Positions 1-51,296 of a DNA stretch of 51,296 nucleotides are shown one piece after another. The stretch spans positions 1-51,296 of the forward strand of contig DYEF01000071.1 of the NCBI GenBank assembly GCA_020725805.1, in the 5' to 3' direction. Origin of the DNA: Bdellovibrio sp. Its GTDB lineage: Bacteria > Myxococcota > SpSt-1050. A model generated the notes under the pieces. It was not told the origin of the DNA. It saw only the letters and a list, made by a program, of their open reading frames with translations, and searched no databases. Numbering within the stretch: the first letter of the stretch is position 1; the number at the start of each line of letters is the position of its first letter. Made by a program: the position numbers and the translations under genes.

Positions 1-57
1 GCGGAGGATGTATGAAAAATTTTGGGGTATTTCCAGAAAAAAATTTTAAATTTTCTG

Positions 58-86
58 TTGACCAAAGCAATAAATTAGATTACATT
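58..86 (+). promoter_or_regulatory. Sigma70-type promoter of tRNA-Met
   Basis: A -35 box TTGACC (58-63) and a -10 box TACATT (81-86) are separated by 17 bp, about 38 bp before the tRNA. A 7-bp inverted repeat, AAGCAAT (65-71) and ATTGCTT (84-90), sits over the spacer and -10 box and could be an operator or chance. Read by eye only. Confidence 0.5.
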
Positions 87-99
87 GCTTGCCCTGTTT

Positions 100-118
100 G
101 GGTGCTAAACACCCTTTT
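100..118 (+). terminator. Short hairpin plus T-run in the tRNA-Met leader
   Basis: GGGTG (100-104), a 5-nt loop and CACCC (110-114) are followed by TTTT. It lies between the presumed tRNA promoter and the mature tRNA end, so it is either a weak terminator of transcription entering from upstream of the window or part of the processed tRNA leader. Confidence 0.35.
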
Positions 119-123
119 GCTCT

Positions 124-196
124 GGGCCCATAGCTCAGGTGGTAGAGCTACCGGCTCATAACCGGTTGGTTCCAGGTTCGAGTCCTGGTGGGCCCA
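124..196 (+). tRNA. tRNA-Met (CAT)
   Basis: A 73-nt cloverleaf can be drawn. The acceptor stem is GGGCCCA (124-130) with TGGGCCC (189-195) and discriminator A196. The D stem is GCTC/GAGC, the anticodon stem ACCGG/CCGGT closes a loop with CAT at 157-159, and the T stem CCAGG/CCTGG closes the loop TTCGAGT. CCA is not encoded. CAT can be elongator Met or the lysidine-modified Ile2 tRNA; the stems look more like elongator Met, but this is not settled by eye. The fully paired first acceptor position argues against initiator tRNA. Confidence 0.93.
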
Positions 197-284
197 GTTA
201 TTTTTGGCAAGATGCATATTTATCAGAATACAGGACGATACAAAGACCGTTTAATAACAGAAAACGAAAGGTTTCTGAAAGATA

Positions 285-316
285 AGAGCCGCTGTTACAA
301 AAGCGGCTCTTTTTGT
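285..316 (+). terminator. Rho-independent terminator after tRNA-Met
   Basis: A perfect 9-bp stem AGAGCCGCT (285-293) / AGCGGCTCT (302-310) with an 8-nt loop is followed by a T-run (310-314). It separates the tRNA from the zinc-ribbon gene that starts at 337, so that gene either depends on read-through or has a promoter that I could not identify. Confidence 0.85.
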
Positions 317-336
317 TTTAAACCAAGGAGGAAGAT

Positions 337-1077
337 GTGATTACCCAGATAAAGCTGCTCAGAAATATCCAGAAAATTGATATTGAAATCTACAAACACA
401 AGAACGAACTTACCGCCCTGAATAAAAAGCTGGAAATCACAAAGGAAAAACTGGAATCAGTCGAACAGTCGATTGCAAAAAAGAACGAAAAGATAAAGGA
501 ACTCGAGGCCAGAAAAAACAAGATTGAAGAGGAAATCAAGGTAGAAAAGACGAACCTGAAGAAATGGGAGGCCCGTTTCAACGAATCCAAGAATTCCCGC
601 GAGGGGATTGCACTTATGCACGAGATAGAGGTCCTCAAAAAGGCTATCGATGAAATGGAGGAAGAGGTCCTGAAGATTCTCGAGGAGATGGATTCATTCA
701 AGAAACTCATTTCAGAAGAGGAGAAGGAACTTATAAAAGTAAAGGAAAAATTCCAGAAGGAAGAGGAAGAACTCAAGGCGAAGGCAAAAAGCATAAACGA
801 AACCATAGATATACTTAACGAAGACAGAAAAAAGGAACTCGGAGGAATCAAGGCCGAGATACTCGCCGAATATGACAGGATAAAAGAGAGAAGAAACGGA
901 CTTGCAATTGTACCGATCGTAAATGGTATATGCGCCGGCTGCCATATGGGAATACCCCCTCAGCTCTTTACAAAGGTATATGCAGCCATCTCTATCGAAA
1001 CCTGCCCGAGTTGTCAGAGGATAATCTTTATCGAAGAGATACTGGACGAAAATAACGTTAAGGAAGAGAACAACTGA
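337..1077 (+). CDS. Zinc-ribbon coiled-coil protein (COG1579/DUF164 family)
   Basis: The protein has 246 residues. Residues about 5-175 are a charged, heptad-rich coiled coil. The C-terminal part carries a C4 zinc ribbon, C199-AG-C202 and C223-PS-C226. This is the architecture of the widespread COG1579 family, whose members are annotated as putative nucleic-acid-binding or chaperone-like proteins without an agreed biochemical role. The start is GTG at 337, preceded by AAGGAGGA at 325-332; the ATG at 335 runs straight into a stop. It is the first gene of a group with the RNase HI-family gene, 5 nt downstream, and lpxB. Cytosolic: no signal peptide or membrane segment is seen. Confidence 0.9.
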   Translation: MITQIKLLRNIQKIDIEIYKHKNELTALNKKLEITKEKLESVEQSIAKKNEKIKELEARKNKIEEEIKVEKTNLKKWEARFNESKNSREGIALMHEIEVLKKAIDEMEEEVLKILEEMDSFKKLISEEEKELIKVKEKFQKEEEELKAKAKSINETIDILNEDRKKELGGIKAEILAEYDRIKERRNGLAIVPIVNGICAGCHMGIPPQLFTKVYAAISIETCPSCQRIIFIEEILDENNVKEENN

Positions 1078-1082
1078 GATTG

Positions 1083-1634
1083 ATGGCAGAGCAGAATATC
1101 AAATCTGATATTATCCGTATTCTGAAAAGCCATAAAATCGGGGAAGAAACGGCAGAGAAAATCGCCGGTGAAATAATTGCCTTATTAAACCTGAATACTG
1201 GTGATGGTAAAAGGTCTGCCGATGTCTATATCGACGGAGGTTCCCGCGGGAATCCCGGTTCAGGTGCGTCCGCATTCATTATTTTCTCCAATAAAAGGAA
1301 GATTGCCGAGGGCGGCAAATATTACAGACAGACGACCAATAACGAGGCAGAATACAATGCTCTTATACTCGCCCTCAGAGAGTCCCTCAGACTGAAAATA
1401 ACGGATATCAGGGTCTTCACCGATTCCGAGCTGCTCGAAAGGCAGATCAAAGGCATTTATTCGGTAAAAAGTCCCGCACTCCTCCTTTTATTCAGAAAGT
1501 CATCCGAACTTATAGAACAATTCGGAAATTTTTCGATCACACACATCCCGAGAGAAAAGAATTCAGAGGCCGACAGACTGGCGAATATCATTATGGATAC
1601 GAAAAAAGACCTCTTCAGGAAATATAATGAATAG
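1083..1634 (+). CDS. Ribonuclease HI family protein
   Basis: An RNase H fold of about 140 residues follows an N-terminal helical extension of about 45 residues. Family acidic residues are visible: the first Asp in YIDGGSRGNPG (about D51), Glu in NNEAEYNAL (about E88), Asp in FTDSELL (about D114) and a late Asp in EADRLAN. Such proteins hydrolyse RNA in RNA-DNA hybrids; members close to this one are often called RNase HI family or reverse-transcriptase-like proteins. I chose ATG 1083; an in-frame TTG lies directly before it at 1080, and no strong ribosome binding site decides between them. The 3' end overlaps lpxB by 8 bp, which indicates translational coupling. The basic hybrid-binding loop of E. 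coli RnhA is not obvious. Confidence 0.85.
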   Translation: MAEQNIKSDIIRILKSHKIGEETAEKIAGEIIALLNLNTGDGKRSADVYIDGGSRGNPGSGASAFIIFSNKRKIAEGGKYYRQTTNNEAEYNALILALRESLRLKITDIRVFTDSELLERQIKGIYSVKSPALLLLFRKSSELIEQFGNFSITHIPREKNSEADRLANIIMDTKKDLFRKYNE

Positions 1635-2736
1635 AAGGCTGCTCATTCTCACCGGCGAAAAATCAGGGCTGGATTCGATACTTCCCGCAATAAATTTATT
1701 AGGCGCCAAACAACAAAAGGATATCAGCATAGTAGCCCATAACTACTCAGAGGTTCCCGAACATCTGAGAAGCAATATCAGAATTCCGTCTTTCAGCGGC
1801 CTCGGGCTGAATCTGAATATTTTATCCGAATATCTCAGGACGTTTGGTGAAATTCTCAGTTTCATCAATACCAACTCGATTACAGATATTCTTTTCGTAG
1901 ACAATCCCGACTTCAACCTCTTTCTTGCAAGAATTCTTTCACAAAAGAGATTAAATCTTTTCTATTTTATCATACCTCAGGTCTGGGCATGGCGCAGATA
2001 CAGAATCAATTATCTTAAAAAATACTTCCGCAAAATCTACGTAATATTCCCTTTCGAGCAAAGACTGCTCAACGAATACGGTATTGATGCAGAATATACG
2101 GGACATCCGAGATATGAACAGACGTTGTCACTCCCTGACGAAAAAGATATCAGAAAAAAACTCGGTTTAGGTTTAAGGCAGAAGATAATCTCGCTATTCC
2201 CGGGCACAAGACAGATTGTTTTGGACCGCCATTTCCGGTTGTTTGAGGATGCAGCCGTTCTTCTTGCGGAGAAACTTGAATCCCACAAAATAATAATTTC
2301 AGATATCAGAGACCAAAACACCCGAAAACACAGTAAAATAAAATACTCGTCAGCAAATGCAATGCACCTTCTGAAAATATCTGAATTTGCAGTAATCAGC
2401 TCAGGCTCCACAACAATGGAGGCCGCATTTCTCAATGTCCCGTTCATAGGCATATACAGACCTGATATACTCACATATTCGGCCGGAAAGGTTTTCATAA
2501 AATCAGACAGTACCATAATGCCGAATATATTACTCAATGAGAGATTCATTCCCGAAATCATCAGCCCCTATCTTATAAGAGACGAAATAGTCAGTTCTGT
2601 CATAAATATAGTTACAAACAGAATACAGACAGACGTTATCAGACGTAAATTATCGGTTGTAAAAAGTATGTTCGAGGGCTATAAGACCTCGGAAATTATG
2701 AGCAGTGAAATCCGAAAAATTCTGGCCCGAGACTAA
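1627..2736 (+). CDS. lpxB: Lipid-A-disaccharide synthase (GT19)
   Basis: LpxB joins UDP-2,3-diacylglucosamine and 2,3-diacylglucosamine-1-phosphate to make lipid A disaccharide at the inner face of the cytoplasmic membrane. The protein has 369 residues, close to the usual 380. Visible family motifs are GEKSG at 10-14 (a variant of GExSGD), PQVWAWR at 117-123, FPFE at 141-144, GHP at 159-161 and SGSTTMEAA near residue 259. It implies a Gram-negative outer membrane with lipid A. The start overlaps the RNase HI-family gene by 8 bp. The TAA stop (2734-2736) overlaps by 3 bp the TAG stop of the convergent Cys-rich protein gene on the other strand. Confidence 0.93.
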   Translation: MNRRLLILTGEKSGLDSILPAINLLGAKQQKDISIVAHNYSEVPEHLRSNIRIPSFSGLGLNLNILSEYLRTFGEILSFINTNSITDILFVDNPDFNLFLARILSQKRLNLFYFIIPQVWAWRRYRINYLKKYFRKIYVIFPFEQRLLNEYGIDAEYTGHPRYEQTLSLPDEKDIRKKLGLGLRQKIISLFPGTRQIVLDRHFRLFEDAAVLLAEKLESHKIIISDIRDQNTRKHSKIKYSSANAMHLLKISEFAVISSGSTTMEAAFLNVPFIGIYRPDILTYSAGKVFIKSDSTIMPNILLNERFIPEIISPYLIRDEIVSSVINIVTNRIQTDVIRRKLSVVKSMFEGYKTSEIMSSEIRKILARD

Positions 2737-3713
2737 ATGCCGCAGGCACAATAACCCAGAACACAGTATTTTCCGCCGCAATCCTGCTGGGTCTGGCAGT
2801 TTGCGGGCTGGCAGTATTTACCGGTAAGTCCCCTGCACTCAAGACCTGTATCGCACTCGATAGTATCGGTACACTTTTCACATATCCCTTTCTTGGGGCA
2901 ATTGACTATGCAGTCACATCTCTGGCTCCTGCAATAACCACCGCACTCCGGACATAAGGTATTACAATCCGTATCTACTTTACACTGCGGCTTAAATTCA
3001 CAGGTATGGGTAGTCATATTGCAGATATTTGCAGGGTCAATGAGTTGACAATCCTTATCGCTGTTGCATGCCCCGTCATTCAGCTCACACTTTGCCTCAT
3101 TTGTACAGTGCTCCCATTCCTTACAGGGCGGGTCACAGGTAATGGTTATACAGGTCTTTGTCTCATCACACTTAGTCCCCAGTCCTGCCTTTATACAGTC
3201 ATCATCGGCAAGGCACTCCACACAGACCGGATTTTCGGATTCAGTATTGCAGAATTTACTGTTTGGTTTGCTTGCAGGAGGACAGTCTTTGGAAGTTACA
3301 CATCCTTCGACACACTTTTTGTCTTTGCATATATACCCCATATCACAGTCTGTATTTTTTATGCAGGTCTTCTCTGCTGTTTCACACTCGGATTTTTCAT
3401 TGCATATCTGATTGCTGTCACAGTCATCATTTGTACGGCACTGTACACATACCTTATCTTTACAGAAAGGTTTTTCCGGATTACAGTCCCTGTCGTTTTC
3501 ACAGCTGGCAACAACAATATCATCGCCGGTAATGTCAGTCGTTCCTTCATCCTTCACTATAATATCCGAAACGATATCCGAAGCAGTAATATCGGTCAGA
3601 ATTTCAATATCCGAGGACTCTGCATCCTCAGTTTCCACTTCTGTAACTGCAAGGTCACAGTAGGCGAAGCATAATGCCAGAATAAAAAGTGATACAGCGA
3701 ATAATCTGTTCAT
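2733..3713 (-). CDS. Secreted Cys-rich modular protein, probable lipoprotein
   Basis: The protein has 326 residues. An N-terminal signal sequence (about 1-18) ends at C19 in FAYC, a poor lipobox because Tyr is at -1, so it may be a lipoprotein or simply exported. Residues about 20-67 are an Asp/Glu/Thr/Ile-rich linker. The rest is a chain of short modules of the form C-x-x-D-x-D-C-x-x-G-x-x-C-x-x-x-x-C, including a Gly/Pro/Cys-rich stretch near the end, which are expected to form disulfide knots outside the cytoplasm. Similar repeat proteins are common in myxobacteria and relatives; their function is unknown. It starts 10 nt after its paralogue (3724-5340); AGGAGG lies 6-7 nt before the ATG and directly after the upstream TAA, so the two form an operon. 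Confidence 0.85.
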   Translation of the reverse strand: MNRLFAVSLFILALCFAYCDLAVTEVETEDAESSDIEILTDITASDIVSDIIVKDEGTTDITGDDIVVASCENDRDCNPEKPFCKDKVCVQCRTNDDCDSNQICNEKSECETAEKTCIKNTDCDMGYICKDKKCVEGCVTSKDCPPASKPNSKFCNTESENPVCVECLADDDCIKAGLGTKCDETKTCITITCDPPCKEWEHCTNEAKCELNDGACNSDKDCQLIDPANICNMTTHTCEFKPQCKVDTDCNTLCPECGGYCRSQRCDCIVNCPKKGICEKCTDTIECDTGLECRGLTGKYCQPANCQTQQDCGGKYCVLGYCACGI

Positions 3714-3723
3714 AAAAAACCTC

Positions 3724-5340
3724 CTATTTACAATACCCTAACTGGAATTCCCCGCTGATCGATGTACAGGTCTTTCCTGTCGGGCATTTTGGGTTGTTAT
3801 CATATCTGTCGCAGGCATAGTAACACTTATATCCGCTAACCGAATTACCCATACAAAGAAGACCTTTCTGACAATCCTTGTAGGTACAATCGCCGCCGGC
3901 GGGGACATCTCCTCCAAAATCACAGATGCTCGTATCATCATCCAGTTCCACACATATCGAGTTGTCCTTGCAGAATGCATCACTAAAATGGTCACAGGCC
4001 TCATAACAGTATGCCTGACCGGTTGAAGGTCCCGCACAGATCAGACCCTCCTTGCAGTAGTTATATGTTCCGCCGCAGGGTTGCCCGACACTCTGGGTCC
4101 CTTCACAGAATCCTGTCTGGGTATTACAGACATAACCTGTCGGACATTTCCTGCCGGGATTATTGCACCTCGGCCAGCAGATACTCTCATAGGAATTCAG
4201 AGGATAACAGACATATTCACTTCTGCAATCCGAATTCGAATTACACTCCTTGAGGCACCATCTCTTGGTCGGATTTGATGCCACCTGAACACAAATACTA
4301 TATACATCGTTCTCCCAGTCGTACGGGCAGTTATCAAAACTCGTACAATCCTGAGAACAATATCCGCCGACAAAGCCTGTTCCTTCTGATTCCTTTATGC
4401 AGAACTGCCCTGACTGACACTTAAATTCTGAATCATTGCAATTGTCCCCGATAGTACCGGGTGCAATCGGATTACACTTATACGAACTCTTATCACAGGT
4501 GGAATTAGGACACTGATAATCTTCGAGGCATTCAACACAGACACCGGAGCTGGTCTCACAATATTTGTTTGCAGGATTGGATGCACAGTCGTTGTTATTG
4601 AAACATATATTTGCTGATTCACATTTTCCGTTTACACACTTCCCGGTACAGCAGTCGGTATCATACTTACATCCCGCAACACATTTCTGTGTAACGCTGT
4701 CACAATACATATCACAGTTGCACCCCGTATCCAGACATCCTCTTCCGGCATCGAAACCTGTATCCTCAGCACCAACATCAGTAGCAGAGACATCTGTAAT
4801 CCCTGTATCAGTACTTCCGGCATCCGGCTTGACTCTGTTACAAAGGCCTGTTTCCTCATTGCATACCATATTACTTTCACAACCAATCAACCTGCAGCTT
4901 ACACATACATTATTCCTGCAATAAGGTTCCGGGATATCACAGTTGAAATCCGATTCGCATATCTTCGAATTACTTATATCCGTAATGTCTTCGGAGGGCA
5001 ACTCAGTACCAGCATCACCTAAAACCGATATCTCACATACTTTGGTCGACAAATTACAGGTGTATCCCTGCGGACAGTCCTTGTCATTCCTGCAACCCGA
5101 AGACGGATACTGGCAGAATCCGCCGATACATTTCATAGAATTGTCCGAACAGTCTTCATCAGTCTTACAGACCTGCAGATTTTCACTCTTTACACATCTG
5201 TAATTAAGACACTGATACCCGATGCCGCAGTCATTGTTATTGCTACACTCTCTGACCGACCCGGAGTCGGAGCAGGAAAAAAGAAAGGATAATAAAAGAA
5301 TAAAAATTACTCTGCCGGAAAAATAGTTCCTGAAATTCAT
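3724..5340 (-). CDS. Cys-rich modular lipoprotein
   Basis: The protein has 538 residues. The signal peptide has a credible lipobox, FLFSC, with the lipidated Cys at about 23. Then follow many disulfide-type modules (DxDC, GYxC, and C-4x-C spacing) interrupted by two Asp/Thr/Gly linkers, near residues 107-125 and 175-200. The C-terminal half has larger repeated units beginning with G-x-x-C near CxxG-x-xC and PYDW/RYDN-like stretches. It is homologous to the next gene (2733-3713), to 21709-23823 and to the tail of 27074-28477. It is probably anchored in the outer membrane and exposed; ligand unknown. It is the first gene of a two-gene operon with its own promoter (5374-5401). ATG at 5340 is preceded by GAGGT. 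Confidence 0.88.
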   Translation of the reverse strand: MNFRNYFSGRVIFILLLSFLFSCSDSGSVRECSNNNDCGIGYQCLNYRCVKSENLQVCKTDEDCSDNSMKCIGGFCQYPSSGCRNDKDCPQGYTCNLSTKVCEISVLGDAGTELPSEDITDISNSKICESDFNCDIPEPYCRNNVCVSCRLIGCESNMVCNEETGLCNRVKPDAGSTDTGITDVSATDVGAEDTGFDAGRGCLDTGCNCDMYCDSVTQKCVAGCKYDTDCCTGKCVNGKCESANICFNNNDCASNPANKYCETSSGVCVECLEDYQCPNSTCDKSSYKCNPIAPGTIGDNCNDSEFKCQSGQFCIKESEGTGFVGGYCSQDCTSFDNCPYDWENDVYSICVQVASNPTKRWCLKECNSNSDCRSEYVCYPLNSYESICWPRCNNPGRKCPTGYVCNTQTGFCEGTQSVGQPCGGTYNYCKEGLICAGPSTGQAYCYEACDHFSDAFCKDNSICVELDDDTSICDFGGDVPAGGDCTYKDCQKGLLCMGNSVSGYKCYYACDRYDNNPKCPTGKTCTSISGEFQLGYCK

Positions 5341-5373
5341 TTACCTGACCTCAGACATAATCAATCGGAGGGG

Positions 5374-5401
5374 ATAATACCATAATAGTATTTTCTTGCA
5401 A
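5374..5401 (-). promoter_or_regulatory. Promoter of the Cys-rich protein operon
   Basis: Read on the minus strand: -35 TTGCAA (5401-5396), 16-bp spacer, -10 TATTAT (5379-5374), about 34 bp before the ATG at 5340. TTGCAA is its own reverse complement and also serves as the -35 box of the tRNA-Pro promoter on the other strand. Confidence 0.55.
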
Positions 5402-5424
5402 ATACAAAATTTATACAATATATA
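5396..5424 (+). promoter_or_regulatory. Promoter of tRNA-Pro and the RlmD-like gene
   Basis: -35 TTGCAA (5396-5401), 17-bp spacer, -10 TATATA (5419-5424). The mature tRNA begins at 5438, so the leader would be only a few nucleotides long. It shares its -35 hexamer with the divergent promoter of the Cys-rich protein operon. Confidence 0.55.
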
Positions 5425-5437
5425 GACACCCCTGCGT

Positions 5438-5513
5438 CGGGGCGTAGCGCAGCCTGGTTTAGCGCGCTTGCCTTGGGAGCAAGAGGTCGGTGGTTCAAAT
5501 CCACTCGCCCCGA
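5438..5513 (+). tRNA. tRNA-Pro (TGG)
   Basis: A 76-nt cloverleaf. The acceptor stem is CGGGGCG (5438-5444) / CGCCCCG (5506-5512) with discriminator A5513. The anticodon stem CTTGC/GCAAG closes the loop CTTGGGA, with TGG at 5474-5476. The T loop is TTCAAAT between GGTGG and CCACT. CCA is not encoded. A run of six T follows at 5514-5519, and the methyltransferase ATG is only 14 nt after the 3' end. Confidence 0.95.
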
Positions 5514-5527
5514 TTTTTTCAGCGCGC

Positions 5528-6709
5528 ATGTACATTGTTTCGGACGCAGAGAAATTCTCAGAGCTAAAATTGACAGAAAGTAATATAAAAATCAGTAAAC
5601 TTGTTCACCGCGGACTCGGTCTCGGCCATAAGGACGGAAAGACATATATGGTCTATTACACACTTCCGGGCGAAATCGCCGACGCCGAGATTATTATGAC
5701 AAAAAAATCATACTCGATAGGCAGGGCAATAAATATTAAAAACCCGTCCCGGTACCGGACAAAACCGGCCTGTGAATACTATCAGGTCTGCGGCGGATGT
5801 CAGCTTATGCATTCAGACTACGATTTCCAGATTGAAATGAAAAAAGAGATTCTCTCAGAATTTCTGACAAGGGCACTGAAAACTGAGTTCCCGATCAGAT
5901 GTATCGGTTCGAGACCTGATACAGGATACAGACTCAGAGCCCAGTTTCTTGTAAGAAATGCAAAAACCGGATTTACCAGATTCAACTCAAATGAATTTAT
6001 AAAAATCGAGAGATGCCATATCCTCCACAGCAGAATCAATGAAGCCATTCACCATCTCAACAACAATATCAGTTCCGTTGAACTAAACCGGTTATTCATA
6101 GCTACAGACAAAAATAATCTATCTACATACCCGATAAAAGACTTTAATGATAACCTTTTGCTCTCTGTAAACGGATTGAATTATATTCTGAAACCACAGG
6201 TCTTCTTTCAGGCAAACATATTCACACTGGATACATTTCAGAATGAAGTAATTCAAAAGGAGAAAGGAATCACTGCAATAGATTTCTATGCCGGAAGCGG
6301 ATTTTTCAGCCTGCCTCTTGCAAAGCACTTTGAACTTGTTCTCTCTGTGGAAGAAGTTACAGCGGCGTCTGCACTCCTCAAAAGAAATATCCTTTTAAAC
6401 AGGACCGGCAATATCGAAATTCTCACCTCCTCTGTCGAGAATGCCGAGATTCCGGAAAGATTCAGAAAACCTGACCTGATTATTCTTGACCCGCCGAGAG
6501 CGGGAATGTCAAAGAAGGCAATAAACCGGGTGATAAACCTCAATCCGAAGAGAATCATTTATGTAAGTTGTGACCCGGCTACACTTTCGAGGGATGTCTA
6601 TTATTTTTATAAGAATTTCTACGATATCGATGAAGTAACTCTTCTCGACCAGTTTCCCCACACATTCCATTTTGAAACAATAGTCAAAATGACTAACAGG
6701 AATCTGTAG
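5528..6709 (+). CDS. rlmD: RNA (uracil-C5)-methyltransferase, RlmD/RumA type
   Basis: SAM-dependent enzyme that methylates C5 of a uridine in rRNA (RlmD/RlmC group) or tRNA (TrmA group). The order is a TRAM-like N-terminal domain (about 12-70), an Fe-S type cysteine cluster C82-x5-C88-x2-C91 in CEYYQVCGGC, a central domain, and a Rossmann methyltransferase domain with the SAM motif DFYAGSGFF, DPPRAG, and YVSCDPATLSRD, whose Cys is the expected nucleophile. The Fe-S cysteines and SCDP favour RlmD over TrmA, but the exact target base is inferred. The frame is open back through the tRNA; the first ATG outside the tRNA is 5528 and leaves the TRAM domain intact. No ribosome binding site is seen. 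Probably co-transcribed with the tRNA. It ends 2 bp from the convergent nadC. Confidence 0.88.
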   Translation: MYIVSDAEKFSELKLTESNIKISKLVHRGLGLGHKDGKTYMVYYTLPGEIADAEIIMTKKSYSIGRAINIKNPSRYRTKPACEYYQVCGGCQLMHSDYDFQIEMKKEILSEFLTRALKTEFPIRCIGSRPDTGYRLRAQFLVRNAKTGFTRFNSNEFIKIERCHILHSRINEAIHHLNNNISSVELNRLFIATDKNNLSTYPIKDFNDNLLLSVNGLNYILKPQVFFQANIFTLDTFQNEVIQKEKGITAIDFYAGSGFFSLPLAKHFELVLSVEEVTAASALLKRNILLNRTGNIEILTSSVENAEIPERFRKPDLIILDPPRAGMSKKAINRVINLNPKRIIYVSCDPATLSRDVYYFYKNFYDIDEVTLLDQFPHTFHFETIVKMTNRNL

Positions 6710-6711
6710 AT

Positions 6712-7545
6712 TCACTCCTTCTTCCTCTTTACCACTTCTATAGACATATCTATGCCTTTTGCCGAATGGGTGATTTTACCTATCGAAATAAAATCCGGTT
6801 TATAACGGGCGATTTCCTTTATGTTTTCGAGATTTACCCCTCCTGAGACCTCCACAGGGACCCTTCCCCTCACAATCTCTATCGCCCTTCTGATATCCTC
6901 CGGATTCATATTGTCCAGCATAATCACATCGGCGCCCGATTCTATTGCCTCTTCGATCTGGAAGAGTTTCTGGACCTCGACCTCGATTTTTACAAGATGA
7001 TGAACCCCGCTCTTTGCAAGTTCCACGGCCTTCCTTACAGAACCGGCAACAGCAATATGATTGTCCTTTATCAGTACCCCATCTGAGAGCGAGAACCGGT
7101 GATTGTATCCTCCGCCGTCTCTGACAGCCTTCTTTTCCATCAATCTCATAAGCGGAAGAGTCTTTCTTGTATCGACTATCTTTACACCCGTACCTTCGAC
7201 TGCATCAACATATTTTCTCGTAAGTGTTGCCACACCGGAGAGGTGCATTATAAAATTGAGAGCCGTTCTCTCACCCTTCAGAATATTTCTCAGATTCCCT
7301 TTAAGATAGGCAGCTTCTGTATTCTGAGGCACCAAATCTCCGTCACTGACATTAAATTCTACTTCTACACCACCCAGTTCCTCAAAGACGGCAGCAAATA
7401 TTTCAAGGCCGGATATTACAGACTCCTCCTTTACAAGAAGAACCGCCTTCCCTTTCATATCATCAGGTACTATATTATCAGTAGTAATATCCGAAACAGG
7501 CATATCCTCCCTTAATGCATCTCTGACAAGCTTTTTAATATCCAT
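6712..7545 (-). CDS. nadC: Nicotinate-nucleotide diphosphorylase (carboxylating)
   Basis: NadC converts quinolinate and PRPP to nicotinate mononucleotide, CO2 and pyrophosphate in de novo NAD synthesis. The protein has 277 residues, the standard length. Substrate-binding residues are visible: E92-R93 (GERTALN), T126-R127-K128, R134, EKKAV from about 137, GGGYNHR at 144-150 and K160-D-N-H163. ATG is preceded by AGAGGT. It is the last gene of the valS-nadC pair, 16 nt after valS. nadA and nadB are not in the window. The gene is convergent with the rlmD-like gene without a recognisable terminator between them. Confidence 0.95.
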   Translation of the reverse strand: MDIKKLVRDALREDMPVSDITTDNIVPDDMKGKAVLLVKEESVISGLEIFAAVFEELGGVEVEFNVSDGDLVPQNTEAAYLKGNLRNILKGERTALNFIMHLSGVATLTRKYVDAVEGTGVKIVDTRKTLPLMRLMEKKAVRDGGGYNHRFSLSDGVLIKDNHIAVAGSVRKAVELAKSGVHHLVKIEVEVQKLFQIEEAIESGADVIMLDNMNPEDIRRAIEIVRGRVPVEVSGGVNLENIKEIARYKPDFISIGKITHSAKGIDMSIEVVKRKKE

Positions 7546-7561
7546 CTCTTACCTCTTACGT

Positions 7562-10288
7562 TTATGCAAATTTTTCTATCTCTTCTATAAGGACCTTTAG
7601 CCTTTCAATCTTCCTTTTCAGGTCCTCGAATCTGATATTGGTTGATTCGACCACACTTGCAGGTGCCTTAGAGAGAAAATCGAAGTCGGACATCTTCTTC
7701 TCGACGGAGGCAATATCCTTTTCGGCCTTTTCGAGTTCCTTTTTCAGCCTTCCTCTTTCCTTTGCGATATCTATTATCCCCTCCGCACTTACATAGAGTT
7801 CTGTTTTGGCCCCGACAAGCGGTATAACAAACGATTTGCCGGGCTTTGAAGTCTCTATGCCGATTTTATCGATATTCGCAAGCTTTATTAAAGCTGCTCT
7901 TTCAAGTTCACCGAGACCGAGGTCAGTATTTATCAGCACACTGAATTTCTTCGAGCTCTCTATCTGATGCTCGGTCCTGAAATTTCTGATTGCGGAGACA
8001 ATCTCCATAACAAGGGAGGTCCTCAGCATTGCATTCTTCTCCTCTTCGGTGACAGAATCCGCAGACCAGAGTCCTGACGGGAACTGAGCCTCTGCAAGAG
8101 ATTCAGCCTTATCCCCGGAAAATGATTTTATCTTCTGCCATATCTCTTCGGTAATGAACGGCATAAACGGGTGCAATAGTCTCAACACATAATCCAGAAC
8201 AAGAATCAGAACCGACAACGTCCCGTTTCTTTTACCCTTATCCTCTTCCTGATAGATAAAAGGTTTTGCAAGCTCCAGATACCAGTCACAGAATTCGTGC
8301 CATACAAAATGATAAATCGCATTTGCCGCCTCATCGATACGATAGTTTGAGAGCGATTCATTTACGGAATATGTCAGCATCCTTGCACGCATCAGAAAAT
8401 ATCTGTCGTAAACAGAGAGATTGCCTGAGAGGTCGACCTTTTCAAAATCCTTAAGATTCATAAGAACAAATCTGGCGCTGTTGTACAGCTTGGTACCGAA
8501 GTGTTTGTAGCCCTCTACCCTCTCCATCGAGAGTTTAACGTCGTGTCCCTGTGCCGCCATAGAGGCAAGCGTAAATCTCAGGGCATCTGCTCCGTACTTC
8601 GAGGTGACGTCCACAGGGTCAATGACATTCCCCTTCGTCTTGCTCATCTTCTGACCCTTCTCATCGCGCACCATAGCGTGGAGATAAACAGTCCTGAAGG
8701 GGACTCTCTTCTCGAGAGGCTGGCCCCTGTTTGTAAAATGAATTCCCATCATCATCATTCTTGCAACCCAGAAGAAGAGAATATCGAAACCTGTCTCCAT
8801 CAGGTCAGTCGGATAAAAGTCTTTTAAGTCTTTCGTTTCTTCCGGCCAGCCCAGAGTCGAAAACGGCCAGAGTGCCGAGGAGAACCAGGTATCGAGCACA
8901 TCGGGGTCGCGGACTATACGGTCGCCGCTGCAGGAAGGACATCTGCTGATGATACTCTCCGACACAAGCGGTTTTGCATCAAATGGTATCTGCTTGTAAT
9001 CAGCCGGTATCTTTGAACAGTCCATACAGTAATACACAGGAATCTGATGACCCCACCAGAGCTGTCTCGAGATACACCAGTCATTTATGTTGCGCATCCA
9101 GTGAAAATAAGTCTTCGTCCAGTTCTCAGGTATTATCTTTACAATCCCCTTTTCTACTGCCTCGATAGCCGGTTCGGCGAGCGGCTTTGTGTTTACAAAC
9201 CACTGATTTGAGAGATACGGTTCGACAATTTCGCGGCATCTCTGACACCTTCCTATTGCCATCAGATGTTCCTTCGACCCCCTCTCGAGTCCGAGTCTCT
9301 TAAGCTCCTCTTTGACGGCCTTCCTCGCCTCCATCACAGTCATACCCATAAATTTTCCGCCGTTCTCATTGATACGTCCGTCATCTGTCAGGAGGTTGAT
9401 ACTTTTGAGGTTATGTCGCTTCCCTGTCTCGAAGTCATTGAAATCGTGAGCGGGTGTGACCTTTACGGCGCCAGTGCCGAACCCTATCTCGACGAGCTTT
9501 TCGTCCGCTATTACCGGGAATTCATATCCCAGAATCGGGTGTCTTATCATCTTTCCTACGAGATGTTTGTACCGCTGATCGTCCGGATGAACTGCAACCG
9601 CTGTATCCCCGAGCATAGTCTCAGGTCTCGTAGTAGCGACAACAATCTCACCACCCTCCGTCAGCGGGTATGCAAATGAATACATCTCACCCTTAATATT
9701 CTCCTCATAATCTACTTCGAGGTCGGAGAGCGCCGTCTGGCATCTCGGGCACCAGTTTATCAGCCTGAAATCGCGGTAAATAAGCCCTTCGTTATAGAGA
9801 GTAACGAATGCCCTCAAAACTGCCTTTGAAAGCTGTTCATCCAGAGTGAACCTGAGCCTCTTCCAGTCACAGGAGGCACCAAGAAGCTTGAGCTGCTCGA
9901 TAATTCTGTTGCCGTATTTGTTTTTCCAGTCCCAGACCCTTTTTAAAAACTCTTCCCTCCCGAGCTGATGTCTCGAAAGATTCTCCTTCCTGAGTTCCCT
10001 CTCGACAACCATCTGGGTCGCTATCCCCGCATGGTCTGTCCCCGGCAGCCATAATGTCTTTTCCTGTTTCATCCTGTGCCATCTTACAAAAATATCCTCT
10101 ATCGTTATTGTAAGAGCATGTCCCATATGCAGGGAACCCGTCACATTCGGCGGCGGAATTACTATCGAAAATCTGCCGTTTTTTCCGTCGTTTTTATCGG
10201 GAGAAAATAGATTCTTCTGCATCCAGAAATCATACCATTTTTTTTCAATCTCAAGAGGATTATAATTCTTATCGAGCATAATCTCCAT
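7562..10288 (-). CDS. valS: Valine--tRNA ligase
   Basis: Class I aminoacyl-tRNA synthetase that charges tRNA-Val and edits Thr-tRNA. With the chosen start it has 908 residues, normal for ValRS. The HIGH motif is HMGH at 54-57 in PPPNVTGSLHMGH; the KMSKT loop is near residue 546; the editing CP1 insertion lies between; the end (about 835-908) is a charged coiled-coil arm typical of bacterial ValRS. I chose ATG 10288 because GGAGG stands 5 nt before it and family members begin close to KNYNPLEIEKKW; the open frame continues 19 codons upstream without support. Zinc-binding cysteine pairs (CPRC, CSGD-type) are present. A promoter is proposed at 10356-10384. Confidence 0.96.
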   Translation of the reverse strand: MEIMLDKNYNPLEIEKKWYDFWMQKNLFSPDKNDGKNGRFSIVIPPPNVTGSLHMGHALTITIEDIFVRWHRMKQEKTLWLPGTDHAGIATQMVVERELRKENLSRHQLGREEFLKRVWDWKNKYGNRIIEQLKLLGASCDWKRLRFTLDEQLSKAVLRAFVTLYNEGLIYRDFRLINWCPRCQTALSDLEVDYEENIKGEMYSFAYPLTEGGEIVVATTRPETMLGDTAVAVHPDDQRYKHLVGKMIRHPILGYEFPVIADEKLVEIGFGTGAVKVTPAHDFNDFETGKRHNLKSINLLTDDGRINENGGKFMGMTVMEARKAVKEELKRLGLERGSKEHLMAIGRCQRCREIVEPYLSNQWFVNTKPLAEPAIEAVEKGIVKIIPENWTKTYFHWMRNINDWCISRQLWWGHQIPVYYCMDCSKIPADYKQIPFDAKPLVSESIISRCPSCSGDRIVRDPDVLDTWFSSALWPFSTLGWPEETKDLKDFYPTDLMETGFDILFFWVARMMMMGIHFTNRGQPLEKRVPFRTVYLHAMVRDEKGQKMSKTKGNVIDPVDVTSKYGADALRFTLASMAAQGHDVKLSMERVEGYKHFGTKLYNSARFVLMNLKDFEKVDLSGNLSVYDRYFLMRARMLTYSVNESLSNYRIDEAANAIYHFVWHEFCDWYLELAKPFIYQEEDKGKRNGTLSVLILVLDYVLRLLHPFMPFITEEIWQKIKSFSGDKAESLAEAQFPSGLWSADSVTEEEKNAMLRTSLVMEIVSAIRNFRTEHQIESSKKFSVLINTDLGLGELERAALIKLANIDKIGIETSKPGKSFVIPLVGAKTELYVSAEGIIDIAKERGRLKKELEKAEKDIASVEKKMSDFDFLSKAPASVVESTNIRFEDLKRKIERLKVLIEEIEKFA

Positions 10289-10355
10289 AAAGACCTCCGG
10301 CCTATACATTAAGCCCCTGTAGAAAAGACATACACAGAGCCTCAAAAGCCGCCTT

Positions 10356-10384
10356 TATCTACTATAAAAAGAGAATTTTGTCTA
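10356..10384 (-). promoter_or_regulatory. Candidate promoter of valS-nadC
   Basis: Minus strand: -35 TAGACA (10384-10379), 17-bp spacer, -10 TAGATA (10361-10356). It lies in the 119-bp gap between dacB and valS and would let valS-nadC be transcribed apart from the upstream operon. Confidence 0.4.
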
Positions 10385-10390
10385 TATATT

Positions 10391-10420
10391 CATTATCTTG
10401 AGAGTCATTATCTTGAGAGT
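10391..10420. repeat. 15-bp perfect tandem duplication at the dacB stop
   Basis: CATTATCTTGAGAGT occurs twice without a gap (10391-10405 and 10406-10420). On the coding strand the unit holds the last codons (Leu-Ser-Arg) and the stop of dacB, so the gene is followed by a second copy of its own end including stop codons. Confidence 0.9.
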
Positions 10421-11829
10421 TCTACAACCACAGAATCTAGAATCTCGGTAATCTCCCTGTATTTTTTCGGTTCAAAGCCATTGGCTATCAGTGCAAATGC
10501 TATTACCTCAGACTTAGAATTTATTGTGTAACCAGCGATAGACGCTACTCCGTCAATACTCCCCGTCTTTACCCTCGTCTTGAGTTCACAGGGTGTATTG
10601 AAAAATCTCTTTCTGATTGTGCCGTCACCGGATGCAATGGAGAGAGAAGAGAGATAGTCCGGCATAAGCTGAAAATTCTTGTACATATAATTAAGCAGCT
10701 TTACAATAGCCTCAGCGCTGATTCTGTTTTCGTGTGAAAGTCCTGAACCGTTAGTAATATAATACTCTGACTTGCCTATGCCGGCAATCTTCATAAAGTC
10801 GTCGATAACCATCAGTCCCTTTTCATAGGTAGCAGGCGGTCCGTATATCTGCCCGCCCAGATGCTTTAGGAGCTGGTCTGCACTGAAATTGTTCGAGTGT
10901 TTGTTGAGGTCCCTCAGAACAGTCATAAGGGGTTCGGAATAGTATGTATAAAAAAGCTTGTACTCCTCCTGAGGGATTTCCTTGACGCCGAATTTACCTT
11001 TGACCTTTATGCCGTGGATACCAAAGAACCATTTGAGTATCTCAATCGAGTAACTATCGGGGTCCTCGACCCTCCTGTTGAATTTCTTGCCTTTCTGACT
11101 GATACCGATTTCACCTTTTATTATTACCTCTAAAAATCCCTTCTTCTGCTTTATATCCACATCAATCGTATTCCCCTTCCCCGATGTCACTGCATTATTG
11201 ACAATCCTGAAGTACTTCGGAAGCGGAGGTTCGATAAAGACAACCGGTTTCTCTCCCTCTTTCTGTGCAGGTTTGACATATACCGTAAAACTATTGAAGT
11301 CCTCTGCCATTGCGGAAACAGGGGCGTAATATGCCCGTATCCCCACATCCTTCTGCCAGCCGGGTCTGAAGTATTCCTTATCAAAGAAAGTTGTGTCGAT
11401 ATACACATTACCGTTAATTTTGCTTATGCCTTCCCGTTTGAGTTCGAGTACAAAATTGAAGATATTCTCATTTACGAGCCGGGGGTCTCCGTATCCTTTT
11501 ATGAAAAGGTCACCTTCCACAAGACCGTCATCGTCAGGGAACTCCTTCAGATATATCTCCGTCTGGAACTTATAATACGAGCCAAGATAGTAGAGAGCAG
11601 CTGCCGATGTGAGAAGTTTTGTAACAGAGGCCGGATTTAGTTTCTTCTCCTTGTCTTTGTTATATACCTCGGCAGAAGTCGAAATGTTATAGGCATATAC
11701 CGTAAGTTCTACGGGTTTGATAAGCGGATGGGAAAGTATTTCATTTATTTTACTCTGAATCTCTCCATCTGCAAAGACCGGATTTGCCGCAAGTACGAGA
11801 GAAAATATTACTATCAGAGAATTTCTCAT
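10408..11829 (-). CDS. dacB: D-alanyl-D-alanine carboxypeptidase/endopeptidase (PBP4, S13)
   Basis: Low-molecular-weight penicillin-binding protein that trims or cleaves D-Ala-containing peptidoglycan peptides in the periplasm. The protein has 473 residues. A signal peptide ends at about VFA-20. The three active-site motifs of the S13 family are visible: S68-V-T-K71, S-N-N near residue 312 and K-T-G near residue 420. The long insertion between the first two motifs is typical of PBP4. The ATG overlaps the tlpA-like stop by 4 bp, so translation is coupled. Its stop lies inside a 15-bp tandem duplication. Confidence 0.93.
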   Translation of the reverse strand: MRNSLIVIFSLVLAANPVFADGEIQSKINEILSHPLIKPVELTVYAYNISTSAEVYNKDKEKKLNPASVTKLLTSAAALYYLGSYYKFQTEIYLKEFPDDDGLVEGDLFIKGYGDPRLVNENIFNFVLELKREGISKINGNVYIDTTFFDKEYFRPGWQKDVGIRAYYAPVSAMAEDFNSFTVYVKPAQKEGEKPVVFIEPPLPKYFRIVNNAVTSGKGNTIDVDIKQKKGFLEVIIKGEIGISQKGKKFNRRVEDPDSYSIEILKWFFGIHGIKVKGKFGVKEIPQEEYKLFYTYYSEPLMTVLRDLNKHSNNFSADQLLKHLGGQIYGPPATYEKGLMVIDDFMKIAGIGKSEYYITNGSGLSHENRISAEAIVKLLNYMYKNFQLMPDYLSSLSIASGDGTIRKRFFNTPCELKTRVKTGSIDGVASIAGYTINSKSEVIAFALIANGFEPKKYREITEILDSVVVELSR

Positions 11830-12440
11830 TTACCCTGTTTCTTGACAGTTGTGTTGTCCTTCCCGTTTTCGGTTTTCCTATCCGATGCAGAATCAGATTT
11901 GCTCTCCTCTGTCTTCGGTTTCTCTTCTATGAGTTCCAGCACGATTTTTTCGAAACTGTTTACATTCTCCTCGGTATATCCCTCGAATTTCTTCTTTACA
12001 TAACCGTACTTGTCGAAGACAAAAAGGGTCGGAAGCTTATCCACTCCGAATCTCCTCGACATAACCCCCATAGGGTCTACAACGCAGGGCATAGTTATGT
12101 TGCTTTCATCAACGATCTTCTTGAACAGTTCAATCCCCTCAGGTTCGGTATCTATAGAGATTTCAATGATAGTCACTCCCTTATCCCTGTTTTTCTGATA
12201 GAACTCGTTCAGAATGAATATCTCCTTCTTACAGGGTTTGCAGTAACTCGCAAAGAAAGAGACAACGACTGCCTTGTTCTTTCCGTTGAAGAGGTCGTCT
12301 GCCTTGATGATGGAATATCCGCTCTTTACCTCATTATAGATTCTGGCAAAGAACTTCGGGACACTCATCCCCTCTTCAAGTTTATTGCCGGCAGAAACCA
12401 GAAAAACCATACAGATAGCGATCAAAATAACTTTTTTCAT
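11826..12440 (-). CDS. TlpA/ResA-like thiol-disulfide oxidoreductase
   Basis: The protein has 204 residues: an N-terminal signal or anchor segment (about 2-17), then a thioredoxin fold (about 25-165) with the active site C67-K-P-C70 in SFFASYCKPC and the cis-Pro loop KLPTLFVFD. The last 40 residues are a Lys/Glu/Ser-rich tail that looks disordered. It is expected to reduce or exchange disulfides outside the cytoplasm, which fits a genome with many Cys-rich exported proteins, but the substrate is unknown. It sits 5 nt after hisS and overlaps dacB by 4 bp. Membrane anchoring versus full export is not decidable. Confidence 0.87.
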   Translation of the reverse strand: MKKVILIAICMVFLVSAGNKLEEGMSVPKFFARIYNEVKSGYSIIKADDLFNGKNKAVVVSFFASYCKPCKKEIFILNEFYQKNRDKGVTIIEISIDTEPEGIELFKKIVDESNITMPCVVDPMGVMSRRFGVDKLPTLFVFDKYGYVKKKFEGYTEENVNSFEKIVLELIEEKPKTEESKSDSASDRKTENGKDNTTVKKQGK

Positions 12441-12445
12441 AATAT

Positions 12446-13738
12446 CTATACCTTCCTTCTTTTCAGGATTTCATTTACAAGTTCATCCGCATTTATCCTG
12501 AACTGTTTTTCCTCCGAATTCATTGAGAGTCTGAGATCTTTCAGGGTATAATAACCCCCGTTCTTCTCATCATCCCCCTTGATGACAGCAAATGAGGATT
12601 TTATCCTGTCAGCCCTCTTGAATTTTGCCTTAAAAGACCTTTTTGAGAGGTCTACTTCAGTCTCGATACCGGCTTCTCTCAGTTTTCCGATATTTCTGAG
12701 GTCGGTCTCTTCAAATAAACCTACCGATGAAATAAAACTGATCCGGAATTCGTCTTTTGCCGCGAGGATATCTTTGCCGGCAACCTCAAGCAATCTCTCG
12801 ATTCCGCCCGCAAAGCCTATAGCCGGATAATCACCGCCCGTAAAATCCCTGAAGAGCGAATCATACCTGCCGCCGGCTATAACGGTATTCTGCGAACCCA
12901 GAAGATTATTGATTATCTGAATCTCGAATGTAGTGCGGCTGTAATAATCGAGACCTCTCACAAGTCTGTGGTCAACCTCGGATTTTACACCGAAACATTT
13001 CAGGGATGACTGTACTTCACCAAAATGTGCACTACATTCTGTGCAGAGAAAATCGAGCGTCTTCGGAGATTTCTCTGTAATAGATTTACATACCTCATTC
13101 TTGCAGTCCAGAACTCTCAGGGGATTGGTAACTGTCCTTCTTTTACAGTCATCACAGAGCGACTCTTTTGACTGATTCAGAAAACCGACGAGTGATTCCC
13201 TGTAATTCTTCCGGCAGCTCTGGCAGCCAAGTGAATTTATCTTTACGACAAAGTCACTCTCTTTTACCCCTGTTTTCAAAAGAAGCGATGTCCCCAGATA
13301 AATGAGTTCCCCGTCTATACTGCCGTCTGCAATACCGAATATCTCGGCCCCGAACTGATGAAACTGCCTGAGTCTTCCCTTCTGCGGTCTTTCGTATCTG
13401 AACATAGGCCCGAGATAAAACAATCTGTGAATACCTTCCTGTTTCAGAAGATTATGCTCGGTAACGGCACGTACAACGGATGCCGTCCCCTCGGGTCTGA
13501 GTGTTATCATCTCACCGTCTTTATCTCTGAAACTATACATCTCCTTATCGACGATATCCGTACCTTCGCCGATTCCCCTGACAAAGAGTTCGAGATATTC
13601 CAGAACAGGTGTCCTGATTTCCCTGAAACCGGCCATAAAAAAATGCTCTCTTAGTAATTTCTCCAGATTTATCCAGAGAAACGAATCGGACGGAAGGATA
13701 TCATTCATCCCCTTAATTGACCTGAACCTTGAATCCAT
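12446..13738 (-). CDS. hisS: Histidine--tRNA ligase
   Basis: Class II synthetase that charges tRNA-His. The protein has 430 residues. Motif 2 is seen in RYERPQKGRLRQFHQFGAE, HisA motifs in GLDYYSRTTFEI and in the EGTASVVRA region, and a Cys-containing insertion (CQSC near 175, LCDDC, LDCKNEVC, CTEC) of the sort found in bacterial HisRS. The C-terminal anticodon-binding domain covers about 330-430. ATG at 13738 overlaps the end of tmk by 26 bp; the next in-frame Met (GMNDILP) would remove conserved N-terminal residues, so the longer form is preferred. It ends 5 nt before the TlpA-like gene. Confidence 0.95.
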   Translation of the reverse strand: MDSRFRSIKGMNDILPSDSFLWINLEKLLREHFFMAGFREIRTPVLEYLELFVRGIGEGTDIVDKEMYSFRDKDGEMITLRPEGTASVVRAVTEHNLLKQEGIHRLFYLGPMFRYERPQKGRLRQFHQFGAEIFGIADGSIDGELIYLGTSLLLKTGVKESDFVVKINSLGCQSCRKNYRESLVGFLNQSKESLCDDCKRRTVTNPLRVLDCKNEVCKSITEKSPKTLDFLCTECSAHFGEVQSSLKCFGVKSEVDHRLVRGLDYYSRTTFEIQIINNLLGSQNTVIAGGRYDSLFRDFTGGDYPAIGFAGGIERLLEVAGKDILAAKDEFRISFISSVGLFEETDLRNIGKLREAGIETEVDLSKRSFKAKFKRADRIKSSFAVIKGDDEKNGGYYTLKDLRLSMNSEEKQFRINADELVNEILKRRKV

Positions 13739-14366
13739 ACTCTATAAGCCTCTCAAATAATAAACTCCTTGCCTCCAAATACACCTCATCGAGCATTTTG
13801 CCGGCATCGATGATTCTGGCATATCTATATTTTCTGATATCTCTCAGGTAATTTTTTCTAACCTTTCTAAGGAGGTCTGCCTTTTCGTATATCTCCTTTA
13901 CATTCCCTCTTATCCCGACCCTTTTGAGCCCGGTCTTTATATCCACATCCAGAAAGAGAAGCAGGTCAGGGTCGATTGCAAACCTGTTTATCTCATATAC
14001 CCAGCTCTCTTTTGCAAAAAGCGACTGATAGGCATAGGACGAATACTTATACCTGTCACTTATCACCACGAAGCCTTTTCCAAGCAGCGGTTCAATCTCG
14101 TTTTTTATATGGTCGAGTCTGTCTGCGGCAAAGAGCAGTGCAACGGATTTCTGGTCAAACAGTTCCTTTCTGTCACCGGAATTCATAACAACTCTTCTTG
14201 AAAGAATATTTTTTATCAGGGAGCCCACAGGTCCGAATGTAGGCTCAAATGTGTAATGGGCATTGATACCCTTCGATTTAAGTTCGGATTCAAGCATTCT
14301 GCCTATGGTAGTAGTACCTGAACCGTCGATGCCTTCAAGAACGAGAAAGAATCCCTTCCTTTTCAT
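13713..14366 (-). CDS. tmk: Thymidylate (dTMP) kinase
   Basis: Phosphorylates dTMP to dTDP in the dTTP pathway. The protein has 217 residues. The P-loop reads LEGIDGSGTTT, with Thr where most kinases of this family have the Lys of GKTT. Other family landmarks are present: FEPT near the dTMP site, the DRY motif in ISDRYKYSSYAYQS, and DLLLFLDVD. From general knowledge, the GTTT form also occurs in myxobacterial enzymes, so it probably marks lineage rather than loss of function. The gene lies 13 nt after the PaaK-like gene and its end overlaps the hisS start by 26 bp. Confidence 0.93.
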   Translation of the reverse strand: MKRKGFFLVLEGIDGSGTTTIGRMLESELKSKGINAHYTFEPTFGPVGSLIKNILSRRVVMNSGDRKELFDQKSVALLFAADRLDHIKNEIEPLLGKGFVVISDRYKYSSYAYQSLFAKESWVYEINRFAIDPDLLLFLDVDIKTGLKRVGIRGNVKEIYEKADLLRKVRKNYLRDIRKYRYARIIDAGKMLDEVYLEARSLLFERLIEYGFKVQVN

Positions 14367-14379
14367 CTTCCTAAAACCC

Positions 14380-15807
14380 TCAAATGATATTGGGCGGCGG
14401 TTTTACTCTCGAGAAGATCTGCCGCACCTTCTGATGCGTGGGAGGCCGCGTAATTTCTCCGGACTCCTCAATGGTAACTGTTATGTTATCCGCAACATCC
14501 GTATCCTTAAAGAATTCGGCAAACCTCTCCCTTATCTCCTTCTCGATTCTTTCATTCTCCTTCGAGTCCTGAGCGATATATCTGACAAGAAGATGATTCT
14601 GTTCCTCGTGTATGAGCTGGTACTGCCTCAGACCCTTTATTCTCAGAAAGAGCGCCTCGAAGGGGATAGGCGGGAATGCCCTGAAATGCCCTTCCTTTGT
14701 CATCAGATAGAATGTATCATCGCTCCTGCCCTGAACCTCTATCACTGCAAAGGGAGAACCGCATTCGCATTTGTAATTACGGTCAATTACAACGGAGTCC
14801 CTCAGTTCATACCTGATGAGCGGCTGCAACTTATTGATAAAATTTGTGATTAGCACCTTTTTTGAAGCGACCCCGTCCGAAACCGGTCTGTTCTCATCAT
14901 CTACTGCCTCGATAAGGACATAATCTTCATTTATATGCATCTTCTGATACCTGCACTGGTTGGCAAGGCATATTGCCTCGGTAGTTCCGTACGTCTCTAC
15001 TATCTCCACATCCTTAAATGCCTTCTTTATAACCTCACGGGCATGGTCGCTGAAAGGTTCACTCCCCGAAGACATAAAGTCCACATCAATTTTAAGTCTG
15101 CCGGCGAGCTTTTCGTATGCAAGTGCCTCCAGAAATGTGGGATAACTGTGTACATAATGCGGCTGGAATTCATTGAGCTCCTCTACCATTTTGTTCATAG
15201 GTTTCGTTATTGAAAATATCCTTATATCGGAGAGATAGAAAGCCTGCTTCGGAGTAAGTCTTGCCAGAAGATAGGTAATATAATGTCCCTCACTTGCAAC
15301 GATCATAGCCCATCGCAGTTTCGTCCTGACTGTATATTTATAAACATACGGAAAAGAGAGCCTGTGCTTCAGTAATCTTGCAAACTCCACCCCCTTCTGA
15401 ACTATCCACTGCCACTGACTCATAAGAAAATAACCTATTATGCCCGTAGTACCGGATGTAGTCGAGAGTACATATCTGTTCTTGAAATATTTCCCTACCG
15501 AATCGGGGTCGTGGGCAAACAATACTATCTCATCCCTCGATATACCCCTTATCGTAAGGGAATCAGGCAGATGCTTGAGCAGATATTCCTTGTTTACCGT
15601 AGGGAGGTCTGTCAATTTTGCCTTACTGATATCGATATTCTGATAGAGTTTTCTGTAAAGAGGGCTCTTTCTGAACGCATATTTAATAAGACGTCTTAAT
15701 TTTTTATCTCTTATTTTAAGTATTCGCTCTCTCGAGAAATATCTCTCTCTTACCCTTGCCCAGACGGCAACGGCAAACATAAGTATCAGCTGGAAGAAAG
15801 ATTTCAT
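14380..15807 (-). CDS. PaaK-like adenylate-forming enzyme (phenylacetate-CoA ligase family)
   Basis: The protein has 475 residues. The ATP-binding signature STTSGTTG is at 115-122, and VETYGTTEA (near 265) matches the second adenylation motif; the C-terminal subdomain continues to the end. Members activate a carboxylic acid as acyl-adenylate, often for CoA transfer, but the substrate here cannot be named: the family also includes coenzyme F390 synthetase and capsule-related CapK proteins. A hydrophobic N-terminal stretch (about 3-17) followed by Arg-rich residues may attach it to the membrane. ATG has AAGGAG 4-5 nt upstream, and a promoter lies at 15831-15858. It heads the tmk-hisS-tlpA-dacB group, an unexpected partner for these genes. 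Confidence 0.8.
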   Translation of the reverse strand: MKSFFQLILMFAVAVWARVRERYFSRERILKIRDKKLRRLIKYAFRKSPLYRKLYQNIDISKAKLTDLPTVNKEYLLKHLPDSLTIRGISRDEIVLFAHDPDSVGKYFKNRYVLSTTSGTTGIIGYFLMSQWQWIVQKGVEFARLLKHRLSFPYVYKYTVRTKLRWAMIVASEGHYITYLLARLTPKQAFYLSDIRIFSITKPMNKMVEELNEFQPHYVHSYPTFLEALAYEKLAGRLKIDVDFMSSGSEPFSDHAREVIKKAFKDVEIVETYGTTEAICLANQCRYQKMHINEDYVLIEAVDDENRPVSDGVASKKVLITNFINKLQPLIRYELRDSVVIDRNYKCECGSPFAVIEVQGRSDDTFYLMTKEGHFRAFPPIPFEALFLRIKGLRQYQLIHEEQNHLLVRYIAQDSKENERIEKEIRERFAEFFKDTDVADNITVTIEESGEITRPPTHQKVRQIFSRVKPPPNII

Positions 15808-15830
15808 AAATCTCCTTCAAAGGGTAAGGT

Positions 15831-15858
15831 ATTATATTAAATAACAGAGAAAATACAA
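15831..15858 (-). promoter_or_regulatory. Promoter of the PaaK-like/tmk/hisS operon
   Basis: Minus strand: -35 TTGTAT (15858-15853), 16-bp spacer, perfect -10 TATAAT (15836-15831), 24 bp before the ATG at 15807. A second TATAAT lies farther upstream (near 15970) without a good -35 box. The remaining part of the 211-bp gap up to 16018 is AT-rich and holds nothing else I recognise. Confidence 0.55.
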
Positions 15859-16018
15859 TGTAAATCTGACATAAAAAATCGTGTTGAGTTTTCCCGGAAT
15901 ATCAATAGTGCAAAATGTATACCGGCTTCTAAAAATATTTATTTTAACATAATGGGCTGTGGATTATATCCTATATGTACAATACTCTGCCTGATTGAAT
16001 ATGCTACATTGCAAATAC

Positions 16019-17875
16019 TCAGGAACTAGTATCATCGTCGTCGTCCAATGGCGGAGCCCCGACATCCTCACAGACTGCATCGAACGAAGGACTTTCCGAA
16101 TCCAGAGAATCTGCATCATCCGGGGGTCTCCCCACATCTTCAGTTACAAAATCAAATGAAGGTGCATCCTGTATATCAGAAATTACATCAGGGGCCATCT
16201 CACTTGAACCGGATTCCGAACAGGCAACCCCTGCAATTCCGAGAGCAATCATTACGGCAGCAGCATGTCTCGAAATAGATTTTGATAATCTAAATAGTCT
16301 CCCGTCTTTTCTCTTAAGACCCACAAGTCGCAGCGACAGATTCTCCATATCTGTCCTGAGAGAGATTCCCTCTGACAGAAGCATCAATCTCTCTTTCTCC
16401 TCCTCAGCTGCAAGGGCTGAAAATCTGTCTTCAAGTCTCTTTTTATCCTGTTCACCCGTTACAAGCTCAACAAGCCGTCTTAAAAATGAGACAGTATTCC
16501 TGTTTGTTGATAATAGCCAGTTCATTACCTCATCGGAGAGCTCTTTCACCTCTTTGCCACAATGGAAATGACTCAGAGTAGCCCTGACATGGTCTATACC
16601 GATTGCCGTCGACATAAGATTGCCTGTAGAGAGACATCTGTTTCTGAACAATCTGTATGAATACTCCCAGAGTCTCTGCATCAGTTCATCCTTCATATAA
16701 TAATTTCTGCCCATATAACTGCCGTATGCCCGGTTCTCATCTATCATTCTCTTCTCGAGAGGGGTGCCTGCATATATTTCTGTCCTGCAAAAGTTGAATG
16801 GATGAGATATAAATCTTTCCATAAATTCCATATCTCTTTCTACCGTAGATATATCTGCATCGGGATGAAAGAGGAGTATATTGAACTGGGAAGAAATATC
16901 CAGTTTCTCGCATAATCTCAATGCACGTTCTGAATCTTCTACACTCTGAGGCCTCCTGAAAGAAGCAAGACCCGTCTCTGTTGAGGTCTCAATCCCCATA
17001 AATATTCTGAGAAGCCCGAGCCTTTTGAGTCTTATTAAAACCTCCTCTGTAATATCATTCGGTCTGCATTTGATTACAAGCCCTATGTCATTTATATTAT
17101 TTCCTGCCAATTCTTCACTCAATTCACTGATTCTCTCAAGATTCTTTGTCTCTGAGGGCACAAGGAAGTTGTCGTCGTGAAAAACAAACTGCCTGATGCC
17201 TCTGACATTGTACAGATATTTCATCTCCTTTACCACTTCACTTACAGACCTCTGCCTGAATCTTTTCCCGGGTGCAAGTTTGTGAAGAGTTGTTATACAG
17301 CAATATGTACATTCACCGAAACAACCTCTGCTTCCGAGCATATACGCAGTAGGAATACCTGCGACCAGTCTCGCCGCACCACTTCTGTCGGGCCATGGGA
17401 GTGCATCAAGGTCATCGATTATCTCTCTCTTCTCTGTAAATATAATATCTTTATTATCTCTGTATGCTATACCCTTGATTCTTTTAAAATCCCTTTTTCT
17501 TGACAAGAACTCCTTTACCAGTTCCACCATAGTCAATTCACCTTCGTGAATTACTATTACATCCAGTTGTTCGTAATCTCTGAGAAGATTCTCAGCTGCA
17601 CAGGAGGCAAAATGTCCGCCGGCGATGACAGGCCTGTAAGGATTATCCTTCTTTAACATTTCGGCAAGCTTTAAGTACTCCTTTGCCCTTGCCTGAAATG
17701 TCATTGAAAGGCCTATTATGTCATAATCTCTTGCCTGCTCAAATGCCGTATCGATATCTTTTTTCGTATTAAATGCAATCAGACCCGTTTCGAAACCGGC
17801 TGACCTGAGCGAAGATGAAATATACCTGAGTGAGAGATTCTCCTCGAAATTCGGTCCAATCAGTCCTATTCTCAT
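16019..17875 (-). CDS. B12-binding-type radical SAM protein with lipoprotein-like C-terminal tail
   Basis: The protein has 618 residues. Residues about 1-145 match a cobalamin-binding fold (GGHFAS, VIHEGE), but the DxHxxG motif that supplies the lower His ligand is not seen. The radical SAM cluster motif is C185-x3-C189-x2-C192 (GCFGECTYC), and the TIM-barrel core runs to about 400. A helical region follows. The last ~88 residues are unusual: a basic residue pair, a hydrophobic segment (about 538-551) ending IAGVAC, then CSESGSS and an acidic tail with a repeated SFD-x-V-x-EDVG-x-PP unit. This looks like a lipoprotein signal and linker placed at the C-terminus. The reaction is unknown. ATG has GGAGG upstream; a promoter is at 17906-17934. 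Confidence 0.82.
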   Translation of the reverse strand: MRIGLIGPNFEENLSLRYISSSLRSAGFETGLIAFNTKKDIDTAFEQARDYDIIGLSMTFQARAKEYLKLAEMLKKDNPYRPVIAGGHFASCAAENLLRDYEQLDVIVIHEGELTMVELVKEFLSRKRDFKRIKGIAYRDNKDIIFTEKREIIDDLDALPWPDRSGAARLVAGIPTAYMLGSRGCFGECTYCCITTLHKLAPGKRFRQRSVSEVVKEMKYLYNVRGIRQFVFHDDNFLVPSETKNLERISELSEELAGNNINDIGLVIKCRPNDITEEVLIRLKRLGLLRIFMGIETSTETGLASFRRPQSVEDSERALRLCEKLDISSQFNILLFHPDADISTVERDMEFMERFISHPFNFCRTEIYAGTPLEKRMIDENRAYGSYMGRNYYMKDELMQRLWEYSYRLFRNRCLSTGNLMSTAIGIDHVRATLSHFHCGKEVKELSDEVMNWLLSTNRNTVSFLRRLVELVTGEQDKKRLEDRFSALAAEEEKERLMLLSEGISLRTDMENLSLRLVGLKRKDGRLFRLSKSISRHAAAVMIALGIAGVACSESGSSEMAPDVISDIQDAPSFDFVTEDVGRPPDDADSLDSESPSFDAVCEDVGAPPLDDDDDTSS

Positions 17876-17905
17876 ATTGTTCCTCCTTATGCTTTAACTC
17901 CTTCA

Positions 17906-17934
17906 ATTATACTGATTTGTCTTCTTTTTAGCAA
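17906..17934 (-). promoter_or_regulatory. Promoter of the radical SAM gene
   Basis: Minus strand: -35 TTGCTA (17934-17929), 17-bp spacer, perfect -10 TATAAT (17911-17906), about 30 bp before the ATG at 17875. Confidence 0.6.
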
Positions 17935-18033
17935 CTTCAATTGTACTGCGGGATAAAACCGGACATATTTATCTCAGCAAAATAAAATCTGGTCACACAC
18001 AAAGACCATGCTGACATAGAATTTAGTCTTAAT

Positions 18034-18072
18034 AGAAATAAAATAATCCGGATAAGTTCAATTAATCCGGAT
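18034..18072 (-). terminator. Hairpin terminator of the coaX operon
   Basis: Two copies of the palindrome ATCCGGAT (18046-18053 and 18065-18072) are 11 bp apart and form an 8-bp stem, extendable by A-T pairs, followed on the minus strand by the T-rich run TATTTTATTT. It lies 29 bp after the stop of the helical-repeat gene. Because each arm is itself a palindrome, a protein-binding role is also possible. Confidence 0.6.
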
Positions 18073-18100
18073 CATTATCTGCTAGTCAGAGAGAATCCGG

Positions 18101-19255
18101 TTACGAGTGCATCTTCATTATGCCTTTTGCTGTATTCTGAAGAATCTTCGATACGCTGGCATTCTTTGCAATATTCTTTAGGTCCGAAAGCCTGAGGCTC
18201 CTTACGAATGCCATTGCCATCGGGACCGGCGTCTTCGGATTTAAGGCAAGTTTCAGTTTTATGTTATAGACCCTTATATAATCCCTGTGTGTAGCAATAT
18301 ATTTGATTGCTTCCGTATTGGCCGCCCTGTCCTGAGCAATCTTGAAGATATCATCAGGGGTGATATCAGGGTGTTTTACCGCCGCGAGGGCAACCGATGC
18401 AATAGCCGACCTTGCCATAATCTGTTTAACTCTGTGTCTTCCCACCTCTACGAGCGCCATCTGACGCCCCTCATCCATATGCTCAAGTTCCTCTATAAGT
18501 TTCTTCTCCTTCTCCTCCGGGAGCGGGATACTCTCGTCATAATATTCCCTGTCAATACCGAATTTTTTTATCAGTTCTTCTTTGTTGGAGGAAGTACCGG
18601 CAGGAGTTGCCGCCTCCTTCTTCTCAGGTTCGGTCACAGGATTTACGGCATCTGCGGGCTTATCTTCTTCGGGCACGGGAGCTGTCACCTCCGGCTTAAT
18701 CTCTTCTTCCGGTGGTTTCTGCCCTGCACATATACCGAGCGACTCAGTCTTTATTCCGGATTTCTGTGCAAATTCAAGAACCATACTCTTCTGTGAGGCA
18801 GTAGCATTGGGATTGTCGCAGATTGCCCTGATTATTTTCGGATATCTCAGAATCCTTACCTGATTGCGTGCAATAATATCTATAAGTTTCTCGTCTGCAA
18901 ATGTGGCAATCATCTCGAATGTCTCATCTGCAGTAGCATTGTTCATAAGAATCTTCTCGATTACATTCTTGTCGGAGCGATATTCGATCGATAGTCTGTT
19001 AATCACCTCGGCCGGAAGCGGTTGTGTCAGGACTGCCGAGAGGATATTCGGCGGAAGTGCAGAGAATGTCTTATTTGCCAGAGCCTTAATCTCCTCATTC
19101 CCGTCTGATATCATAAGATATAGAAAAACGACATAATCCGAAGGTCTGAGCGGCACAGTCCCCTTGATTGCAAGTATTTTTAGACCCTCCGGGGTATTGG
19201 GATTGAGAAGTTTTTTGACATTGTCTGAAAGTTTACCGGTATCTATTCTCTCCAT
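18101..19255 (-). CDS. Helical-repeat protein of unknown function
   Basis: I do not recognise a named family with confidence. The protein has 384 residues. Residues 1-175 and 255-384 are alpha-helical with a recurring pattern such as LNPNTPEGL and LNPKTPVPM, followed by short helices, resembling HEAT-like or leucine-rich-variant repeats. Residues about 178-228 form a Pro/Glu/Ala-rich, probably disordered linker. There is no signal peptide and no catalytic motif. Its ATG overlaps the coaX stop by 1 bp, so it is translationally coupled to coaX; a role as scaffold or regulator is a guess. The hairpin after it closes the operon. Confidence 0.75.
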   Translation of the reverse strand: MERIDTGKLSDNVKKLLNPNTPEGLKILAIKGTVPLRPSDYVVFLYLMISDGNEEIKALANKTFSALPPNILSAVLTQPLPAEVINRLSIEYRSDKNVIEKILMNNATADETFEMIATFADEKLIDIIARNQVRILRYPKIIRAICDNPNATASQKSMVLEFAQKSGIKTESLGICAGQKPPEEEIKPEVTAPVPEEDKPADAVNPVTEPEKKEAATPAGTSSNKEELIKKFGIDREYYDESIPLPEEKEKKLIEELEHMDEGRQMALVEVGRHRVKQIMARSAIASVALAAVKHPDITPDDIFKIAQDRAANTEAIKYIATHRDYIRVYNIKLKLALNPKTPVPMAMAFVRSLRLSDLKNIAKNASVSKILQNTAKGIMKMHS

Positions 19256-20025
19256 CAGAGCCTGTTCCTTTCAAAAATGATTCTCAATCCGTCGAGAGTC
19301 AGGTCGGGGTCAACTATGTCCACCGACGAACTCTCTCTGGAAATAATCTCGGACAACCCGCCCGTTGCTATAACAATAATATTCTCTTCATTCATCTCTT
19401 TCTTTATCAGTCTGACGATATGCTCCACAATTCCTATATACCCGAATACTATTCCCGACTGAATGGAATTTACGGTATTCTTACCGATAACCGATGGCGG
19501 TTTCTTAAAATCCACCCGCGGCAGTTTGCTCGTTCTGGTAAAGAGCGCCTCCATAGAAATTCCGATTCCGGGAGCAATTGCACCACCCAGATACTCCTTC
19601 GTGCTTTTTACGGCATCAAAGGTAGTCGCGGTTCCGAAGTCAATGATTATGCATGACTTCTTATATTTTTCGAGAGCACCGACAGCATTAACTATACGGT
19701 CTGCACCGACTTCCTTCGGATTTTCATACAGAATCTGAATCCCGGTTTTGATTCCCGGGCCGACCACAAGGGGCTCTTTCTGAAAATAGCGCTTGCAGAC
19801 AGAGACATAGATGTCCTGAAGTGGAGGAACCACACAGGCAATAATAATACCGCTGATATCGGCAAATCCGACCTTTCTCAGCGCAAACATTGAGTGCAGA
19901 TAAGTTGCAACCTCATCCGTAGTAATATTCAGGGAGGTCCGCTGTCTGAATGAAGTTATCAGTTCTTCCTTCTCGAAAATACCGTAAACCACATTTGTAT
20001 TACCGATATCGATTGTCAGAAGCAT
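19255..20025 (-). CDS. coaX: Type III pantothenate kinase
   Basis: Phosphorylates pantothenate, the first step of coenzyme A synthesis, using ATP and a monovalent cation. The protein has 256 residues, the standard size. ASKHA-fold motifs are visible: the phosphate-1 motif IDIGNTN at 5-11, GADRIVNAVGA, IDFGTATTFD, and GGAIAPGIGIS. ATG is preceded by GAGGTG at 8 nt. It lies 11 nt after the glycosyltransferase gene and overlaps the helical-repeat gene by 1 bp. The common neighbour birA is absent. Confidence 0.93.
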   Translation of the reverse strand: MLLTIDIGNTNVVYGIFEKEELITSFRQRTSLNITTDEVATYLHSMFALRKVGFADISGIIIACVVPPLQDIYVSVCKRYFQKEPLVVGPGIKTGIQILYENPKEVGADRIVNAVGALEKYKKSCIIIDFGTATTFDAVKSTKEYLGGAIAPGIGISMEALFTRTSKLPRVDFKKPPSVIGKNTVNSIQSGIVFGYIGIVEHIVRLIKKEMNEENIIVIATGGLSEIISRESSSVDIVDPDLTLDGLRIIFERNRL

Positions 20026-20036
20026 CGTAAATCACC

Positions 20037-21707
20037 TCAGAATAACTTTTTGTAAAACCTGTACATCGGAAGACTCTTTATCCCCTCGAGTTCTTCCTCT
20101 TTCTTTTTGAGTCCGGAGATAATATCATCTCTCTTCCTGATTTCTATCTCAATGAGAGAGAGAGATTTCTTGAGTTCTGTAATTTCGTTTTTCAGGTTAA
20201 TAATTTCGTTTGATTTCTGATTGACTTCGTTTGAGAGTCTGATCTTTTCGTCCTCCAGAAAACCGTTCTTTCTCAGAATTTCGGTATATCTGGAATTGAG
20301 TTCCGAGAGTTCTCTCTCTAATCTGTCTTTCTCGTTTTTCAGCCTGATTACCTCATCTTTTAATCTCGATATCTCATCACCGAAACGTTTGAGTTCGTCT
20401 TTCAGCCATCCGTTTTCACGCAGGATCTCGGTCTTTTCATTATTGAGCCGCAGTATTTCGGAGTCCTTTGATACAATCCTTTCCGAAAGCCTTATTTTCT
20501 CTGCTTCCAGACTCTTTACCTCCCTTAAAAGTTCGGAGTGCTCCACACCCTCCCTCACATATCTGTCGACAATCCTGACAAGACCGTTTAAGAGCCCCTC
20601 ACGGCTGCTGTTCTTCACCGGCTTGGCTATGATATTTATCAGGGGTTCCATACATTTTGCACTGTCGAACTCCTGCATAACCAGAGCAGTGACATTATCC
20701 GACTTATGCATAATAATCTCGTTGTCAGAAATTATCTTTTCGATGACTTCCTCGAAATCAGACACTCCTCTGACAACCCATCCGGCATCGTATTTTTTCA
20801 CGAGTTCACTTATCTGCAGGTAGTCATTCACTATAATCGGCAGACCGGAGAAGAGATAATCGGATGCCCTGAAATTATAGGAGAAGAACCGTTCTATATT
20901 CTTCTCGAAGCACAGAATGCCGGCCGATGCCTCACTGTACCCCGACAGGAGTTTACTGTACGGCAGAAGACTCAAATATCTGAGCCTTTTGCTTCCTTTG
21001 TAGCGGTAGCCTGCATCATTTGTACGACTCTCGAGTGCGAATTTTCCTCCGTAGATCCTGATCTCTCCCCTCTCCTTTTTTTCGAGCAGTTCCGAAAGAG
21101 TATCAATATAAATCCTGTCATCAGCCCATGGCCAGCTGAAACCGCCCGCCACAAAGACCGGTTCTTCGGGAATCTTCCTCTCGAGTGGCCGGTGAATTAT
21201 TATATGAGGTATAATGATAACCCTGTTCAGAATTTCAGTGAGCCCGGCCAGAATAAGCACCGAACAGATAAAATCCCTCTGCCTGACGCTGTTTACAATG
21301 AAATAATCTGCCTTTCTCAGAGACTCGAGCCTGAGAAAGATATCTACTGTAATATCCACATTTTCAAAGAGTGACTCAGTAAATCTGTGAGCAAACAGGT
21401 CGAGGATAACAAATGCCTTGAGATTCTCGGGGATATACTGCATAAGTTCCGAAACACAGACAATAATAAAATCCGGCTGCAGTGACTCAATAATAAACGG
21501 TATTTCGCGGTCAGTAGAAAAACTCACCATATGTATGCCTTCAACTTCACTATCCACACCTCTCATCTCATCCGCACCGGAGAGGAAGAAACACTCAGCA
21601 CCGGACTTTCTCAGATAGTATAGATAGTTATAAGCCCTGATGGCAGAACCGACCGTGACCACATCCTCAACCGGAGGTGTACCTCTTGTAATGGCAAGGA
21701 TTCTCAA
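20037..21707 (-). CDS. Glycosyltransferase-like protein with coiled-coil C-terminus
   Basis: The protein has 556 residues. The N-terminal part (1-375) has GT-B features: MRILAITRG start with GSAIRAYNYLYYLRKSG, and a second domain with FVAGGFSWPW, IRIYGG, FSGLPIIVND and a Glu-containing region near 295-320. Donor and acceptor sugars are unknown. Residues about 395-545 are a long charged coiled coil (repeats of ILRxNxxL and LKxEI type), usual for enzymes tied to envelope assembly or polymerisation complexes. The start is TTG (21707), chosen because AGGAGGAG lies 5 nt upstream and RILAITRG must be kept. It begins 1 nt after the stop of the Cys-rich lipoprotein gene, so both are coupled. Confidence 0.78.
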   Translation of the reverse strand: MRILAITRGTPPVEDVVTVGSAIRAYNYLYYLRKSGAECFFLSGADEMRGVDSEVEGIHMVSFSTDREIPFIIESLQPDFIIVCVSELMQYIPENLKAFVILDLFAHRFTESLFENVDITVDIFLRLESLRKADYFIVNSVRQRDFICSVLILAGLTEILNRVIIIPHIIIHRPLERKIPEEPVFVAGGFSWPWADDRIYIDTLSELLEKKERGEIRIYGGKFALESRTNDAGYRYKGSKRLRYLSLLPYSKLLSGYSEASAGILCFEKNIERFFSYNFRASDYLFSGLPIIVNDYLQISELVKKYDAGWVVRGVSDFEEVIEKIISDNEIIMHKSDNVTALVMQEFDSAKCMEPLINIIAKPVKNSSREGLLNGLVRIVDRYVREGVEHSELLREVKSLEAEKIRLSERIVSKDSEILRLNNEKTEILRENGWLKDELKRFGDEISRLKDEVIRLKNEKDRLERELSELNSRYTEILRKNGFLEDEKIRLSNEVNQKSNEIINLKNEITELKKSLSLIEIEIRKRDDIISGLKKKEEELEGIKSLPMYRFYKKLF

Positions 21708-21708
21708 A

Positions 21709-23823
21709 TTACTCCTCCTGAAAATAGTTAACAGGCAAACATATAGTACCTATTTTATCTATAAGACGGCATACAGTCAATGATTTCGAACAGTCAAAGT
21801 GGTGTCTGCACCGCTCGGTACAGAAGGAATCCAAGCTGCTGAGTACTGCACAGAATCCGGAATCGCAGACATATGGGTCTTTTCTGCAACTCTGCCCGAC
21901 AGAGGATTTCTCTGGCTTCGGGGCACAGACCCGTGCCGCCTTTGCATAATCCTGTGAGAAATATACCGGTACTATCCTGCATATTTCACCGCTTCTGCAA
22001 TCCTCATCCACAGCACAGAACCTCGTACAGTTACCAATAAAACCGGCAGATATATCTGTATCTGAATCAGGCAGACATACGCCGCTGTCACACTCCTCAT
22101 TGGAATAACATATCTCACCGTATTCTTTTAGCGTTTTATGGATTTTCATACAAACCGGTTCTATCTCCCCGCTCCTGCTGTCAAAGAATATCCGGCAGAC
22201 CTCGCCTTCTGGACAACCCTCACTTCTCAGACACTGATACAATGAACCCGGGTCTAAAATACAGATCTTGACTATTGTTTTATTCCAGATATCTACATTC
22301 AGACCTGCAAAGACACACACATAATCATCCGGACAATCATTTTTTGTTCTGCACAGAGCCGAACAGGTCATACTTTCATAAAGACATATTCCGGATGCAC
22401 AGGGATTAATACACTCTTCCCCTGCAACGGAGTAAGTTTTAGAAGGCCTGCGGCATTTTACTGATTTTTCACTATTATCCTCCGCAAATGAGCAGAAATA
22501 ACCTTCAGGACAATCACCGTCGCTGTAACACTCACTCTGACTTACCTCTTTCTGGCATACATTCTTACCGTCGAGCGCCTTACAGACAAAATCAGCGGGG
22601 CAATCGGAGGCATTACTGCAGAGATTCGAACAGTAAGGAATATCCGAATTCTTCATACAGATTGAACTTTTGCATTCATCATCGGAATATGTACAGTATT
22701 CTCCCGTCTCTTTCTTTAGTTCCTTATAACTGACACATCCCCTATAGGGCAGGTTATCCTCGCTTGAGAGCATCTCTTCGCACACAAAGCTCTCGGGACA
22801 ATCAGAATCTTCCCGGCAGGGCATAGTACACAGATTTCTGCACGAATCCCGGCAATATCCGGGTCTTCCGCACATACCCCATCTGCACTCATAGTACCTC
22901 TCGCAATAATAATTCGAAATGGCACCGTTATTCAGTATCCCGCAGAAGGTCGTTATGCCGTCTCTGTCTGCCGTAAATGAATACCTGCATTTCAGGTCAT
23001 AACTGCAGTCCTTACTGCTATTGCACTGATATGGTCTGTAAATCCCCTTTTTGATACATACTTTCTTATCAGGATAAGTCGGAAATATTCCGCAATAATA
23101 GTCATACGGACATTCCGAACTGTCCGAACAGAGTCTTGAACAATAAGAATATGCGTAACCGTCAGTAAAAAGGCATATTCCGCTGTTACACTCCCTTTCG
23201 GGCTCTTTACCCTCACAATACATACCGGTCTCGGCAGGAATTTTCGGGATGCAGGCAAGCCTTCCCTGATAGTCCCTGTCGCATATCTGATTGCTGTCAC
23301 AGTCCATATTGGAGTTACACCCTCTTCCACACTTCTCTACAGGAATACATCTGCCATCCGAGCAGACCCGGCAACTCCCGCAATCAGAATCATCCTCACA
23401 TAGCGTCACAATACAATATGTCGAAAGTTCACACAGACCGTTTATGCACATCCCGCACGGCTCACATTCCGAATCTTTGCTGCATATCTTCCGGGAATAT
23501 ATACTCTTGACACATATCTTGTCACTCCCTACCTTCGAACAGAAGTAGCCGGCAGGGCAGTCATAATCATAATTACAGAGCTGTGTACAGTATTTCTCCT
23601 CATAATTTTCCATACAGAATCCGCCTATGCAGTCATCAGCACCGTTACATAATGTACCCACACTGACGATGCAATAACTGCCTGATTTTACAGACCCGAC
23701 AGGACAATCTGCCCTTACAAGTTCAACAGGTTCGGGTTTTTCACAGGAAACGATGCATTGTAAGAGCAGAAGGAGAGTAATAATTTCAGTAAAAAGAAAG
23801 AATTTTCTTGGTATAATTTTCAC
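21709..23823 (-). CDS. Large Cys-rich modular lipoprotein
   Basis: The protein has 704 residues. The signal peptide ends with the lipobox CIVSC (Cys at about 27). The mature part consists of many tandem modules with spacing like C-x-DxDCP-x-G-Y-x-C and C-N-S-G-I-C-L, giving well over 60 cysteines by inspection. It is homologous to 3724-5340 and 2733-3713; here the modules form larger repeats of about 75-80 residues (CxSGICL...YCSxLC...DCPxxxVC). Expected location: outer membrane, oxidised. Function unknown. The start is GTG at 23823 with only weak Shine-Dalgarno-like sequence; no better in-frame start is near. The TATAAT at 23880-23875 could be its -10 box. Confidence 0.86.
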   Translation of the reverse strand: MKIIPRKFFLFTEIITLLLLLQCIVSCEKPEPVELVRADCPVGSVKSGSYCIVSVGTLCNGADDCIGGFCMENYEEKYCTQLCNYDYDCPAGYFCSKVGSDKICVKSIYSRKICSKDSECEPCGMCINGLCELSTYCIVTLCEDDSDCGSCRVCSDGRCIPVEKCGRGCNSNMDCDSNQICDRDYQGRLACIPKIPAETGMYCEGKEPERECNSGICLFTDGYAYSYCSRLCSDSSECPYDYYCGIFPTYPDKKVCIKKGIYRPYQCNSSKDCSYDLKCRYSFTADRDGITTFCGILNNGAISNYYCERYYECRWGMCGRPGYCRDSCRNLCTMPCREDSDCPESFVCEEMLSSEDNLPYRGCVSYKELKKETGEYCTYSDDECKSSICMKNSDIPYCSNLCSNASDCPADFVCKALDGKNVCQKEVSQSECYSDGDCPEGYFCSFAEDNSEKSVKCRRPSKTYSVAGEECINPCASGICLYESMTCSALCRTKNDCPDDYVCVFAGLNVDIWNKTIVKICILDPGSLYQCLRSEGCPEGEVCRIFFDSRSGEIEPVCMKIHKTLKEYGEICYSNEECDSGVCLPDSDTDISAGFIGNCTRFCAVDEDCRSGEICRIVPVYFSQDYAKAARVCAPKPEKSSVGQSCRKDPYVCDSGFCAVLSSLDSFCTERCRHHFDCSKSLTVCRLIDKIGTICLPVNYFQEE

Positions 23824-23863
23824 ACAATCATTCCGTTAGCAAGGAAAAATATTTACCAGAATT

Positions 23864-23886
23864 ACCGGTAAGCAATTATAACCGGT
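23864..23886 (-). promoter_or_regulatory. Paired ACCGGT palindromes around a -10 box
   Basis: ACCGGT occurs at 23864-23869 and 23881-23886, 11 bp apart; the interval holds TATAAT on the minus strand (23880-23875), upstream of the Cys-rich lipoprotein start at 23823. No good -35 hexamer lies 16-18 bp before it, which would suit an activator-dependent promoter. Tentative. Confidence 0.3.
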
Positions 23887-23902
23887 CTGCCATATAAGTA
23901 AA

Positions 23903-23933
23903 TAAAAAAATACCCCACCTTGCGGTGGGGTAT
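23903..23933 (-). terminator. Terminator of the exbB-exbD-exbD operon
   Basis: On the minus strand ATACCCCACC, the loop GCAA and GGTGGGGTAT form a perfect 10-bp stem (23933-23910), followed by seven T. It lies 29 bp after the last exbD stop. The tetraloop GCAA is of the stable GNRA type. Confidence 0.92.
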
Positions 23934-23962
23934 TATATCAATTCCATACATTGACTTAAGTA

Positions 23963-24487
23963 TTAAGTACCTTCCTTCACCACGGCAAATTCAATCTTAT
24001 CAAAACCTGCCTGGTTGCAGGTGTACATAATCTTCTGCATCTGTTTGAACGGGATACCCTTATGCGCCTTTACAGTAACGAGATGCCCCGGCGTCGGCAA
24101 TCCTGTAGTCGGGTCGTAGGCAGGGGGCGCACCGGGCGCAGATGCAAGTTTCTCAAGCTTTCTTCTCAGTGCCTGGTCAAGCCCGGGAAGAAGTGGAACA
24201 TCCTTATCCTCATAATCCTTGAATGTCGGTTCTACAAGTTCACCGTCCATATAGACAGCCTTTTCCGTAACTGCCACCTCTGTCTCATAGGACATCGGGT
24301 CTTCCGCCCTTGATTTGGGCATAATAAGGTCCGGTGAATTGAAAGAGGAGAATGTGGAGACCGCATTCGACATAATGAGAAAGACCACAAGGATTATCAT
24401 AATGTCAATGAGGTTAACGACATTGACAATAAGGTCCTCAGGCTTTTTCCCTTCTTTCATCGTCTGATGTTTCCTTGGAAATATCAT
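23963..24487 (-). CDS. ExbD/TolR-family protein (second copy)
   Basis: The protein has 174 residues with one N-terminal membrane segment (about 21-43, VNVVNLIDIMIILVVFLIM) that contains Asp28 at the position of the proton-conducting Asp of ExbD/TolR. The rest is a periplasmic domain with the C-terminal pattern KIEFAVV common in the family. It should partner the ExbB-like protein in a proton-driven motor. ATG has GGAGGC 5 nt upstream. It is the last gene of the group, 17 nt after the first exbD-like gene. No TonB or TolA is encoded nearby. Confidence 0.88.
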   Translation of the reverse strand: MIFPRKHQTMKEGKKPEDLIVNVVNLIDIMIILVVFLIMSNAVSTFSSFNSPDLIMPKSRAEDPMSYETEVAVTEKAVYMDGELVEPTFKDYEDKDVPLLPGLDQALRRKLEKLASAPGAPPAYDPTTGLPTPGHLVTVKAHKGIPFKQMQKIMYTCNQAGFDKIEFAVVKEGT

Positions 24488-24504
24488 ATTCTGCCTCCAC
24501 TTTT

Positions 24505-25050
24505 TTAATACGGAAGGTCAGTTAATGCTACACTCTGGAAGAGAGGATATTTCATCTTCTGGTCACCTGCACCTGTCACTACTTTCTCTCTCACAGCATC
24601 CATAGCTTTAACCACAAGTTCGTATTCAATAATCTTCTGAACCTCCAGAAGGATATCCTGCCTTGCCTCGTAGACCTGCTTGATCTTGTAGAGTTCCTCC
24701 GAGAGCTTCTCGAAGTCAAACTCCTTATTCTCCTTGAGAGGAACATCTATGCCCGTGGGAGCCTCTCCTGAGACTGTAACAACAATCTGAAATCCCGGAG
24801 TATCTCCCTCTTTCTTCATTCTGACTTCCAGATTCTGAAGAGTCTTCTTGTCGGGCTGCTCAATCGGCTCATCAGGCGGCTGACCGCCGAAGACCGGCAT
24901 CTTTGCAGGCATTGTAGTGATATCTTCAAATGTGGAGGTAGCAAAATTGGTCAGAAGAAAGACTATAAGAATGATTAATATGTCAATAAGATTGACCACA
25001 TTAACATATATAGTTTCTTTCTTGCCGCCACTACTAACAGCTCCAGCCAT
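24505..25050 (-). CDS. ExbD/TolR-family protein (first copy)
   Basis: The protein has 181 residues. The single membrane segment (about 16-36, NVVNLIDILIILIVFLL) holds Asp23, the expected proton-carrying residue. The periplasmic part is longer and different from the second copy, so the two are paralogues that have separated rather than a recent duplication. ATG is preceded by GGAGG at 7 nt. It lies 25 nt after the exbB-like gene. Confidence 0.88.
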   Translation of the reverse strand: MAGAVSSGGKKETIYVNVVNLIDILIILIVFLLTNFATSTFEDITTMPAKMPVFGGQPPDEPIEQPDKKTLQNLEVRMKKEGDTPGFQIVVTVSGEAPTGIDVPLKENKEFDFEKLSEELYKIKQVYEARQDILLEVQKIIEYELVVKAMDAVREKVVTGAGDQKMKYPLFQSVALTDLPY

Positions 25051-25075
25051 TATAAACCTCCAAATAGTTTAAGGA

Positions 25076-25711
25076 TTACATCTCTTCCTGTTTCTGCTCT
25101 TTGATTCTGAAGAGATTCACTGTCTGCTGGGAAACTGTCCTGATATCCTCAACCAGCTTCTGGCTCTTTGCCTGAATGAACGAATAGACTATAATCATCG
25201 GAACAGCGATGATGAGGGAGAGTGCGGTGGAGTTCATTGCCACTGAAATTCCCTGAGCAAGAATGGTTGCCTTCTTTGAGGGTTCGACACCTGCCACAGC
25301 TCTGAAGCAGAGAATCATTCCCATAACCGTTCCCAGAAGACCTGTCATTGTTGAGGCATTGGCGACCATTGACAGATAGTGTGTCCTTCTTTCGATAAGC
25401 GGAATAACTTCTGTTGCCTTTTCGTTGATGGCAATTTCGACCGCCTCGACACCCATATCGTGCTTCATAAGACCGTTCTTTATCACCTGCGGAAGAGGTG
25501 CATCACTGCAGAGTCTGATAGCATCATCGACTCTGTCTGCCATAACTCTCTTCTGAACCTCTGCAAAGAACTTCTTTGCATCTACACTGTACTTAAAATA
25601 CAACGAGTAAATTCTGTCCACAATGACTGCGATGCCGAAAGCACCAAGTGCCAGAAGCACATAAAATTCGCCCAAACCGAGCTGATACAACTCTCTAAAA
25701 ATTGTTACCAT
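25076..25711 (-). CDS. MotA/TolQ/ExbB proton channel family protein
   Basis: The protein has 211 residues with three membrane segments (about 15-33, 118-140, 155-180), as expected of ExbB/TolQ. The region from STMTGLLGTVMGM to GISVAMNSTALSLIIAVP is the signature of the channel. It forms the pentameric stator around ExbD subunits and uses the proton motive force. One ExbB with two different ExbD proteins is the composition of the Myxococcus AglRQS motor, and of several uncharacterised systems; which task it has here is not known. ATG has GGAGGT upstream, and a TTGACA-type promoter lies at 25785-25814. Confidence 0.9.
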   Translation of the reverse strand: MVTIFRELYQLGLGEFYVLLALGAFGIAVIVDRIYSLYFKYSVDAKKFFAEVQKRVMADRVDDAIRLCSDAPLPQVIKNGLMKHDMGVEAVEIAINEKATEVIPLIERRTHYLSMVANASTMTGLLGTVMGMILCFRAVAGVEPSKKATILAQGISVAMNSTALSLIIAVPMIIVYSFIQAKSQKLVEDIRTVSQQTVNLFRIKEQKQEEM

Positions 25712-25784
25712 CTTCTTACCTCCGTGGTGATAAAATTGTTATTATCATACAAAAAAATCATTGCACTCAATAACAATGGTGTGA

Positions 25785-25814
25785 TAAATAGCATATTTGA
25801 CTTTTTGATGTCAA
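25785..25814 (-). promoter_or_regulatory. Promoter of exbB-exbD-exbD
   Basis: Minus strand: perfect -35 TTGACA (25814-25809), 18-bp spacer, -10 TATTTA (25790-25785). It overlaps the divergent hutI promoter, so both cannot be occupied at once. Confidence 0.45.
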
Positions 25815-25825
25815 GAACTTTTAAT
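25797..25825 (+). promoter_or_regulatory. Promoter of hutI
   Basis: -35 TTGACT (25797-25802), 17-bp spacer, -10 TTTAAT (25820-25825). The predicted transcript start is near 25832, and the ATG is at 25834, so the mRNA would be nearly leaderless. Confidence 0.45.
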
Positions 25826-25833
25826 GAGTTAAT

Positions 25834-27054
25834 ATGATTATAACAAACATTAAAAAACTGATTACTCATAAAACCGTAAACATCTCTTCGAAAATCTGTA
25901 CCTACAAGGACATCTGCATAGGAATCAACAGAGGTAAAATAGTAAAACTGAATACCGATTTCAAGTTAAATCGTATAAAAAATGAAGAGGTTATTGATGC
26001 AAAAGGGAAGGCAGTAATTCCGGGGCTTGTGGAATGCCATACACATACGGTATTCGGCGGTGACCGTATCGATGATTTTGAACGGAGAAGCCGCGGACTG
26101 ACCTATATGGATATTCTTAAGGCCGGCGGGGGGATAAATCACACCGTAAAGTGCACAAGAGAGAGCAGGGATTCCGAACTGATTAAAACCGGTCTTGAAC
26201 GGGTCAGAAAATTTACTGCAAACGGGATTACTACCCTCGAGATAAAAAGCGGATACGGATTGAGCGTAAAGGATGAACTGAGATTACTGAAAATTATCGG
26301 CAGAATAAAGGATGAATCCGATATCGATATAATCCCTACATTTCTGGGTGCCCATACCTTTCCTCCGGAATACAGGGAAAACCGGGACAAATATGTAGAT
26401 ATTATTACCGATACTATGCTGCCGCTGGTCAGAAAGAACAATCTTTCCGAATTCTGCGATATCTTCTGTGAAGAAGGGGCGTTCAATCTGGCCCAGACCG
26501 AAAGAATTCTCAAAGCAGCAAAAAAATTAGGATTCAGGCTCAAAATACATGCCGACCAGCTGACTAATTCAGGGGCATCACTTCTTGCAGCAAAATACAG
26601 ATGCATATCGGCAGACCACCTCGACAAGACCGACAGGAAATCTATTCTGGCACTCAGGAAGGCCGGCACAACGGCCGTTCTCCTCCCCTATGCAACCCTT
26701 TTTACCGGGCACAGGGAATATGCTTTAGCCAGAGAGATGTTGGATAATGGGTTGCGAGTTGCCATCTCGACTGATTTCAATCCGGGCAGTTCATATACCT
26801 TCAATCTCTTCTTCTGTGCGACGCTCGGTATTACACAGATGAGGATGACAGTGGAAGAGGCCCTGATGGCAATTACCATAAATGCTGCATATGCCCTCGG
26901 ACTCGAAAGAAAAAAGGGAACAATAGAGACAGGAAAAGATGCAGATCTCATAATCCTGAACACAGATGACTACCGTGAAATCTTCTACAACCCCGACCCC
27001 GCACTTATAAACACAGTTATCTCAAAAGGCAAAGTCGTATTTAGAAACAGATAA
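25834..27054 (+). CDS. hutI: Imidazolonepropionase
   Basis: Amidohydrolase that opens 4-imidazolone-5-propionate to N-formimino-glutamate in histidine degradation. The protein has 406 residues, the family length. The metal site begins with H69-T-H71 (ECHTHTVFGG), then EIKSGYGL, HAD (near 240) and STDFNPGS. There is no convincing ribosome binding site and the ATG lies at the predicted transcript start. hutH, hutU and hutG are not next to it, so the pathway is either elsewhere or incomplete. It converges on the sialidase-fold lipoprotein gene, 19 bp away. Confidence 0.94.
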   Translation: MIITNIKKLITHKTVNISSKICTYKDICIGINRGKIVKLNTDFKLNRIKNEEVIDAKGKAVIPGLVECHTHTVFGGDRIDDFERRSRGLTYMDILKAGGGINHTVKCTRESRDSELIKTGLERVRKFTANGITTLEIKSGYGLSVKDELRLLKIIGRIKDESDIDIIPTFLGAHTFPPEYRENRDKYVDIITDTMLPLVRKNNLSEFCDIFCEEGAFNLAQTERILKAAKKLGFRLKIHADQLTNSGASLLAAKYRCISADHLDKTDRKSILALRKAGTTAVLLPYATLFTGHREYALAREMLDNGLRVAISTDFNPGSSYTFNLFFCATLGITQMRMTVEEALMAITINAAYALGLERKKGTIETGKDADLIILNTDDYREIFYNPDPALINTVISKGKVVFRNR

Positions 27055-27073
27055 CGGAATGACGGGCAGTCTC

Positions 27074-28477
27074 CTAATAGGTACACCCCTCATCTATCCT
27101 TTCGGGATTATATAACGGAAGACAGTGTTTTTTCGGGCTACAAAATTCCTTCTCCCTGCAATCAGTATCATTCATGCATCCCCTGACACAATAGGAATCA
27201 CACTCCTCACCTTCTGCACACTCGGACTTATCGTTACATTTTTTCAGGCAATAATTATCAACACACTCATAAGAAGGTTTACAGCTCAGAACCGCCCTGT
27301 TTCTGAACTGCAGAAGCCATTTTTTATTGAAGTGAACATATCCGATTGTCTCCCTGTTGTGAGTATATGAGACCCAGATTGACCCGTCCTCCTTGTCCTG
27401 AGCGATAGACGGATATGCATAAGAACAACCGCTGCCCTTTTCACATTCATTGTTGATGTCGGCAAGTGCAATAAATGAATGCCCCTCGTCTTTGCTCAAA
27501 GCAACAGATAGAGGAAATCTCTCCTTTGGGGAATTATTAAATACAACTACAATCTCTCCGCTCCCAAGCCTCACCCAATCGACAGATGTCCCAGAATTGG
27601 GGAGACCTAAAATCTCCATTTTATCCCACTTTTTACCGTAGCTTTTGCTCTCCATCCTGTGAATCCTGAAGTTATGTGTACCGTCTCTTGTAATTGCAGC
27701 AATTCTTCCGTCATCAAAGGCAATAAGTGATGGCTGAATCTGACCTACCCTATCCATAATTTCATCAGCCGTGAGTTCGAACTCTTTTATAATCTCCTGA
27801 AAATCACTTCTTATCCTCATAAAGACCGGCAGTGCCAGACATTCGTTGTATAAAGGTAGTAAAAGGTCACCGTTTTTCAGTCTTACGGGTCTGTGACGGG
27901 TATTATAGCAATATTCCTCATTCAGAAACACAGGTTCGGAAAAGGTAGCTCCGTTATCAGTGGATTTTACCATCCTTATCTTTGTCTCATCCCACGTTGA
28001 ACCGAATATCGTGACGAAAAAGATATAAATATCCCCTTTTTCATCCACCCATACTGCAGGATTTCCTTCGGAGCGGACAGGGTCGTCATACAAGACAGAG
28101 ACATCAGTCCATCTCTTCTCAGATTTTATGTACTTTGACCAGACAATCCTTGAGTCAGGAGATTTTTCATATTCTCCGTGATACCATACAACCGCAATAT
28201 TACCATCTTTCAGCTGCGCAACTGTCGAGCCGTGATGATTACAATTCTTCTGAGGAACTCCTGTATCAGCAGGAATACAATCAAGTGAATTAGGAGGAAT
28301 TATATAACCCTTTTCATAAAATGGCTCAACATCACTATACACAATCCTGTCTTCATACTGCCCGCTGTCTCTTCCAACATCAGACGGATAAAATGTATCA
28401 TAATACAGATTCTCTCTGTCAGAGCAACCTGATACAACCGCAAACGACACAAGCAAAAAGACCGAATGTTTTTTCAC
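27074..28477 (-). CDS. Sialidase-fold lipoprotein with Cys-rich tail
   Basis: The protein has 467 residues. The lipobox VVSGC places the lipidated Cys at 18, followed by an Asp/Tyr-rich linker. Residues about 60-395 form a six-bladed BNR/sialidase-type propeller with Asp-boxes STDNGATF and SKDEGHSF. Whether it cleaves sialic acid is uncertain: Arg residues are present (SRIVW, RHRPVRL), but I cannot verify the full Arg triad, Tyr and Asp. The last 65 residues are Cys-rich modules (ECVDNYC, CNDKSECAEGEEC, CMNDTDCREKEFC) of the same type as the other Cys-rich proteins here. The start is GTG; GTGA overlaps the amrS stop by 4 bp, so the two are coupled. Confidence 0.82.
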   Translation of the reverse strand: MKKHSVFLLVSFAVVSGCSDRENLYYDTFYPSDVGRDSGQYEDRIVYSDVEPFYEKGYIIPPNSLDCIPADTGVPQKNCNHHGSTVAQLKDGNIAVVWYHGEYEKSPDSRIVWSKYIKSEKRWTDVSVLYDDPVRSEGNPAVWVDEKGDIYIFFVTIFGSTWDETKIRMVKSTDNGATFSEPVFLNEEYCYNTRHRPVRLKNGDLLLPLYNECLALPVFMRIRSDFQEIIKEFELTADEIMDRVGQIQPSLIAFDDGRIAAITRDGTHNFRIHRMESKSYGKKWDKMEILGLPNSGTSVDWVRLGSGEIVVVFNNSPKERFPLSVALSKDEGHSFIALADINNECEKGSGCSYAYPSIAQDKEDGSIWVSYTHNRETIGYVHFNKKWLLQFRNRAVLSCKPSYECVDNYCLKKCNDKSECAEGEECDSYCVRGCMNDTDCREKEFCSPKKHCLPLYNPERIDEGCTY

Positions 28478-29493
28478 TCTGTAAATCTCCCGTAAATCTT
28501 TGTTTTACAAAATTTGCAAGAAGATGCTTTTACATTATTCTCCAAAACAGAAAATCCAATCCTCTTGACTAATAGTTTTTTGCAATTCGGGCAAAATGTA
28601 TTTTCACCCTCATCTCCCCAGATATTTCCCGAATAGACGAATTTCAATCCTGCCTTAATTCCTATTTCTCTTGCCCTCTCAATACTCCCTGCCGGTGTCG
28701 GACTGATATCCAGTTTATAATCAGGATGGTACCTTGAAATGTGCCACGGAATATCAGGATTTACTGACGCGATAAACTCTGCTATCTGTCTCAACTCCTT
28801 ATCAGAATCATTTAGCGTAGGTATCAAAAGAGTTGTAATCTCAACGTGAATTCCGAGTTTATAAAATCTCTTGATTGTATTTAGCACAGGCCCAAGCCCT
28901 GCCCCGCAGTTCTTTTTATAAAACTCATCTGAATAAGACTTGAGGTCGATATTTGCTGCATCCAGAAGTCCTGTCAAACTGTCAATCAGCGCGTCGCTCA
29001 TATATCCGTTTGTGACAAAGATGTGGGAAAGATTTATGCCCCTGTTTCTTGAAAGTCTCATAATATCCAGTGCATAATCAGAAAATATCGTCGGCTCTGT
29101 ATAAGTGTAAGAAATACTCTGTGACCCGTTTTTTAAGGCTATATCGGCAATATCTTCAGGAGAATAATATTCGCCATAGATTTTGTCATTAGCCGATTCG
29201 GCTCTCAATTGAGAGATCGAATAGTTCTGGCAGTTAAGACAGAAGAGATTGCACCCCATAGTGGCTATACTGAGAGAGCTGCTACCCGGCAAAAAATGAA
29301 AGAGCGGCTTCTTCTCAATAGGGTCATTGTGAACCGCAACAAGCTTACCGTAATTCAATGCAATAAGCTCTCCCTTTACATTCCCCCTTACGCCGCAGAC
29401 CCCGACATCACCTTCTCTTATCAGACAACTATGCGGACAGAGAGTGCATCTGATTTTCTCATTTTCTTCCTTATAAAATATCGATTTAAGCAT
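28474..29493 (-). CDS. amrS: AmmeMemoRadiSam-type radical SAM enzyme
   Basis: The protein has 339 residues. The radical SAM motif is C81-NLF-C85-LN-C88 in ATMGCNLFCLNCQN. An N-terminal cysteine cluster, C16-x2-C19-x3-C23 and C33, is typical of AmrS and related pyruvate-formate-lyase-activase-like proteins, and a C-terminal cysteine set (CPNC, CKFC) is present. AmrS is normally linked to AMMECR1 and Memo proteins, which are not in this window; the substrate is unknown. No clear ribosome binding site precedes the ATG. It lies 80 bp after the giant lipoprotein gene and overlaps the sialidase-fold gene by 4 bp. Confidence 0.85.
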   Translation of the reverse strand: MLKSIFYKEENEKIRCTLCPHSCLIREGDVGVCGVRGNVKGELIALNYGKLVAVHNDPIEKKPLFHFLPGSSSLSIATMGCNLFCLNCQNYSISQLRAESANDKIYGEYYSPEDIADIALKNGSQSISYTYTEPTIFSDYALDIMRLSRNRGINLSHIFVTNGYMSDALIDSLTGLLDAANIDLKSYSDEFYKKNCGAGLGPVLNTIKRFYKLGIHVEITTLLIPTLNDSDKELRQIAEFIASVNPDIPWHISRYHPDYKLDISPTPAGSIERAREIGIKAGLKFVYSGNIWGDEGENTFCPNCKKLLVKRIGFSVLENNVKASSCKFCKTKIYGRFTE

Positions 29494-29573
29494 AAATAAT
29501 TAACACAGCAAAATATCCAAATTATAATTTTAAAATCGCTGCCAAAATATTATTAGACAAGTACAAACTAAAA

Positions 29574-32500
29574 TCAGTAATCCTTTAATCTATATAGCCC
29601 GTTCCCCGTCGCAAAATAGTATGTCCTGTCTCCTATCCCATTGGTATAAAATCCAACAGCATTATAAGACACCGTCTTGGACCCAAAACACATAAAATAT
29701 GGATTGATACCTGAGTATGCGGTTCTTATGTATCTGCAAATTGCACCAATCTGAGCAAACCATAGTTCGTGAGAAGAAGCTGTTCCATCTCTCTCAATAT
29801 CCACAGTCTGATTCGAAAATACAGAGGTCTGTTTTCCTAGATGACCAGCAGCAGTCAGCTCATCATAAACAGGGGCAGTTGTGCCATTTATCGATGATGT
29901 ATTGGTTATCCTCCTTACTTTCTTATCGCTCTCCCATGATGCAATCCATATTTCATTGGTACTTCCCGGAGTAATAGAGAAGATATTGTCTGTCACGCTC
30001 CCACCATAGAAATCACCACTCCATATTGATGCACAGCTATATGGATCTGAATATATTTTTAATCTCTCATCATAAGCATTATACACATATCTCTTACCCT
30101 GATTATCAAATCCAATTGCATAAGTCTGTTCACCTCTAGTTCCGTCAGCTCCGCCTCTGCTGTCACACTGCCAGTTATTGTCATTTCCATTTAGATAAAT
30201 ATAAGTCACTCCATCATCAGTAGAAATAAACAGATTATTGAAATTGTTTGGATCAAATGCCATAGCATAAATTCCGCCGACATCATTTGTACAGGACCAA
30301 CCATTTCCAAGTAGCCTTATATCAGATCCAGTTTGTCCATCTGGATCAATACATAAATTCTTTTCCACTGTAACAGCACCGGTATTCGGATTCCACTTTA
30401 TCACCTCACCATCTCCGTCAAAATTCCCATCAGGCCACTCAGCAAACCAGACGTTATTATCATTATCCATAATAATTCTTCTCAGACCTTTATCAACTAT
30501 ATCCCCTCCGACGCTCAAATTTATTGAATCAAGAACCTGATTTACTATATTCCATCTGTATCCTGAAGTACTTCCGCTCTGAGTAGCATATGCCTCTCTT
30601 ACTCTATTCCCTCCTTTTGCGACAGCTACATCCAAAAAATTCCCTGCAGACAATTGTTGAAGTCCGTTAATAGTTACGTCAAGTGTCTTTGTATCAGTCT
30701 TGTCATTACAGGAGGCATTATTGCAGACTCGTAACTGGAATGTAATAATTTTGTTTGTCGTAGTTGAACAGGTAGTTACAAGATCATCTCCGGGGTTGTT
30801 ATTATTTGTATTAAGGTCGCACGCAATTACAACAGGATTCGGGATTGTCACCGGCTCAGAAAGGTAGCTACCATCTGCGGGATTAATAAATCTAGCTCCC
30901 GTAGTAGAGGTTGATGCCACCGTCCACTCATATCTGACTACAGCACCACATCCAGGGCCAAGACTCTGTGATGCATCAAGCTGTATGATATCCCCGGGAA
31001 TAAATCTTGTATTCGTAACATTCCCATTTTTGTCCTTTGCAACCGGAACAGCGAGCATACCATCAGAGCATACCTGAAAGTGATTACTGTTCCCTGACTT
31101 CCCACTACCCGTTGCTGACAGATATGTATCTGCACAGGCTTTTGTATAAGTTACCTGATAATTGGTCAATTTGCCGGCACTAAAACTAGTAGTATTTTGA
31201 GGATCACCATTTAGCAAAGCTCCTCCGCCACAGCCGTTTGAGGCAAGTGAGACATTACCTGCAAACGAAGTTACGGTGTTGTTAAAAGCATCCTGAGCAG
31301 TGATATCAATTCCAAATGCGGTCCCTACAGTCTGTGTCCCGATATTTCCGCCACCATTTGCTGTTATAAGGAAATGGTCAAGCGATGCCGGATTTACAGT
31401 AACAGTACTTGAGCAGGCATCAGATAAACCTGTACTTGTTGCCTTTACAGAGAGAGAGGTCGCCACTGTATAATTTATATTATTAAATGTAGAGACCCCG
31501 GATGATGTATTCTGAGTGAGAGTACCGTTTAGATTTGTAGCAAGGTTTGATGCACAGGTATTAGCCGTTGCTGCTGCAATAGTAATGGGTCTGCCGCTAT
31601 CGGTTGTAATATTATTATCGTATGCGTCTCTTACGACTACATTAAAATTACTCCAGACCACTCCAGCCGTCACTGTTGAGGGAGGTTGTGTTCCAAAAGC
31701 AAGCTTTGCCGGTGAACCGGGATTAACTACCACATTACTACTATCAACAGATGTAAAACCTGTAGCCGACGCTCTGACCTTTATAGTCTCTGCCTTGGTA
31801 TAATTGATTGTATTTGCAGCAAATGTAGCAACCGAATTTGACATTGTGGCAGATTTCGTCCCGTTAAGGGTTGAACTTGCACCCGGAGCAGCCTCTACAT
31901 TTACCTGAGTAGAGTTATCTCCCGTTATATTGTTACTGTATCTGTCAACACGTTTTACACTAAAAGCCTGAGGCCAGTTGACTCCGGCTGTCTGCGGAGA
32001 TGACGGTTGTGTCTGATATGCCAGATACTGGTCTGTTGTAACGGGAAGTACCTGAATATTACTCTGTGTCCCTGTGATAGTAGACGTAATAGTATCGGTC
32101 GCTGTAACCGACTGTGTCCCTGCTGTAACAAGGGTAACGCCGTTAGGGAATGTGCGTGTCCCGAGATCGCTTGATACAAACGTATAATTGGCCGGCAGTT
32201 TCTTATCCGGATGTGTAGACGGATCCGAGGTTGTAAACTGAATCGTTCCCTTGTAATTTATGGCTACATTCCCGTTGCCTGCACCACACTGGTCGTAGGC
32301 TGTTACTCTTACATTAGAAGGTGTTCCGGCAGTAACCGGAGATGTAATCTGGTCAACGACCAGTATCTTTGCATCACCCGGAACAACTTCGAGCGGAGAC
32401 TGCTGACCATTAATCGAAGGATTACCGACCTGCTCTGCCTTTACGTAGTAATTACTCCCGAGAGTCCTCAGAACCACACCCGGAACGGATTTGATACCCT

Positions 32501-35500
32501 GATCACCCGCTACAAAGGTGTAATTGGCCGGCATTGTGGCCTGTGTATCGTTGGAACTGAATGAGACCGTACCTGTATAGGTAGTTACACGGTTGTCATA
32601 TATGTCCTTCGCCTCGACCGTTACCGAACGGCTCCCGCAGGCAGGATACTGTGAGGGAAGACCATATACACTCAGATGATGCAGCGTCGTTGCTGTAACA
32701 TTGATTCCGCTCTGCTGCCCGTTGATTGAGGGATTACCAACCTGTTCAGCTTTTACATAGCGGGAACCAGCAGTAATAAGTTTGACTCCATTTGTAAATG
32801 TCTTTGTCCCGTTATCTCCGGCAACAAATGTGTAATCTGCAGGTAACTGAACCTGCGGATTTGTATCATCAGTTGTAAAGTGAACTGTACCTGTAAAGCT
32901 GGTAACTGTGTTATCACAGGCATTTTTGGCTGTAACTGTAACATTACTCGTAGTACCTGCCTCAAACGGAGACTTCACATCCTTTACCTCAAACTTTGAG
33001 AGCGGTCCGAGCGTAACTGTAATCGGTGAAATCTCACCTGTAATGGTCGGCTGATCCTTATCCCTGACTCTTACATAAAAATTAGTTCCGGGGGTCTTAA
33101 GCTGGACATTCGGGAACAGATGCATACCGTTATCACCCGCCGTAAATGTATAATCTGCCGGCAGCACTGCCCGTGCATCATTACTCGAAAACTGAACCGT
33201 CCCTCTGTAGGAACCTATGGTATTATCGCAGGCGTCCTTCGGTATAACAGTAACGGTATTGTTTGCACAGTCCTGAACCGTTGCAGGAATTCCGCTGACT
33301 GAAAACTTAGACAAATCCCCGGCTGTCACACTTATATCAGCCGAATTCACCTCTTTTGCCAGTGCCGAGGCCTTGATTGCAATAGTCTCGACCTTGCAAT
33401 AGCTTATATCGGAGAACTGCGCCACACCTTCAGTGACTATCTTTGCAGTCGTCCCCGAAAGTGTACTTGTGCCTTTATAAAGGGACAAAGATATGACTGT
33501 GGTATTATCCGTAAAGATTGTATTATTGTAAACATCCTTCAGGATTGCAGAGAATAAAGACATTGTACTGCCGGCCTTGTAAGACAGCGGAGGTGCAGGA
33601 TTATAGATAAGATGGTCAACAGGTCCGGGATTGACATTGAAGGCGTTTGATTCACCTGTGGTGTATCCTGTTGCAAAGGCCTCTAAATTATACGGGGTCT
33701 TTGACGCCCTTGTGGTAAGGTCTATCTTACCGGTTATACCAACTCCGGTGAATATAGCACAACCTGCGCTTGTAGAGGGTCTTGGCAGATATTCCACTGA
33801 CTGTTCCTGTTTTAATCTGAGACCTACCTGATACGAAGAAACACCTGTGGTAACGATATTTCCGTACTGGTCTGCTGTGCAGGTCCTTACATCAAATACC
33901 GAACCTACCGTAATCGCCGACGGAGGCTGTGTATCAAAGACAATTCTCGAGGGATTTCCGGCGGTGACCGTCACATCATTACTTAATGCATCTGTTACAC
34001 CACCCGTCTGGGCTCTGACCTTTATAGTCTCGGCTTTTGTGTAGAAAATGTTATTGAACGATGCTATACCGCCACTGACAGTCTTCGTCAGAGTACCCTG
34101 CAACAGAGACGTCCCTGTACTCGAAACCATAATCTGTGTAGTATTATCCCAGTCGACCAGATTGTTATTTGCATCGAGAACCGAGACAGAGAATGATGTA
34201 AATATATCTCCGGCCTTAACCGTAGAAGGCGGCTGAATTGTGAACGAAAGATGATGAGGTGAACCGGCCTTCATCTTCAGGGTTGTACTACCTGTAGCAT
34301 TCCCCAGAACAGAGGCTGCATTTATCGTTGCAGTGCCAGAAACGGTCGATGATTTAACGACAAAAGTGATCTTCCCCTGCGAATCGGTCGCCACCTGAGT
34401 ACCGCTGGTCCCCGGGTCTGCATCAGGTGTCGTAATTGTCCCAAGCGTCGTGCTGACAGTAATCAGGACGCCGTCAGGGACAACATTGTTCTTGTCATCT
34501 TTTATCGGGTCGCTCGAGATTGTGGAGGTACTCGTACCGTCAGCATTGATCTCGGCAGGACTGGCTGTAAGTACTATATTGCCCGCAGGATTCCCGGATA
34601 TGAAATTTACAGTAGTCGAACCAGTGGCATTTCCCGCTACAGAGGCTGCGCTGACGTTGGCATTACCAACCTGTGATGCCGACCTTAATTTGAATGTAAT
34701 TATTCCGTTTGCAGTTACAACCTGAATCCCGGAAAGTCCCGGGTCTGCATCTGTTGCAATTAATGTTCCCGCAGTAGATGATATGGTAACCTTATTACCG
34801 TCTTCAACTATATTACCGGACGAATCCTTTATCGGTTCCGAGGTTATATTGCTCTCGCTCACACCATCAGCAATGATGGCTTTCGGAACGGCATTCAGCA
34901 CTATGGTACCTGTCGGATTCCCTGCCTTCAATGGTAAGTTAACCGAACCACTTGCCGTACCGGGTGGAACAGCCTGTGCAGAGATCTTTGCCGTACCCTT
35001 AACAGTGCCGGCCTGCACCTCAAAAGTAATAACTCCGTTCTTGGTTGTAACCTGAATACCGGATATATTCGGATCTGCATCCTGAGCATTTACCGTACAT
35101 ATATCACAACTCACGGTAATGAGGTTGTTATCCTTCACGGTGGTCCCGTTCTCATCCTTGATGGGGTCGCTTGTAACAGTCGCTTTATCTGTTCCGTTTG
35201 CCAGAAGTTCTGCCGGATTAACCCTGAGCACTATAGTCCCGTAAGGAGGTCCGACGTCCACATCCACAATCAACTCGTCTGTAACATACTCCGTACCATC
35301 GGTCACTTCCAGCTGAATTGTATGTTTGCCGTTCGACAGATTCACACTCGCTACTTTACCCTGTGCTATCGTATTTCCGTTCTCCTTCCAGGTAAAAGTA
35401 AGCGGGTCTTCATCGGGGTCATAGCTCAGGCTTCCGTCCAGAACAACCGGTGTAAGAGCACCCTTGGATGCAACAAAGAGGTCCGGTCCGGCATTGGCAA

Positions 35501-38432
35501 CAGGTTTTGCATTCCGGATCTCAACATTGACAGCATCTACGGAAGTATCAATACCGTCAGAGACTTCAAGTTCAAAGACATAATTCCCCTTTTCGAGAGC
35601 GGTTGAATATACGGCATCTGTAGAGAGAAGTTCTCCGTTCAGTTTCCATCTGAAAGTTATCGCATCCCCGTCTGGGTCTAAACTCTTCGAGCCATCAAGA
35701 ACGACAGGAGTCTTCTTTGCCGTGGCAGTAATACTTATATCTGCTCCGGCATTGGCAACCGGTTTGCTGTTTGTAACATTGATATTTACTAAATCCTCCG
35801 CCTTTGCAAGCAGATCGGTTGCACTCAGTTTGAACTTCAGAACCTCCAGAGATTCAGGCGCGATAAAAGAAATAATATACTCGCCGGCTCTGCCCTGTTC
35901 CTGGGTAAAGTTTACCATAGTTCCGCTTATCTGCTCCCACTTTACATCGAGTATATCCCCGTCAGGGTCTGATGCGGTCCCGATAATGGTAACCTTCTTG
36001 CCGTGAAGAACATTCTGGTCATCCCCTGCACTTACCAGCGGCGCACGGTTCAGTCTCTCATCCTCTGCCTGTATTACGGCCTTTGCAGGTTTACTGTATT
36101 TATATCCGTTATAAACCAGAAGTCCGATCTCCACTATCTCCTTTTTGGGACCAGCGGGTGACTGGAAAGAGACCTTCGGGTCACTAATAGAACTGAGATT
36201 TACAGGCACACCTGAGATCTGATACCAGTTATATGTAAGCTGCCTCGACTGAGGGTCAGAGGATTTTGAACCATCAAGTGTTATGTTCTTCTGAAAACCG
36301 GTCCTGACAAACAAAGGTTCAATGACGGCAGTCGGTTCATCAATCTGGGCGGTCGTGACATTTACATTTACGATCGCCGGATCCGAGTCCTCCATTCCGT
36401 CGTTCACAACAAGGGCAAACTTCAGTAATCCGGGACTTTGCGGAGCCACAAAAGAGGAAATGACCTTATCCGAATCCATAAGATTAACCTGCTCACCCTC
36501 TATCTGACTCCATTTGTAAGTAAGCGGGTCGCCGTCCTGGTCTTCGGACAGAATCCCGCTCAGATAAACTGTCTGCCCTGTATAGACAGTCTGGTCAAGT
36601 CCGGCATTTGCCCTTGGCTTGTTATTACTGACCTTTACCCTCACGATTACTTCATCGGGCTGACTGAAGGATTTACCGTCACTGACAATCAGGACGAACT
36701 TCAGTATAGTCTGTTTGTTGGGAGCTGTAAATCCGGGTGTTGCAGTATCTGCCCCGTCCAGTGTAACCGGATCACCTGAGACCTGATACCAGTTATACGT
36801 AATCACATCTCCGTCAGGGTCAAAAGATGCACTTCCGTCAAGTTTGGCAATGCCGCCGCCGAATACAACTATGTCCGGACCGGCATTCGCAACAGGACTG
36901 CGGTTACCTGACTGCTGTACGAAAATCTTTACCTCATCCGGAACACTGTTGGCCTTGCCGTCACTCACAATGAGACCGATTACAATCTCACCTTCCTTCG
37001 AAGGGGCAATAAACTGTGCAACGGCATTGTTGTACCCGCTAATTATTACAGGTTCACCGGATTTCTGATACCAGGTAAACGAGATAGTATCGTTGTCGGG
37101 GTCCTTACTTTTGAGACCGCTTAATACAACTACGCTGCCCGGTGCAACTGTCTGATCATCTCCGGCGTCCGCCAATGGAGCGTTGTTTAAGGTGTCCTTG
37201 ACATTTATCACAACATTATCCGGTTCAGAATAGGCCTTGCCGTCATATACAATAAGCGAAAACTCCATTCTGGCTTCACTGGGGGGAGCCTTGAAGTTAG
37301 CGATAACAGAGGTGCTGTCATAAATTGTTGTATTGGGTCCGCCTGTCTGAATCCATTCATAGGTAAGGACATCTCCGTCCTCATCATAGCTCTGACCACC
37401 GTTGAGATATACAGTGGAACTTATCCTTACTGTCTGGTCTGAACCTGCGTTCGCAACAGGTGCACGGTTTGCCCCGCTCCTGACAAGTACAATTGTTTCA
37501 TCAGATGAGAAGAGACCAAAGGAATCAGTAACAGTCAGTTTGAAGACAAGCTCAGCATCCTCCTCAGGGGCAGTAAATGATGCGACGGCATTTTTATCAT
37601 TTTGAATTTCTACAGATTTGCCTGAGACCTGAGACCATTTATATGTAATCTTGTCGCCTATATCAGGGTCAAATGACAAAAGTCCGGAGAGGATAACCTT
37701 CGAACCGTAAACAACCTGCTGGTCCCTGCCTGCATTTGCGAACGGCTCTCTGTTTGCCGGTATTACCGTAACTTTCACTGTATCAGAAGAGACAGTTCCC
37801 ATATGGTCATCGGCAGTAAACTTAAACTCTATCTCCTGTGGTACGTCAGGGGCCTTAAAAGAAATACTCAGTTGTTCCCAGTCTGCAACACCTACGGGTG
37901 TACCGCCAAGCTGCTCCCACTTCACACTGTAGTAAAGGTCAGCGGGATCACTCTGAACAGTTGCAGTAAGAGTAACCGTAGAACCCGCATTTACAACCTG
38001 ATCCTGTCCTGCATTTACAATCAGGATATTGGGTTTGCCGCTGGATACGAAAACCGTAGCATATGCAGGATTACTTTTGAGTTTGCCGTCACTGACGACC
38101 AGCTTGACGAAATAAACGCCCTTGAGACGGGGTATAAAGGTGATTTTACTGCCGTTATCCTGCAACGAGATAGACGGTGCACTCTTTACATCCTTACCAG
38201 TATCATCCTTCCCGGTCGGAAAACTTATTATACTCCACTCAAATGTAAGGGTATCACCGTCAGCATCCTTACCTTCACCTGAAACAGTTACCGCATTACC
38301 CGTCTTACCCTCAATCATAGATTTGGGAATATTTGCCTCAGGGGCCGAATTAATTACCACCGAACCCGAACACGAGAAAATTATCAAAACTGAGCATAAT
38401 ACAAAAAATGAGCTCATTATTTTTGAAAACAT
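29574..38432 (-). CDS. Giant Ig-like/PKD repeat lipoprotein with C-terminal beta-propeller
   Basis: The protein has 2952 residues. The lipobox IIFSC puts the lipidated Cys at 21. Residues about 30-1060 are about eleven PKD/REJ-type Ig modules of 90-95 residues with ANAG-x-DQ-x-V and DPDGD-x-x-TY-x-W. Residues about 1064-1390 are three Big_1/invasin-like modules (GTIVL, ADG, SxPIKD). Residues about 1390-2457 are about ten further modules (TAG ... VTVTAKD ... YNN/YDN ... TSFTGTV). Another PKD-like module follows, then residues about 2597-2952 look like a beta-propeller (DNDNNVWFAEWP, ATGNGLYRL). It is probably an outer-membrane-anchored surface or adhesion protein; ligand unknown. AGGAGG is 8 nt before the ATG. 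The last domain, which resembles regulator-type propellers, is a weak assignment. Confidence 0.88.
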   Translation of the reverse strand: MFSKIMSSFFVLCSVLIIFSCSGSVVINSAPEANIPKSMIEGKTGNAVTVSGEGKDADGDTLTFEWSIISFPTGKDDTGKDVKSAPSISLQDNGSKITFIPRLKGVYFVKLVVSDGKLKSNPAYATVFVSSGKPNILIVNAGQDQVVNAGSTVTLTATVQSDPADLYYSVKWEQLGGTPVGVADWEQLSISFKAPDVPQEIEFKFTADDHMGTVSSDTVKVTVIPANREPFANAGRDQQVVYGSKVILSGLLSFDPDIGDKITYKWSQVSGKSVEIQNDKNAVASFTAPEEDAELVFKLTVTDSFGLFSSDETIVLVRSGANRAPVANAGSDQTVRISSTVYLNGGQSYDEDGDVLTYEWIQTGGPNTTIYDSTSVIANFKAPPSEARMEFSLIVYDGKAYSEPDNVVINVKDTLNNAPLADAGDDQTVAPGSVVVLSGLKSKDPDNDTISFTWYQKSGEPVIISGYNNAVAQFIAPSKEGEIVIGLIVSDGKANSVPDEVKIFVQQSGNRSPVANAGPDIVVFGGGIAKLDGSASFDPDGDVITYNWYQVSGDPVTLDGADTATPGFTAPNKQTILKFVLIVSDGKSFSQPDEVIVRVKVSNNKPRANAGLDQTVYTGQTVYLSGILSEDQDGDPLTYKWSQIEGEQVNLMDSDKVISSFVAPQSPGLLKFALVVNDGMEDSDPAIVNVNVTTAQIDEPTAVIEPLFVRTGFQKNITLDGSKSSDPQSRQLTYNWYQISGVPVNLSSISDPKVSFQSPAGPKKEIVEIGLLVYNGYKYSKPAKAVIQAEDERLNRAPLVSAGDDQNVLHGKKVTIIGTASDPDGDILDVKWEQISGTMVNFTQEQGRAGEYIISFIAPESLEVLKFKLSATDLLAKAEDLVNINVTNSKPVANAGADISITATAKKTPVVLDGSKSLDPDGDAITFRWKLNGELLSTDAVYSTALEKGNYVFELEVSDGIDTSVDAVNVEIRNAKPVANAGPDLFVASKGALTPVVLDGSLSYDPDEDPLTFTWKENGNTIAQGKVASVNLSNGKHTIQLEVTDGTEYVTDELIVDVDVGPPYGTIVLRVNPAELLANGTDKATVTSDPIKDENGTTVKDNNLITVSCDICTVNAQDADPNISGIQVTTKNGVITFEVQAGTVKGTAKISAQAVPPGTASGSVNLPLKAGNPTGTIVLNAVPKAIIADGVSESNITSEPIKDSSGNIVEDGNKVTISSTAGTLIATDADPGLSGIQVVTANGIITFKLRSASQVGNANVSAASVAGNATGSTTVNFISGNPAGNIVLTASPAEINADGTSTSTISSDPIKDDKNNVVPDGVLITVSTTLGTITTPDADPGTSGTQVATDSQGKITFVVKSSTVSGTATINAASVLGNATGSTTLKMKAGSPHHLSFTIQPPSTVKAGDIFTSFSVSVLDANNNLVDWDNTTQIMVSSTGTSLLQGTLTKTVSGGIASFNNIFYTKAETIKVRAQTGGVTDALSNDVTVTAGNPSRIVFDTQPPSAITVGSVFDVRTCTADQYGNIVTTGVSSYQVGLRLKQEQSVEYLPRPSTSAGCAIFTGVGITGKIDLTTRASKTPYNLEAFATGYTTGESNAFNVNPGPVDHLIYNPAPPLSYKAGSTMSLFSAILKDVYNNTIFTDNTTVISLSLYKGTSTLSGTTAKIVTEGVAQFSDISYCKVETIAIKASALAKEVNSADISVTAGDLSKFSVSGIPATVQDCANNTVTVIPKDACDNTIGSYRGTVQFSSNDARAVLPADYTFTAGDNGMHLFPNVQLKTPGTNFYVRVRDKDQPTITGEISPITVTLGPLSKFEVKDVKSPFEAGTTSNVTVTAKNACDNTVTSFTGTVHFTTDDTNPQVQLPADYTFVAGDNGTKTFTNGVKLITAGSRYVKAEQVGNPSINGQQSGINVTATTLHHLSVYGLPSQYPACGSRSVTVEAKDIYDNRVTTYTGTVSFSSNDTQATMPANYTFVAGDQGIKSVPGVVLRTLGSNYYVKAEQVGNPSINGQQSPLEVVPGDAKILVVDQITSPVTAGTPSNVRVTAYDQCGAGNGNVAINYKGTIQFTTSDPSTHPDKKLPANYTFVSSDLGTRTFPNGVTLVTAGTQSVTATDTITSTITGTQSNIQVLPVTTDQYLAYQTQPSSPQTAGVNWPQAFSVKRVDRYSNNITGDNSTQVNVEAAPGASSTLNGTKSATMSNSVATFAANTINYTKAETIKVRASATGFTSVDSSNVVVNPGSPAKLAFGTQPPSTVTAGVVWSNFNVVVRDAYDNNITTDSGRPITIAAATANTCASNLATNLNGTLTQNTSSGVSTFNNINYTVATSLSVKATSTGLSDACSSTVTVNPASLDHFLITANGGGNIGTQTVGTAFGIDITAQDAFNNTVTSFAGNVSLASNGCGGGALLNGDPQNTTSFSAGKLTNYQVTYTKACADTYLSATGSGKSGNSNHFQVCSDGMLAVPVAKDKNGNVTNTRFIPGDIIQLDASQSLGPGCGAVVRYEWTVASTSTTGARFINPADGSYLSEPVTIPNPVVIACDLNTNNNNPGDDLVTTCSTTTNKIITFQLRVCNNASCNDKTDTKTLDVTINGLQQLSAGNFLDVAVAKGGNRVREAYATQSGSTSGYRWNIVNQVLDSINLSVGGDIVDKGLRRIIMDNDNNVWFAEWPDGNFDGDGEVIKWNPNTGAVTVEKNLCIDPDGQTGSDIRLLGNGWSCTNDVGGIYAMAFDPNNFNNLFISTDDGVTYIYLNGNDNNWQCDSRGGADGTRGEQTYAIGFDNQGKRYVYNAYDERLKIYSDPYSCASIWSGDFYGGSVTDNIFSITPGSTNEIWIASWESDKKVRRITNTSSINGTTAPVYDELTAAGHLGKQTSVFSNQTVDIERDGTASSHELWFAQIGAICRYIRTAYSGINPYFMCFGSKTVSYNAVGFYTNGIGDRTYYFATGNGLYRLKDY

Positions 38433-38811
38433 AGCCCATACCTCCTAATGTTTTAAATAATACCACAATAAACCCGATAAAACAATACTAATGTGGGAAA
38501 AGAACATATATATTCCGTGATTTCAAATCAGTCTACCAAACTAAAAATTTTACATTAAGAAGGAGAACTGAAATCTCCGGTAACTTACTGCTTTTGATAT
38601 AAATTGGACTTATCAGTTCACCAAAAGGACACCAAAAGCCCTATGTACATAGCAATAACTATTTAGAAAACTGCTTAAATATTACTCATAATATTCAACA
38701 TTACCTAGCACCCGAACCAAATAACCATAAAATTTCCCTTAATACTAACATTTACGAATGTAGCTGACACCGAAACCAAGTGAAACAGCAACCGGTAAAT
38801 ACAGCTCAATA
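38433..38811. other. Intergenic region between ftsK and the giant lipoprotein gene
   Basis: This is 379 bp without a plausible full gene. It holds the promoter and ribosome binding site of the giant lipoprotein gene (38433-38485), a short near-direct repeat CACCAAAAG (38621 region), and, on the minus strand next to ftsK, a 23-codon open stretch that reads like the end of a beta-barrel protein (38745-38816). No ftsK terminator with a good stem was found. The rest is AT-rich. Confidence 0.7.
38457..38485 (-). promoter_or_regulatory. Promoter of the giant lipoprotein gene
   Basis: Minus strand: -35 TTGTTT (38485-38480), 17-bp spacer, -10 TATTAT (38462-38457), 25 bp before the ATG at 38432. Confidence 0.5.
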
Positions 38812-38816
38812 TTAAA
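38745..38816 (-). pseudogene. Possible remnant of a beta-barrel protein C-terminus
   Basis: The minus strand has an open stretch of 23 codons between a TGA and a TAG, directly after ftsK. It reads IELYLPVAVSLGFGVSYIR, alternating polar and hydrophobic residues as in the last strands of outer-membrane barrels. It has no start codon or ribosome binding site. It may be a gene fossil or chance. Confidence 0.25.
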
Positions 38817-41109
38817 TCAATACCTGTCTTGGCTTTGAACCGTTGGCAGGACCGACTATACCTTCCTTTTCCATCTGTTCAACCATCCTTGCAGCCCTGT
38901 TGAAACCTATATTGAGTCTCCTCTGGAGCATGGAAATCGAGGCATTCCGCGTTGTCTTCACAATATTTACCGCCTCCTGATAGAGTCTCTCGTCCTCACT
39001 CCCCGAACCGTCAGAACTCTCCTGAACCTCCTCTACCTCCAGAATTTCATCCTTATAGACAGGAGCACCCTGTGATTTTAGAAATTTAACGACCTCCTTA
39101 ATTTCCTCTTCATCCACATAGGCACCGTGCACTCTCTCAAGCCTGTTCGAGGCACCCGGCAGATAAACCAGCATATCACCCATACCCAAAAGAGCCTCGG
39201 CGCCCTGAGAATCCAGAATTGTCCTCGAATCTATCTGGGATGCGACCCTGAATGAAATTCTCGCCGGAAAATTCGCCTTGATAATTCCCGAAATGACATC
39301 TGTTGATGGTCTCTGTGTGGCAAGAATAAGATGAATACCGACTGCCCGCGCCATCTGTGAGAGTCTGGTTACACAGGATTCAACATCTTTGGGAGCAACC
39401 ATCATAAGGTCGGCAAACTCATCGACTATCAGGACTATATATTCGAGTCTTTTCAGCGGTTCACCGGTCATCTCTTCATATCCCTCGGGAATCTTCTCAT
39501 CACCTTTGAGTATCTTATCGGCCTTTTTATTGAAGTTGATGATATCCCTTACACCAAGCATTGCAAGTTTGTGATATCTCTTCTCCATCTCATTTACAGC
39601 CCACTTGAGAGCTATTGCCGCTTTCTGCGGGTCTGTAACCACGGGGAGCATAAGATGCGGAATACCCTCATAAATGGAAAGTTCCACGACCTTCGGGTCA
39701 ACAAGTATAAACTTGACATCATCAGGTCTGTGCTTAAAGAGAATACTCATAAGCATTGTATTTACCGAAACAGACTTTCCTGCACCTGTAGCACCCGCAA
39801 CCAGAAGATGCGGCATCTTGGTCAGGTCAACGACAAACGGCACACCCTCTGAATTCTTCCCGATAGCAAGAGGGAGAATCTTATTCGAATCGGTAAATGC
39901 CTTGTCCTCCAGAATTTCCCTCAGATAGACTCCTTCTCTCTCTTTATTCGGGACCTCCACACCTACAACAGATTTTCCGGGGATAGGGGCAAGAATCCTT
40001 ACCTTTGTGGCCTCAAGTGCCATTGCAATATCATTGGAGAGAGCAAGTATCTTCGAAAGTTTTACACCGGGTCCGGGGGCCATTTCATACATCGTAATAA
40101 CCGGTCCCGGCCTGATATTGACAACTTTGGAATCAATATCAAAATTCTTGAACTTCTCTTCGAGCCGCCGGGCATATTCCTTGAGCTCCTCCTCGTTGAT
40201 TTTTCTGGAATTCTTCGGAGGCATTTTCAGTAATGCAGAAGACGGCAGAACATATTCCCCATCGGAGACAGAGATCTTTTCTTCCTTCTCTTCCTTCTTT
40301 TTCGGGGGTTTCTCCTTCTTCTTCTCCTTTACAATAGTCTCTACAATAAGTGGTTCGGCCTTCTCCTTTTCGTCATTTTTCTTCAGAACTTCGATAACAG
40401 TCTTCTCTGGTTTTATTATCTTCACATCTTCCTTCTTTTCTTCTATCTGCGTATCTTTTCCGTCCGGCAGCGTCTTATCAAGAACCTCATCGGTCTTTAC
40501 AAAGATAAACAGGAATGTCTTTTTAAGAAAGGAAAAGAGTTTACGTATAATGTCCACGGAAGAAATACTCGTCGTGAGCGTAAGACCTATCATAAAGAAT
40601 ACAACCGAAAGAACTCCGCCGCCTATTGCACCGAAAAGAGATTTCAGTACACTCCCCAGATGATATCCGATAACGCCTTCTATTTTGAGACCAGCGATGA
40701 GAAGGCCTCCGATTGTGATATTAATGAATGACGAGATACCAGTTATAAGCAGGATAGTACCGAGAATCTGATATATCTGGAACCTGAGAATCTGATTTCT
40801 GATAAGCGATACAGAGATAAACATCAGACCTGCTGCAAAGGCAAATGACGACAATCCCATAAGAGTAAACAGACCCCTGAATAAAAAATTGCCGACAACA
40901 CCTATCAGATTCTTTTCAAATTCAAAAGTACCCCAGATCAAACTTAACAAAACAATAACTGATAATCCGACAAGTACAATCCCCGTAATCTCTTTCCTGA
41001 AGTCCGGCTTCTTCTTCTTTTCTTCCTTACCGATATCGCTCTGATTCTCTTCCGGATTCTGTCCGGAATTATTTTTTAAATTCCTGCTTATACTCTCCTT
41101 CCGGGCCAT
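38812..41109 (-). CDS. ftsK: DNA translocase FtsK/SpoIIIE
   Basis: Septal DNA pump that moves and helps resolve chromosomes at division. The protein has 765 residues. Four or five N-terminal membrane segments (about 36-195) are followed by a Lys/Glu-rich linker (about 215-285), a beta domain, and the RecA-like motor with Walker A GATGAGKS near 438-446 and Walker B IVLIVDEFADL near 565. The C-terminal winged helix (gamma domain, about 700-765: SISMLQRRLNIGFNRAARM) recognises KOPS-type sequences. Compared with E. coli the linker is short, as in SpoIIIE-sized proteins. It lies 81 bp after the PpiD-like gene on the same strand; a weak hairpin with a T-run lies between them. Confidence 0.95.
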   Translation of the reverse strand: MARKESISRNLKNNSGQNPEENQSDIGKEEKKKKPDFRKEITGIVLVGLSVIVLLSLIWGTFEFEKNLIGVVGNFLFRGLFTLMGLSSFAFAAGLMFISVSLIRNQILRFQIYQILGTILLITGISSFINITIGGLLIAGLKIEGVIGYHLGSVLKSLFGAIGGGVLSVVFFMIGLTLTTSISSVDIIRKLFSFLKKTFLFIFVKTDEVLDKTLPDGKDTQIEEKKEDVKIIKPEKTVIEVLKKNDEKEKAEPLIVETIVKEKKKEKPPKKKEEKEEKISVSDGEYVLPSSALLKMPPKNSRKINEEELKEYARRLEEKFKNFDIDSKVVNIRPGPVITMYEMAPGPGVKLSKILALSNDIAMALEATKVRILAPIPGKSVVGVEVPNKEREGVYLREILEDKAFTDSNKILPLAIGKNSEGVPFVVDLTKMPHLLVAGATGAGKSVSVNTMLMSILFKHRPDDVKFILVDPKVVELSIYEGIPHLMLPVVTDPQKAAIALKWAVNEMEKRYHKLAMLGVRDIINFNKKADKILKGDEKIPEGYEEMTGEPLKRLEYIVLIVDEFADLMMVAPKDVESCVTRLSQMARAVGIHLILATQRPSTDVISGIIKANFPARISFRVASQIDSRTILDSQGAEALLGMGDMLVYLPGASNRLERVHGAYVDEEEIKEVVKFLKSQGAPVYKDEILEVEEVQESSDGSGSEDERLYQEAVNIVKTTRNASISMLQRRLNIGFNRAARMVEQMEKEGIVGPANGSKPRQVLI

Positions 41110-41190
41110 TTATTGCCTCCGTCCCTCAAATGCAATTTTACACAGAGAGCATAAAAAAGCAAATTTTTAACCGGCTTTTAAGGGACTCAA

Positions 41191-42789
41191 TCAGAAGTCC
41201 ATATCCTTGGAACGTTTCTCTTCGTAGGAGACAAGCGTAGTATTTATTGTTACCTTTGCCTTTTCTCTTAGTGATTTGATAAATTCCTGAATCACGGCAC
41301 CCTGTCTCGATGCCTCAAGCATCTTCATATACTGGTCTCTTTCCTTCTCGAAATCCGCTCTGGTCTTTACTTCTCTCTCCTTAAGAGAGACCAGATAATA
41401 AAAGTTGCCCACTTTTATGATATCTGTCAGGTTTTCTGCAATACCGTTCTCGGTAAAAATCCGTTTCATCAGTTCTTCGGAAACCCCTATTCCGGGAATA
41501 TAACTCTGGGATGCATTGAACATTCCCGTCTCCTTGAGAACCGCTGTATCAGGTTCTGGCGCTCCTACAACCATTGTATCATGGTCGTGCTCCTTTTCCT
41601 TCGGTACGAGTTCCTCAAGTTTCTTTCCTGATTTCAATTGAGAAAGGAGTTTATCGGCATCCGACCTGACCAGTTCATCAGCCTTACCGTCAGCAATTAT
41701 CTTTCTTGCAATCTCTCTCTCTACCTCTTTCAGTTCCCTCTTAACCGCCTCCTTGGTACCTTCCATCTTAATTATATGATAACCAAAAATCGTTCTTACC
41801 GGTTCCTCTGTAATCTCTCCGTCCTTAAGCTTCTTAACCGCCTCTTCGAAGGGTTTTACCATTCTGCCTTCAGAAAAATAGTCGAGGTCTCCGCCTCTCA
41901 CCTTACTCACTTCATCCTCTGAATACTGCTTTGCAAGGTCCTCGAATTTGGCACCGGATTTTATATCGGCAATTATCTTTTTCGCCTTCTCCAGCACCTT
42001 CTTCTCATCTGCCTCACCGGCATTCTGGGCGAGTTTCAGCAGAATATGTCTTGCCCTGTACTGCTTCGGCTGACTGAATTCCGAAATATGGGCATTGTAA
42101 TAAGTCTCAACCTTCTGATAGTCGTTTTTCAGCAGGTTATCAATCTCACTCTCCTCCACTTTTACATTCTTCATATGGAGTCTCGGGTCAAACTTGACAT
42201 AATACAGATTCACTTTATTGTTTCTCTTCAGATAATCCTTCAGAGCAGACTCTTCATCTACCTTCACGGAATCCTTTATGAGTTCAAGGAGCTTGATTGC
42301 AAGTATTCTCTTCTTTTGCTTCTCCTCGAACTTCTTAGGTGTAATCTGCATATGATATCTCACAATCTTTTCATAGAGATTGTAGTCAAATTCCCCGTTC
42401 TGCTGAAACATAGGTGACTCAGCTATGCTCTTTGCCACTTCTTCATCCGAGACCACAAGGTTATATTTTTCGGCCATCTGAGCAAGTATTTCAAGGTCCA
42501 CGAGTTCATCCATCACAGACTGCCTGAGATTCATATTCTTCGCCATCTCTCTTGAAAAATTGGGATTGTATCTCTGCATTTCCCTGAATCTTGACGTATA
42601 TGCAAAATTGAAATCCTCAATGGAAATAACGGAGTGATTGACTTTCGCAGCATAGGATACTACCCCGCATCCTCCTCTTGTTCTCTTAAAACTCCCGGGA
42701 CCGAAGAAGAAAAGAAACGTAACAATAATCATCAGGGTCAGAGCCCAGCTCCACGATGACTGCTTTTCCTTTCTCAGTTTATCTAACAT
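41191..42789 (-). CDS. PpiD/SurA-like membrane-anchored peptidyl-prolyl isomerase
   Basis: The protein has 532 residues from the chosen start. An N-terminal anchor (about 12-32, WSWALTLMIIVTFLFFFGPG) is followed by a SurA-N/PpiD-N type helical domain and a parvulin rotamase domain (about 225-325) with RARHILLK, EDLAKQYSED, GGDLDYFSEGRMV and FGYHIIKME. It should help fold exported proteins at the periplasmic face of the inner membrane. I chose ATG 42789 because AAGGAG is 5 nt upstream and MLDKLRK starts the family pattern; an 18-codon extension is possible but unsupported. A promoter is proposed at 42856-42883. The last ~150 residues contain a second, weaker parvulin-like area. Confidence 0.9.
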   Translation of the reverse strand: MLDKLRKEKQSSWSWALTLMIIVTFLFFFGPGSFKRTRGGCGVVSYAAKVNHSVISIEDFNFAYTSRFREMQRYNPNFSREMAKNMNLRQSVMDELVDLEILAQMAEKYNLVVSDEEVAKSIAESPMFQQNGEFDYNLYEKIVRYHMQITPKKFEEKQKKRILAIKLLELIKDSVKVDEESALKDYLKRNNKVNLYYVKFDPRLHMKNVKVEESEIDNLLKNDYQKVETYYNAHISEFSQPKQYRARHILLKLAQNAGEADEKKVLEKAKKIIADIKSGAKFEDLAKQYSEDEVSKVRGGDLDYFSEGRMVKPFEEAVKKLKDGEITEEPVRTIFGYHIIKMEGTKEAVKRELKEVEREIARKIIADGKADELVRSDADKLLSQLKSGKKLEELVPKEKEHDHDTMVVGAPEPDTAVLKETGMFNASQSYIPGIGVSEELMKRIFTENGIAENLTDIIKVGNFYYLVSLKEREVKTRADFEKERDQYMKMLEASRQGAVIQEFIKSLREKAKVTINTTLVSYEEKRSKDMDF

Positions 42790-42855
42790 GGTAACTCCTT
42801 CATTGCTAAAAATATCTTCCTGACAAGTACGATATAAAAGCAAAAACAGGCGGCT

Positions 42856-42883
42856 ATAATAATGTAATGTTTCAAAAAATCAA
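42856..42883 (-). promoter_or_regulatory. Promoter of the PpiD-like gene
   Basis: Minus strand: -35 TTGATT (42883-42878), 16-bp spacer, -10 TATTAT (42861-42856), about 67 bp before the ATG at 42789. Confidence 0.45.
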
Positions 42884-42920
42884 GCAATTTTAATAAAAAT
42901 TTATATTTTAAGATGAAAAT

Positions 42921-43020
42921 CCGAACAACAGTGTCAGGTAAAACTTCTCGGGTACCGGACGGGCTCCAAATCTGTTGATTTAAAACCAGAGCCGATTGTG
43001 ATGTCAGAAAACCGGCGATG
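42921..43020. other. Structured non-coding segment between divergent promoters
   Basis: This stretch in the 312-bp gap 42790-43101 is richer in GC than its surroundings and can fold: GGCTC (42962-42966) pairs with GAGCC (42989-42993), enclosing AAATC (42968-42972) / GATTT (42977-42981) with a TGTT loop, and CCGG at 42955-42958 can pair with CCGG at 43012-43015. It is not a tRNA: no T-arm could be drawn. I do not recognise a known RNA family. It lies outside the leaders of both flanking genes if the promoters proposed here are correct. Confidence 0.35.
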
Positions 43021-43044
43021 GGCAACAGATTAATCAGAAAAAAT

Positions 43045-43073
43045 TTGACATTTTAAATATTTTATTCTAAATA
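43045..43073 (+). promoter_or_regulatory. Promoter of the PxxKW gene
   Basis: Perfect -35 TTGACA (43045-43050), 17-bp spacer, weak -10 TAAATA (43068-43073). The ATG at 43102 follows 28 bp later and has GGAGGT at 43090-43095. Confidence 0.5.
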
Positions 43074-43101
43074 CTTTTCCTCTTTTTACGGAGGTCGTGA
43101 A

Positions 43102-43416
43102 ATGAAGTGTCAGAAAGTAAAACCCGGAGTTGAATGTGTTCACTGGAAGAAATTTGGATGCTCATTTGAGGGCGGAAGCTGTCATCCGGTAGTCGAGAAC
43201 TGCCTGACAGGTGGTAAGAACGGAGAAGGCTGTTCAAATATTATGGAGTTTGGCGGAAATAAATACTGTGTATTATTTGCAGAACCTGCTGCCAAATGGG
43301 AAGACGGACTCTGTAATTTTGCAACTCATCAGAAAGTCGAAAGAAAGGTAGTAGAACAGAAAATCAACCCATTAAAGGCTGCCAAGAGAGCCCAGAGACA
43401 GGGTCGTGGAGTATAA
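43102..43416 (+). CDS. PxxKW family cysteine-rich protein
   Basis: A small protein of 104 residues with about nine cysteines (MKCQKV, ECVHWKKFGC, GSCHP, NCLTGG, GCSNI, KYCVLF, LCNF) and the sequence PAAKW (about residues 72-76) that gives the family its name. Such proteins are known mainly from deltaproteobacterial-grade anaerobes and have no assigned function; the Cys/His pattern suggests zinc or Fe-S binding. There is no signal peptide, so it is probably cytosolic, unlike the other Cys-rich proteins of this window. The C-terminus is basic (KAAKRAQRQGRG) and could bind nucleic acid. ATG has GGAGGT 6 nt upstream. It stands 45 bp before the TANGO2-family gene. Confidence 0.85.
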   Translation: MKCQKVKPGVECVHWKKFGCSFEGGSCHPVVENCLTGGKNGEGCSNIMEFGGNKYCVLFAEPAAKWEDGLCNFATHQKVERKVVEQKINPLKAAKRAQRQGRGV

Positions 43417-43461
43417 TAACACAATTACAGATATTCAAAACATATAGTTCCGGAGGGGAGT

Positions 43462-44202
43462 TTGTGTACGGTAATTGCGGCAATAAGATATTTCAGCGGT
43501 ATACCTCTGATTATTGCGGCCAACAGAGATGAGTTTCTTAACAGGAAAACAGACCCTCCATCAGTAATTAATAAGAATCCGTTTATCGTTGCTCCGAGAG
43601 ACAGACTCAGGCTCGGCACATTTATGGGTATAAACGAATGGGGGCTCACAGCAGTCATCACAAACATTTCCGGACTCGTGCCAAAGGACAACAGTAAAAA
43701 ATCGAGAGGTCATATTGTCCTGAGGGCACTCGGTTCCCCCGACGTTACCAGACTTCTTCAGGATTTCAGGCATATAGATTACTCAGAATACAACTTCTTT
43801 CAGCTTTTTGCGGCAGACAGAGAGAGAGCAGTCTTAATAAGATATAGCGGAGAAACAGAGATTAAGGAACTGAACAGCGGTGTTTTCACCTTCTCAAACT
43901 GGGACGCTGTTCCGGAAGTTTCAGATTATAAAAACAGTGTTATTCTGTCAAGATTAGACAAAATAGATATAAACAGTGATATTGAAACCATAACAGAGCA
44001 ACTTACAAAAATACTCTCTGTTCACGACGGCGAGGATATGAGATATCAGATATGTGTTCATACAGATAACTACGGGACCCTCTCCTCTGCCATTATAGCA
44101 CCTTTTCAGACTGAACCGTTATTTTATTATTCCATCGGGCCCGTATGTCAGAACAGGTTCAGGACATATAATCAGGACCTGAAAAGAATATTAAAAGTTT
44201 AG
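43462..44202 (+). CDS. TANGO2/NRDE-family protein
   Basis: The protein has 246 residues. The N-terminus MCTVIAA, followed by LIIAANRDEFLNRKT, is the NRDE signature of the family, where Cys2 becomes the first residue and is thought to be an N-terminal nucleophile. FMGINEWGLTAVITN and SRGHIVLRAL are further conserved parts. The biochemical role is not settled; eukaryotic TANGO2 is linked to lipid and heme handling. The start is TTG at 43462, with GGAGGGGAG ending 1-2 nt upstream and the core GGAGG about 5-9 nt away; any other start would lose Cys2. Confidence 0.88.
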   Translation: MCTVIAAIRYFSGIPLIIAANRDEFLNRKTDPPSVINKNPFIVAPRDRLRLGTFMGINEWGLTAVITNISGLVPKDNSKKSRGHIVLRALGSPDVTRLLQDFRHIDYSEYNFFQLFAADRERAVLIRYSGETEIKELNSGVFTFSNWDAVPEVSDYKNSVILSRLDKIDINSDIETITEQLTKILSVHDGEDMRYQICVHTDNYGTLSSAIIAPFQTEPLFYYSIGPVCQNRFRTYNQDLKRILKV

Positions 44203-44259
44203 ACATTGAGTGATTTATCTGCTAATAACTAAATCTATAATTTCCGAGGAGTACCTTCT

Positions 44260-46164
44260 ATGAGGAAGAAAAAGATTTCTGGATTTATTTTGCTGTTTAC
44301 GGCTGTTTTTCTTGCTTCAGGCACTTTGCTCTCCCAACCAATTCCGTCATCTGTCCTGTTTTCCTATCCACAGAGAGATGAAATCAGGCTTTCACCCGAT
44401 GGAGAGAAGGTCTCATACATCGGATACGACAACAACAGAATCAGGAATATCTTTATTAAAACGATCGGCAAAAATGACGACAGATTCATCATCGAGGACC
44501 TTGAGAATGAAATCATTTCCTACAACTGGTCATTTATGCCCGAAAAGATTCTCTTCTTCAAGAAAACCGAAGACAAAAAGGCTGTTCATCTTTATCTGAC
44601 AGATATCAGCACGAAACTTATCAGAGACCTAACACCGTTTAAGGGGATAAATGCAGGGTTTCTTATAACGGACCACAGAAAACCGGAAGAGGTCGTCTGC
44701 GGAATAGAACTGAACAAAAAGGGAAGATACGACCTTTACTCAGTAAATCTCATTACCGGAGCAATTACCGAGGTTGCAAAAGTTCCGGACGATACGATTG
44801 CGGTAAAAGGAGACATAAGCAACAGGATATTCATTACAGAATCAATCGACAGAAAATCCTTAAAAAGAATCTTCAGAATAAAAACGGACAAAAGCGATAA
44901 ATTCAGTGAACTCACAACTGCTGATACCACAGAAGATTTCAGGATAATCGATTTTTCAGACGACGGAAAATCGCTGTATCTCCTTTCAGATAAGACCAAC
45001 AGGTTTACTGCGCTCGTAAGATTCGACCTCGAATCGAGAAAAGAGACCGAGACAATTGCCGTATCACAGAAATCAGATGCAGATAATGTATTTTTCAACC
45101 ACTATACCAAAAAGCCTGTTTCAGTTGCTTACGACTTTATGAAAAGAGACATTACGGTAATCGATAATGAATTCAGTGAGGACTTTCAGATACTATCGAA
45201 AGCCAAAAAGGGAAATATTACTTTCTTATCGAATGACCTCAAAAACGAGAAATGGCTGATAATGTTCGAAACACCCGAGATGCCCGCGTCATATTATGTC
45301 TATAACCGCACCCAGAAACGAACTGTTCTCTTATTCCTCAGTAACCCTGAATTCGAAAAATACAAGTCTGTCAAAAGTCAGCCATTCACAATAAAATTCG
45401 GCGAAAACGAGAAGCTGCTCCTCTTTGTTACACTCCCTGCAGACCAGAATGCCGAAAACTTTCCTACAATCCTCAATCTTGTCAATACAAAGGATTACAG
45501 GAAAGGTATCGGTTTTGACCCGGTCTGTCAGTTCTTCTCTTCGAGAGGTTTTGCCTGCATAGCATTCAATCACAGCGGCATAAGGGGATTCGGAAAGGAA
45601 TTTTACAACAACGCATATTCAAAAGACGGCATGAAAAGAAGAACTGATGAAATTACAACCGTAATAAAATGGGCAATCGACCGCAATATAGCAAACCCCC
45701 AACAGATTACCATACTCTCTGATTCGCTCAGTTCACTCTATGCCCTTAATTCAGTCTCCGAAAATAAAGATATTATACATACTGCCGTTTTCATCGATCC
45801 GGTACTGAACATCAAACAACTCAGAGAGAATTTCGATATAACGGATTTCAGCAAAATAAAAGAGATACTTATGGTCCCGTCCGAAGATAAAAAGGCAGTT
45901 CTCTCAAAGTTTGGCCAGATTACGGTTCCGTCACTCTTTCTTCTTAGTAAAAAATCGGCGTTCTATGATTACAATGAAATTGCCGGTCTTCTTTCCGATG
46001 CCAAGAAAAAGAATAAGGATATAATGATGATTTTGTATCCCGAAATCAACAGTGAAAATACTGCAGATTTTTATCAGAGAACCGAAAATTTTCTGGCCAA
46101 ATATTTCAATACGGACTTTATTGAGATGAATACAAATTCAAAAAGTAATGCAGAGATAAGGTAA
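44260..46164 (+). CDS. S9 prolyl-oligopeptidase homologue lacking the catalytic triad
   Basis: The protein has 634 residues. A signal peptide (about 1-25) is followed by a WD40-like beta-propeller (about 30-380; LSPDGEKVSYIGYD, FSDDGKSLYLLSD) and an alpha/beta-hydrolase domain (about 390-634) that aligns with S9 peptidases along GFDPVCQFFSSRGF, FNHSGIRGFGKEFY and DEITTVIKWAIDR. The active-site motifs are lost: the nucleophile elbow, usually GGSYGG, is SDSLSS around S489; the HGGP oxyanion motif is replaced by LNLVN; the His motif GHG is replaced by INSEN near 594; the Asp loop is degenerate near 566. It is probably a non-enzymatic exported protein. ATG has GAGGAG upstream. Confidence 0.85.
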   Translation: MRKKKISGFILLFTAVFLASGTLLSQPIPSSVLFSYPQRDEIRLSPDGEKVSYIGYDNNRIRNIFIKTIGKNDDRFIIEDLENEIISYNWSFMPEKILFFKKTEDKKAVHLYLTDISTKLIRDLTPFKGINAGFLITDHRKPEEVVCGIELNKKGRYDLYSVNLITGAITEVAKVPDDTIAVKGDISNRIFITESIDRKSLKRIFRIKTDKSDKFSELTTADTTEDFRIIDFSDDGKSLYLLSDKTNRFTALVRFDLESRKETETIAVSQKSDADNVFFNHYTKKPVSVAYDFMKRDITVIDNEFSEDFQILSKAKKGNITFLSNDLKNEKWLIMFETPEMPASYYVYNRTQKRTVLLFLSNPEFEKYKSVKSQPFTIKFGENEKLLLFVTLPADQNAENFPTILNLVNTKDYRKGIGFDPVCQFFSSRGFACIAFNHSGIRGFGKEFYNNAYSKDGMKRRTDEITTVIKWAIDRNIANPQQITILSDSLSSLYALNSVSENKDIIHTAVFIDPVLNIKQLRENFDITDFSKIKEILMVPSEDKKAVLSKFGQITVPSLFLLSKKSAFYDYNEIAGLLSDAKKKNKDIMMILYPEINSENTADFYQRTENFLAKYFNTDFIEMNTNSKSNAEIR

Positions 46165-46167
46165 TCT

Positions 46168-46196
46168 TTGACTTTTTACCCTTTGAGATATATGAT
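46168..46196 (+). promoter_or_regulatory. Promoter of holB-ricT-metG
   Basis: -35 TTGACT (46168-46173), 17-bp spacer, -10 TATGAT (46191-46196). The transcript would begin near 46203, which supports ATG 46241 with a ribosome binding site over the in-frame TTG at 46205. Confidence 0.65.
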
Positions 46197-46240
46197 TTTT
46201 TCCCTTGAATATTTCTGTAGAGGCAAGGGACCGACAGAAA

Positions 46241-47314
46241 ATGGCATTTAAAGATATTATAGGACATACCGAAGTTATTGAAAATCTCCTAAAAAGGATA
46301 AAGGAGAACCGCCTGCATCATGCAATGATGTTTTACGGACGGTTGGGGATAGGTAAAAGAACACTTGCAAAGGAGTTCATCAAGGCCATAAACTGCAAAG
46401 ACTTCGACAATGAACCCTGCGAGAAGTGCAATAACTGCAAATGGATAAATGAGAACAAACATCCGGATGTAATAATCATAACCAACGGGATAAGGGCTGA
46501 ATCACTTGATATCAGACTCGTTCAGAATAAAGGGTCTGCAAACGGCGAGCCTGACGCAGCGGAAGAGACGTCATCTTCACCCAAAAAGGAAATAACAATT
46601 GACCAGATCAGATATCTTGAAGAGATAATTTATACCAGTCCAGTCGAGGCAAAATACAGGGTAATCTTCATTATTGACGCCGAAACATTTAATAAAAATT
46701 CCGCAAACGCCTTTCTTAAAACACTGGAAGAACCGCCCGGGAATACAATTATTGTAATGACCACTTCATTTCTCGGAATGGTCCCTGTAACGATAAGGTC
46801 AAGGACTGAGAAAATCCGTCTTAAACCTCTCTCTGATGCTGATATGAAGAGACTGCTTAGCGAAAAGATTAGTTATTCATCTGAATATACGGATATTGTT
46901 CTTCACCTTCTGAAAGGAGGGCTCAACAGAAAAATACTAAGCACAGACGATGAATCACTGAAGGAATATCTGGATATGGCAGCTGATTTTGTAAACTCAG
47001 GGAAAATCACGGTAGAGGAAATACTCGAAGCAGCCAATACTCTCACAAGGAGTAACGACAGGGCAGAAAGGGAACTGAGAATTTACATTTTTTTTACTAT
47101 ATTAAAGGAACTTCTTACAGATATCCATCTGGGACGTGCAGCAGATATCTGGGGAAAATACATTTCCCAGAATACAACTGCAGATTTTTCAGATATCGAA
47201 CATCTTGATGAAACAATCAGATTCATCAGAAATGCCCAGAATCTTTACTGCAATCAGGGCATAATTATTAAATCCGAACTTTTGAGGTTAAGTGAACAAT
47301 GGAACAGATTGTAG
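46241..47314 (+). CDS. holB: DNA polymerase III subunit delta'
   Basis: Clamp-loader subunit of the replication machinery. The protein has 357 residues from the chosen start. AAA+ features: FKDIIGHTEV at the start, Walker A GRLGIGKRT, a zinc module C-x8-C-x2-C-x2-C (NCKDFDNEPCEKCNNCK), Walker-B-like VIFIIDAE, and the sensor region SANAFLKTLEEPP. An acidic insertion (about 106-125) precedes ITIDQIR. ATG 46241 has AAGGGA 10 nt upstream; the frame extends to TTG 46205, which is less likely. It overlaps ricT by 16 bp. The order holB-ricT is also well known from Firmicutes. Confidence 0.92.
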   Translation: MAFKDIIGHTEVIENLLKRIKENRLHHAMMFYGRLGIGKRTLAKEFIKAINCKDFDNEPCEKCNNCKWINENKHPDVIIITNGIRAESLDIRLVQNKGSANGEPDAAEETSSSPKKEITIDQIRYLEEIIYTSPVEAKYRVIFIIDAETFNKNSANAFLKTLEEPPGNTIIVMTTSFLGMVPVTIRSRTEKIRLKPLSDADMKRLLSEKISYSSEYTDIVLHLLKGGLNRKILSTDDESLKEYLDMAADFVNSGKITVEEILEAANTLTRSNDRAERELRIYIFFTILKELLTDIHLGRAADIWGKYISQNTTADFSDIEHLDETIRFIRNAQNLYCNQGIIIKSELLRLSEQWNRL

Positions 47315-48183
47315 GCGTTAAAGTCAGAAAGAGTTTGAAGGTCTATACATATCTTACGAACAAATTCAATGTTGCAAGAGGAGACCTGGTGGTTGTCGAG
47401 ACAGACAGAGGAGTTACTACCGGGACTATCGTTTTCGGCCCTGTGGAGGTGGAATCCGCCCAGCAGGGTATGAGAAAACTTATAAGAATCGCCGATGATG
47501 AAGATTTGTCCATTATTGAAAAGAATACCAAAAAAGAGGAAGAGGCATTTAAGGTATGTATCGAATGCATTGAATTCAGGCGAATAGAGATGAAACTGAT
47601 AGACGTTGAGTATATGTTATCCGGCGGTAAGGCTGTTTTTTACTTTACTGCAAACGGCAGGGTCGATTTCAGAGACCTCGTAAAGGACCTCGCCAGAAGA
47701 CTGAATATCAGAATCGAAATGAGACAGATAGGTGTCAGGGATGAATCCAAAATGGTCGGAGGCATTGGTCCCTGCGGACTCGTCCTCTGCTGCAACCAGC
47801 ATCTGCACAGTTTTGAACCGGTCTCAATCAAAATGGCAAAGGACCAGAACCTTATCATGAATCCCCAGAAGGTCTCGGGGCTTTGCGGAAGACTTATGTG
47901 CTGCCTGTCATACGAACAGGCAACCTACGACGAACTCTGGATGTCCATCCCGAAAATAGGGAGAAAACTCATTACCCCCGAAGGCGAAGGCAAGGTCGTT
48001 TCACTTGATATCAAGGGGCAGAAAATATCAGTTTACATCAACGATGAGATAAAAGTCTATGACCTGACTGTTCTGAGAGACCTCAACAAAGACCTGATTG
48101 AAGAGGAGAAGAAAAAACAGAGCATTGAGAATTCAGAAATTATGGAATCTCTTCTCAAGCAGGAGGAGATCGAAAAGGAGTAG
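47299..48183 (+). CDS. ricT: PSP1 domain protein, RicT/YaaT type
   Basis: The protein has 294 residues. The PSP1 domain (about 60-150) is followed by the conserved Cys region GGIGPCGLVLCC and GLCGRLMCCLSYE. In Bacillus, RicT (YaaT) works with RicA and RicF as an Fe-S-containing complex acting on RNase Y-dependent mRNA processing; a similar role here is an inference by homology. The C-terminal 25 residues are charged. ATG lies inside the end of holB (16-bp overlap); metG follows after 28 nt. ricA and ricF partners are not in the window. Confidence 0.92.
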   Translation: MEQIVGVKVRKSLKVYTYLTNKFNVARGDLVVVETDRGVTTGTIVFGPVEVESAQQGMRKLIRIADDEDLSIIEKNTKKEEEAFKVCIECIEFRRIEMKLIDVEYMLSGGKAVFYFTANGRVDFRDLVKDLARRLNIRIEMRQIGVRDESKMVGGIGPCGLVLCCNQHLHSFEPVSIKMAKDQNLIMNPQKVSGLCGRLMCCLSYEQATYDELWMSIPKIGRKLITPEGEGKVVSLDIKGQKISVYINDEIKVYDLTVLRDLNKDLIEEEKKKQSIENSEIMESLLKQEEIEKE

Positions 48184-48211
48184 TAAAATATTTTAATAAA
48201 GAGGAGCATTT

Positions 48212-50200
48212 ATGGCAAAGAATGTTTTTATTACAAGTGCACTTCCCTATGCTAACGGGAGTATACACCTCGGGCATCTCGTAGAATATATCCAGACCGA
48301 TATATATGCACGTTACCGGAGACTGAAGGGCGACAATGTAGTCTATGTATGTGCCGATGATACACACGGTACTCCGATCGAGATAAATGCCATGAAGCAG
48401 GGGATAAAACCCGAAGAACTCGTAGAGAGATATCATAAGGAACACAGTGAAGACTTTGCAAAGTTCGATGTACAGTTTGATATATTCTACTCTACCAACA
48501 GCCCGGAAAACAGGCATTACAGCGAACTCTTCTTCAGCAGGCTGAAGGAACGCGGATATATCTATCAGAAGGAGATGGAACTCCATTACTGCGAACAAGA
48601 CAAGAGATTCCTGCCCGACAGATATATAAAGGGAAAATGTCCCAAATGCGGTGCACCCGACCAGTACGGCGATGTATGTGAAAAATGCAACAGCACCTAT
48701 GACACATCAGAAGTTATCGACCCTTATTGCGTGATATGCGGCAACAAACCTGTTGTTAAGCCCGCAAAACACTACTTCTTCAGACTCTCTGCCTTCAGAA
48801 AGGAACTCAAGGAATTTATCGAGAACAGCAATTTTCTGCAGGAAGAAATCAGAAACTATGTTCTGAGCTGGATAAATGAAGGGTTAAAGGACTGGTGTAT
48901 AAGCAGAAACGGACCTTATTTCGGCTTCAAGATTCCTGACGAGGATGACCTTTATTTCTATGTGTGGCTTGACGCCCCGATAGGTTATATCTCAAGTCTT
49001 CAGAAATACTGCAATGACAGGGGAATCAATATAGATGATTTCCTCAGGAATGAAGAATCAGAGATAATTCATTTCATAGGGAAGGATATAGTCTATTTCC
49101 ATGCACTCTTCTGGCCTGCAATGCTTATGGGCGCAGGATTCAAAAGACCTGATATACTTTCTGTCCACGGAATGCTTACCGTTAACGGTGAAAAGATGAG
49201 CAAGAGCCGCGGGACATTTATTACCGCAAGACAATATCTGAAACACCTTGAACCTTTTTACCTTCGGTACTACTTTGCATCCAGTCTCTCAAGAAAACCT
49301 GATGATATAGACCTTTCGATCAGCGATTTTGTCAACAAGGTCAATGCTGAACTTGTCGATAATATTTCAAACTTCACATACCGGACACTCTCCTTTATAG
49401 CAAAGAGATTCGGCGGCAGACTGACTACCCTTCCTACCGGAACAGCCCAGACCGAGGAAGTTATGAGGCTTATCAGGGAGGCAGATGAATACTTTTCCGA
49501 ACGGGAATTCAGAAAGGCGATTCAGACAATCAACCAGATATGCTTTATAGGCAATAAATTTGTATCGGATATGAAACCATGGGACCTCATTAAAAAGGAT
49601 GAAACCCTCTGTCAGCAGAATCTCACCTGGTGCGCCAATCTCTGCAAGAACCTTGCCATACTTCTCAAGCCTGTAGTCCCTTCGCTCTCCGAATCACTCG
49701 AGAAACAACTCAATCTTAACAACCTGAAATTCAGTGATATCGGTTTTAACCTGACAGAGCATAATCTGGGAGAGATAAAAATGCTCGCTACCAAGCTCGA
49801 ACCCGAAAAGGCAAATAAAATCATTGAACCACAGGAAGAGAACAAGGAAATCACAAAGGATGCATCAGGAAAACCTGAACTGATAGATTATGAATATTTT
49901 GCAAAACTTGATTTGAGGGTTGCTGAGGTACTGGAGGCCGAGAGAATAAAGAATTCAAAAAAGCTGTTAAGACTGATTATTGACTGCGGTGAGAAGAGGC
50001 AGATAGTTGCAGGTATAGGAGAATATTATTCACCGGAAGAACTCATCGGCAGAAAAATTATGGTAATATGCAATCTGAAGCCCGCAAAACTGATGGGAGT
50101 CGAATCAAACGGTATGCTTCTGGCAGGTTCGCTCCCTAATCAGAAAATCTTTCTTGCCACATTCGACAGGGAAGCAGTAAACGGAAGCAAGGTAAAATAA
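48212..50200 (+). CDS. metG: Methionine--tRNA ligase
   Basis: Class I synthetase that charges Met to elongator and initiator tRNA. The protein has 662 residues. HIGH is HLGH in NGSIHLGH (about 16-23); KMSKS is seen as KMSKSRG (near 330). Two zinc knuckles, CPKC-x10-CEKC and CVIC with its partner, lie about 145-180. The anticodon-binding helical domain follows, then a Lys/Glu linker (about 530-550) and a C-terminal Trbp111/EMAPII-type tRNA-binding domain (about 555-662, FAKLDLRVAEVLEAERI). ATG has GAGGAG 5 nt upstream. It is the last gene of holB-ricT-metG and converges on the lipoprotein gene 33 bp away. Confidence 0.96.
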   Translation: MAKNVFITSALPYANGSIHLGHLVEYIQTDIYARYRRLKGDNVVYVCADDTHGTPIEINAMKQGIKPEELVERYHKEHSEDFAKFDVQFDIFYSTNSPENRHYSELFFSRLKERGYIYQKEMELHYCEQDKRFLPDRYIKGKCPKCGAPDQYGDVCEKCNSTYDTSEVIDPYCVICGNKPVVKPAKHYFFRLSAFRKELKEFIENSNFLQEEIRNYVLSWINEGLKDWCISRNGPYFGFKIPDEDDLYFYVWLDAPIGYISSLQKYCNDRGINIDDFLRNEESEIIHFIGKDIVYFHALFWPAMLMGAGFKRPDILSVHGMLTVNGEKMSKSRGTFITARQYLKHLEPFYLRYYFASSLSRKPDDIDLSISDFVNKVNAELVDNISNFTYRTLSFIAKRFGGRLTTLPTGTAQTEEVMRLIREADEYFSEREFRKAIQTINQICFIGNKFVSDMKPWDLIKKDETLCQQNLTWCANLCKNLAILLKPVVPSLSESLEKQLNLNNLKFSDIGFNLTEHNLGEIKMLATKLEPEKANKIIEPQEENKEITKDASGKPELIDYEYFAKLDLRVAEVLEAERIKNSKKLLRLIIDCGEKRQIVAGIGEYYSPEELIGRKIMVICNLKPAKLMGVESNGMLLAGSLPNQKIFLATFDREAVNGSKVK

Positions 50201-50232
50201 TATAACTCTTATTCCCTATTAATCCGTTTGTC

Positions 50233-51192
50233 TTACGGAAGCTTTACGTCACCATATACACATTTTGATGAATCACCCTGCTTCTCATAACTCTGTGAAT
50301 TGATAAAACTCTCGTAATAAACTCTCTTATAGTCTGTATCCCAGCATTCGGAGAGGTCAATCTCCTTTACACCCTGTGATAATATATCCCCGCCTGTTGC
50401 CCTGCCGTCACACCTCCCGCTACCTTCCGCCTTCCATCTCGACAGAAGTTTCAGATTTTCATCCATTCCCTTGCCATCGATATCTGCAACAGCATCGTAT
50501 GAAAACTCACCGGCACCATCTTCTTCCCTTTTATATTTATAAAGGGAGTCAACAGGCCCTTTCCCGTCCTGACCGATAAAATCGGTAAAGGTCACATCGA
50601 GTGTATAAGGAAGAGTTTCGGTATTATAGACTGCCTTAATCTTTCCTTCCTCAACCCTTGAGGGGTCCATTGATTTGACCGCCGAAAAATCTACCATAAG
50701 CGTACCGGTTCCTCTTCTGTACTTTGTCCCCTTTGTGTGTTCACCCGAAAAAATTACTTTGTAATCCTCTGAATTCTTCCCGTGAGCCTCAAGTTTGTAA
50801 CTGAACTTCCCCTTTGCTACCCTTGTCAGAGTAAATCTGTAAGTCAGAGGGTCAAGCCCTCCCGGCGTATGCGGACCCCATACCTTCGTATCTCCGTCCC
50901 TCTTACCTCCCGGAGATTTTGCAATATCCTCAGCGAGTGAAAGCAGAAAGTATATTGAACCGTTTACAACCTCAGTAAATTTCCTCGTAAGGATATAATA
51001 CTCCGCAATATCTCCGACACTGGTCCTGAGCAACACATCCTCCTCCTGCATCAGTGCCCCGCCCTTCTTGGGAAATATTATCTTTACCGATTCTTTATCC
51101 GGCAAACCCTCGAGAAAATCAAATTCATCCTCCAGACCGCAATAGAGCAGAAAAAAGGCCGTTACAACACATAGCAGAATTATTTTTTTCAT
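50233..51192 (-). CDS. Uncharacterised lipoprotein
   Basis: I do not recognise a family. The protein has 319 residues from the chosen start. The signal peptide (about 1-17) ends LLYC, with Cys18 as likely lipidated residue although Tyr at -1 is unusual. The mature part has no long Cys series but three or four cysteines near the end (SGRCDG, LSECWD, SKCVYG), and a beta-rich pattern with repeated aromatic strands (YKLEAHGKN, TLMVDFSAV, LDVTFTDFIG) that suggests a lipocalin-like or barrel fold; this is inference. ATG 51192 was chosen because GGAGG lies 9 nt upstream; the frame extends 17 codons further without support. Its promoter is at 51216-51243. Confidence 0.82.
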   Translation of the reverse strand: MKKIILLCVVTAFFLLYCGLEDEFDFLEGLPDKESVKIIFPKKGGALMQEEDVLLRTSVGDIAEYYILTRKFTEVVNGSIYFLLSLAEDIAKSPGGKRDGDTKVWGPHTPGGLDPLTYRFTLTRVAKGKFSYKLEAHGKNSEDYKVIFSGEHTKGTKYRRGTGTLMVDFSAVKSMDPSRVEEGKIKAVYNTETLPYTLDVTFTDFIGQDGKGPVDSLYKYKREEDGAGEFSYDAVADIDGKGMDENLKLLSRWKAEGSGRCDGRATGGDILSQGVKEIDLSECWDTDYKRVYYESFINSQSYEKQGDSSKCVYGDVKLP

Positions 51193-51215
51193 AGGATATA
51201 CCCTCCTTGTGTAGA

Positions 51216-51243
51216 ATTCTATTTCAGAATAGAAAATTGTCAA
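51216..51243 (-). promoter_or_regulatory. Strong promoter with overlapping inverted repeat
   Basis: Minus strand: perfect -35 TTGACA (51243-51238), 16-bp spacer, -10 TAGAAT (51221-51216), 24 bp before the ATG at 51192. A perfect 7-bp inverted repeat TTCTATT (51218-51224) / AATAGAA (51229-51235) lies between and across the boxes, a typical operator place. A further AATAGAA occurs upstream near 51273-51279. Confidence 0.65.
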
Positions 51244-51296
51244 CAGAAATATCCTGTGTGTGTTGTTCCAAAATAGAAATGTTACATTATCTGCAA

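Follow-up and report, generated by a model that had tools for sequence, protein, structure and literature searches.

A B12-dependent radical SAM enzyme probably fused to its own substrate through an internal lipoprotein-type signal segment

The window analyzed here, that is, the whole 51,296-nucleotide stretch of a Bdellovibrio sp. assembly (GCA_020725805.1, contig DYEF01000071.1), contains on its minus strand an open reading frame of 618 amino acids (16019-17875, the same coordinates as in the first-pass annotation), with its ATG start at 17875 and its stop codon at 16019-16021. The following features were assigned to it:

17881..17888, minus strand: Shine-Dalgarno-like AAGGAGGA (AGGAGG-type), 5 nt ahead of the ATG, read from the sequence
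16319..17875, minus strand: B12-binding and radical SAM enzyme with a long C-terminal helical hairpin (about aa 397-517), from Pfam, AlphaFold2 and Foldseek
16220..16273, minus strand: signal-peptide-like segment SRHAAAVMIALGIAGVAC, aa 535-552, from the sequence and the homologous RHAAAV segment in fused relatives
16022..16222, minus strand: post-signal tail, aa 552-618, acidic and predicted to be disordered (AlphaFold2 pLDDT <50 from aa 565)
16184..16207, minus strand: motif copy 0, SSEMAPDV, aa 557-564, from comparison with the tails of relatives
16121..16159, minus strand: motif-like repeat unit 1, SFDFVTEDVGRPP, aa 573-585, from the duplicate test
16049..16087, minus strand: motif-like repeat unit 2, SFDAVCEDVGAPP, aa 597-609, with the extra Cys602, from the duplicate test

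Domain order and cluster-binding pattern both place the N-terminal part among the B12-dependent radical SAM enzymes. A B12-binding domain (PF02310, aa 12-119, 61 bits) precedes a Radical_SAM domain (PF04055, aa 182-346, 66 bits), each above its curated Pfam cut-off; both domains occur in 51 of 51 family members, across which the CxxxCxxC cysteines—Cys185-x3-Cys189-x2-Cys192 in the window's enzyme—are invariant. The AlphaFold2 model, built with a 51-sequence alignment, exceeds pLDDT 90 over most of aa 1-520 and keeps a confident fold until about aa 520-530; it also has a short helix over SRHAAAVMIALG, with disorder beyond. Searched with Foldseek, this model resembles OxsB, TsrM, MgmA and CysS, all of them cobalamin-dependent radical SAM enzymes, and sequence profiles point to the same group. 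Among the matches listed, the protein reaches the cut-off of no NCBIfam equivalog (HpnJ, BchE, ApyD, HpnR, KedN5, MgmA and rSAM_ocin_1): the best score is 109.5 bits against a cut-off of 577.6 (HpnJ), and the ApyD model gives 93 bits against 750.

Behind the enzyme domains lie IAGVAC (aa 547-552), CSESGSS and an acidic tail, just as the first-pass annotation had described. The signal-peptide-like segment reads RHAAAVMIALGIAGVAC and ends at Cys552: basic KSISRH is followed by a 14-residue hydrophobic stretch (aa 538-551) and then by the lipobox-like GVA-Cys552, which is a weak lipobox and internal to the protein. Here and in relatives, signal segments were judged by eye and hydropathy. The acidic tail runs for 67 residues from Cys552, and five residues past that cysteine sits SSEMAPDV, a canonical copy of the family motif (compare GVSEMAPPP in locus L072) that was absent from the earlier description; shuffling puts the probability that such a motif falls no more than 15 aa from the Cys at about 0.4%. 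The duplicated SFD-x-V-x-EDVG-x-PP unit with one extra Cys, also reported earlier, withstood scrutiny: the two units are identical at 10 of 13 positions, a level equalled in 0 of 20,000 tail shuffles, and the additional cysteine is Cys602. Since seven of the ten identical residues use differing synonymous codons, the duplication is an old one, maintained at the protein level. Both units deviate from the family consensus, and they look like divergent copies of the family motif.

Outside the tail, (D/E)DVGxPP occurs nowhere else in the window's own genome, and SSEMAPDV is the sole post-Cys match there of the xEMAP pattern, whose reversed control matches equally often in that genome. One candidate for a substrate acted on in trans, the CEMAP match at L153 and the only other one of the xEMAP pattern, was rejected: it is buried in an Ig-like repeat protein and does not follow a signal Cys. 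Sorting tails of the MYXO-CTERM or PEP-CTERM type carry a transmembrane segment and an Arg cluster at the extreme C-terminus. The window's protein does not conform to this arrangement, as 67 acidic residues follow its hydrophobic segment and, in relatives, whole domains do.

A close homologue was found in 13 of 195 Myxococcota genomes, and none was found in the same-genus genome G001. Scanning with the window's protein as single query retrieved no relative. An alignment of 13 homologues, run against one genome per species (84,980 species), yielded 122 relatives, of which 80 were kept and examined as loci. They come from Myxococcota, Acidobacteriota, Spirochaetota, Planctomycetota, Gemmatimonadota, Verrucomicrobiota, Armatimonadota and other phyla; most are MAGs, and lone labels (Nealsonbacteria, Nitrososphaerota) call for caution. 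The first-pass annotation had proposed comparing homologues with and without the tail, and both kinds exist. The tail is fused to the enzyme in 47 of the 80 loci, and in another 23 the motif sits in a lipoprotein-like gene of its own next to the enzyme; these counts include near-duplicate MAGs and rest on scan patterns derived from the 13 homologues. The remainder comprises five loci at a contig edge, one with a truncated partner, two in which no partner was found, and two divergent loci with a different kind of partner. The earlier suggestion that the tail marks a gene fusion is thus well supported, as homologues carry it either fused or as a downstream lipoprotein-like gene. The enzyme family is apparently large and without a name; a literature search of largely open-licence papers found no description of this combination of enzyme and tail.

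In the 47 fused loci, the tail consists of a hydrophobic segment, usually a Cys (38 of 47 by direct reading, with several good lipoboxes such as LAGC and LLGC), and then copies of (V/S)xE(M/A/Y)APxP or VxDPLPPP. Examples of the motif in fused tails are as follows:

L072: GVSEMAPPP
L073: GLSEMAAPP
L076: GVIEAPPPPMD, three copies
L078-L080 and L083: GVAEAAPPPYD-type units, three to five copies
L082: VSEYAPPPLED
L098 and L142: HMCEMAPPP
L145: HPTEMAPVP
L107 and L115: PPPPDPLPPP

Motif letters differ from clade to clade, and after or between the motifs stand variable domains of extracytoplasmic type (TonB_C, PEGA, CarboxypepD_reg, ankyrin, TSP3). The pattern E(M/A/Y)(A/P/V/M)(P/A)xP has 68 copies in 29 of the 47 tails against 1.2 in composition-preserving shuffles, and DP(L/M/P/V/I)PxP has 44 copies in fused tails against 3.0; because the motif definitions came from the same tails, these figures demonstrate non-random order and are not an independent prediction. 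The motif is also tightly associated with the enzyme. Within four genomes whose fused enzymes bear VAEAAPPP, 14 of 15 matches fall inside the fused gene, and lone matches in other genomes are mostly in the wrong frame or in an unrelated protein; one of them (L041, genome G075), at the end of a contig, is a piece of a genuine tail. Two Spirochaetota loci among the window's nearest relatives, L071 and L075, have the hydrophobic segment and a tail with no clear motif; TSP3-like and ankyrin repeats follow the signal-like segment, and FSHTPPSPL stands in the motif's place.

In the 23 split loci, the enzyme ends ahead of the hydrophobic segment, and the next gene encodes a lipoprotein-like protein of 96-270 aa, which has a signal-like segment, in most cases a Cys, and the motif in the form VVDPLPPPAxC, VCDPMPAP or GAVDPPPP; in eight cases the partner gene overlaps the enzyme's stop by 4 nt. 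Sixteen aligned partners are 16-38% identical to the first, and only M1, R26, D56, P59 and C64 are invariant: Asp56 and Pro59 lie in the motif, Arg26 is a basic signal residue, and Cys64 is the one invariant cysteine. A DNA pattern for xVxDPLPPPxxxC matched in 5 of 195 Myxococcota genomes, in all five immediately after the enzyme gene or what remains of it (in G096, locus L066, the enzyme ahead of the match is a truncated remnant). The folded domain of one split partner is a beta sandwich with no significant match in the PDB, the best being the DsbD N-terminal domain (E 0.0055). A further short element, LM-x-E-(V/I)-LP-x-P, precedes the signal segment at the cytoplasmic N-terminus of eight partners (LMxEVLPxP; L095, L108, L114, L117, L120, L132, L136 and L146), while in a different split clade (L086, L097, L101 and L103) it is the enzyme that has such an element, (S/L)TE-x-LP-x-P, as its C-terminal end. 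The gene boundary seems to have moved across this one shared element, which could be a recognition site or a further modified site. At L141, in Geomonas oryzae S43, a 239-aa ORF starts 32 nt past the stop of a divergent enzyme at 6806 (plus strand); its product has no evident signal peptide and carries several copies of FRPPPEPAH or FRPPPEPVH, a differing proline-rich repeat. This may be a cytoplasmic version of the system, and the strain can be cultured.

Because the motif is kept in fused and split forms, often stands in tandem and, in the pattern searches, turns up nearly only with the enzyme, the simplest reading is that it is what the enzyme acts on. We therefore consider it probable that the window's gene encodes a B12-dependent radical SAM enzyme together with the enzyme's own substrate, the two being joined by an internal lipoprotein-type signal segment. 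The family as a whole is best explained as a RiPP-like system in which the enzyme would modify a motif in an exported lipoprotein, in cis where the two are fused and in trans where they are split. The first-pass annotation had offered a fused substrate with core repeats as one explanation of the tail. The structural half of that proposal stands—the same motif recurs, often repeated, fused or separate—and we infer the modification, as we do catalysis on the tail, its chemical type, export and cleavage. Several observations count against this reading: AlphaFold2 leaves the window's tail disordered, GVAC is weak, L071 and L075 have no clear motif, the motif's letters vary by clade and the window's repeat units are off consensus. 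Its constant place next to the enzyme could also mean that the motif serves in docking or at the surface and is not the modified site.

One alternative is that the tail only anchors the enzyme in the membrane and extends beyond the cytoplasm, with its acidic or proline-rich portion as a surface linker and the enzyme acting at the membrane on an unrelated small molecule or lipid. The good conservation of the hydrophobic segment and Cys would suit such a role, as would tails that often run into TonB_C, PEGA, CarboxypepD_reg or TSP3 domains of extracytoplasmic type, and several related enzymes do act on lipids (HpnJ, HpnR). The 23 split relatives, however, pair an untethered enzyme that lacks the hydrophobic segment with a separate lipoprotein-like protein, and what is kept and repeated in both forms is a short motif, not a linker or a domain. 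We regard this explanation as unlikely. The membrane anchor suggested by the first-pass annotation survives as one part of the tail, an anchor or export signal, but is insufficient alone, since the conserved piece is the motif behind the segment.

Somewhat less likely again is a role as partner instead of substrate. The tail or lipoprotein would then sense, carry or receive the enzyme's product outside the cytoplasm, its position next to the enzyme would serve co-regulation, and the motif would dock the enzyme or an exporter. Domains behind the motif vary widely, as in a modular partner, and the conserved LMxEVLPxP or STExLPxP on the cytoplasmic side could serve as a docking site. Yet the motif lies outside the signal segment, so that docking there would have to precede export in any case; several tandem copies suit core units better than a single docking site; and no metabolic or transport gene is conserved nearby.

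The first-pass annotation had also asked whether the junction near 16290 hides a frameshift and whether sequencing error had fused a separate downstream lipoprotein gene. No support emerged for a frameshift there, since homologues in other phyla read through the junction with the same (P/S/A)RHAAAV. The 45 fused rows come from several phyla and cluster on the enzyme tree. In that tree (77 rows, a quick build with SH-aLRT support only), the fused and split states require two changes against about 21 with shuffled labels, and the window's clade of 17 rows is strongly supported, with 16 fused and one cut by a contig end. Tree clustering and the common RHAAAV junction in independent assemblies rule out that the fusion arose by assembly error. 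A lipoprotein-like gene does stand on its own downstream of the enzyme in split relatives, but an artefactual joining of such a gene to the enzyme through a frameshift or missed stop is highly improbable, because every readable member of the clade (the window and 16 other rows) is fused, the RHAAAV-type junction recurs across independent assemblies, and no second start with a ribosome site was seen ahead of the window's tail.

Among the family loci, no recurring neighbor besides the motif partner suggests a function; a recurring Ser/Thr kinase cluster is probably the background of large genomes. In the window, a PaaK/F390-synthetase-like adenylating enzyme (14380-15807, minus strand) lies downstream of the fused gene and is not a recurring family neighbor, and a 704-aa Cys-rich lipoprotein-like protein with many CP-x-GY-x-C-type repeats is encoded at 21709-23823 (minus strand). 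Some 13-14 radical SAM genes, the majority of them with B12-type N-termini, form an unusually dense array at G000:C41:45000-84000 (L155 and L156), where they are interleaved with ORFs named by eye as polyprenyl-synthase-like, phytoene-desaturase-like and membrane glycosyltransferase-like. None of its radical SAM genes has the tail, and the array perhaps serves lipid biosynthesis.

If the tail is the substrate, the N-terminal enzyme, complete with [4Fe-4S] cluster and cobalamin, would fold in the cytoplasm and would then modify SEMAP, and probably also the two VxEDVGxPP copies, of its own tail in cis. B12 radical SAM enzymes that act on peptides often C-methylate them, and here, too, C-methylation would be the most likely chemistry, on or next to the conserved acidic residue and prolines. 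ApyD, itself a B12 radical SAM enzyme, C-methylates the C-beta of Tyr (PMC10635010). The hydrophobic segment would send the tail to the Sec and lipoprotein machinery, and the modified tail would leave the cytoplasm, remaining attached to the enzyme or freed by signal peptidase II before Cys552. As the motif is located beyond the export segment, on its outer side, modification would have to come before export; MNIO RiPP enzymes likewise modify lipoprotein substrates ahead of export (PMC12636315). An enzyme N-terminal in the same chain, or translated just ahead of the lipoprotein, would help modification to beat export. In split relatives, the same events would occur in trans, on a lipoprotein encoded directly downstream. 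A more specific version, which we hold only tentatively, is a widespread protein that modifies and then splits itself: once the fused polypeptide has modified its own tail, signal peptidase II would cleave it at the internal lipobox, so that the enzyme stays cytoplasmic and a modified peptide with a lipid anchor reaches the envelope; a lipoprotein signal preceded by the enzyme would then stand in for the RiPP leader peptide.

Two known systems come closest: the MNIO DAG-RiPPs, which are RiPP-lipoprotein hybrids, and the borosins, which are enzyme-core fusions. TIGR04133 and TIGR04134, which we take to be a radical SAM/lipoprotein pair of Bacteroidetes, were both absent from the listed matches of the family enzymes and of three split partners. 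Borosin enzymes differ in being alpha-N-methyltransferases of another fold, and their core does not stand behind a signal segment; split versions exist there too. We rejected borosin identity for the window's protein: its enzyme is a B12 radical SAM enzyme instead of an alpha-N-methyltransferase, and only the fused layout is common to both. Bufferins and other MNIO RiPPs differ in enzyme and in their metal-binding Cys cores, and we know of no bufferin fused to its enzyme. They resemble the present family in that precursors are exported after modification, according to PMC12452194, and some bufferin-type MNIO RiPPs have predicted lipoprotein signals, as stated in PMC12636315. In the borosin layout (PMC8429565), a modifying enzyme is N-terminal and the core C-terminal in one polypeptide, and the fused core is modified.

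In DAG-RiPPs (DybA/DybH, NedA/NedB/NedC), a RiPP enzyme modifies a short, sometimes repeated motif of a substrate that carries a lipoprotein signal; maturation by the lipoprotein pathway follows, and the genes for enzyme and substrate are adjacent (PMC12636315). The likeness would lie in the short, sometimes repeated motif behind a putative lipoprotein-type signal, with a candidate modifying enzyme that is adjacent or, in the present family, fused. DAG-RiPP enzymes, in contrast, are MNIOs with non-heme iron, whereas the present enzyme is a B12 radical SAM enzyme; DAG-RiPP motifs contain Cys (CPxCGxG, EGKCG), and in that account no enzyme-substrate fusion is described and radical SAM enzymes go unmentioned in the main text, although its authors allow that cases beyond MNIOs may exist (PMC12636315). 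ApyD (PMC10635010), MgmA (PDB 9ccb; TM-score 0.73 by target length against the window's model) and Mmp10 (PMC8828468) share the fold, with B12-binding before radical SAM, and C-methylate side chains of peptides or proteins (PMC10635010, PMC8828468). Unlike the window's enzyme as proposed here, they work in trans, their substrates being leader peptides or methyl-coenzyme M reductase, and their NCBIfam cut-offs lie far above the scores obtained. By this comparison, the family appears to work like a RiPP-lipoprotein hybrid with another class of enzyme, in which enzyme and putative substrate form one chain in the window's clade.

The candidate biological product is a periplasmic or surface peptide or lipoprotein. 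If the tail is indeed the substrate, the enzyme-substrate pairing is known beforehand, a rare situation among radical SAM enzymes whose function is unknown; co-expression and mass spectrometry can address the question, helped by the motif and its copy number and by the existence of split and fused pairs. To our knowledge, it would also be the first case in nature of a radical SAM enzyme fused to a core that is exported. Across a large family of radical enzymes, the substrate would then be written in the same or the next gene, and RiPP-lipoprotein hybrids would extend from MNIO to B12 radical SAM chemistry.
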